Shown here: positions 1-34,835 of the stretch, in pieces
Position numbering within the stretch: the first letter of the stretch is position 1
Layout: every line of letters starts with the position of its first letter
NCBI GenBank assembly: GCA_012519115.1
Contig: JAAYQW010000023.1
Location: forward strand, 1 to 34,835
Direction of reading: 5' to 3'
Source of the DNA: Spirochaetales bacterium
GTDB taxonomy: Bacteria; Spirochaetota; Spirochaetia; Sphaerochaetales; Sphaerochaetaceae
DNA length: 34,835 nucleotides
Program-made: the position numbers and the translations under genes
The notes under the pieces: model-generated
Told to the model about the DNA's origin: nothing
The model's input: only the letters and a program-made list of their open reading frames with translations
Database searches by the model: none

Positions 1-269
1 AGCTCGATGAGATTCAAAAGAGGAAGGAAGTTCTCCGAACCCTTTCGTTGAATGGAAAGCATCCCGTTGATATAGTGGGCAACCACCGAGTTCTTTTCGC
101 GATCCCGGATATGCCGCTCGCACATGTCCCGAGCCTCTATCTTCTGCTCATCATCCAAATGTTCGATCAAGCGATCAAATGCCTCAAAGTTGGCTACTGT
201 GAAGGCGGAAGCTGAGGCTCTGGTCCATTGCTCTTCCTTTAATACTTGTTCAATCTCTTGGATTCCCAT
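1..269 (-). CDS. greA: N-terminus of a long GreA-type protein (partial)
   Basis: The frame reads in from the left window edge on the minus strand; its first 89 codons are present and the 3' part lies outside. The ATG at 269 follows a strong GGAGG ribosome-binding site 6-7 nt upstream. The protein begins MGIQEIEQVLKEEQWTRA and continues as an amphipathic, acidic helical region with no signal peptide. An N-terminus with an EE(K/Q)WTRA motif, then a helical NSxVAxYI-like stretch, is what I recall for the roughly 900-residue spirochaetal GreA proteins of Borrelia and Treponema, where a helical extension precedes the RNA polymerase cleavage-factor domain. Only that extension is visible, so the GreA assignment rests on memory of the family. 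A promoter lies about 100 nt upstream at 374-402. Confidence 0.55.
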   Translation of the reverse strand, partial: MGIQEIEQVLKEEQWTRASASAFTVANFEAFDRLIEHLDDEQKIEARDMCERHIRDREKNSVVAHYINGMLSIQRKGSENFLPLLNLIE

Positions 270-317
270 GATTTTGCCTCCGAAAATATATCGTCTAAAC
301 AGACAAAAGAAAATCGT

Positions 318-339
318 GCAGACATGGATTCCTGTCTGC
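318..339 (-). promoter_or_regulatory. Hairpin in the greA-like leader
   Basis: GCAGAC (318-323) and GTCTGC (334-339) form a perfect 6-bp inverted repeat around a 10-nt loop. It lies inside the roughly 98-nt leader expected from the promoter at 374-402. A second short repeat, GTCT-4-AGAC, follows at 293-304. The run after the first hairpin is T-rich but interrupted, so it is at best a weak attenuator. Confidence 0.3.
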
Positions 340-373
340 TCGAATTCGACATGTATCTCTATCTATCATGGTC

Positions 374-402
374 AGTATACATAGAATTTGCGTTTTTAGC
401 AA
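374..402 (-). promoter_or_regulatory. Sigma-70 promoter for the greA-like gene
   Basis: On the minus strand TTGCTA (402-397) and TATACT (379-374) are separated by exactly 17 nt. Transcription would start near 367 and read leftward into the greA-like gene, leaving a leader of about 98 nt. Confidence 0.55.
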
Positions 403-444
403 TTGATTTGTCGAAACAGCACCGATTCTTTCCTCAACCAATCG

Positions 445-473
445 TTGCATAACGGTCCGCTTCTTGGTATAAC
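445..473 (+). promoter_or_regulatory. Sigma-70 promoter for rpe
   Basis: TTGCAT (445-450), a 17-nt spacer and TATAAC (468-473) form a near-consensus promoter. Six nucleotides separate the -10 element from the A of the rpe start codon at 480, so the predicted transcription start is the start codon itself. The promoter is back to back with the one at 374-402. Confidence 0.6.
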
Positions 474-479
474 TAGGAT

Positions 480-1142
480 ATGAATGTACCCTCATTGATT
501 ATAGCACCGAGCATGCTCGCCAGCGACTTCTCAAAGGGCGCGGCCGAGGTGGCTTCGATTAAGAACCATGGGGCGGACTGGGTTCACCTTGATGTGATGG
601 ACGGCGTCTTCGTGCCGAATATCAGCTTTGGACCGGTCGTCATTGAGAGCTTGAGAAAGCATAGCGACCTTCCCTTCGACACGCATTTGATGATTGAGAG
701 GCCTGAACGCTATATCGCAGATTTCGCTGCCGCCGGCAGTGATTATCTCACTGTCCATTATGAAGGCAACGTCCATCTCGACCGCACGCTGAACCTCATC
801 AAGGAACATCGGGTCAAAGCGGGGATCAGCATCGTTCCCTCCACGCCGGTCGATGCATTGAAGGAGATTCTTCATCTCGTCGACCTGATTTTGGTGATGA
901 GCGTGAATCCCGGTTTCGGGGGACAGAGCATGATTCCTTCCACCCTGAAAAAAATAACCCGGTTGAAAACGTTGAGAGAGGAACTTGGTTACACCTACCT
1001 CATCAGCGTCGACGGGGGGGTGAACCTCGAGACCGTTTCTTCCATCGTTGATGCGGGAGTCGATGTCGCCGTTACCGGCAGCGCATTTTTCGGTGCCGAA
1101 GACCGTACTCGTTTTGTTCAACGCATGAAGGGTCTATCGTGA
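480..1142 (+). CDS. rpe: Ribulose-phosphate 3-epimerase
   Basis: A 220-residue TIM-barrel enzyme that interconverts D-ribulose 5-phosphate and D-xylulose 5-phosphate in the cytoplasmic pentose phosphate pathway. Family signatures are visible: IAPSMLASDF near residue 8, the metal-binding HLDVMDG at 36-42, THLMIERP, the phosphate-loop MSVNPGFGGQ and the late VDGGVN. Length is typical. The ATG at 480 is the first possible start because an in-frame TAG ends at 476. There is no Shine-Dalgarno sequence before it, and a promoter -10 box ends 6 nt upstream, so the mRNA is probably leaderless. The stop overlaps the dtd start as GTGA. Confidence 0.95.
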   Translation: MNVPSLIIAPSMLASDFSKGAAEVASIKNHGADWVHLDVMDGVFVPNISFGPVVIESLRKHSDLPFDTHLMIERPERYIADFAAAGSDYLTVHYEGNVHLDRTLNLIKEHRVKAGISIVPSTPVDALKEILHLVDLILVMSVNPGFGGQSMIPSTLKKITRLKTLREELGYTYLISVDGGVNLETVSSIVDAGVDVAVTGSAFFGAEDRTRFVQRMKGLS

Positions 1143-1576
1143 GAGCGGTCATTCAGCGCGTGTATGACGCGAGCGTTACGGTTGATGGCGAAGTCGTCGG
1201 TTCCATTGAACGGGGCTTGCTCGTATATCTGGGAGTAGGAGAGAGGGACACCGAAGAACAGCTGAAGCGGATATGTGAAAAAATTCCTAAAATCCGCTGT
1301 TTTCGGGACGAACATGGCAAGATGAACCTTGATTTGAAACAGGTCGATGGTCAGATTCTCCTCGTCAGTCAGTTCACCCTGCTGGCAAACCTCCGCAAAG
1401 GCAATCGTCCCTCCTATGATCATGCGGCGGACCCGAAGATCGCCGAAGCGTTGTACGACAAAGCGTTTTTCTTGTTCGAAGAACAGGGCATCACCGTCTC
1501 CGGCGGAGTTTTTGGCGCACATATGCATGTCCGATATACAAATGACGGTCCGGTTACCTTCACCCTTGATGCATAA
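1139..1576 (+). CDS. dtd: D-aminoacyl-tRNA deacylase
   Basis: A 145-residue DTD-fold protein that hydrolyses D-amino acids from mischarged tRNA, a chirality proofreading step. Visible features are the N-terminal MRAVIQRV strand, the catalytic-region SQFTL motif at residues 77-81 and the C-terminal NDGPVT (135-140) carrying the Gly-Pro pair that enforces D-specificity. Length matches the family exactly. It starts at a GTG that overlaps the rpe stop by 4 nt, so the two are translationally coupled and presumably share the rpe transcript. Confidence 0.95.
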   Translation: MRAVIQRVYDASVTVDGEVVGSIERGLLVYLGVGERDTEEQLKRICEKIPKIRCFRDEHGKMNLDLKQVDGQILLVSQFTLLANLRKGNRPSYDHAADPKIAEALYDKAFFLFEEQGITVSGGVFGAHMHVRYTNDGPVTFTLDA

Positions 1577-1600
1577 GTTGATGCAATATGATACTATACT
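1566..1600 (+). promoter_or_regulatory. Possible recA promoter region
   Basis: Within the last codons of dtd and the 50-nt gap before recA lies an AT-rich stretch with overlapping -10-like hexamers: TATGAT (1587-1592) and TATACT (1595-1600). TTGATG (1566-1571) is 15 nt upstream of the first. No standard LexA box (GAAC-4-GTTC or CTGT-8-ACAG) is visible. Spacing is imperfect, so confidence is limited. Confidence 0.35.
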
Positions 1601-1626
1601 GCCCATAAGGAACCAGAGGAGTTACC

Positions 1627-2676
1627 ATGGCAAAAAGTAAAGACAGTTCGTTTCCTTTGGATTTGAAGCAAAAGCAGGATGCCCTCGAGGCGGCTCGAGC
1701 TCAAATAGACAAGCAGTTTGGAAAAGGGTCGCTGATGAAACTCGGCGATACCGATGAAACGCTGAATATCGAATCGATTCCCTCCGGCTCGCTGCTGCTT
1801 GATGAAGCTCTCGGAATCGGCGGATATCCCCGCGGCCGAATTGTCGAAATCTATGGTCCGGAATCCAGTGGAAAGACCACGATCGCCCTTCATGCGATCG
1901 CGGAGACGCAGAAAGCGGGAGGAATCGCCGCGTTCATCGATGCCGAGCATGCAATGGATCCCTCCTATGCGAAGAAACTTGGAGTAAATATCGACGAGCT
2001 CTGGATCAGCCAGCCGGACAGCGGTGAGCAGGCACTTGAAATCACCGAATCGCTGGTTCGCAGCGGTGCAGTCGATATGATCGTCATCGACAGTGTGGCG
2101 GCTCTTACCCCTCAAGCGGAGATCGACGGAGACATGGGCGACAGCCACATGGGTCTCCAGGCGCGGCTGATGAGCCAGGCCCTCCGTAAACTCACCGGTC
2201 TTTTAAGCAAATCCAATACGACAATCATCTTCATCAACCAGATCCGGATGAAGATCGGCGTCATGTTCGGGAACCCCGAGACGACCACCGGAGGAAACGC
2301 TCTGAAGTTCTACTCCTCGGTTCGGATCGATGTCCGCAAGATTGAAACCCTCAGTCGGGGAGCGGACGACGTCTATGGGAACCGGATCCGGATTCGCATC
2401 GTGAAGAACAAGGTGGCTCCGCCGTTCAAGAAGGTGGAATTGGACCTTCTCTTTGGAGAAGGAATCAGTTATGAAGCGAGCCTGCTCGATGCCGCGCTCA
2501 AATACGAGATGATCGTTAAAGCCGGATCGTGGTATTCCTATAACGACGAGAAGATCGGCCAAGGCCGGGATCGAACGATCGAGTTCTTGAAATCGAATCC
2601 CGATATCATCGCCGATCTGGACAAACGCCTCCGCGAAACGATGTTTGGCCACTACTCCAGCGTCGAAAAAGAGTAG
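1627..2676 (+). CDS. recA: Recombinase RecA
   Basis: A 349-residue RecA: it forms ATP-dependent filaments on single-stranded DNA, catalyses strand exchange and triggers LexA cleavage in organisms with an SOS system. Visible features are the N-terminal helix ([18 protein letters not shown]), Walker [10 protein letters not shown] at 77-85, Walker [13 protein letters not shown], the L1/L2 DNA-binding loops with [17 protein letters not shown] and a [15 protein letters not shown] stretch, and the C-terminal domain. It has a clear GAGGAG ribosome-binding site 7 nt before the ATG. It is followed after 4 nt by scpA. The coding sequence is intact. Confidence 0.98.
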
Positions 2677-2680
2677 GAAC

Positions 2681-3622
2681 GTGGAACGGACGGAGCAGCA
2701 GGTTTCAGAGAATCTCGGCTTGGTGTATACAACAGCAGGCTTTGAAGGTCCGCTCGGCTTGCTGCTTCATCTGATTCAAAAAGCTGAAGTCAATATCTAC
2801 GACATTCCTATCGCTGAAATCACCGAGCAATTCATCTCCTATCTGGAGAGTGAAGAATCGGTTCTTCTCGGCGATTTGACGGAATTCTACAAGATGGCGG
2901 CGGATCTGCTCTTCATAAAAAGCCGGATGCTCCTTCCGGTTGAACTGGAGTTCGATGAAGAGTATCAAGACCCCCGTCAGGAGCTGGTCGAACGCCTTCT
3001 GGAGCACCAGCGCTTCAAGAAGTACACAGACCTGCTCACAGGAACCGCCACAAGCGGAGAACTCTTCATCTCCCGAAAAGCAAGCCAGTTCCGCCTTCCT
3101 TTCGGGGACGAGGAGCTCTTCGGCGAGGTAACGCTCGACGATCTCTTGCGGACGTTCCGAAAACTGATAAAGCAGATTGCACCGTCGAAGGTGTTCAACG
3201 TCTATGAATCGGTAACGGTCAATGAAAAAATCGCCTTGATGCAGGAGACCTTTGAAACTCGGGAATATATGACGATCGAAGAGCTCATCGTCGATCCGAC
3301 GAGCAGGCTTCATATCATCTGCGCATTCATGGCGATCCTGGATGCGACCAAACAGGGGATGATCTATCTCCTGCAGGAGCGGGCGTTTGAAACGATAGTC
3401 ATTCGAAGACGGGATGAATACTTTGAAGAAGATTACTCCGATGCGTATGATGAAGATGATGAGTTCATCCCGGCGGAAATCGAACCCCTTCCGATCAGCA
3501 ATGAAGAGGAAGCCGCTTTCTACAAGGAGGACGTGCTCCTTGGCGATGACCATGAACGGGAACATATGTTTGGAGATGTGGAAGAAATCATATTTGACGA
3601 TGATGAGGAGGATGAGTCGTGA
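2681..3622 (+). CDS. scpA: Segregation and condensation protein A
   Basis: The kleisin subunit of the SMC-ScpA-ScpB condensin that compacts and segregates the chromosome. The N-terminal motif FEGPLGLLLHLIQKAEVNIYD and the following IAEITEQFISYL are diagnostic. A longer-than-usual acidic C-terminal tail (clusters of D and E over the last ~60 residues) follows the winged-helix part. I place the start at GTG 2681, preceded by a GAGTAGGA ribosome-binding site 2-3 nt away and 4 nt after the recA stop; this gives 313 residues. A TTG at 2645 inside recA would add 12 residues but has no such signal. The stop overlaps scpB by 4 nt. Confidence 0.92.
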   Translation: MERTEQQVSENLGLVYTTAGFEGPLGLLLHLIQKAEVNIYDIPIAEITEQFISYLESEESVLLGDLTEFYKMAADLLFIKSRMLLPVELEFDEEYQDPRQELVERLLEHQRFKKYTDLLTGTATSGELFISRKASQFRLPFGDEELFGEVTLDDLLRTFRKLIKQIAPSKVFNVYESVTVNEKIALMQETFETREYMTIEELIVDPTSRLHIICAFMAILDATKQGMIYLLQERAFETIVIRRRDEYFEEDYSDAYDEDDEFIPAEIEPLPISNEEEAAFYKEDVLLGDDHEREHMFGDVEEIIFDDDEEDES

Positions 3623-4182
3623 GTGATACAATCCGATCCCTCAGTGAGGACGCCCGCCTGATAGAGGTCATTCTGTTTTTGGAAAATGAGCCGGTCAGTG
3701 TTGAGAAGTTTGTTAAGATGACCGATCTGAGCGAAGATGAAGTCATGGGAGCTCTTGCGGAAATCGAAGAGTATTACGATACCTACAGGCATGGAATGAG
3801 TCTCTTTGAGAACCATGGAGCCTTTCAATTCCTGCCTTCGTCGGATCTTCATGAACGACTTCGTTCCTGCTACGGCAGACGGGTCGACCGCCGCCTCAGC
3901 CGAGCCGCGATGGAGACGCTCTCGATCGTCGCATACAGCCAGCCGATTACCCGTGGTGAAATCGACAATATCCGGGGAGTCTCCAGCGATTCGATCATCC
4001 GGCTTCTCCGGGATCGGGAATATATCAAAGTCGTCGGACGCAAAGATGTGCCCGGTCACCCGTGCTTATATGGGACGAGTCGGAAGTTTTTGTTTGAATT
4101 CAATCTGAATTCGATCGCCGCGTTGCCTAAATTGAGTGAAATCGACCAACAACGCTTTGAAGTCAGCGAGGAAGAAGCATGA
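3619..4182 (+). CDS. scpB: Segregation and condensation protein B
   Basis: A 187-residue winged-helix partner of ScpA and SMC. The protein has two tandem winged-helix domains; the second carries the family motif IRGVSSDSIIRLLRDREYI followed by VVGRKDVPGHPCLYGT. It starts at a GTG overlapping the scpA stop (GTGA), with a GAGGAGGATGAG ribosome-binding region inside the end of scpA. Its own stop overlaps the next start as ATGA, so scpA, scpB and the pseudouridine synthase are translationally coupled, an arrangement common in bacteria. Confidence 0.95.
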   Translation: MSDTIRSLSEDARLIEVILFLENEPVSVEKFVKMTDLSEDEVMGALAEIEEYYDTYRHGMSLFENHGAFQFLPSSDLHERLRSCYGRRVDRRLSRAAMETLSIVAYSQPITRGEIDNIRGVSSDSIIRLLRDREYIKVVGRKDVPGHPCLYGTSRKFLFEFNLNSIAALPKLSEIDQQRFEVSEEEA

Positions 4183-4919
4183 TCGATTATCCTGTCCGCC
4201 TACAGGTCTACATGGCAAAAAGCGGGTGCGGATCACGCCGCCATTGCGAAACCCTCATCGAAGCGGGAAGGGTGATGGTGAACATGCAGCGCGTTACGAC
4301 ACTCGGAACGAAGGTCGATGAGGATGACGTAGTCATGGTTGACGGTCAGACGATCGAACCGGTCAATCGATTTTTTTACTTCGCCCTCAACAAGCCCCGT
4401 GGCTATGTGAGCACCAACTACGATCCCAATGAACAGAACTTCGCCAGGGATTTATTGGATATCCCGCAAAAACCGTTGCTGTTCAACGTCGGTCGCCTCG
4501 ATAAGGATTCCAGCGGGCTGCTCCTGTTCACAAACGACGGAGAGTTGACTCAAAAGCTGAGCCATCCCTCCTATGAGGTGGAAAAGGAGTACCTCGTCAG
4601 CGCCAACCGACCAATCGCTCGAGGGGATCTGGAAGAGATGCGCCGGGGAGTATATCTGCCCGACAACAAGCTTGCATATCGAATCCACCGGTTTGAGATA
4701 TTGGGTTCAAAATGGACCAGGATCATCCTTACCGAGGGAAAGAACCGTGAAATCAGAAAGCTGCTCGAGTACTTTGATTACCGGATCATCGAGCTGATTC
4801 GAGTCCGGGTGGGACCGGTTGAATTGGAAGACCTGAAAACAGGACACTGGCGCCGGCTTACCGCAGAGGAGGTTCGCCTCCTCCGTACCGAACCCGACAA
4901 AAAAAGGCGGCAGCGATGA
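4179..4919 (+). CDS. rluB: RluB/RsuA-family rRNA pseudouridine synthase
   Basis: A 246-residue enzyme of the RsuA/RluB/E/F family that converts a specific uridine in rRNA to pseudouridine. An N-terminal S4 RNA-binding domain (about residues 5-52, with RLQVYMAKSGCGSRR) is followed by the catalytic domain. NKPRG is at 71-75, the catalytic aspartate D108 sits in GRLDKDSSGLLLF, and EGKNREIRK comes later. Its place after scpAB fits RluB (23S rRNA position 2605 in E. coli numbering), but the exact target cannot be read from sequence. ATGA overlaps join it to scpB and cmk. Confidence 0.88.
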   Translation: MIDYPVRLQVYMAKSGCGSRRHCETLIEAGRVMVNMQRVTTLGTKVDEDDVVMVDGQTIEPVNRFFYFALNKPRGYVSTNYDPNEQNFARDLLDIPQKPLLFNVGRLDKDSSGLLLFTNDGELTQKLSHPSYEVEKEYLVSANRPIARGDLEEMRRGVYLPDNKLAYRIHRFEILGSKWTRIILTEGKNREIRKLLEYFDYRIIELIRVRVGPVELEDLKTGHWRRLTAEEVRLLRTEPDKKRRQR

Positions 4920-5560
4920 TAGTGGCGATCGATGGACCCGCCGGGGTCGGAAAATCCTCAATCGCGAAGATGCTTGCTGAAAAAAGCACTTTCACCTATC
5001 TGAACAGCGGTTCATTTTATCGCGCCTATACCTATCTCCATCAACAAACGGGGAAGGATGTCACCGATTTGGCAGGAGTTCTTGCCACTGCGCAAGAAGT
5101 ACAGCTTAGGTTGATCGACGGACATATCCACGTCAATGGAATCGATATCGAAGACAAGCTGAGGACTAAAGAAGTTGATGCGGTCGTCGCCCGGGTATCG
5201 GCATACCCTCCATTGCGCTCCTATGTAAATGAACAACTGAAGGAGATCGCTCACGGCGAAGATATGATCGTCGAAGGACGGGATATCACCACGGTCGTTT
5301 TTCCCGATGCCGAGCTGAAGATCTATTTCGACGCAAAACCGGAAATCAGAGCTGAACGCCGCTTCAAGCAAAACCCCGAAGGCACGACATACGAAGAGGT
5401 TCTGGCGGGGGTGAAGGCTCGAGATGAAATCGATCGAAACAAGGCTGTGGGCGCGTTAAAACAAGCTGAGGACGCTCTGTACATCGATACCTCATACTTG
5501 ACTATGGAAGAGGTTTGTGAGAAAGTGTTATCTGCTGTTTTTGCCCTGAAAATGGGATAA
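4916..5560 (+). CDS. cmk: Cytidylate kinase
   Basis: A 214-residue (d)CMP kinase that phosphorylates CMP and dCMP with ATP. The P-loop GPAGVGKSS is at residues 7-15, the NMP-binding region contains YLNSGSFYRAYT, and the motif EGRDITTVVFPDAELK plus the Arg-rich lid RAERRFKQ are present. It overlaps the pseudouridine synthase by ATGA and ends 31 nt before rpsA. In Treponema the same two functions are fused in one polypeptide; here a TAA stop and a separate ribosome-binding site keep them apart. Confidence 0.95.
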   Translation: MIVAIDGPAGVGKSSIAKMLAEKSTFTYLNSGSFYRAYTYLHQQTGKDVTDLAGVLATAQEVQLRLIDGHIHVNGIDIEDKLRTKEVDAVVARVSAYPPLRSYVNEQLKEIAHGEDMIVEGRDITTVVFPDAELKIYFDAKPEIRAERRFKQNPEGTTYEEVLAGVKARDEIDRNKAVGALKQAEDALYIDTSYLTMEEVCEKVLSAVFALKMG

Positions 5561-5591
5561 ATAGATACATTTTGGATCAGGAGAAAAGGAA

Positions 5592-7310
5592 GTGGCTGAA
5601 GAACAAGTATTAGATGAAAAGAGAAACTTGATGCAGGAGGCTCTGCAGGAGGAGTATCTTAAATCTCTTGATGGAATTGAAGACGGCCAACTCGTAGCCG
5701 GTACTGTTGTCCAGATAAACAACGAGTATGTGTTTGTTGATGTTGGTTACAAAAGCGAGGGTAGGATCTCTACCGAAGAGTTTGACACGATGCCGGAAGT
5801 CGGTGACGAGGTGAAAGTCGTCATCGTCAACAAAGAAGGCAAGGGTGGGCAAATCATTGTTTCCAAGCGACGAGCAGACTATAAAGAGCGTACCGAAGAG
5901 CTGAAAGCAGCCGCAGAAGCCCGCTCACCCGTGTTGGGCAAGTTTGAAAAGGTCATCAAGGGTGGATTTGAGATCGATCTCGGCGGAGAGTACAAAGGTT
6001 TTTGCCCTCTCTCCAAAGCGGACGTGATGCGCGTCGAGAATCCCGAAACCCTCATTGGTATAGAAGATTATTTCATCATTGATAAATTCCATAGCGGTAG
6101 CCGCCTGAAGAGCGTCGTAAACCGTCGCGAGTATCTGGAAATGAAGATCAAGGAGAATAAGGAAAAATTCTTCTCCTCCGTTCAAATCGGTGACGTCGTC
6201 GAAGGTGTCGTGAAATCCTTCACGTCCTTCGGTGCTTTCATCGACCTCGGCGGTTTTGACGGATTGCTTCATATCAACGACATGAGCTGGGGCCATGTTA
6301 CCCGTCCCAAGGATTTCGTGAAGAAAGGGCAGGTCATCCATCTGCGCCTGATCAACATCGATCCGGAGACGCAGAAGATCAACCTTTCGCTCAAACACAT
6401 GCAGGAAGATCCCTGGAACACCTTTGAATCCCGTTATAAAGTCGATGATGTCATCAAGGCGCCGGTCACGAAGTTGACCACCTTCGGCGCATTCATTGAA
6501 ATTGAGCCCGGAATCGAAGGCTTGGCTCATATCAGCGAGCTTTCCTGGACCCGCCGGATCAACGATCCGAAAGAGGTGTTGAGCGTAGGCGATGTGGTCG
6601 AAGCGAAGATTCTTGGATATGACTTGGACAAGAAGCGGGTCTCCTTGGGCCTCAAACAATTGGATGAGAACCCTTGGGATACGATCGCCGAGCGCTATCC
6701 GGTCGGTATGACTCTTTCCAAGCCGGTGGTGAAGATCACCAACAGCGGAGCATTCATCAACCTTGAAGAGGGTATTGATGGATTCCTCCACCTCGATGAT
6801 ATCTCATGGACGAAGAAAGTGAAGTCGATGTCCTCCTTCTGCAGCGAGGGCGATGTGATCGACGTCCAGGTCATTCGCGTCGAACCGGATGCTCGCAGGA
6901 TCCGTCTCGGTGTGAAGCAGCTTGAGGGCAACCCCTGGCAGACGCTTCGCAACGACTATCCGAAGTTCTCGACAATCAGCGGAACCGTTACGAACGTTAC
7001 CGATTTTGGCGTCTTCGTGAAAGTTCCCGGTGAAATCGAAGGCTTGATCAGCAAGTTCAATCTTGTCGGTCCGGATGAAGAGTACACCGACGAGGTGTTG
7101 AAGAAGTTCAAAGTCGGGGATCCGATCACCGCCATGGTCGTCGAACTCAACCCCTCAACTCAGAAGCTTTCTCTTTCGATCAAGGAGATGATCAAGCGCT
7201 CTCAGCAATCCGAGATCGCCAAGTACATCCACGATGATGACGATGAAAGCGATACCTTCTCCCTTGCAGATATGGTGCGTTACAAGGATGAAGAGAAGGA
7301 CGGGAATTGA
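5592..7310 (+). CDS. rpsA: Ribosomal protein S1
   Basis: A 572-residue S1 protein, which binds mRNA and helps load it on the 30S subunit. Six S1/OB-fold domains can be counted, starting near residues 31, 110, 198, 283, 370 and 456. Domains 3 to 6 each have the SFGAF(I)-type core strand, and domains 3 to 5 end in the (S/G)LKQLxENPW-like hinge that separates repeats. The first two domains are divergent, as usual for the ribosome-binding half. Start is GTG at 5592 after AGGAGAAAAGGAA. The C-terminus is acidic (DDDDESDTFSLADM). Confidence 0.95.
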   Translation: MAEEQVLDEKRNLMQEALQEEYLKSLDGIEDGQLVAGTVVQINNEYVFVDVGYKSEGRISTEEFDTMPEVGDEVKVVIVNKEGKGGQIIVSKRRADYKERTEELKAAAEARSPVLGKFEKVIKGGFEIDLGGEYKGFCPLSKADVMRVENPETLIGIEDYFIIDKFHSGSRLKSVVNRREYLEMKIKENKEKFFSSVQIGDVVEGVVKSFTSFGAFIDLGGFDGLLHINDMSWGHVTRPKDFVKKGQVIHLRLINIDPETQKINLSLKHMQEDPWNTFESRYKVDDVIKAPVTKLTTFGAFIEIEPGIEGLAHISELSWTRRINDPKEVLSVGDVVEAKILGYDLDKKRVSLGLKQLDENPWDTIAERYPVGMTLSKPVVKITNSGAFINLEEGIDGFLHLDDISWTKKVKSMSSFCSEGDVIDVQVIRVEPDARRIRLGVKQLEGNPWQTLRNDYPKFSTISGTVTNVTDFGVFVKVPGEIEGLISKFNLVGPDEEYTDEVLKKFKVGDPITAMVVELNPSTQKLSLSIKEMIKRSQQSEIAKYIHDDDDESDTFSLADMVRYKDEEKDGN

Positions 7311-7377
7311 TTCCCTCTTTACGGCAGAGGCGGCTCAGGTCGCCTGTGCGCATACCTTGTCAACACGGAGATAGGAT

Positions 7378-8064
7378 ATGAGTGATAGAAAAAGTGATGT
7401 AGAACTGACCCTGGCTCAGCGAATTGAAGTAAGGTTGAGTGGATTTTTCTCGAAATGGGGCATCGTGATCGCCTATATTTCCGTGGTAATCCTCATTGCC
7501 GCAATCGCATTGGTGGGTATCGGTATCTACGAGTCCAAGAAACTGAATAAGCAATTCAATGAGATCGATCTCCTTGAAAGTGATTATCTGACCTTCCAGA
7601 GTCTTGGCGAAGATGATGAATCGTATGATAAGAGCAGGGAAGCGTTGCTCTCCGGCTTCAATTCGCTCGCCGCCAACGGCAAAGGGTATCCCGCTCTTAA
7701 AGCGAAGTATCTTCTTGGATTATTCGCCTTCACCGAAGGTTCCTACAGGGAAGCGATCGATCATTTCAACGGCGTATATCAGATGGGTAAGAACACCTAC
7801 TTCCAAAGTCTTGCTCTTGCCAATGCGGCAGCGTGCGCCGAGAATATGGGTGATGTTCAACAAGCCCTTGAATATTATACGAGAATCATCGACGAGTTTG
7901 GGTTTGAAGCGGCTGAATCGCCAAAAGCGTTATTCGCGCAAGGACGCCTTGAAGAGGGCAGGGGCAACACCGACCTTGCAAAAGCGACGTTCCAACAGCT
8001 TGCCGACCAATTTCCGAACTCAGAGTACGCAAAACTGGCCTTGAATCGAATCGCATTCTTATAG
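7378..8064 (+). CDS. Membrane-anchored TPR protein
   Basis: A 228-residue protein with one N-terminal transmembrane segment (about residues 29-53) preceded by a short cytoplasmic tail. A soluble helical region of two to three tetratricopeptide-like repeats follows (YPALKAKYLLGLFAFTEGSY, ALANAAACAENMGDVQQALEYY, and PKALFAQGRLEEGRGNTDLA). The layout resembles YfgM/AncA-type periplasmic TPR proteins, which act with chaperones at the Sec translocon, but no specific function can be assigned. A ribosome-binding site (GGAGATAGG) precedes the ATG. It follows rpsA after 67 nt without a clear terminator. Confidence 0.8.
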   Translation: MSDRKSDVELTLAQRIEVRLSGFFSKWGIVIAYISVVILIAAIALVGIGIYESKKLNKQFNEIDLLESDYLTFQSLGEDDESYDKSREALLSGFNSLAANGKGYPALKAKYLLGLFAFTEGSYREAIDHFNGVYQMGKNTYFQSLALANAAACAENMGDVQQALEYYTRIIDEFGFEAAESPKALFAQGRLEEGRGNTDLAKATFQQLADQFPNSEYAKLALNRIAFL

Positions 8065-8101
8065 ACGATCTCGTCATAAGGCCCCTTAGGAGGCAGATAC
8101 C

Positions 8102-8851
8102 ATGAAGAAAAGGCTTACCCTTGTTCTCATCGTATCTGCTTTTTTTATCTTTATCGGGTGCGGAATACCTACTATTTTCACGATTGACAGCTCAATTCGT
8201 GTCCTGTCCAAAACAGATGCGAAAATCACCGCCAAGTATGTGGTGGATCAAAGCACGTTGGATGACCTTGGCAAAATCGATCCGATGAACGGACCGAAGA
8301 TCTTCCTCGGATATGCGATTACCGGTTCATCCACGACATTTGAAGGGTATTCCGCGTCACGGCTCCAGACGGCATTTGAAGCAAAAGCCGGTAAAGCGCC
8401 ATACGGACGTCATATCCGAGCCAACGCATACGAAGCTGACGAAGGAATCTTTTCAATCAAAGATGCTCATGACGAGAATCTTCTGTATGTGATCTATCCG
8501 TTCAGTGACACCTCAGGCGGTGTCTATACATCGCCAAATTACCATGTCATGTATACCGATCCAACCGCTATTTCCTTGGATGACCACATTGAAACCGATT
8601 TTGCCGTTGAATATGACAAAGCAAATGGCACCTTTTCCGTAACACCAGCAAACCCTTCGTATAAACATCAGACGAATAACAAACTCGCCCGAATACAACA
8701 GAAGCCGTTTTCATCGATCCAACCTGAAGATGAAGATGTTGTTGCCGGCGGTCTGTACGTTCATCTCTTTGCTGCAATCAATATTTCCCAGGGCGATTTC
8801 AACAATATCTACTGGACAAACCTGAAATATTTGGGAAGCATGGAAATCTAA
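8102..8851 (+). CDS. Lipoprotein of unknown function
   Basis: A 249-residue protein with a type II signal peptide: KKR, a hydrophobic stretch and the lipobox FIGC with the modified cysteine at residue 20. The mature part is mostly predicted beta-strand, rich in Thr, Ser, Tyr and Asp, with no motif I recognise. It has a strong TTAGGAGG ribosome-binding site. It is the last gene of the plus-strand series and lies 37 nt after the TPR protein. An envelope role is likely from the signal peptide only. Confidence 0.75.
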   Translation: MKKRLTLVLIVSAFFIFIGCGIPTIFTIDSSIRVLSKTDAKITAKYVVDQSTLDDLGKIDPMNGPKIFLGYAITGSSTTFEGYSASRLQTAFEAKAGKAPYGRHIRANAYEADEGIFSIKDAHDENLLYVIYPFSDTSGGVYTSPNYHVMYTDPTAISLDDHIETDFAVEYDKANGTFSVTPANPSYKHQTNNKLARIQQKPFSSIQPEDEDVVAGGLYVHLFAAINISQGDFNNIYWTNLKYLGSMEI

Positions 8852-8915
8852 ATAATATATATTCTGTCAACTAGAAATTATTGATTTGATTCTTCTTTTC
8901 TCCCCTGTCTTGTTC

Positions 8916-9272
8916 TTATCCGTTGTGCTCCGCTTTAATCAGTTCATGGAGCATGCCGAATTCGGCATCGGAGATGTTCAGTTTCTGCGCCAAGCGATAT
9001 GCGATCGTCACGTGTTCCTTGATGGTGGCGAGAAACTCCTCTTTGATCCGGTCCTTTGCACCAAGAGCGACCTTGGAACCTTTTGCAGGAATCGTGGTGA
9101 TATATCCGGCTTCTTCCAATTCCTTGTATGCCCGCTTTATCGTAATCACGCTGACTTCGAGCGTCTTGGCAAGATTTCGGATTGAAGGAAGCTTTTCTCC
9201 TTCTTTGAGAATTTCATTTGCGATTTGAAAGCGAACCTCTTCGATGATCGCCATATACATCGGTGTGTCCAT
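8916..9272 (-). CDS. GntR-family regulator, YtrA-like
   Basis: A 118-residue DNA-binding protein. Residues about 8-75 form the GntR winged helix-turn-helix (ILKEGEKLPSIRNLAKTLEV, then TIKRAYKELEEAGYI and the wing TIPAKGSKV). The remaining ~40 residues are a short helical dimerisation tail, typical of the YtrA subfamily, which lacks a large effector domain. I use the ATG at 9272 because the PMY motif just after it belongs to the conserved start of the domain; the -10-like TATATT at 9280-9275 would suit a start at 9260 instead. There is no obvious ribosome-binding site for either. It diverges from mazG across a palindrome it may bind. Confidence 0.8.
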   Translation of the reverse strand: MDTPMYMAIIEEVRFQIANEILKEGEKLPSIRNLAKTLEVSVITIKRAYKELEEAGYITTIPAKGSKVALGAKDRIKEEFLATIKEHVTIAYRLAQKLNISDAEFGMLHELIKAEHNG

Positions 9273-9278
9273 AGAATA

Positions 9279-9289
9279 TACACAGTGTA
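9279..9289. promoter_or_regulatory. Palindromic operator between gntR and mazG
   Basis: TACACAGTGTA is a perfect palindrome around a central base. It overlaps the TATATT -10-like element of gntR (9280-9275) and the -35 region of mazG (9286-9291). Its position and GTGTA half-sites fit an autoregulatory YtrA-type GntR operator; binding is inferred. Confidence 0.5.
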
Positions 9290-9314
9290 CCATATCCTGA
9301 GATTCCGGTATACT
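9286..9314 (+). promoter_or_regulatory. mazG promoter
   Basis: TATACT at 9309-9314 is a near-perfect -10 element; a weak -35 (TGTACC, 9286-9291) lies 17 nt upstream. The -10 ends 6 nt before the mazG ATG, so transcription should begin at the start codon. Confidence 0.5.
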
Positions 9315-9320
9315 TTTTTC

Positions 9321-10124
9321 ATGATTGATTACACATTTACCCGCTATGAGAGCTATGAAGAAGCGCTCGATCAGCTCAGGACGATCATCGCTCATCTGCG
9401 CAGCGATAACGGCTGCCCATGGGATCGAGAACAAACAAGTGAAGATATCACCTTGAATCTGATCGACGAAGCCTACGAGTACCTGGATGCCCTCAGAAGT
9501 GAATCCAAGAGTGATTCGATGGAAGAGCTTGGAGATGTATTTCTGAACGTCCTGATGCTTGGCCACATTCAGGAAGAGACCGATGAAGCATTCGTGGTCG
9601 GGGCGTTGAACGCCGTCAGTGAAAAACTGATTCGTCGCCATCCCCATGTCTTCTCCTCAGCCTCGGCGGACAGTCCCGGTGATGTCCTTGTGCTCTGGAA
9701 TCAGATGAAAGTCAAGGAAGGAAAAATGCCGAAGGAAGACGACTTTTTCAGCCGGATTCCCCCTGCTCTTCCCATCTTTGAGAAAGCCGCTGAAATCCAG
9801 CAAAAGATGAGGAAGGTCGGTTTTGATTGGCCGGATTCCGACGGAGTCTTCGAGAAGGTTCAAGAAGAAATACGGGAAGTGCGTGAATCATTGGAGGGAG
9901 GCGGTGATACCGAGGAGGAACTGGGCGATCTTCTCTTCAGCGTCATCAATCTCACCCGTTTTCTTGGCTACAACCCCTCGTATGCGCTTCGCCGGGCGAA
10001 TGAAAAGGTTCAGGCACGGTTCAACCGGGTGGTCGCTCAGGCACGAGAAGAGGGTCTGGAACTCAAAACGGCGAACCTCGATCAGATGGAAGCGCTATGG
10101 CAACGAGCTAAGGACGAAGCATGA
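9321..10124 (+). CDS. mazG: Nucleoside triphosphate pyrophosphohydrolase MazG
   Basis: A 267-residue enzyme that hydrolyses (d)NTPs to NMP and pyrophosphate, used for nucleotide pool cleansing and, in E. coli, lowering ppGpp. The N-terminal domain shows NGCPWDREQT, the acidic DEAYEYLDAL and EELGDVFLNVLM metal-binding helices; a second MazG-like domain has EIREVRES and EEELGDLLFSVINL with the NPSYALRRANEKVQARF tail. The ATG at 9321 gives the usual N-terminus; an open frame extends upstream to 9225 but through the promoter and operator. No ribosome-binding site is present. The 3' end overlaps the convergent radical-SAM gene by 17 nt. Confidence 0.93.
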   Translation: MIDYTFTRYESYEEALDQLRTIIAHLRSDNGCPWDREQTSEDITLNLIDEAYEYLDALRSESKSDSMEELGDVFLNVLMLGHIQEETDEAFVVGALNAVSEKLIRRHPHVFSSASADSPGDVLVLWNQMKVKEGKMPKEDDFFSRIPPALPIFEKAAEIQQKMRKVGFDWPDSDGVFEKVQEEIREVRESLEGGGDTEEELGDLLFSVINLTRFLGYNPSYALRRANEKVQARFNRVVAQAREEGLELKTANLDQMEALWQRAKDEA

Positions 10125-12543
10125 ACTCGCTGTAGGAAGTCCCGATCTCCCCGGCATAGAGATTCGTCCGGGTTATCTCGTATTTGGAGGCGACCAGGAA
10201 CTTGTCCGCATCCTTTCCGAAGAGCAGCTTGATCATGTTGCGTTCGCCGCAGACGATCACTTCGAAGCGATGTTCCCTGATCTCTTTCACCGTGGCGCCT
10301 TCTTTAGGCTCTTGAACAAGTGCCTGAAGAGCGTTTTGAGCCTCAACGTTTCCTTTCGTGTCAAACTCATAGCGGCTGGCGACGAGGTGCCGGGCAAGGG
10401 TTCGCTTCTTTCCTTTGGGCAGAAACACGACGCTTGTGATCTCAAAGCCTTCATTGAGATTCTTCTGCAAGGTTTCGTTTACGACCGATTCGGTTACCGA
10501 CGGGTCGTCGACGAGCTCGATCAGGAGGATTTCCGCCTCCCCGGTTATTCCAAGCGAAAGCGGATTCACGAATTCGAGTTTGGGCGTCGGGTTGTACCCC
10601 TGGGTGAACTGCACCTGCAAGTTCGATCGCTGGAGCGCCATCTCGACGTTTCTCATCGTATTGATGTGACTGATCAAGGTTGCGGGAAAGACCCGTCGGT
10701 ACGTAACGAGCGCCTGCACATAGGAAAGCGGACTGGGCCGGTCCTGCGGTTTCGGGTATTCGATGGAAATAAGTCGCTTGGCATCAACTACTTTGTTTGA
10801 GGGAGTACACGCGGCACAGAGATGAGTACACTCATCGGTGCACCGTCCGGTAAGCAGAAGCCTGCTTGCCCGCTTATACTCCTCGACGAGGAACGGTTTG
10901 CTGACTCGAAGATTGATTCCATCCCAGGGAAGCGGTTCATCAAGGCCGTATTCATTGCAGATCGCGGCATTTACGTCGTAGGATGCCTCTCCGATCGCTT
11001 CAAACCATTTCTCCTTATCAAGGTATTCGTCCCATGCATCAAGCCTGCAGCCTTTATCGTAGGCGCTCTCGATGACATCGGCGAAGTTTTGATCCCCCCG
11101 GCTGATCAATCCCTCGATGTAGCTGATCGTCGGATCGTGATAGTTGACCCGGGCTCCCTTGATTCGAGCGATGATCATCTTTTTGAGGTGATGCAGCTGA
11201 TTCTGGGCTTCCTTGGCCGGAAGTTGAGCGCACCATTGAAAAGGCGTATGGGCTTTCGGAATGAAGGTGCCGATGTTGATATTCATATTGAGCTTCGTTT
11301 CATCCCAGATCGCGCCAAGATAATCGACGATCTCCCGGTTTTCTTCCTCCCGGTCCACAAACGGGAGACCCACCATGAAATAGAATTTTGCGAGCCGCCA
11401 TCCCCTGCTCTTCGCTTCCTGAATGATTTCAATGACCTGCTGTAGAGGAACCGGTTTGTTCATCGCGCGCTGCCATGCTTCTTTCGGCGTCTCGATGGCA
11501 AAGGTAAGCCCGCTTTTCCTCACCTCGCCGAGCTTTTCCAGGATTTCGAGGTTGAAGGTGTTCACCTTCAACGAAGGAAGAGAAAAGGAGATGTTCCGAT
11601 GGGCGTAGGTGGCGTTCAAAAAGTCGATCATCTCCTCGATCTGAGGATGATCGCCGCTGGAAAGCGAGGAAAGGGTGATTTCCCGATAGCCATACTCATC
11701 AATGAACTGCTTGACCTCTTCGACGATCGAGGCGAGATCTTTCTGGCGGTATGGTTTGTAGAACTGACCGGCATGGCAGAACCGGCAGCCGTTGGGACAC
11801 CCCCTCATGATCTCCACCACCCCGTTGTCTTGAGCCACTTTGATATTCGGTACGACAAAGTGCTGAAACGTCCGTTTTTCCGGAAAGGAGCGATCGATAT
11901 GCCGTAGTACGGCGGATTGTTTGCCCAAGTGCCAGAGAAAAGAACATTTCCCTAGCGCTTCGACTTTCCGTGCCCGACTCCACCCTTCTTTCTTTGCTCG
12001 CTGCAAGATGGCGACGACCTCATCCAGGCCTCCCTCCGATTCGCCGATATACACAAAATCCAGGAATGCTCCGAACGGAAGCGGATTGGCGATCGCAGGC
12101 CCTCCGCCGATGACGATCGGATGCTTGTCGCTTCGCTCGTTTGCTCGAATCGGTATCTTGCCCAGATCCAGGACTTGAAGGATGTTCGTAGCCGTCAATT
12201 CATATCCGATCGAGATGCCGAGAAGATCGAGGGCATGCAGGCCGAGACGGGATTGGAGAGTGTACAGCGGAATTTCTTTCGCTCTCAGCAATGCTTCGAA
12301 GTCGGGAGCGACGGAGAAGACGCGATCGCAATGAACACCATCGATGCGGTTCAATTGGTCATAGATGATCTTGATCGCCAGATTGCTCATGCCGATCTCA
12401 TAGAGGTCGGGAAAACAGATCGCACAGCGAAGGTCGTCCGGTTCGGGCTCCTTCCTGTTCCGGGTATACTCACCGCCGATATACCGGGCGGGGTTGCTTA
12501 TCATCAACAAATCGTCTTGTAACCGATCAAACGTGTTATTCAT
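10108..12543 (-). CDS. Fused radical SAM (TIGR03960) and DUF2344 (TIGR03936) protein
   Basis: An 811-residue protein. The N-terminal ~200 residues resemble the B12-binding-like region that precedes many radical SAM domains (CFPDLYEIGMSNLAIKIIYD, then GGGPAIANPLPFGAF). The radical SAM centre is at C249, C253 and C256 in RGCPNGCRFCH. The last ~220 residues form DUF2344 (LISHINTMRNVEMALQRSNL, QGYNPTPKLEF). This fusion is a recognised but uncharacterised family; a role in tRNA or rRNA modification has been guessed because DUF2344 often neighbours RNase and ribosomal genes. The ATG at 12543 overlaps the upstream lipoprotein stop by 8 nt and has an AAGGAAG ribosome-binding site; the frame upstream lies inside that gene. 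Confidence 0.88.
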   Translation of the reverse strand: MNNTFDRLQDDLLMISNPARYIGGEYTRNRKEPEPDDLRCAICFPDLYEIGMSNLAIKIIYDQLNRIDGVHCDRVFSVAPDFEALLRAKEIPLYTLQSRLGLHALDLLGISIGYELTATNILQVLDLGKIPIRANERSDKHPIVIGGGPAIANPLPFGAFLDFVYIGESEGGLDEVVAILQRAKKEGWSRARKVEALGKCSFLWHLGKQSAVLRHIDRSFPEKRTFQHFVVPNIKVAQDNGVVEIMRGCPNGCRFCHAGQFYKPYRQKDLASIVEEVKQFIDEYGYREITLSSLSSGDHPQIEEMIDFLNATYAHRNISFSLPSLKVNTFNLEILEKLGEVRKSGLTFAIETPKEAWQRAMNKPVPLQQVIEIIQEAKSRGWRLAKFYFMVGLPFVDREEENREIVDYLGAIWDETKLNMNINIGTFIPKAHTPFQWCAQLPAKEAQNQLHHLKKMIIARIKGARVNYHDPTISYIEGLISRGDQNFADVIESAYDKGCRLDAWDEYLDKEKWFEAIGEASYDVNAAICNEYGLDEPLPWDGINLRVSKPFLVEEYKRASRLLLTGRCTDECTHLCAACTPSNKVVDAKRLISIEYPKPQDRPSPLSYVQALVTYRRVFPATLISHINTMRNVEMALQRSNLQVQFTQGYNPTPKLEFVNPLSLGITGEAEILLIELVDDPSVTESVVNETLQKNLNEGFEITSVVFLPKGKKRTLARHLVASRYEFDTKGNVEAQNALQALVQEPKEGATVKEIREHRFEVIVCGERNMIKLLFGKDADKFLVASKYEITRTNLYAGEIGTSYSEFMLRP

Positions 12544-13288
12544 GAGCTTCCTTGCTTGTCTGGTAGAGCAGCGCATATCGGGCTTCCTCATATCGCCGTC
12601 CGGCTTGACCGGCAAGCAGAGCCAAAGCGCGATAGAGTTCGATTGTATCACTCTTTTGCATTCGTAGGGAGATGAACCACGCATCGGCGATCGAAGGATC
12701 CAGTCCGATGGGAACCAGCTTCAGGACAAGAGCGATCTGCTCCTCTGTTGAAAGAATGCTCAGATAGGCTGCAAGAGCTTTTGGATCAACCTCGGTGGAA
12801 ATGAGAAATCCGACCTCTTCGGATGGTGAAGAGGTTCCTTGGATCGTTTGAGAAAAGAGCGTTTTTGCGTCCTCCGTTCTGCCTGTGTTCAGCAACGCCC
12901 GGTAATACCCTTTTGCCTGATCGATCGTCAAGCGATTGTCCGCTTCAAGCATCTCCGCCTGCGTGATGAGATAGATCCAATCCCGATTTTTCAAGGCAAG
13001 CTCAAAACTCAGCTGAGCCTGCTCCTGCTTGGAAAGAGGAGTCAAGGCGTTGTAGAGCTTGATCGTATCCAAGGCTTTTGATGATTGGCCGAGGCGATCG
13101 AGCGCTTGAGCCCGGTAGATCAGCAGCTTTGGATCATGATTCCTTCGAAAGCGCGTAGATGTATGATCGAGCACCTCCCGGTACGCTCCCGATTCGAGCA
13201 AACGGTCTAGGGCTTGGTAGTTGTTTGAACAGGAGACGAACAGACAAAAAAAGGAGAGAAGTATGCTTACAAGAACTGTCTTTTGCAT
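12536..13288 (-). CDS. Lipoprotein with TPR-like helical repeats
   Basis: A 250-residue protein with a type II signal peptide (MQKTVLVSILLSFFCLFVSC, lipid-modified Cys20). The mature part is helical and resembles loosely conserved tetratricopeptide repeats (GAYREVLDHTSTRFRRNHDP, LIYRAQALDRLGQSSKALDT, GYYRALLNTGRTEDAKTLFS). It probably acts as a periplasmic scaffold; no partner is evident. The ribosome-binding site is AAGGGGTG. It begins only about 25 nt after the 3' end of the RNase P RNA, so it may be transcribed by read-through from rnpB, and it overlaps the radical-SAM gene. Confidence 0.75.
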   Translation of the reverse strand: MQKTVLVSILLSFFCLFVSCSNNYQALDRLLESGAYREVLDHTSTRFRRNHDPKLLIYRAQALDRLGQSSKALDTIKLYNALTPLSKQEQAQLSFELALKNRDWIYLITQAEMLEADNRLTIDQAKGYYRALLNTGRTEDAKTLFSQTIQGTSSPSEEVGFLISTEVDPKALAAYLSILSTEEQIALVLKLVPIGLDPSIADAWFISLRMQKSDTIELYRALALLAGQAGRRYEEARYALLYQTSKEAHE

Positions 13289-13312
13289 AGCTTCACCCCT
13301 TGTATGTAAAAA

Positions 13313-13651
13313 AAGACAAGGCAGCCAATAAGCCGGGTTCTGTCGAAGATGATCATCTATCTAGGTGGTTTGTTGCCAAACCACTCGTGCAACCTACCCG
13401 CAAATATCAGGCGGACAACCCTATTTGCTGCTTGGTCTTGCTCCTGACGAGGTTTTCCCTGCCAATGATGTTGCCATCATCGCGGTGAGCTCTTACCCCA
13501 CCATTTCACCCTTACCGCAAAGGCGGCGGTATATTTTCTGTGGCACTCTCTGTAGCGTTACCGCTCCCGGATGTTATCCGGCGTCATGTCCTGTGGAGCC
13601 CGGACTTTCCTCACTCGGCATACCGAGCGCGATCATCTAGCCTGCCTTGTC
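13313..13651 (-). ncRNA. rnpB: RNase P RNA, bacterial type A
   Basis: The catalytic RNA of RNase P, which removes the 5' leader from tRNA precursors. Conserved segments on the minus strand include GAGGAAAGTCCGGGCTCC (13612-13595), the AGGGTGAAATGGTGGGGTA segment with AAGAGCTCACCG, a GACCAAGCAAATAGGG stretch and ACAGAACCCGGCTTA (13343-13329) near the 3' end. The P1 helix closes the ends perfectly: GACAAGGCAG at 13651-13642 pairs with CTGCCTTGTC at 13324-13315. Seven T residues follow immediately (13314-13308). The 5' end is set by P1 and by a -10 element six nt upstream. Confidence 0.95.
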
Positions 13652-13657
13652 AAAAAT

Positions 13658-13663
13658 CCTATA
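13658..13663 (-). promoter_or_regulatory. -10 element of rnpB
   Basis: TATAGG (13663-13658) lies 6 nt before G13651, the first base of the P1 helix. It overlaps the TAG stop of the zinc-ribbon gene (13661-13659). No good -35 is visible at 17 nt; TTGACG further downstream is too close to serve. Confidence 0.45.
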
Positions 13664-14474
13664 AAACGTCGTCAAACTCACCTTCTTGGACAAACTCACC
13701 CAAATCGGCATCGGGATCGACTCGTCCTGCGATGAACTTGTCATCCGCTCCTTCAACGTCCTCCCAGTAGAGGATTCGGCTGCAGTACGGACAGAATTCA
13801 ACGTCCTTGCCGTCACGAACCGAGTTTACGAACTGCACCGGAAGAATAACATGACATCCCTGGCAAACCAAGCCATGGACCGGAACGATTCCTTTGCCTT
13901 TCTTGTTCTTCACGATATTGGAAAACTTATTGTACAGATCGTGGGTGATCTCTTCGCCGATGAAGCTTTCGCATCGCGCGCTGACTTCGGCCAGCTCCTG
14001 TTTCTTCTCGGCAAGGAGCGCATCGATCTTGTTCGCCTCCGCATCGACTTCACTTTTTTGAAGAGCCATCAGCTCCTCCTTTTCGGTGAGCCGGATTTCA
14101 AACTCCTGAACCTGCTTCTCTTTGACGTGAAGCTGTTTCAACAAGCTCTGCTCTTTTGCCGCGGCATCTTTGATCTCTTTCTCCAGCGCTTCAAACTCGC
14201 GCTGAGTGGTGATCAATTCCATGTTGCGTTCGCTTTTATCACGGGCCTGTACAGCGTCTTCATATTGGTAGCCAAGATTCTTCAGCTCGACCTTCGCCGC
14301 CTCGCTTCGAGTGTGTTCATCGATGTAGTCGAGGTTGATCGTGTCCAACAACTCCTGTTTGACTTTCAAGTCGCGGGGGAGCCTCGCGATCTCCTCTTCG
14401 AGAGCGAATCGAATGCTCAAATCATTCTGCAATTGATTAAGCCGTGAAAATACCGCTGCTTCATTCATCATCAT
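13659..14474 (-). CDS. Coiled-coil C4 zinc-ribbon protein
   Basis: A protein of up to 271 residues with a long antiparallel coiled coil (about residues 10-180, with many E/K/L heptads) and a C-terminal zinc ribbon. The four metal-binding cysteines are C203, C206, C227 and C230 (LVCQGCHVILP and EFCPYCSRILY). This is the zf-RING_7/CT398-like family, found widely in bacteria; in Chlamydia a member (CdsZ) is linked to type III secretion, but a general function is unknown. Three tandem ATG codons (14474, 14471, 14468) follow GAGGAAG; the third has the best spacing. It is 12 nt after rpoD and ends inside the rnpB promoter. Confidence 0.88.
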   Translation of the reverse strand: MMMNEAAVFSRLNQLQNDLSIRFALEEEIARLPRDLKVKQELLDTINLDYIDEHTRSEAAKVELKNLGYQYEDAVQARDKSERNMELITTQREFEALEKEIKDAAAKEQSLLKQLHVKEKQVQEFEIRLTEKEELMALQKSEVDAEANKIDALLAEKKQELAEVSARCESFIGEEITHDLYNKFSNIVKNKKGKGIVPVHGLVCQGCHVILPVQFVNSVRDGKDVEFCPYCSRILYWEDVEGADDKFIAGRVDPDADLGEFVQEGEFDDVL

Positions 14475-14486
14475 CTTCCTCTGCTA

Positions 14487-16529
14487 TTAAATGAAATCCT
14501 TCAATTTTCTGCTTCGTTTCGGGTGGCGGAGCCTTCGCAGGGCTTTCGCTTCAATCTGTCGAATGCGCTCACGAGTCACCTCAAAATACAATCCTACTTC
14601 CTCGAGTGTCAACGAGTAGCCATCCTCCAAGCCGAACCGCATCTTCAAGACTTCCTGTTCACGAGCGGGAAGCGTACCGAGCACCTCTTTCAGCTGCTCC
14701 TGAAGCAGCGAATATGCGGTTTGCTGGGCGGGATTCTCGACATCCTTGTCTTCGATGAAATCGCTGAGGAGGGAGTCCTCCTCTTCACCGACCGGCGTCT
14801 CGAGACTGATCGGTTCGCGGGCGACGTTTTTAACGCTCTTCACCCTGCTCTCCGTCCAACCGAGCTTCTCGGCAACTTCTTCATCGGTCGGCTCGCGCCC
14901 GAGGCTCTGCATCAACATCCTCGATTCGCGAACCACCTTATTGATCTGTTCAATCATATGAACCGGAACGCGGATCGTCCGAGCCTGGTCGCTGATCGAA
15001 CGGGTGATCGCCTGGCGAATCCACCACGTGGCGTAGGTGGAGAACTTGAAGCCTTTGCGGTACTCGAACTTCTCAACCGCTTTGATCAGACCGATATTCC
15101 CTTCTTGGACAAGGTCGAAGAAGTGGAGTCCGCGATTGGTATACTTTTTGGCGATCGAGACGACGAGCCGCAGGTTCGCCCGGATCAGCCGGTCCTTTGC
15201 GTCTTTCATCATCTTTTGACCGTACTTGATCCGATCGGCCAGCTCCAGAATGGCATCGCTTCGTTCCTCGAACTCGAACTCGATCTGCTTGAGCACTTTG
15301 TGAGTGATCTGAAGCTCCCGAATCAGATCTTTGATCGTATCACTGGAAAGGTGCAGCTCTTCTTCGATCAAGGCGGCTTTTGACTGGGTCGCCAGATCTT
15401 TTCCGAGTTGACGAAGATCGCGGGCGGTCCGGATATTTAGCTTGTTCTCAAGCTGTTGCTTCTTTTCATTGAAGGAACGAATCTTATATTCCGCTTCGAT
15501 GAAGTCATCGGTGAACGCTAGAATCTCTTCCGGCTGCAATTCGATCGCCGAGAGCTTCTTCAGCAACGCCTGTCGACTCTTATCCAAAGCGGCATCGCCG
15601 AGAATATCTTCTCCGGAGAGAATCATCTGGTCTTTCTTTGCGATATAGGTCTTTAAAACAGCTTGAACATCCTTCAACGGTTCACGGTAGCAATTGTTGT
15701 ATCGCTTCAGGTTTACTTCGAACTCTTTAGCATCCTTTTGAGTATATTCATCGTCATTTTCATCCCGCTTCGTGGTAAGCGCCGCGAGAATGTCTTTGAA
15801 TCGGGTGATCAGAATCCCGCTTTCCTGAATCACCTCGGTGATGATCGCCGCCCCCTCTTCCATCTTCATGGAGAGTTCGACTTCCTGTTCGGCGGTAAGA
15901 AGATTCTCCCGTCCGATTTCTCGCAGGTAAAGCCGAATCGGGTCGTCCCCGCCGCCCTCCCCTTTATCGGTTCCAAGGATCGTCGGATGGCGGGAAGACT
16001 CGCTTTCCCCATCCTGGTCGTCGAGCTTGGAGATATCTACATAGTGGGCTCCACCGGCCGAGTCGTCGTCGGTGCTGATGCCGCTCCATGATTTCAGCCC
16101 ATCGACCTCGTCCTCTTCATCCTCGTCATCAAGATCATCATCGTCGTCATCGTCTTTCGCTTTTTTCGGGGGATCGTCCTCTTCCTCTTCCGGCTCGTGA
16201 AAGTCTTCCACGCTGATCGGCTCGACATCGACGTCCATTTCATCGTCAATGTCATCCTCCTCCACCAAATCCAAGCTGAACACATCATCACTGACTTCAT
16301 CGATCTCATCGTCATCAGGTTCACCATCAAAGCCGTTGATCTCATGAGTATCAAGCGGTTCGACAAGTTCAATGTCGTTGTCGGTCAACAGTTCTTCAAT
16401 CGCTTCTACATATTCTTCGCCCAGGTTTCCAACCTTTTTCATGAGGAGATCTTTGCTGACACTTTTCGTGTCCCCCGCCTCTTTGACCAGTTCATTAAAT
16501 ATGTTGTTGACAATAGTGTAATCCAGCAT
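14487..16529 (-). CDS. rpoD: RNA polymerase primary sigma factor
   Basis: A 680-residue sigma-70. Region 1.1 (residues 1-60) is followed by an unusual acidic low-complexity insert (about 64-143; 46 of 80 residues are D or E), then region 1.2 ([26 protein letters not shown]), the non-conserved region, region 2 ([35 protein letters not shown] and [10 protein letters not shown] for -10 recognition), region 3 and region 4 with the helix-turn-helix [27 protein letters not shown] is the ribosome-binding site. Its sequence fits the TTGACA/TATAAT promoters seen throughout the window. It follows dnaG, as in many bacteria, after a 274-nt gap containing a promoter and a hairpin. Confidence 0.97.
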
Positions 16530-16590
16530 CTGTTCCCTTTACCCCGTTTCTTTGTCGACACTCCGAATCCGTGTTGGAGTCCGTGCACAT

Positions 16591-16617
16591 AAAAAGCCTT
16601 GGTTTGAAACAACCAAG
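16591..16617 (-). terminator. Hairpin with T-run in the rpoD leader
   Basis: On the minus strand CTTGGTT (16617-16611) pairs with AACCAAG (16604-16598) around a 6-nt loop, followed by GC and five T residues (16595-16591). It sits between a good promoter (16742-16770) and rpoD, so it acts either as an attenuator of rpoD or as the end of a separate RNA of about 145 nt. The rest of the 16530-16803 gap holds no convincing gene. Confidence 0.5.
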
Positions 16618-16741
16618 TGAACTCAAAGGCATGTTACGTCAGTGTTATTCTCTCCCTTCGTATAATCGTCATCTTTCAGCACTTCGTCAATCTCGAGTCA
16701 TTCGCGCTCAAGACGGTGACCTTTTTCACGGACGTCGTTAC

Positions 16742-16770
16742 ATCATACAGATTTATCCGTGCCTTTACAA
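16742..16770 (-). promoter_or_regulatory. Sigma-70 promoter upstream of rpoD
   Basis: TTGTAA (16770-16765), 17 nt, then TATGAT (16747-16742) on the minus strand. Start near 16735 would leave a leader of about 205 nt before rpoD. A second weaker candidate is TTGACG (16690-16685), 17 nt, GATTAT (16667-16662). Confidence 0.55.
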
Positions 16771-16803
16771 GAGAAGTAAAACCGATGGCATCCTCCTTTT
16801 TTC

Positions 16804-18588
16804 TTACTCCAGCTCCTGTTTTATCCTAGCGATTTCCTCTTCAATTTCGAGGCGTTCCTTCAACAATTCTTCGATCGCCTCGCTATCGTTGCCCTCAAGC
16901 TGCGTTATATCCAATAAGCGCTTATTGGATTGGCGCTTTTTCTCCCAGGACCGAAGTCGAATCCGAAGCAACCCCTCGTTTAAAATCTTGTGCGGCTCAT
17001 TTCTAAACTCCGCCAATCCGAACGAAGAGGAAAGGTCGCTTTTCACCTGTTCACTATCGAGCAGCTGCAAAAGGTATTCACTGCTTGCGAGGGAATCCTC
17101 CCGGGCGGCCTGCTCCAACGCTTCATACAGTTCATGGGCTTTCGGATCATTCAAACTTTCAAAGCCGATCGAAGTTCGGGTCTTCAGGTAAAGCTCCCGG
17201 TTGTTCGCCACGGTCAGCATCAGGTAATAATCCGGAGAAATCGATGCGGGATTCAATGGAGTTATCGGTTGCACGTCTTGTTCGACCGCCGGTTTTTTCG
17301 GGGCTTGCTCCTTGGAATATTCTTCATGTATCGATGCCTCGTCGATATCCAGCAGATCGCTGAGCGTCTTGATCAGCTCCTGTCGCTCGATTTCGCTGTG
17401 CGTCACCCGCAGGTAGGGCTTGAGCCGGTTAAACACTCGGGCCTTCCCTTTAGCCGTGGAAGCATCATGGCTGTGCAGCTGAGCGTTAAGCAGAAATCGG
17501 AATCCGTCGAGGGATGAGGACAGCTCCTTCCTGAGCGCTTCCTCCGAGCCCCGTTCAATGAGTTCCGATGGATCGTTGGCGCTCGTAAGAGCAAGCACTC
17601 TGTTGACCATCCCCAGATCCTGAGCGATCAGCAACGCTTTGGCGGTCGCTTCCTGCCCCGCTCGATCATTGTCGAAAAGAATCTCGACGGTATCACAGTA
17701 TCGGTGGAGCAGCTTCCCCTGTTCCGGGGTGAAGGAAGTACCCAGAGGCGCCATCGCATTGGTGAAACCCGCCTGGTGGAGGGCAACCACATCGAAGTTC
17801 CCCTCGCATAGGATCGCCTTGCGCTCCTGTTTGATCGTATCCAGCGATTCATAGAGCCCGAAAAGGTTATGCTTCTTCGAATAGATCACCGTCTCCGGAG
17901 TGTTGATGTACTTCGCTTTGGAGGTGTTTGAAAGATCCCTGCCTCCGAACGCCACGACTTTGCCTTGCCAATTCCGGATGGGGAAGATCAATCGGTCCAC
18001 GAAGAGCGGATAGGTCGGATTCTTTTGGCTGAAGAGACCGCTTTGAGCGAGCAGCTCATCACTGTAATGCTGTTTCTTCAAGAATTGGTACAACCACGAT
18101 CCGTCACGGGGAGCATATCCGAGAAGAAACGTATCCCACATCGGAACAGCGACATTCCTCTTCTTCAGATAGGAGCGGGCATATGACCCGCTTGATCCGG
18201 ATTTCAGGAGATAGGCGAAGGAACCGGCAATCCGCCCGTACAGCTCGTAGAGATTTTCCGAAAGATCGCGCTGAGCCCGCTGGGCGGGTGTTTCTTCTTC
18301 CAGTTCCACTCCTGTTCGCTGGGCGAGCATTTTTACCGCTTCATGGAACGGAACTTTTTCCATCTCCATGATGAAGTCGAAGACCGATCCCCCCTTTTTA
18401 CAGGAAAAACAGTAATAAAACCCCTCTTGATCGACGACGCTGAATGAAGGGGTCCGCTCTTCGTGAAATGGGCACAATCCCCAGAGGCGCCCGCCTCTTG
18501 AGGAAAGGGTGACGTAATCACTGACCACTTCGCTGATCGACAGGCGAGCTTTGATTTGTTGGAGAGTGGATTCAGCAATCTTTGCCAT
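16804..18588 (-). CDS. dnaG: DNA primase
   Basis: A 594-residue primase that makes RNA primers for replication. The N-terminal CHC2 zinc finger has C39, H42, C60 and C63 (GLCPFHEE and YYCFSCKKGG). The RNA polymerase and Toprim core includes NPTYPLFVDRLIFPIRNWQG, the ILCEGNFDVVALHQAG glutamate and the FDNDRAGQEAT acidic motif. A C-terminal helical region for DnaB binding ends the protein. The ATG at 18588 follows AGGAGACC and lies 8 nt after the upstream stop. It belongs to the primase-sigma operon type, though rpsU is absent and a YkgJ-like gene takes the upstream place. Confidence 0.97.
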   Translation of the reverse strand: MAKIAESTLQQIKARLSISEVVSDYVTLSSRGGRLWGLCPFHEERTPSFSVVDQEGFYYCFSCKKGGSVFDFIMEMEKVPFHEAVKMLAQRTGVELEEETPAQRAQRDLSENLYELYGRIAGSFAYLLKSGSSGSYARSYLKKRNVAVPMWDTFLLGYAPRDGSWLYQFLKKQHYSDELLAQSGLFSQKNPTYPLFVDRLIFPIRNWQGKVVAFGGRDLSNTSKAKYINTPETVIYSKKHNLFGLYESLDTIKQERKAILCEGNFDVVALHQAGFTNAMAPLGTSFTPEQGKLLHRYCDTVEILFDNDRAGQEATAKALLIAQDLGMVNRVLALTSANDPSELIERGSEEALRKELSSSLDGFRFLLNAQLHSHDASTAKGKARVFNRLKPYLRVTHSEIERQELIKTLSDLLDIDEASIHEEYSKEQAPKKPAVEQDVQPITPLNPASISPDYYLMLTVANNRELYLKTRTSIGFESLNDPKAHELYEALEQAAREDSLASSEYLLQLLDSEQVKSDLSSSFGLAEFRNEPHKILNEGLLRIRLRSWEKKRQSNKRLLDITQLEGNDSEAIEELLKERLEIEEEIARIKQELE

Positions 18589-18596
18589 CTGGTCTC

Positions 18597-19037
18597 CTAT
18601 ATGATCATGATCAGTCCGTTGGCGATCCGCTGGCGAATGAAACCGTCAATTTCCTTCTTGCTGTACCGTTTCCCGTGACCGATTCCGGGACACGACCGGG
18701 CTTCTTCTTCCCATGTCTCTTCACTTTCAATGATCGTGCCCCAAAACGGGTAGGTTCGGCATTGGACCGGACGGGCTTCGTACACGGTACATCCGTACGG
18801 GCTCAAGAAGATGCAGTCGTGGTTCTTTTTCTCAACCAGGCTGATCATCTTGTACGCACCCATATCGACGTAGCGGCAATATGTCTTGATGAATGTTTGT
18901 TGATCCAGTCTGGCATGGGTACAGAGACGATCGAGGTCGGCTTGGGAGAGAAATACGAACCCCGGTTCGACCCCGCAACAATAGACGCAGCCTGATACGC
19001 AGGAGAATTGCAGACCTTCATCGTAGAAGCTACTCAT
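18597..19037 (-). CDS. YkgJ-family cysteine cluster protein
   Basis: A 146-residue protein of the CxxxCxxCC zinc/iron-binding family (UPF0153). The cluster is C13, C17, C20 and C21 (FSCVSGCVYCCG); further conserved cysteines are in DCIFLSPYGCTVYEARPVQCRTYPFWG. Members are thought to bind Fe-S or zinc and are of uncertain function. The start at 19037 follows AAGGGGTG. The gene lies directly downstream of the tRNA-Tyr terminator with no separate promoter that I can see, so it may depend on read-through. dnaG follows after 8 nt. Confidence 0.87.
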   Translation of the reverse strand: MSSFYDEGLQFSCVSGCVYCCGVEPGFVFLSQADLDRLCTHARLDQQTFIKTYCRYVDMGAYKMISLVEKKNHDCIFLSPYGCTVYEARPVQCRTYPFWGTIIESEETWEEEARSCPGIGHGKRYSKKEIDGFIRQRIANGLIMII

Positions 19038-19059
19038 CTACACCCCTTTTTCGCGATGA

Positions 19060-19091
19060 CAAACAAAGGCCTTCCTCGTAGAAGAAGGCCT
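19060..19091 (-). terminator. Terminator of tRNA-Tyr
   Basis: On the minus strand AGGCCTTC (19091-19084) pairs with GAAGGCCT (19074-19067), with three further inner pairs, followed by TTTGTTTG. A strong GC-rich stem with an imperfect T-run. Confidence 0.7.
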
Positions 19092-19096
19092 ACAAT

Positions 19097-19179
19097 TGGA
19101 GAGAGAAGGATTCGAACCTTCGAAGGTGATAACCAACAGATTTACAGTCTGCCCCCTTTGGCCGCTTGGGTACCTCTCC
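19097..19179 (-). tRNA. tRNA-Tyr (anticodon GTA)
   Basis: An 83-nt class II tRNA on the minus strand. The acceptor GGAGAGG (19179-19173) pairs with TCTCTCC with one G-T pair; the anticodon loop is CTGTAAA with anticodon GTA; a long variable arm and the T-arm GAAGG-TTCGAAT-CCTTC follow. The discriminator base is A and the 3' CCA is not encoded. The long variable arm is typical of bacterial tRNA-Tyr. Confidence 0.95.
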
Positions 19180-19202
19180 CTGTCAAAAGACAACCGTACA
19201 GT

Positions 19203-19231
19203 ACAATACAAGCTATTACTCCCTTTGTCAA
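19203..19231 (-). promoter_or_regulatory. tRNA-Tyr promoter
   Basis: TTGACA (19231-19226), 17 nt, TATTGT (19208-19203) on the minus strand. The start would be near 19196, about 17 nt before the tRNA. Confidence 0.7.
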
Positions 19232-19264
19232 CCGCGCTAAGGGAATTTGCCCAAAAACCGCTTC

Positions 19265-19294
19265 TTGACACACCCGCGCCCTGACCGATATAGT
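19265..19294 (+). promoter_or_regulatory. tRNA-Thr promoter
   Basis: TTGACA (19265-19270), 18 nt, TATAGT (19289-19294). The start would be near 19301, a few nt before the tRNA. It is divergent from the tRNA-Tyr promoter. Confidence 0.7.
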
Positions 19295-19304
19295 TGCACA
19301 CGAT

Positions 19305-19376
19305 GCCGACTTAGCTCAGCGGTAGAGCACGTGACTTGTAATCTCGGGGTCGTCAGTTCAATTCTGACAGTCGGCT
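19305..19376 (+). tRNA. tRNA-Thr (anticodon TGT)
   Basis: A 72-nt tRNA. The acceptor GCCGACT (19305-19311) pairs perfectly with AGTCGGC (19369-19375). The D-arm is TAGCTCAGCGGTAGAGCA-like, the anticodon loop is CTTGTAA with anticodon TGT, and the T-arm contains GTTCAATTC. The discriminator is T and no CCA is encoded. Confidence 0.95.
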
Positions 19377-19381
19377 TCCTG

Positions 19382-19408
19382 GCGGTGTACTTCGGTATGC
19401 CGCTTTTT
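19382..19408 (+). terminator. Terminator of tRNA-Thr
   Basis: GCGGTGTAC and GTATGCCGC form a 9-bp stem (two G-T pairs) closed by a TTCG tetraloop, followed by five T residues at 19404-19408. The last base is the end of the convergent aroA stop codon. No T-run follows on the minus strand, so it is one-directional. Confidence 0.85.
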
Positions 19409-20706
19409 CATGTTCCGTCGTGATGGACGACCTTCATCCCGCACTCTTCAAACCGTTCAAAGAAATCGGGGAATGATACCGCGACGCATTCCGTTTCGGT
19501 GATGGTGATCTCCTCCCTTGCCGCCAGCGCCGCCGCCACCATCGCCATCGCGATTCGATGATCTCCTGCGGAAGACACCGTTCCACCTCTGATGGGAGTC
19601 GGGCCATGGACGTGGAGCTCATCCTCCCCTATCTCCAGCGAGCACCCCAATCGATTGAGGCGCTCGGTCATTTCAAAGACCCGATCGGTTTCCTTTACTC
19701 GTACATGGGAGATATTGGTGAACGTCGTCGTTCCATGCGCCTGCGTCGCCGCCACGACGAGAGAAGGAAGCGCATCGGGGATATCCGCCAGATCGATTTC
19801 CTGCAAGGCGATGAGCGGTTTGCCGCCCCTGATCGAAAGAGTTCCCTCAAGAGGATGCACAGCGATGTCGGCTCCCATAGCTTTGAGAATATCGACTACC
19901 CGTTTATCCCCCTGACTGTCGGAAAAGTCCAGACCGGTGATCGTGAGGTCGGAAGGGGTCAGTACGGAAGCGACCAATGGAAATGCTGCCGCCGACCAAT
20001 CACCGCTGACGGTCACTTCACGCCCCCGGTACGTCTTTGTATTGGGAACTTCAAAATATTCATAGTTGCTTGGATTCTCCACCTCGATGCCGAACCTCTT
20101 CATCCAATCGAGCGTCAGCTGAACGTATGGCTTTTCCAGCCCGTTGTGGACGGTGATGGTAACGGGAATCTCCGCAAACGGGCTCACCAGAAGCAGGCTG
20201 GAGACGAATTGACTGTTGAAGCCTTGCAGAGTGACGGTTCCGCCAAGAAGAGGACCTGTGATCGTGACCGGCGGAGAGACCTTGTTGGGATTATGCACCG
20301 AAACCTCGACGCCCAGATCCTCAAGGGCATCGAACAGCGTCTTGAAGGGCCGCCTTTGGATCTGCTCGTCGCCGGTAAGCGTGACCGGTCTTCGGGCCAA
20401 CGACGCGATCGATGAAAAAAAAGAGGTCGCCGTTCCGCTGTTTCCCAGATCGAGGCTCTTCTGAGGAGCTTCAAGATGACGCCCCACTCCTTCGACGATC
20501 CACCGGTCCCCTGCTTCAGTGATGGATGCCCCTAGAGCGATCGCCGCTTCTTTGGCGGAAAGTCCGTCTCCGGAGGCCAGCGGATTGTGAATGACCGAAC
20601 GCCCTTCGGAAAGCATCGAAAGGAGCACCGCCCTGATCGTGTCGCTTTTGGAGCCCGGAACGGCCATCGTTCCCCTCAATGCGCCCCTCTGAATCGTTAC
20701 GTTCAT
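19408..20706 (-). CDS. aroA: 3-phosphoshikimate 1-carboxyvinyltransferase (EPSP synthase)
   Basis: A 432-residue enzyme joining shikimate 3-phosphate and phosphoenolpyruvate in the shikimate pathway. Visible motifs are PGSKSDTIRA (17-26), LGNSGTATSF (87-96), GDEQIQRRPF with the conserved PEP-site arginine, NSQFVSSLLLVSPF, GDWSAAAFPL, the HVRVKETDRV substrate-binding stretch, and AGDHRIAMAM. Where most family members have NxGTxxR, residue 95 is serine. ATG overlaps the aroH stop as ATGA, with AGGAAAG as the ribosome-binding site. The gene ends against the tRNA-Thr terminator. Confidence 0.95.
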   Translation of the reverse strand: MNVTIQRGALRGTMAVPGSKSDTIRAVLLSMLSEGRSVIHNPLASGDGLSAKEAAIALGASITEAGDRWIVEGVGRHLEAPQKSLDLGNSGTATSFFSSIASLARRPVTLTGDEQIQRRPFKTLFDALEDLGVEVSVHNPNKVSPPVTITGPLLGGTVTLQGFNSQFVSSLLLVSPFAEIPVTITVHNGLEKPYVQLTLDWMKRFGIEVENPSNYEYFEVPNTKTYRGREVTVSGDWSAAAFPLVASVLTPSDLTITGLDFSDSQGDKRVVDILKAMGADIAVHPLEGTLSIRGGKPLIALQEIDLADIPDALPSLVVAATQAHGTTTFTNISHVRVKETDRVFEMTERLNRLGCSLEIGEDELHVHGPTPIRGGTVSSAGDHRIAMAMVAAALAAREEITITETECVAVSFPDFFERFEECGMKVVHHDGT

Positions 20707-21077
20707 TCTTTCCTCATCAGATCGGGGCGAAGGAGTTCCGCCCCGTCAAGATAGACCGGCTTAAGATCGCTTTTATGAATCTTCAAGATGAAAAGCATTC
20801 GAATCACTCGACTCATCATCCCCTCGATTTCAAGCTCCGGCATGCAGAACAACGGCACGTTGGAAGCAAGGTTTCCCCTCCTCAGACCCGTTGCCGGATT
20901 GAGAGATTTCAAATCTCCGGTCTGAGTGATCAGCAACGAAGCGATTTGCTCTTCCTGCAGGTTGTTTGCTTCCAATATGCCAACAAAGAGCTTTTGAGCC
21001 GCTTGAGCGATCGCTTCCTTGGAATCGACGGCGACGTGAATAGCGCCGCGCACTGCTGAGATCTGAGGAGTATCCAC
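20703..21077 (-). CDS. aroH: Chorismate mutase, AroH type
   Basis: A 124-residue trimeric AroH-fold mutase converting chorismate to prephenate for Phe/Tyr synthesis. Family landmarks are SAVRGAIHVAVDSKEAI at the start, LLITQTGDL, the LFCMPELEIEG stretch with RVIRMLFIL, and the C-terminal PVYLDGAELLRPDL. I place the start at GTG 21077, with GGGGTGGG 5 nt upstream and 1 nt after the previous stop; GTG 21086 is also possible. The frame upstream of it is only the shadow of the membrane-protein gene. It overlaps aroA by 4 nt, so two shikimate-branch steps are co-expressed. Confidence 0.9.
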   Translation of the reverse strand: MDTPQISAVRGAIHVAVDSKEAIAQAAQKLFVGILEANNLQEEQIASLLITQTGDLKSLNPATGLRRGNLASNVPLFCMPELEIEGMMSRVIRMLFILKIHKSDLKPVYLDGAELLRPDLMRKE

Positions 21078-21078
21078 G

Positions 21079-21429
21079 TTACCCACCCCACTGTATTGAA
21101 AGTCCTTGATGGACCAGCGTATTGATGATTTCGATGAGCGTCGCCATGAGAATGACCGCTCCGATTCGAAGAATCGTGAAACATATCGGAGAAAATGGAA
21201 ATACCTTGTCAACAAACCAGACAACAATGGAGAATGCCAAAACCCACACTCCGAAGATGACGCTCGAGTATCCGACAAGCTTCAGCAAAAAGCTCAACAA
21301 CGTTTCAAAGGACGTGTCAACAAGGAAAAAACCGCCCAGAATATAGAGGAGGAAAAAAAACAGGTACAAAAAGAGAGTATATGTGTGGACCCGGCTTGAA
21401 AACGCCAAGAGCCTTCGCTCATGCAACAT
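21079..21429 (-). CDS. Small multi-pass membrane protein, unknown
   Basis: A 116-residue hydrophobic protein with about three transmembrane segments (TYTLFLYLFFFLLYILGGFF, then SSVIFGVWVLAFSIVVWFV, and TILRIGAVILMATLIEIINT). A short basic N-terminus suggests the N-in orientation. I recognise no family. The ATG at 21429 lies 16 nt after the thiN stop; the open frame continues upstream only inside thiN. It is in the thiN-aroH-aroA series, whose neighbours do not explain its job. Confidence 0.6.
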   Translation of the reverse strand: MLHERRLLAFSSRVHTYTLFLYLFFFLLYILGGFFLVDTSFETLLSFLLKLVGYSSVIFGVWVLAFSIVVWFVDKVFPFSPICFTILRIGAVILMATLIEIINTLVHQGLSIQWGG

Positions 21430-21445
21430 GCTTCGATCGTAGCAC

Positions 21446-22072
21446 CTAAGCGCCGGTATCTGCAACCGGAAAACAGAGGAAGATCGGATCGCCTTCAACC
21501 GAGACATCCAGCACGTCGGCGGCCGTCCGGTTGGAAAGCGAGATCGATTCCGTCGTCAATCGATACTCCTTCAGCGGCCAGACCAGATCGGAAGCGTTGA
21601 CGACACTCTCGCCGGTAAAGGAAGCGGGCAGAAAACTGAGCGTCCGTCCCGCCGAAGTGATGAATCTTCGTTTGCGGTGAACGCTGTAAAGCGATTCATA
21701 CGTGGTGTGCCAGGCAAGCGGAAGACCGTAGCGATCAAAGAGCGAATACGTCTGAAGAAGATGATCCATCCGATATCCGCCCCCACCGATGAGGGTATAC
21801 GCAGCCATCCCCCGCTCCCGACCGATCATCAGAGCCAGCTCCGTATCGCTTTCGAGCTTCATATCATGGTCTTTGTGAATGATCTCGCCGACTCGCTCCG
21901 GTCGTATTTGCGCCGAATCGAAATCACCGACCCATATATCGGCGAACAAGTCGTGTTTTACCGCGAACTCGATACCGCTGTCGGCGACCACGATGAATCG
22001 GTAGGATTCGAGGTGAAGATCTTCAAGCGCTTTCGGAGCTCCCCCACCGGTGATTATCAACGCATGGCCCAT
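21446..22072 (-). CDS. thiN: Thiamine pyrophosphokinase
   Basis: A 208-residue enzyme transferring pyrophosphate from ATP to thiamine. Motifs visible are the N-terminal ALIITGGGAPKAL, ADSGIEFAVKHDLFADIWVGDFDS (30-53, with the metal-binding GDFDS), KLESDTELAL (72-81) and GGGGYRMDHLL (96-106). The C-terminal beta-sandwich carries LSLSNRTAADVLDVSVEGD, close to the usual SNxF/V motif. The ATG at 22072 follows AGGAGGGAAAGGGGG; an upstream ATG at 22105 would add 11 residues through this ribosome-binding site. It is the first gene of the thiN-membrane protein-aroH-aroA series. Confidence 0.9.
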   Translation of the reverse strand: MGHALIITGGGAPKALEDLHLESYRFIVVADSGIEFAVKHDLFADIWVGDFDSAQIRPERVGEIIHKDHDMKLESDTELALMIGRERGMAAYTLIGGGGYRMDHLLQTYSLFDRYGLPLAWHTTYESLYSVHRKRRFITSAGRTLSFLPASFTGESVVNASDLVWPLKEYRLTTESISLSNRTAADVLDVSVEGDPIFLCFPVADTGA

Positions 22073-22139
22073 CCCCCTTTCCCTCCTTTGCGCCTTTCGA
22101 TACACTTACGAACAATAGCATACAATAAAGAGGATACCA

Positions 22140-23459
22140 ATGCCCACGACGTTCGAGCGATTAGCTGCATACGGCGTTCAACCGCCGACAATCTTAGTAC
22201 CGAAGAAAGAAATCGATTTGCAAAAATGGGCGGTCGTCGCCTGCGACCAGTATACTTCGGAACCGGAGTATTGGAAACGGGTCGAAGCATATGTAGGTGA
22301 TGCGCCCTCTGCGCTGAAGCTGATCTACCCCGAAGTATATCTTGAAGAGAAGAATCCCCGAAAGCGGATCGCCGCGATCAACCGGTCGATGAACCGGTAT
22401 CTCGAAGATGATCTTTTTGACGTCTACGAAAAAAGCTTCTTTCTCATTCATAGGGAGGACGAAGGAGGCGGCAACGGTCGATGGGGCCTTCTCGCAGCGT
22501 TGGATCTGGAACACTACGATTGGAACAACGGCTCGCGCACCCTCATCAGGGCAAGTGAAGAAACGATTCTCGATCGGATTCCTCCCCGCAAGACGATTCG
22601 CCATGATGCCGCATTGGAGATACCCCATATCCTCGTCATGATCGACGATCCGGATGATACAATCATTGAACCGCTGAGCAGAAACATATCCGCCTTCCGC
22701 CAAGTCTACTCCACGTCTTTGATGGAAAGGGGCGGAACGGTTACGGCGTGGCAGATCGACGAAGAAACGGAGTTTCATCGCCTTGCAGATCGGTTCGAGG
22801 CTCTGCTCGAGAAGCAAGAGGCGGAAGATCCGTTCCTCTTTGCGATGGGCGACGGCAATCATAGCCTGGCGACGGCGAAGAGCTGCTGGCTTGACATCAA
22901 AAAAGAATTATCAGAAGAAGAGATGGCCGATCATCCGGCTCGTTGGGCGCTGGTTGAAATCCAAAACATCTATGACCCGGGCATCATCTTCGAACCGATT
23001 CACCGGTTGCTCTTTTCGATCGAGCATCAATCATTCCTTGATGCCCTTGGCACCTTCTGCGCCTCTTATGAAACAAAGCCTCTCTCCTCCGTCGAGGAAT
23101 TGAACCATCATCTCGCCTTGGACGATGGTGTTCAGCGTTTCGGATATAAAGACGAGAAGCGATTCCTCCTCTTTTCGCTGGTCGATCCCGCCTCTTCGTT
23201 GGTTGCCGAAACGATCCAGAACGTGATTGATCGATTATTGGAGAAGCGATTGGCGACGGTCGACTACACCCACGGAGAAGAGGTCACGCTTCGGCTGGGA
23301 TCGCTTCCGACGAATGCCGCGATCATTCTCCCCATTTTCCCCAAGTCGGCATTTTTCAAAACCGTCAAGGAGGAAGGCAGACTGCCAAGGAAAACGTTCT
23401 CGATCGGGCATGCTCACCAGAAGCGCTTCTACCTTGAAGCTCGAAAAATCATCGATTGA
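22140..23459 (+). CDS. DUF1015-family protein
   Basis: A 439-residue protein of DUF1015, a widespread but poorly characterised family. The N-terminus has the characteristic AVVACDQYTSEPEYW, and GDGNHSLATAK lies at residues 237-247. In Thermotoga and spirochaetes members sit near metabolic genes; some have been discussed in serine or phosphonate metabolism, but no activity can be assigned here. The ATG at 22140 has an AAAGAGGA ribosome-binding site. The promoter region is shared with the divergent thiN gene (22073-22139). The 3' end overlaps the convergent FtsB-like gene by 11 nt. Confidence 0.88.
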   Translation: MPTTFERLAAYGVQPPTILVPKKEIDLQKWAVVACDQYTSEPEYWKRVEAYVGDAPSALKLIYPEVYLEEKNPRKRIAAINRSMNRYLEDDLFDVYEKSFFLIHREDEGGGNGRWGLLAALDLEHYDWNNGSRTLIRASEETILDRIPPRKTIRHDAALEIPHILVMIDDPDDTIIEPLSRNISAFRQVYSTSLMERGGTVTAWQIDEETEFHRLADRFEALLEKQEAEDPFLFAMGDGNHSLATAKSCWLDIKKELSEEEMADHPARWALVEIQNIYDPGIIFEPIHRLLFSIEHQSFLDALGTFCASYETKPLSSVEELNHHLALDDGVQRFGYKDEKRFLLFSLVDPASSLVAETIQNVIDRLLEKRLATVDYTHGEEVTLRLGSLPTNAAIILPIFPKSAFFKTVKEEGRLPRKTFSIGHAHQKRFYLEARKIID

Positions 23460-23883
23460 CACGTCTTCTATCTATGATATAGGCAAGCATGGTTGCGAGA
23501 AAAGCGGGGAGCAAGGCCCAGAGCGCGAGCGTGGTACGACCCACACCTTCAAAGAATTCACACCTCCCTTCGATTGGCCGATCTTTGAGGATATCGGGGT
23601 ATTCGCGCTCTTCCAAAGGGAAGTAGTACACGACCTCTCCTTCACTTTGGTAGCCATACTTGAACGCAGCGTCTCGAAGAGCATCTTCCTTGTCCATCTG
23701 AGATTCTTGGCGCTCAAGAGCCTGGATTTGAATCCGAAGAAGGTTTTGATTATAGGAAAGGCGTTGGATTTCCGCTTTCAGTGCTCGGTTGTGCAGGTAG
23801 CCTCCTTGGCCAAAAATGGCCAGGAGAAGGAGAAATGTGAAGAAATAGGTCAATAAACCTGCTAGCAAGCTTCTCTTATGCAT
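23449..23883 (-). CDS. FtsB/DivIC-like septum-formation protein with extra membrane segment
   Basis: A 144-residue protein. A transmembrane segment (6-25) is followed by a coiled coil (30-65, LKAEIQRLSYNQNLLRIQIQ) and the family stretch DALRDAAFKYGYQSEGEVVYYF (68-88), the profile of FtsB/DivIC division proteins. Those proteins normally end soon after; here a second hydrophobic segment follows (117-137), then RRRVNR. The start at 23883 has only AAAG as a possible ribosome-binding site. It is divergent from the degenerate-GGDEF membrane protein. A division role is likely by family but the second segment is unusual. Confidence 0.7.
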   Translation of the reverse strand: MHKRSLLAGLLTYFFTFLLLLAIFGQGGYLHNRALKAEIQRLSYNQNLLRIQIQALERQESQMDKEDALRDAAFKYGYQSEGEVVYYFPLEEREYPDILKDRPIEGRCEFFEGVGRTTLALWALLPAFLATMLAYIIDRRRVNR

Positions 23884-23960
23884 ATAAATCTTTAATATTT
23901 ATAGTAAAGTATGATACTATGAGTATTATATAGGAATCTGACCTGGCTGTGGAGGTAAGA
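23884..23960. promoter_or_regulatory. Divergent promoter region, FtsB-like / GGDEF-like
   Basis: An AT-rich 77-nt region. AGTAT-G-ATACT at 23908-23918 is a perfect palindrome. TATTAT at 23924-23929 could be the -10 of the plus-strand gene, with a start near 23936. No convincing -35 elements are visible. TATGATACTAT (23910-23920) is identical to 1587-1597 upstream of recA. Confidence 0.35.
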
Positions 23961-24917
23961 ATGTCTGAAAAGAAACGGTATGGGCGCCAAATATTTATAA
24001 GCTTCATTGTTACGATTGTCATCCTCCTCGGGGGAGTGTATCTGGCGACCCAGTATCTGCTGCCTCAGGTGGAGTGGGATCAAGCTCAACTGTTTTCTTT
24101 CTTCGTGAAGGTGTTTCCCCTCCTGATCGGCTTGATAATGATTGAAATCGGTGTTGTCATATCTAAGAAGAGAGATGAAGATTTTGCCGATGATGTCGAC
24201 AAGCTTCCGCCCAACGCCTACGACCGACCTTTCTATGCCCTTCCCCAGGATGATCCCGCATTTATCCGAAACGAAGAAATCATTTACGCCCAGGCTCCCG
24301 TTCTTGATGAAGCGACGTTCACCGAAGCGGTCCTCAGCGAAGAACCGATCGTAGAACGCGCCGCCGAAGTGATTCTTCCGTTAGACCTTCCACAGGTTGA
24401 AGAAGAACCGGAGGTCGTGGTCAGTGAGCCCGTAGTTGAGAGCGTTGCCGTACAAGTCGAGGAGGAGATTGCAGAAGAAGCTCTTCCTGTCGCCGCTCCT
24501 TCCCCGATGGTTGTCGAAGAGGTCTCCGCCGCCGAAGAAGAGGACGTGCTCCAATACTATGAGATGGACTTCGATTCGATCCTCGGGCTCGAGCTTGAGA
24601 GTGCGAACGATCTCAACTATGACCTTACCGTCGTGATCGCCCGAGTCACGGAAGGCCCGGTAGAGGCGATCGCTCAGAAGCTGATTCGCCAAAGCGGAGA
24701 CCTTTCCTACATATTCACCCTGGAGGATGATGTCATCGGTATCATCCTCCCCTTCTATAACGGGGAAGAAGCCCGCACCTTCACCCTTTCCCTGATTGAA
24801 TCCTGTCAGCGGGAGTTCCAAGGGAGCGAGCTGGAAATCGGATTCGCATCTCGCAACGGTCGAGCCGTCGAGAAGGAGGAAATCATCAAGGAGGCGTACA
24901 AAGCCGCTTCTTTCTAA
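23961..24917 (+). CDS. Two-pass membrane protein with degenerate GGDEF-like domain
   Basis: A 318-residue protein. Two transmembrane segments (10-33 and 45-68) are followed by an acidic Glu/Pro/Val-rich linker (about 115-205). A C-terminal domain (215-318) has the rhythm of a GGDEF nucleotidyl cyclase: LTVVIARV, IFTLEDDVIGIILPFYNGEEA where RxGGDEFxxxLP would lie, ELEIGFASR and EEIIKEAYKAA. The signature itself is absent, so diguanylate cyclase activity is not expected; such domains usually bind partners or nucleotides. The ATG at 23961 follows a perfect GGAGGT; a GTG at 23949 is less likely. The fold call is my reading, not a search result. Confidence 0.6.
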   Translation: MSEKKRYGRQIFISFIVTIVILLGGVYLATQYLLPQVEWDQAQLFSFFVKVFPLLIGLIMIEIGVVISKKRDEDFADDVDKLPPNAYDRPFYALPQDDPAFIRNEEIIYAQAPVLDEATFTEAVLSEEPIVERAAEVILPLDLPQVEEEPEVVVSEPVVESVAVQVEEEIAEEALPVAAPSPMVVEEVSAAEEEDVLQYYEMDFDSILGLELESANDLNYDLTVVIARVTEGPVEAIAQKLIRQSGDLSYIFTLEDDVIGIILPFYNGEEARTFTLSLIESCQREFQGSELEIGFASRNGRAVEKEEIIKEAYKAASF

Positions 24918-25837
24918 TCTTTCAACGGAAGAGAAAACCGCATTCGGTCTTTGCTCAACACCGTGTTGGCAAAGACCTTTTTTGCATCCTTCAGCAGATA
25001 GCGAAGCTCATAATCGGAATAGCGGGGACTGTAGTGCAACAATCCGAGCTGTTTCACATTCGCCTCCTTGGCGATCCGGGCGGCATCGGATGCGGTCATG
25101 TGCTTCTTTTCTTTAGCACTGTCACGCAGATCGTCGGCGAACATCCCTTCGCAGAGAAAGAGGTCGCTGTCTTTGACATGGCCGGCGATGCTCGGCGAAT
25201 ACAACGAATCGGTAACGTAGCTGAACTTCCGCCCTTCCCGCAAATCACCCATGACATCGGAAGGATGGATCACCCGCCCATCTTCAAGGATTACCGACCC
25301 GCCCTTTTGAAGAGTTCCCCACATCGGTCCCATCGGTACGCCGAGGCTTCCGGCGATTTCCGGATGGAACTGTCCGGGACGCTTCTTTTCTTCAAACACA
25401 TACCCGAAGCACGGCTTCGTGTGATTCAGCTCGAACGCTCGGACGAAATACTCTTCCTCTTCGAGAACGATCCCCTCCTCCACCGTTTTGACGATGATCT
25501 CATAGTTGATATATATGTCGAGGATCCGGCGGTTCGCATCCACATATTCCTTGAGTCTGCTTGGGCCGTAGAGGGTCAGCGGAGTGTCCCGGTCGACTTG
25601 GCTGGAGAGCATAAGAATCCCCGGCAGACCTGTTACATGGTCGGCATGCATATGGGAGATGAAGATCGAATTGATCTTCTTCCACTTCAAATTCAGCTTT
25701 TTCAGCGAGATTTGCGTCCCTTCACCGCAGTCGAATAAAAACAGCTCGCCTTCACGGCGAATCAGCGCGCTGGTGAGGTTACGGTTCGGCAGGGGCATCA
25801 TCCCGCTTGTCCCCAAGACAAAGACTTCAAAATTCAT
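24914..25837 (-). CDS. rnz: Ribonuclease Z
   Basis: A 307-residue metallo-beta-lactamase-fold nuclease that processes tRNA 3' ends. This matters here because the two tRNAs lack an encoded CCA. Visible are FVLGTSGMMPLPNRNLTS, FDCGEGTQ, the zinc motif SHMHADH (H62, H64, D66, H67), NHTKPCFGYVF and HMTASDAARIA with the later HYSPRY. I choose the second ATG (25837): a -10 box ends 7 nt upstream and there is no ribosome-binding site, while the first ATG (25843) is only 1 nt from the -10. The stop overlaps the convergent GGDEF-like gene by 3 nt. Confidence 0.93.
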   Translation of the reverse strand: MNFEVFVLGTSGMMPLPNRNLTSALIRREGELFLFDCGEGTQISLKKLNLKWKKINSIFISHMHADHVTGLPGILMLSSQVDRDTPLTLYGPSRLKEYVDANRRILDIYINYEIIVKTVEEGIVLEEEEYFVRAFELNHTKPCFGYVFEEKKRPGQFHPEIAGSLGVPMGPMWGTLQKGGSVILEDGRVIHPSDVMGDLREGRKFSYVTDSLYSPSIAGHVKDSDLFLCEGMFADDLRDSAKEKKHMTASDAARIAKEANVKQLGLLHYSPRYSDYELRYLLKDAKKVFANTVLSKDRMRFSLPLKD

Positions 25838-25844
25838 AACCATG

Positions 25845-25873
25845 AGTATACTGGACTTTGGTCTTTAATCAAA
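25845..25873 (-). promoter_or_regulatory. Sigma-70 promoter for rnz
   Basis: TTTGAT (25873-25868), 17 nt, TATACT (25850-25845) on the minus strand; TTGATT with a 16-nt spacer also fits. The -35 lies in the last codons of the upstream permease gene. Transcription would start at the A of ATG 25837. Confidence 0.6.
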
Positions 25874-27022
25874 GGTAAGAGAGGTGATCGTCTGTTTCCT
25901 GAGCGCCCGACGGAGACTGAAAAAGACGGTAGCCGTGCTGGAAAAAATGACCAATGCTCCCAGGATGAGAATTCGCTTGATCGGAATGGCGATGGAAAAG
26001 CGGAGCAGATAAAACGAAAGGATGGTAAAAGATCGTTTTTCAATCAGCGGAAGAACCTTGGGCACTCCATAGGAAAGAAGAATTCCCCCGGAGATTCCTA
26101 AAATCAGGGCGATAATCGTCACGATGAGGACGCTGAGCAGATATGAATAAGCAAGCATCTTCTTCCGTGCACCGAGCAACAAGAGCAAGGTGATCTGTCG
26201 TTTATCATCCTCCACCATCTGTCGGGCAAGCTCGCTGGTCGCATAGCCGAGCAACAAACCGATGATGCTGATGATGATGAAGGTGACTTCCTTGCTGGTG
26301 ACGAGGTTGCTCGCGATCTGAGGGGCTTCCTCGCTCCACGTCGAGACCCGATACCCCTCATGAGTCAACCGATCTCTTACTTCCTCGATCCGGTGCATCT
26401 CCACAAGCACTTCATGATGAAACGATACCGATTCTCTGCCGAGACGGACCAGTGAAGAGAGATCGGTGAAGACGAGAATCTCGTCAAGCTCCTTATAGCC
26501 GCTGTCATAGATCGCCCCGATGCGGACCAGCGTCGGACGCGCCTTCTCCTCGGTCCCGATCATCAGCGCAAGGTTCTCCCCGGTGTGAGCGTTCAAGGTC
26601 CGGGCAAGCGTTTTGCTGATCATCACCTTCATCAACGTCGTGCTTTCACCGCTCTCTTCGAGAATCGTAAGTTCATCTTTTCGCTTTCCCTCCAGATAAT
26701 GCTCTTCCACACCTTTGAGAAAGACCAGCTCGGTCGTGTCTTTGGAGTAGATGAGGCCGTACGTCGTCCCGACGAGGTAGGAATCGTATGAGTCTCTTGA
26801 AGGAAAGGACCTGTCATGGACGAGCAGGTGGCCGCTGTTGATGAGCGCATACTTATTCGCGATCGCATCGCTCATCGAGGTGACGAAGATCAGCGCGAAG
26901 ACCAAGGCGCTCAAGGAAAGGGTGATCAGCAGGATCTGGAAGAGAATCCTCCTTCTGCTTGCCGTGTTTCCGACCATGCCGAGAGAACGTCTTACTAGGA
27001 GAGCGGCGACCTGTCTGCTCAC
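25865..27022 (-). CDS. ABC transporter permease, LolC/E (MacB/FtsX) type
   Basis: A 385-residue membrane protein. One N-terminal transmembrane helix (about 27-49) is followed by a periplasmic domain of ~190 residues and three C-terminal helices. The stretch DDKRQITLLLLLGARKKMLAYSYLLS is the typical cytoplasmic coupling region of MacB/FtsX-superfamily permeases. It starts at a GTG overlapping the ATPase stop (GTGA). The gene trio permease-ATPase-permease suggests a heterodimeric permease like LolCDE, which extracts lipoproteins from the inner membrane; this is inferred, and the substrate is unknown. Confidence 0.82.
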   Translation of the reverse strand: MSRQVAALLVRRSLGMVGNTASRRRILFQILLITLSLSALVFALIFVTSMSDAIANKYALINSGHLLVHDRSFPSRDSYDSYLVGTTYGLIYSKDTTELVFLKGVEEHYLEGKRKDELTILEESGESTTLMKVMISKTLARTLNAHTGENLALMIGTEEKARPTLVRIGAIYDSGYKELDEILVFTDLSSLVRLGRESVSFHHEVLVEMHRIEEVRDRLTHEGYRVSTWSEEAPQIASNLVTSKEVTFIIISIIGLLLGYATSELARQMVEDDKRQITLLLLLGARKKMLAYSYLLSVLIVTIIALILGISGGILLSYGVPKVLPLIEKRSFTILSFYLLRFSIAIPIKRILILGALVIFSSTATVFFSLRRALRKQTITSLTFD

Positions 27023-27717
27023 ATCCCCTCCACGAGAGTCCGTTCGCTCAAGGTGAGGACGCGGTCGAGCCTGCTCGCAAACTGGGGGTTGTGGGTAACC
27101 AGCATCAGCGTCGCGTTTCGCTCCTTCACCAGACCGAGAAGCAGATCTTCGATGATCGCGGCGTTTTCTTCATCCAGATTGCCGGTCGGTTCATCGGCAA
27201 AGATGATCGCCGGATCGTTCACCAATGAGCGCGCTATGACGACGCGCTGGCGCTCCCCTCCGGAGAGCCGGTCGCTGGTATGGCTGAGGCGTTCACCGAG
27301 GCCTACCCGATGAAGAAGGTCCGTCGCTCTGGTCGTCGCTTCCCGAGGCGAGGAGCCGGCGATCAGGGCGGCGATCTTGACGTTCTCCAAGGCGGTGAAA
27401 TCGGCAAGCATGTAGCTTGCCTGAAAGATGAAACCCATCTTTCTCGCTCTCAGGATCGCCTTTTGACGATCATCGAGGCCGTGAAGACACACCCCATCCA
27501 ACATGACCGTCCCGCTGTCCGGTTCAAGCAGGCCTGCCGCGATTTCAAGGAGCGTCGATTTTCCCGAGCCGCTCTTTCCGACAATCGCGACGCTTTGACC
27601 ATGCCGGATCGTCAGTGATATACCCTCCAGAATCATGAGACGACTATCGCCCGCCTGTGTAGCGGGAAATGATTTCGTAATTGAAGAAAGGTGGACGCAT
27701 TCAAAGGAGTTCGCCAT
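27019..27717 (-). CDS. ABC transporter ATPase, LolD-like
   Basis: A 232-residue ATPase. Walker A GKSGSGKST is at 47-55, the Q-loop is FIFQASYM, the signature is LSGGERQRV and Walker B is AIIFADEPTGNLD. The Q-loop and PTGNLD-type D-loop match the LolD/MacB/FtsE group. I use the ATG at 27717, with GGAGA 9 nt upstream; the TTG at 27723 is closer to that site and less likely. It overlaps the upstream permease by 17 nt and the downstream permease by 4 nt, so all three are made together. Confidence 0.9.
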   Translation of the reverse strand: MANSFECVHLSSITKSFPATQAGDSRLMILEGISLTIRHGQSVAIVGKSGSGKSTLLEIAAGLLEPDSGTVMLDGVCLHGLDDRQKAILRARKMGFIFQASYMLADFTALENVKIAALIAGSSPREATTRATDLLHRVGLGERLSHTSDRLSGGERQRVVIARSLVNDPAIIFADEPTGNLDEENAAIIEDLLLGLVKERNATLMLVTHNPQFASRLDRVLTLSERTLVEGM

Positions 27718-28840
27718 GACCAATTATCTCCATGATATCAACACGCAGCAGCCGCCTCGAGCCCGTGTAGGCGCCTAAAGCGGCAAGAGCAAGGATGAGA
27801 ACACATAAGAAACCAACCTCCCCGAACCGAAGAGCAAGAATCAGATCGAGACCGAGATTGCTTACGATATAAACCCGTACCATAGGGTACAGAAGAAAGA
27901 ACGATCCGGTAAGCGCGAGACCGAGGACACAGCCGATCAGTGCGACTATGAGACCTTGAAGGATGAAGATGAGCGGTATCTTTTTTTCTTGAAACCCGAG
28001 GGTTCTCAAGAGGGCGATCTCCCGTTGCTTGGATCCGACCAGCCGCTTGGAGGAGACGTGCACATGGACGATGATGACGAGGATCAACAAGAACAGGAGG
28101 AGAGCCATCATCTTCTGCTCCAGCTCCATCGCCTGGTACAAGCTTTGATTGGCCTCTTTGTAGGAGATGACGTCATAAGGGCTCAGCTCTTTTTCAGCGT
28201 TCCTGATCGATCGTTCGTTCGTATAGATGCCTATCGAATACGTTTCATTAGCGATGAGAGAGGCGAGGTATTCGGGGGTGGCGAGAATCGTGGTGCCGTC
28301 GAACGGTCCGTACTCCGTCGCATAGATTCCGGTGACCGGAACGCTTCGTTGGGTGGGAACTTGCGTTACCTGTTTCCCGCTCCGTAAAAACGTGATGGTT
28401 ACGGGGTTTCCAAGGAAGCGATTGCGATAGGAAAGAGCGACGCCCCCAGATGTGAACAGCTCGCCGGCGATCGAATGGATGGGAACATCACCGCTCAGAT
28501 CGATCGCTCGGATTCGCATCGGGTGGTTGTCACCCGCCTGGTCCACTGCCAGGACGGGAAGATCCTTATAGATGAACGCCTCCTTGACACCGGACAGCTG
28601 TTCAAGCTCCTTGGCCAAGGCTCGCCCTTCTTCCAGGGAATATGTGTGAGCAGAGTGGAAATCAAACGATTCATAGGTGCGGATATGATCGAACTGGGCG
28701 TTCTGCAACGCTTGCATGAAGCTGACGGTCACCAAAATGGCAAAGATGCCGACACCAAGACCGACGGCGATCCGAATCGAAACGCCGCGGTGCTTGTTTG
28801 CTTTCGAGAACGCATAACGCCAAGCAAGAAGCAGTGTCAT
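27701..28840 (-). CDS. ABC transporter permease, LolC/E (MacB/FtsX) type
   Basis: A 379-residue permease. It has a transmembrane helix near residues 25-47, a periplasmic domain of roughly 200 residues and a C-terminal three-helix block that includes KRLVGSKQREIALLRTLGFQ, the coupling motif of the family. It is the partner of the permease at 25865-27022; the two share architecture but little sequence, as LolC and LolE do. The ATG at 28840 has GAGAGG 5 nt upstream; a GTG at 28846 is the alternative. A signal-peptide protein lies just before it and may be its accessory. Confidence 0.82.
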   Translation of the reverse strand: MTLLLAWRYAFSKANKHRGVSIRIAVGLGVGIFAILVTVSFMQALQNAQFDHIRTYESFDFHSAHTYSLEEGRALAKELEQLSGVKEAFIYKDLPVLAVDQAGDNHPMRIRAIDLSGDVPIHSIAGELFTSGGVALSYRNRFLGNPVTITFLRSGKQVTQVPTQRSVPVTGIYATEYGPFDGTTILATPEYLASLIANETYSIGIYTNERSIRNAEKELSPYDVISYKEANQSLYQAMELEQKMMALLLFLLILVIIVHVHVSSKRLVGSKQREIALLRTLGFQEKKIPLIFILQGLIVALIGCVLGLALTGSFFLLYPMVRVYIVSNLGLDLILALRFGEVGFLCVLILALAALGAYTGSRRLLRVDIMEIIGHGELL

Positions 28841-28849
28841 CGCCACCTC

Positions 28850-29803
28850 TCAATGATAGCGGATCGATGTAACCCGCATTCCACCCGCCGCCCATGTTAC
28901 ATCCACGTACGGCTTCCCTTCACGATCATACAGAGTTTCAGTATATCCGAAATCCTCATGGTAGCGGGTATCCTTCATCGGCACCCCGTCTTGAAATTCT
29001 TCACGAAGAATCAAGGTTTGTCGATCATAGGAATCGATCGTCACCCGACCATCGGAATACTCGGTTCGGATTTCTTTCAATTCACCTTCAGGGGTGTAGA
29101 AGAACGTCTTTTCATATTCATCGGTCCGCTCCTGATGCACGAGGCCGCTTCGGGAATAGAGCTGCGTGCGATCGTCCTGACTGAGGCGTAAATAGCCTTC
29201 TTCCGTTTCATCGATGACAACGGAAGCGAGCACCTCTCCCTCTTTCCACGCATCGCTCATCCTCAAGGACCCCATGCTCACATAGCGCTGACCGCCCTCC
29301 TCATCCACCACGGTAACGGTATAGCGGTCAGGTTCACGGACGAACCGTGAAAGGACAAGCCCCGTTTCTCCCAATCGGGCGATGGAGATGAGATGCGGCG
29401 TGCTCCGGTCATAGGAGTAATACGCAAGCGTAGGTTCATCCTCCCGCACAACCGTCGAAGAGGTGATCAGGCGTCCGCTTTCATCCAATGTATACGTGCT
29501 TATCGTCGAATCTTCCTGTTCCTTGACAAGGGAGCCATCTGTGAACGTCCGTTTTTGTATGCGTCCATCCCGATACGTTCGGGTCGTGGTCACGGTCGCA
29601 GGTCCGATGTATTGATCGATCTCCATCCACACCTGCTTGCCGTCATCATAGAGAATCCTCGAGTAGGAAGAGAGCTCCAGGCGATAGCGGTCGCCTTCCT
29701 CATATGCTCCCAAAGGTTGGCCGATCGAGTTCGCCTTCATGCTCGCCCCGACCAGCGGGTTAAGCATCATGAGCAAAACACCAATGACCAATGCCTGTTT
29801 CAT
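28850..29803 (-). CDS. Secreted protein with YD/MORN-like beta repeats
   Basis: A 317-residue protein with a type I signal peptide (cleavage probably after Ala20) and no lipobox. The mature part is almost all short beta-strands in a repeating pattern (TRTYRDGRIQKRTFTDGS, STYTLDESGRLITSSTVV, TFFYTPEGELKEIRTEYSDG, YTETLYDREGKPYVDVTW), resembling YD- or MORN-type hairpins. The function is unknown. It sits between ftsY (overlapping by ATGA) and the Lol-type ABC operon, so an envelope or export role is plausible. Confidence 0.65.
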   Translation of the reverse strand: MKQALVIGVLLMMLNPLVGASMKANSIGQPLGAYEEGDRYRLELSSYSRILYDDGKQVWMEIDQYIGPATVTTTRTYRDGRIQKRTFTDGSLVKEQEDSTISTYTLDESGRLITSSTVVREDEPTLAYYSYDRSTPHLISIARLGETGLVLSRFVREPDRYTVTVVDEEGGQRYVSMGSLRMSDAWKEGEVLASVVIDETEEGYLRLSQDDRTQLYSRSGLVHQERTDEYEKTFFYTPEGELKEIRTEYSDGRVTIDSYDRQTLILREEFQDGVPMKDTRYHEDFGYTETLYDREGKPYVDVTWAAGGMRVTSIRYH

Positions 29804-30672
29804 GCAAGCCCCACCAAGGAATCAAGAAACGATTCCGCCTCGAACAATTCCAGGTCTCCGTACTTCTCTCCGACTCCGACAAACGAGATTGGAAGACCCA
29901 GCGAATCTCCGATTTGAATAAGCGCTCCGCCTTTGGCCAAGGAATCGTATTTGGAGAGAATCAACGCATCCAGCTTGACCGCCTGATGAAAGATCGTCGC
30001 CTGGCTGAGACCGTTTTGGCCGGTGGTTGAATCGATGACGAGAAATTTCTTGTAATGAACGGGACCGATTCCCTTCGTCTGGACGATCTTATCGATTTTC
30101 ACGAGCTCCCGTACCAGGTGCTCCTTGTTGTGCATCCGTCCCGCGGTATCGATCAGGAGCACCTGATCATCCCGGGCTTGAGCGCTGGTGATCGCATCAA
30201 AGACGACCGCGCCGGGGTCGCTGCCGCTCTTCTGCTTTACGATTCTAACCCCCACCCTATTGGCATGAACTTCCAACTGGTCGATCGCGGCGGCTCGGAA
30301 CGTATCCGCGGCCGCCAACGTAACGGAATAGCCCTGGGTCTTGTACAGCTGGGCGATCTTGGCGATCGTCGTCGTCTTGCCCACCCCGTTCACGCCAAGG
30401 ATCAGAAACACATTGAGGGTGTCCGGATCAATCTCGGGATGAAATGTATGGACCATCGGCCTGAGCTGTTCTTTCACCAGCAGCTGCAGGTCCTTGGTCG
30501 CAAGGTCTCTCTTCTTCTTGACCAACTCCCGCACTTCATCGCTAATCTGCATCGTAAGCTTTGAACCCAGATCCCCTTCGATGAGGAGTTCTTCCAACTC
30601 TTCGAAGTATGATTCATCGAATTTCTTTATTCCAAACAAGCTCTTCAGTCGAGCACCGAATCCTTTTGCCAT
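29800..30672 (-). CDS. ftsY: Signal recognition particle receptor FtsY
   Basis: A 290-residue NG-domain GTPase that docks SRP-ribosome complexes at the membrane for protein insertion. Motifs are GVNGVGKTT (93-101), DTFRAAA (123-129), DTAGR (175-179), SKYD (240-243, where TKxD is usual) and AKGGALIQI. There is no long acidic A domain, as in many Gram-positive and spirochaete proteins. The ATG at 30672 has AAGGAAG 6 nt upstream; an open frame upstream enters the previous gene. It overlaps the secreted repeat protein by ATGA and fits an operon of export functions. Confidence 0.95.
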   Translation of the reverse strand: MAKGFGARLKSLFGIKKFDESYFEELEELLIEGDLGSKLTMQISDEVRELVKKKRDLATKDLQLLVKEQLRPMVHTFHPEIDPDTLNVFLILGVNGVGKTTTIAKIAQLYKTQGYSVTLAAADTFRAAAIDQLEVHANRVGVRIVKQKSGSDPGAVVFDAITSAQARDDQVLLIDTAGRMHNKEHLVRELVKIDKIVQTKGIGPVHYKKFLVIDSTTGQNGLSQATIFHQAVKLDALILSKYDSLAKGGALIQIGDSLGLPISFVGVGEKYGDLELFEAESFLDSLVGLA

Positions 30673-30683
30673 CTTCATCTTCC

Positions 30684-31919
30684 TTATTCCTGCATCATAC
30701 CAACCGCCGAAGCGTATGAGGAGAGCTCGGCGATCATTGCCACGCTTGACACGATGCTCAGCATGCGGGTCGAACCAAGAGCCAATGACCACAGAGGGTT
30801 CTCATGCCGGGGGTCATATGCGGTCGCCAACGCTCGTGTAGCAACATATGAACCGAAACTCAAGATGGTTCCCAGCGCTCGGCGATATAATCTCTTTTGT
30901 TCATCCAGCACATTCACCGAAGTTTTTCGTACTCCGAATCGGATGATCGTCCCCGTTGCTTGTGGAATATGAATCATTCTCTTCACAAATCCCTCTTTCT
31001 CTATTGAAAGCGCGATCGGATAGGAGGGCGATTCGAGGGTTATCATGCCGGATTCTCCCGCTTCGTCCTCTGAAGCATACTGTACCGTTCCCACGTCCGA
31101 AAGCAAGGTGATCGGCTCGTTGACGATTCGCTGAAGGTTCGGAGTTACCGTGGCAACCCTCCCCTCTTCCCATATGACGGCGACCTTCCGAGGTTCATAG
31201 CCGCTTCGTCCAACGGTAACAGCCGATGTTTCCGCCGGAATGAGGTACAGATCCAGCGATTCGATTCTTCCGACAGCTTCATCGACGACATTGATTTCCT
31301 TCGATCCTTCGATCTTCAAAAGCGCTTTCGTCCCATCGGTGAGAATATATACGGCTTGCGCCAACAGCTCCTCGATCAAGGTACGGTCTTCCATGGCGAT
31401 CAGCAATCGGTCATATATCGGTCGGGCTTCATAGCGGGACCCTTCTCCATACGAAAGCCGGACTCGCCGTGCTTGATCAAACGCCGTCACATCGACAAGG
31501 AACACCCCGATTGCCTGTTCCCTGTTCAAATACCAGTTAAGAGCTTCTTCCCGTTCAAACAACGAAAGAAGATCGGGATTGTACGGTTTGCTTACATAGG
31601 TGCTCACAAGGAGTGACTCGGTATACGGAACCACTTCTCCTCTTGGTTGCACTGGCTGCTTTCTTGCATATGCCCGGGCTTGGTCAAGCAGATATGCCCG
31701 ATCTGCGTTTGCCCGGTCATACTCCTCGACGATCGCTTTGCGATGATCGGTCATGACGATCTCGGGCACGCTCTCAGTGAGGAGCGATTGAAGTTCGAGC
31801 ACGACAGGTTCGGCAGCTTCACTTTTGGCGACGATGAGAATCGTAGGGTCCTGGGCGAACAACAACCCTCCTCCTGCGATCAGGAGGATGAGAAGGATTG
31901 CAGAACCCTTGGTTTTCAT
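30684..31919 (-). CDS. Secreted protein with PEGA-like domains
   Basis: A 411-residue protein with a signal peptide (KTKGSAILLILLIAGGGLLFAQ). The middle holds two beta-rich stretches like PEGA domains (LDLYLIPAETSAVTVGRSGYEP and PIALSIEKEGFVKRMIHIP), a fold common in bacterial surface proteins. The C-terminus has two hydrophobic segments (around 355-400) that may anchor it. No function is recognised. The start follows GGAG just after prfB, and ftsY follows after 11 nt. Confidence 0.65.
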   Translation of the reverse strand: MKTKGSAILLILLIAGGGLLFAQDPTILIVAKSEAAEPVVLELQSLLTESVPEIVMTDHRKAIVEEYDRANADRAYLLDQARAYARKQPVQPRGEVVPYTESLLVSTYVSKPYNPDLLSLFEREEALNWYLNREQAIGVFLVDVTAFDQARRVRLSYGEGSRYEARPIYDRLLIAMEDRTLIEELLAQAVYILTDGTKALLKIEGSKEINVVDEAVGRIESLDLYLIPAETSAVTVGRSGYEPRKVAVIWEEGRVATVTPNLQRIVNEPITLLSDVGTVQYASEDEAGESGMITLESPSYPIALSIEKEGFVKRMIHIPQATGTIIRFGVRKTSVNVLDEQKRLYRRALGTILSFGSYVATRALATAYDPRHENPLWSLALGSTRMLSIVSSVAMIAELSSYASAVGMMQE

Positions 31920-31922
31920 CGC

Positions 31923-33024
31923 TTACTCCGAGTGTTGCCACTGCAGGTACGCTTCGATGAATGGATGGATCTGTCCATCCATCACCGCCTGAATATTACC
32001 GACACTTTCATTGGTCCGATGATCTTTCACCATCGTATACGGCTGAAATACGTAGGAGCGGATCTGACTCCCCCAGGCGATGTCTTTCTTCTCGATCGCA
32101 TTTTTCGCCCGTTCTTCATCCTGCTTTGCACGGTAGTATTCATACAAGCGGCTGCGAAGCATCTTAAAGGCAACTTCTTTGTTCATGATCTGGGAACGCT
32201 CATTCTGGCATTGAACGACGATTCCCGATTCAAAGTGGGTGATCCGGACCGCACTGTCGGTCTTATTGACGTGCTGGCCTCCGGCTCCGCCGGCCCGGTA
32301 CGTATCAAGGCGATAGTCTTCCGGCTTCAGATCGATCTCGATCTCATCATCGATCACCGGCGACGCATACACGCTGGTAAAGGAGGTGTGTCTTCGCTTT
32401 TGGGAATCGAAGGGACTGATTCGAACCAGGCGGTGAACTCCCGCCTCCCCTTTCAAGTACCCGAAGCTGTACGGTCCGGAGATTCTGATTGAAGCGCTTT
32501 TGACTCCCCCCTCATCCTCCTGGAGATCGAGGATTTGGGTCTTGAAATCCATCAATTCGCAGTAGCGCAAGTACATCCGCATCAGCATCTGGGCCCAGTC
32601 ACTCGCCTCGTTCCCGCCGGCTCCGGCGTGGATCGTCAAGAAGGTATCGTTCTTGTCAAACTCGCCGTCCAGAAGGGTTTTGAGCTTCAGCTTTTCATGT
32701 TTTTTTGCCACTTTGGCGATGTGATCGTCAACCTGATCCTGTTCTTCGGGATTATCCGGCTCGTCCGCATAGAGCTCAACCAGCTCGACAAGGTCATCGA
32801 TCTCTTCAATCAGCTCCTTCCAAGGCTCATAGGAGTCTTTGAGGGTGTTGAGCTGGCTGTACGTCTCTTCTGCCCGCTTCCGATCATCCCAGAACGTCGG
32901 TTGGAGGGTCCGTTTCTCCAAGGTTTGAATCTCTTTCCGTATTGAAGAGTTTTCAAAGCCGCCTCCAGACGGTGTAGGCTTCTTCTTTTACTTCTTCCAG
33001 GAGCGCTTTATTTTGAAAAAACAT
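31923..33024 (-). CDS. prfB: Peptide chain release factor 2, with programmed +1 frameshift
   Basis: RF2 reads UAA and UGA stop codons. Its gene starts at ATG 33024 (AGAGGT upstream) and runs 23 codons to CTT, then an in-frame TGA (32955-32953). A +1 shift on CTT continues as GAA AAC TCT and gives 366 residues, the usual RF2 length. SPF (203-205) selects the stop codon and GGQ (248-250) catalyses peptide release. Without the frameshift the second frame would lack a normal N-terminus. It lies 18 nt after the GH57-type gene. Confidence 0.95.
32953..32966 (-). promoter_or_regulatory. Programmed frameshift site of prfB
   Basis: GGAGG (32966-32962), a 3-nt spacer, CTT (32958-32956), then TGA (32955-32953) followed by A. 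It has the three known elements: an internal Shine-Dalgarno sequence 3 nt before CUU, the slippery CUU-U and UGA in frame 0. RF2 shortage raises frameshifting and so restores RF2, a negative feedback. Confidence 0.93.
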
Positions 33025-33042
33025 AGTTTGACCTCTTTTCAT

Positions 33043-34835
33043 CTATTTACGTTCAATGCGCAGACCCAGCGTGATCTTTCGCTCCTGGGATGGAGCGAGG
33101 GCGATCTTGTAGGCGCAAAGCAGCGTGGTATGCTGATAATGACGGTGCACTAAACGAGTATCAGCGATCGTACAATCTTCCTTCACCAAGGAAAAGCGGG
33201 TATCGCTTACCAGCGTCAGTTGCGTATGGTTCGGTTCATCATAGATCTTCAACGATTTCACCTGAGCCAAGGAACACTCCTGCTCTTCGATCGAGACGGA
33301 CTTTCTATTGTCCATGAGGATGATGGACACGGTTTCTTTCGGCGGCGAAAGAGCCAGCACAAGCTCGGTCCCATACTGAAAGAGCAACTCTTCATCACCG
33401 GTGTTGGTAAGGATGACATCCAGTAGAACGGTATTTTGTCGAATCTTATAGTGTTTTGCGACCTTCAGCTCACCACCCTCGAAAGGGCCCTGATCACAGA
33501 CGGTTTGGAGCACATATTCAGTGGATCGGCGGTCGAGGACTTCCAGATCATACACCCGCTCCTCGAGGTTCATCACGTTCTGTTCGTCACGCTTGTCATA
33601 CTCGTCGATCACATACTCGTCATCGAAGAAGAGATCGGTGAAGATCCGTTGTTTTACTCCGGGTTTCGGAGGATGGAGGAGATGATCCATCGTTCCATAG
33701 ATCGGCAGCGGGTTGAACGAATCCCCATAGTTGTGCAATGACGGAAGATACGTCAACTCGCTGAGCGCCCCGCCCTTTGAATCAATCACACAGGAGAGAA
33801 ACTTGCTGATCACCAGGTGTTCATCCAGCCCGTCATGATCGTAGTCGCTGGCTTTCGGATAGGAGAAATCTTTCAATGAGGCGAGAATCGAATCAATCTC
33901 GTGGATGGAACGCCAATAGAGCTTTCTTACCTGACTGTGCAGAAACGTATCATACGCATCGCCGATGTAGATGCTTCCCACCGAGGCTCGAGTGATCAAA
34001 TGTTCCAGCCGCCTCTTCACATCACGATCCTTTTTGTAGGAACGGGCATGCTCGCTGGTCGTCATATAGCGGCCTTGAAGATAATGCAGCGTTTCATCCT
34101 GTACGAGGAGTTCGTTGAAACAACAAAGCCCCTTCCGTTTTACATCGTGTCCGTACCAACCCATCGGAAGGTACCCGCGCTTCAGCGGCAACTCCTGCCC
34201 TTCTACCACTTCGGTGGAAGAGCTCCCCTTTTGAACAAGAGCGGAAAAGAGTTCGCTCGTCTCCTCGGCAGTGATTCCTCCCGTGGCAAGTTGATCTAAA
34301 TTCAACAGCGCCAATACAAACTCTCGATCGCTTTCAACCACCCTCTTGATCGTCGAATACAGTTTGGAAAACGGCATCTCCTTATTGGAGTACGCTTCAA
34401 CGGCCCGACTGATCTCATCATCGATCGGCAGGATGATTCCTCGCTTTCCCAGCTCCTGCATGACGACCGGTTCCTTGAAATGGGTTCTGCCGGTGCACGG
34501 ATCGTAGGCGGAGACCATCAAGGTATCGAGAAAACAGAGATTCATCGATCCTATATATGGAGGGCTGAAGATCTGGTTGGTGCAGAAGAGCGTGCGCGAA
34601 CGTGTCTGATAGCGCTTGCGCATATACGTCGTCGTCTGCTCGATCTGATACGCCCGATCCTTCGGGGCCAGGAGCGAGGGGATGCTTTGAGAAAACGTGT
34701 GCGAGAGAAACTCAAGCTTTTCATTTCGACAGAGATCGGTCATGAGCAGATTCACCGAAGAATGGTTTTTCTCCAAAAACTCCATGAACGGGACGGAGAG
34801 CGCAAGTTGAAACACCACGTTCTCGCTTAGGTTGA
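33043..34835 (-). CDS. GH57/DUF1926-type glucanotransferase-like protein (partial, catalytically doubtful)
   Basis: The frame is open to the right edge, so the N-terminus is missing. The visible ~597 residues match the order of GH57 4-alpha-glucanotransferases with the C-terminal DUF1925/DUF1926 beta domains (DYDHDGLDEHLVISKFLSCVI, LPSLHNYGDSFNPLPIYGTMD). In the part matching GGFYEP, where the catalytic glutamate lies, this protein has HTFSQS; LAERVWEP corresponds to FCTNQIFSP. The aspartate region IILPIDDE seems retained. Loss of the nucleophile suggests a non-hydrolytic 'amylase-like' protein of the kind described for GH57. The alignment is from memory. prfB follows after 18 nt. Confidence 0.7.
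   Translation of the reverse strand, partial: NLSENVVFQLALSVPFMEFLEKNHSSVNLLMTDLCRNEKLEFLSHTFSQSIPSLLAPKDRAYQIEQTTTYMRKRYQTRSRTLFCTNQIFSPPYIGSMNLCFLDTLMVSAYDPCTGRTHFKEPVVMQELGKRGIILPIDDEISRAVEAYSNKEMPFSKLYSTIKRVVESDREFVLALLNLDQLATGGITAEETSELFSALVQKGSSSTEVVEGQELPLKRGYLPMGWYGHDVKRKGLCCFNELLVQDETLHYLQGRYMTTSEHARSYKKDRDVKRRLEHLITRASVGSIYIGDAYDTFLHSQVRKLYWRSIHEIDSILASLKDFSYPKASDYDHDGLDEHLVISKFLSCVIDSKGGALSELTYLPSLHNYGDSFNPLPIYGTMDHLLHPPKPGVKQRIFTDLFFDDEYVIDEYDKRDEQNVMNLEERVYDLEVLDRRSTEYVLQTVCDQGPFEGGELKVAKHYKIRQNTVLLDVILTNTGDEELLFQYGTELVLALSPPKETVSIILMDNRKSVSIEEQECSLAQVKSLKIYDEPNHTQLTLVSDTRFSLVKEDCTIADTRLVHRHYQHTTLLCAYKIALAPSQERKITLGLRIERK

Follow-up and report, generated by a model that had tools for sequence, protein, structure and literature searches.

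The locus and its two proteins

The DNA analyzed here (hereafter the window) is a 34,835-nucleotide stretch of contig JAAYQW010000023.1, from the 1.70-Mb draft genome (83% complete) of a Spirochaetales bacterium of the family Sphaerochaetaceae. Two genes stand back to back within it: one on the minus strand (23449..23883), encoding a 144-aa protein of the FtsB/DivIC family, and one on the plus strand (23961..24917), encoding a two-pass membrane protein of 318 aa whose degenerate domain is derived from GGDEF. For the latter, the ATG at 23961 is preferred over the listed GTG at 23949, given its GGAGGT Shine-Dalgarno sequence and the retention of this start in relatives.

The initial annotation had described the membrane protein gene as divergent from an FtsB-like gene, a description confirmed by the opposite strands and by a match of the minus-strand ORF to PF04977 (DivIC; residues 14-89; E=1.3e-8; score 34.9 bits, cut-off 28.9). 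The FtsB-like product shares with this family an N-terminal transmembrane (TM) segment (residues 6-24), a coiled-coil region and the C-terminal motif, but differs in an added C-terminal TM segment predicted from hydropathy (residues 119-137; 23473..23529, minus strand), which is followed by the basic tail RRRVNR. FtsB of E. coli has a single N-terminal TM segment, a periplasmic C-terminus and no second C-terminal TM segment, a layout from which the window protein departs. Because of the extra predicted segment, the C-terminus of the window protein is probably cytoplasmic. By hydropathy, the same second segment occurs in nearly all of the FtsB-like homologues that were examined, whether from Sphaerochaetaceae, Treponema-type or Borrelia-type genomes (the latter two being labels assigned here from gene content and position), so the two-TM FtsB to which this locus draws attention looks like a form typical of spirochaetes. 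In the window, the DUF1015 and FtsB genes overlap by their 3' ends (23449-23459), and the Sua5/TsaC gene that lies between them in relatives (4923-5540 in L032) is missing at this place.

The GGDEF-like protein begins with a TM helical hairpin (residues 3-80; 23967..24200, plus strand), comprising AlphaFold helices 3-36 and 41-80 and hydropathy segments 11-29 and 49-67, with a mere few residues predicted to be extracytoplasmic. Immediately behind it lies the best-conserved part of the protein, a juxtamembrane motif, D-K-L-P-P-N-A-Y...DDP (residues 80-99; 24198..24257, plus strand), in which D80, L82-Y87 and D97-P99 are invariant across 26 sequences. The following stretch (approximately residues 101-203; 24261..24569, plus strand) is a variable, disordered acidic linker, with pLDDT mostly below 50 and 27 D/E against 2 K/R in residues 101-200. 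The two-pass topology and the long acidic linker had both been noted at the outset, and both stand. The GGDEF-derived domain itself occupies residues 204-317 (24570..24911, plus strand) and shows an alpha-beta-alpha-beta-beta-alpha-beta-alpha topology. Within it, LEDDVIG (residues 254-260; 24720..24740, plus strand) marks the site of the lost GG(D/E)EF signature, and SRNGR (residues 297-301; 24849..24863, plus strand) belongs to a conserved, family-specific GxxSRxxR motif, whose G and second R are invariant over the Sphaerochaetaceae and Treponema-type homologues. In domain-alignment numbering, E12, G95, R102 and E112 are present in every member, this motif included. Neither Pfam nor NCBIfam holds a family model that covers the protein; the family therefore goes unseen by standard annotation, yet it occurs in most of the Sphaerochaetaceae and has class-wide ancestry.

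The two genes are separated by an intergenic region of exactly 77 nt (23884..23960); in most members of the genus, the gap measures 74-76 nt. It carries back-to-back promoter-like boxes, read by eye in an alignment of relatives, in which they are conserved (TATAAT-type on the plus strand; TTTACA...TATCAT-type on the minus strand), alongside a promoter scan. The palindrome reported earlier in this gap does exist as an imperfect inverted repeat (23893-23928; 14-nt arms, 86%), but it is weak and close to chance, since 15 of 500 dinucleotide shuffles (3%) equal it and the aligned intergenic regions of relatives do not keep it in place. On the same two grounds, we rejected it as an operator.

Ancestry and degeneration of the C-terminal domain

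Direct searches of Pfam, NCBIfam and PDB sequences with the domain returned nothing significant, and neither the window protein nor 18 aligned members matched PF00990 at E<=1. Its homology was established instead through structure and intermediate sequences. An AlphaFold model of the domain, built from 25 sequences, reached a pLDDT of 91.4 and a pTM of 0.85; searched against the PDB with Foldseek, it gave 22 matches at E<=0.001, every one of them a GGDEF domain (TMq 0.64-0.81, the best being YfiN at 0.81), and GGDEF domains made up nearly the whole of the hit list. The full-length model agrees with this result. In hhalign comparisons, the family profile aligned with the six real GGDEF domains of the same genome at a probability of 92.5% (E=5e-7), rising to 97.3% (E=2.3e-11) once Treponema-type members were added, against 0.15% for an unrelated FtsB profile used as a control. 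Finally, among its matches in Treponemataceae-like genomes, the family profile recovers the Treponema-type homologue L066 (E=1e-10), which itself matches PF00990 at 33.7 bits (cut-off 23.8) over the same residues. Since structure, profile comparison and intermediate all agree, the domain is homologous to GGDEF domains in both fold and ancestry, as the proposal of a GGDEF-like domain lacking the signature had anticipated. A viral or mobile origin was also considered and set aside, as no relative was found among viral contigs.

The same alignments show what has been lost. LGGDEFMVVL of the real GGDEF domains pairs with LEDDVIG in the window, so that TLEDDVI stands where RLGGDEF would be; relatives have LEGGKIA at this position, and the window protein has no GG(D/E)EF active-site signature. 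The metal/GTP loop DxxFKxxND..GH is deleted (approximately 14 residues), the metal-binding Asp is replaced by Ala in the window and is variable among relatives, and no RxxD I-site is found ahead of the signature position. Judged by these residues, the protein is catalytically dead. The degenerate GGDEF domain of GdpP has a weak, non-cyclase nucleotide activity, and by analogy the present domain may have one as well. In comparison with PF00990 diguanylate cyclases, then, the family shares the fold, the order of secondary-structure elements, a detectable remote homology and a C-terminal, predicted cytoplasmic placement behind a membrane anchor; unlike them, it has neither signature, metal/GTP loop, metal Asp nor I-site, is shorter by about 30-40 residues, and has the G..SR..R motif of its own.

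Conservation and genomic context across spirochaetes

Members of the Sphaerochaetaceae are coccoid and non-motile (PMC11750108), and a flagellin gene was found in none of the 139 genomes of the family surveyed. The GGDEF-like gene is present in 116 of these, spanning 17 genera and including Sphaerochaeta halotolerans, other Sphaerochaeta, and Sphaerochaetaceae and Spirochaetales MAGs. When genes are scored by profile thresholds, in genomes some of which are incomplete, and with kinship ignored, both genes occur in 88 of the 139, the GGDEF-like gene without a detected FtsB in 28, and FtsB without the GGDEF-like gene in 11, the last mostly genomes of 1.1-1.6 Mb. The divergent pair is thus widespread over the family but not obligate, and a strict partnership with FtsB is ruled out by the independent losses. 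Neither of the two outcomes named at the outset as refuting the idea, a fold unrelated to GGDEF or a pair not kept in relatives, was observed.

Over most of the Sphaerochaetaceae, the pair sits in a block that is kept with local changes: TPK - small membrane protein - DUF1015(+) - Sua5/TsaC(-) - FtsB(-) | GGDEF-like(+) - RNase Z(-) - LolCE-like permease(-). In the window, the small membrane protein that follows thiamine pyrophosphokinase, at a position kept across the family, lies at 21079-21507. An AroH-type chorismate mutase (20703-21278; NCBIfam TIGR01796 above its cut-off over residues 74-187) adjoins an AroA-like ORF, and its first ~70 residues may reflect an over-long start.

Treponema-type and related genomes show a larger version of this arrangement. 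In these, FtsB and the GGDEF-like homologue lie on the same contig, in the same orientation as in the window, about 7-8 kb apart, in the order Sua5(-) - FtsB(-) | acidic 'YGVWVK' protein(+) - second unknown protein(+) - two Maf/MptE-like genes(+) - GGDEF-like(+), which recurs with small variations in seven genomes. The two Maf/MptE-like genes are of glycosyltransferase type; Maf-type genes of any kind occur in only 7 of the 139 Sphaerochaetaceae genomes and are absent from the other 132. Between their two TM segments, the Treponema-type homologues of the GGDEF-like protein carry ~105-135 residues that are likely to form a sensor domain. FtsB and this sensor-bearing homologue follow the same order in Treponema-type genomes, and the Sphaerochaeta pair therefore looks like a reduced form of the block. 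On the simplest account, the genes in between and the sensor domain have been removed; the direction of loss is inferred from the outgroups.

The long acidic protein divergent from FtsB in Treponema-type genomes (among others, 1675-4389 in L144, 1763-3565 in L145, 7346-9967 in L146, 1926-4157 in L147 and 8301-10427 in L148) has the motif L(D/E)xYGVWVK at its N-terminus, is conserved at its C-terminus (SVL.YMD.LLE.LPE.KI.EFA.S..F..YKKLF.ELGL), and belongs to no family in Pfam or NCBIfam. At the same position, Borrelia-type genomes carry a different acidic protein, with no profile match to it. The second unknown protein, which precedes the Maf-type genes and mostly starts with MGLL (4395-4886 in L144; 4164-5108 in L147), likewise has no family at its cut-off.

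Candidate roles of the GGDEF-like protein

Taken as a whole, the explanation that we favor, and hold to be somewhat probable, is that of a dead, membrane-tethered docking or scaffold protein, independent of c-di-GMP and descended by loss from a sensor-bearing Treponema-type homologue. The TM hairpin would anchor the protein in the inner membrane, and the conserved juxtamembrane motif, putatively cytoplasmic, would together with the acidic linker present the GGDEF-fold domain. With its catalytic and c-di-GMP-binding residues gone and a family-specific surface kept (E..., G..SR..R...EA), this domain would most likely serve as a protein-docking or scaffold part at the envelope, without the need for c-di-GMP. 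Its ancestor would have been a degenerate, sensor-bearing GGDEF protein closing the cluster divergent from FtsB in Treponema-type spirochaetes. In the non-flagellated Sphaerochaetaceae, the middle genes and the extracytoplasmic sensor would then have been lost, bringing the gene directly against ftsB with back-to-back promoter-like boxes; the locus offers a handle on how these flagella-less bacteria rebuilt an envelope/division locus. A more specific version, in which a sensor from the envelope/flagellar-glycosylation cluster of motile relatives was repurposed as a c-di-GMP-independent adaptor linking the membrane, perhaps the FtsB divisome, to a cytoplasmic partner, appears improbable. A role near the divisome, or contact with it, is only suggested by the locus.

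A nearly even chance must be given to the two genes being adjacent by inherited order alone, with no functional coupling beyond a shared promoter region. Each gene has been lost without the other (28 genomes against 11), and the synteny of DUF1015, Sua5/TsaC and RNase Z is about as strong as that of the pair itself. In L173-L176 and L201 (genus g37), the GGDEF-like gene adjoins Sua5/TsaC with no FtsB slot, and this subgroup seems to have no detectable FtsB-like gene at all; in L154, FtsB adjoins RNase Z. Together with the 7-8 kb and the Maf cluster that separate the genes in Treponema-type genomes, these observations also leave the initial proposal of a membrane module linked to cell division unsupported in that form. 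Inherited order alone is, however, less easily squared with a divergent layout and a 74-76-nt promoter gap kept across the genus, with the survival of FtsB adjacency in loci where RNase Z is not the immediate neighbor (L049-L054, L056 and L057), or with the co-occurrence of the two genes across the 139 genomes (Fisher p=0.011, with kinship ignored).

By analogy with YfiN, the protein could instead be a regulator of division or envelope stress that docks at the septum, an idea that we regard as unlikely. YfiN (DgcN) of E. coli and Salmonella is a membrane GGDEF protein that localizes at midcell by way of FtsZ and ZipA and blocks division (PMC4992967), and degenerate GGDEF domains of E. coli engage in strong protein-protein contacts (PMC5635695). 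The window protein resembles YfiN as a membrane-anchored GGDEF-fold protein and is genomically linked to a division gene, diverging from an FtsB/DivIC gene with which it shares a promoter region. YfiN, in contrast, has cyclase activity and an extracytoplasmic sensor, whereas the window protein has neither catalytic residues nor a periplasmic sensor domain. Moreover, the GGDEF-like gene is kept in the 28 genomes without a detected FtsB-like protein, and missing from small genomes that retain FtsB. We therefore treat YfiN and the degenerate E. coli domains as precedents by analogy, not as a sign of membership.

The view of the domain as a c-di-GMP effector with a degenerate active site, a receptor of the kind represented by CdgI, is much less probable still. 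The window genome encodes six GGDEF proteins above the Pfam cut-off, so c-di-GMP is probably made, and CdgI, a degenerate GGDEF protein with an intact I-site, does bind it (PMC5635695). Like CdgI and the GGDEF half of CsrD, for which protein contacts have been shown in E. coli (PMC5635695), the family is inactive; unlike CdgI, which belongs to a c-di-GMP network, it has no RxxD I-site ahead of the signature position and is retained in genomes with no detected diguanylate cyclase. At E<=1e-5, none was found in 39 of the 116 carriers; these 39 belong mostly to one genus (g37) and include many incomplete MAGs as well as several genomes at least 95% complete. Dependence of the protein on c-di-GMP made by such enzymes is unlikely there, and, with the I-site absent as well, the nucleotide sensing proposed at first is disfavored. 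Retention of the GGDEF fold in these genomes makes the role of dead GGDEF domains on their own directly testable.

Least credible of all, in our view, is the last alternative, that the gene is a vestige of a flagellar cluster in the course of being lost: the homologue does close a Maf-type glycosyltransferase cluster in Treponema-type genomes, and the Sphaerochaetaceae lack flagellin, but the frame is open and its motifs strongly conserved in 116 of 139 non-flagellated genomes from 17 genera.
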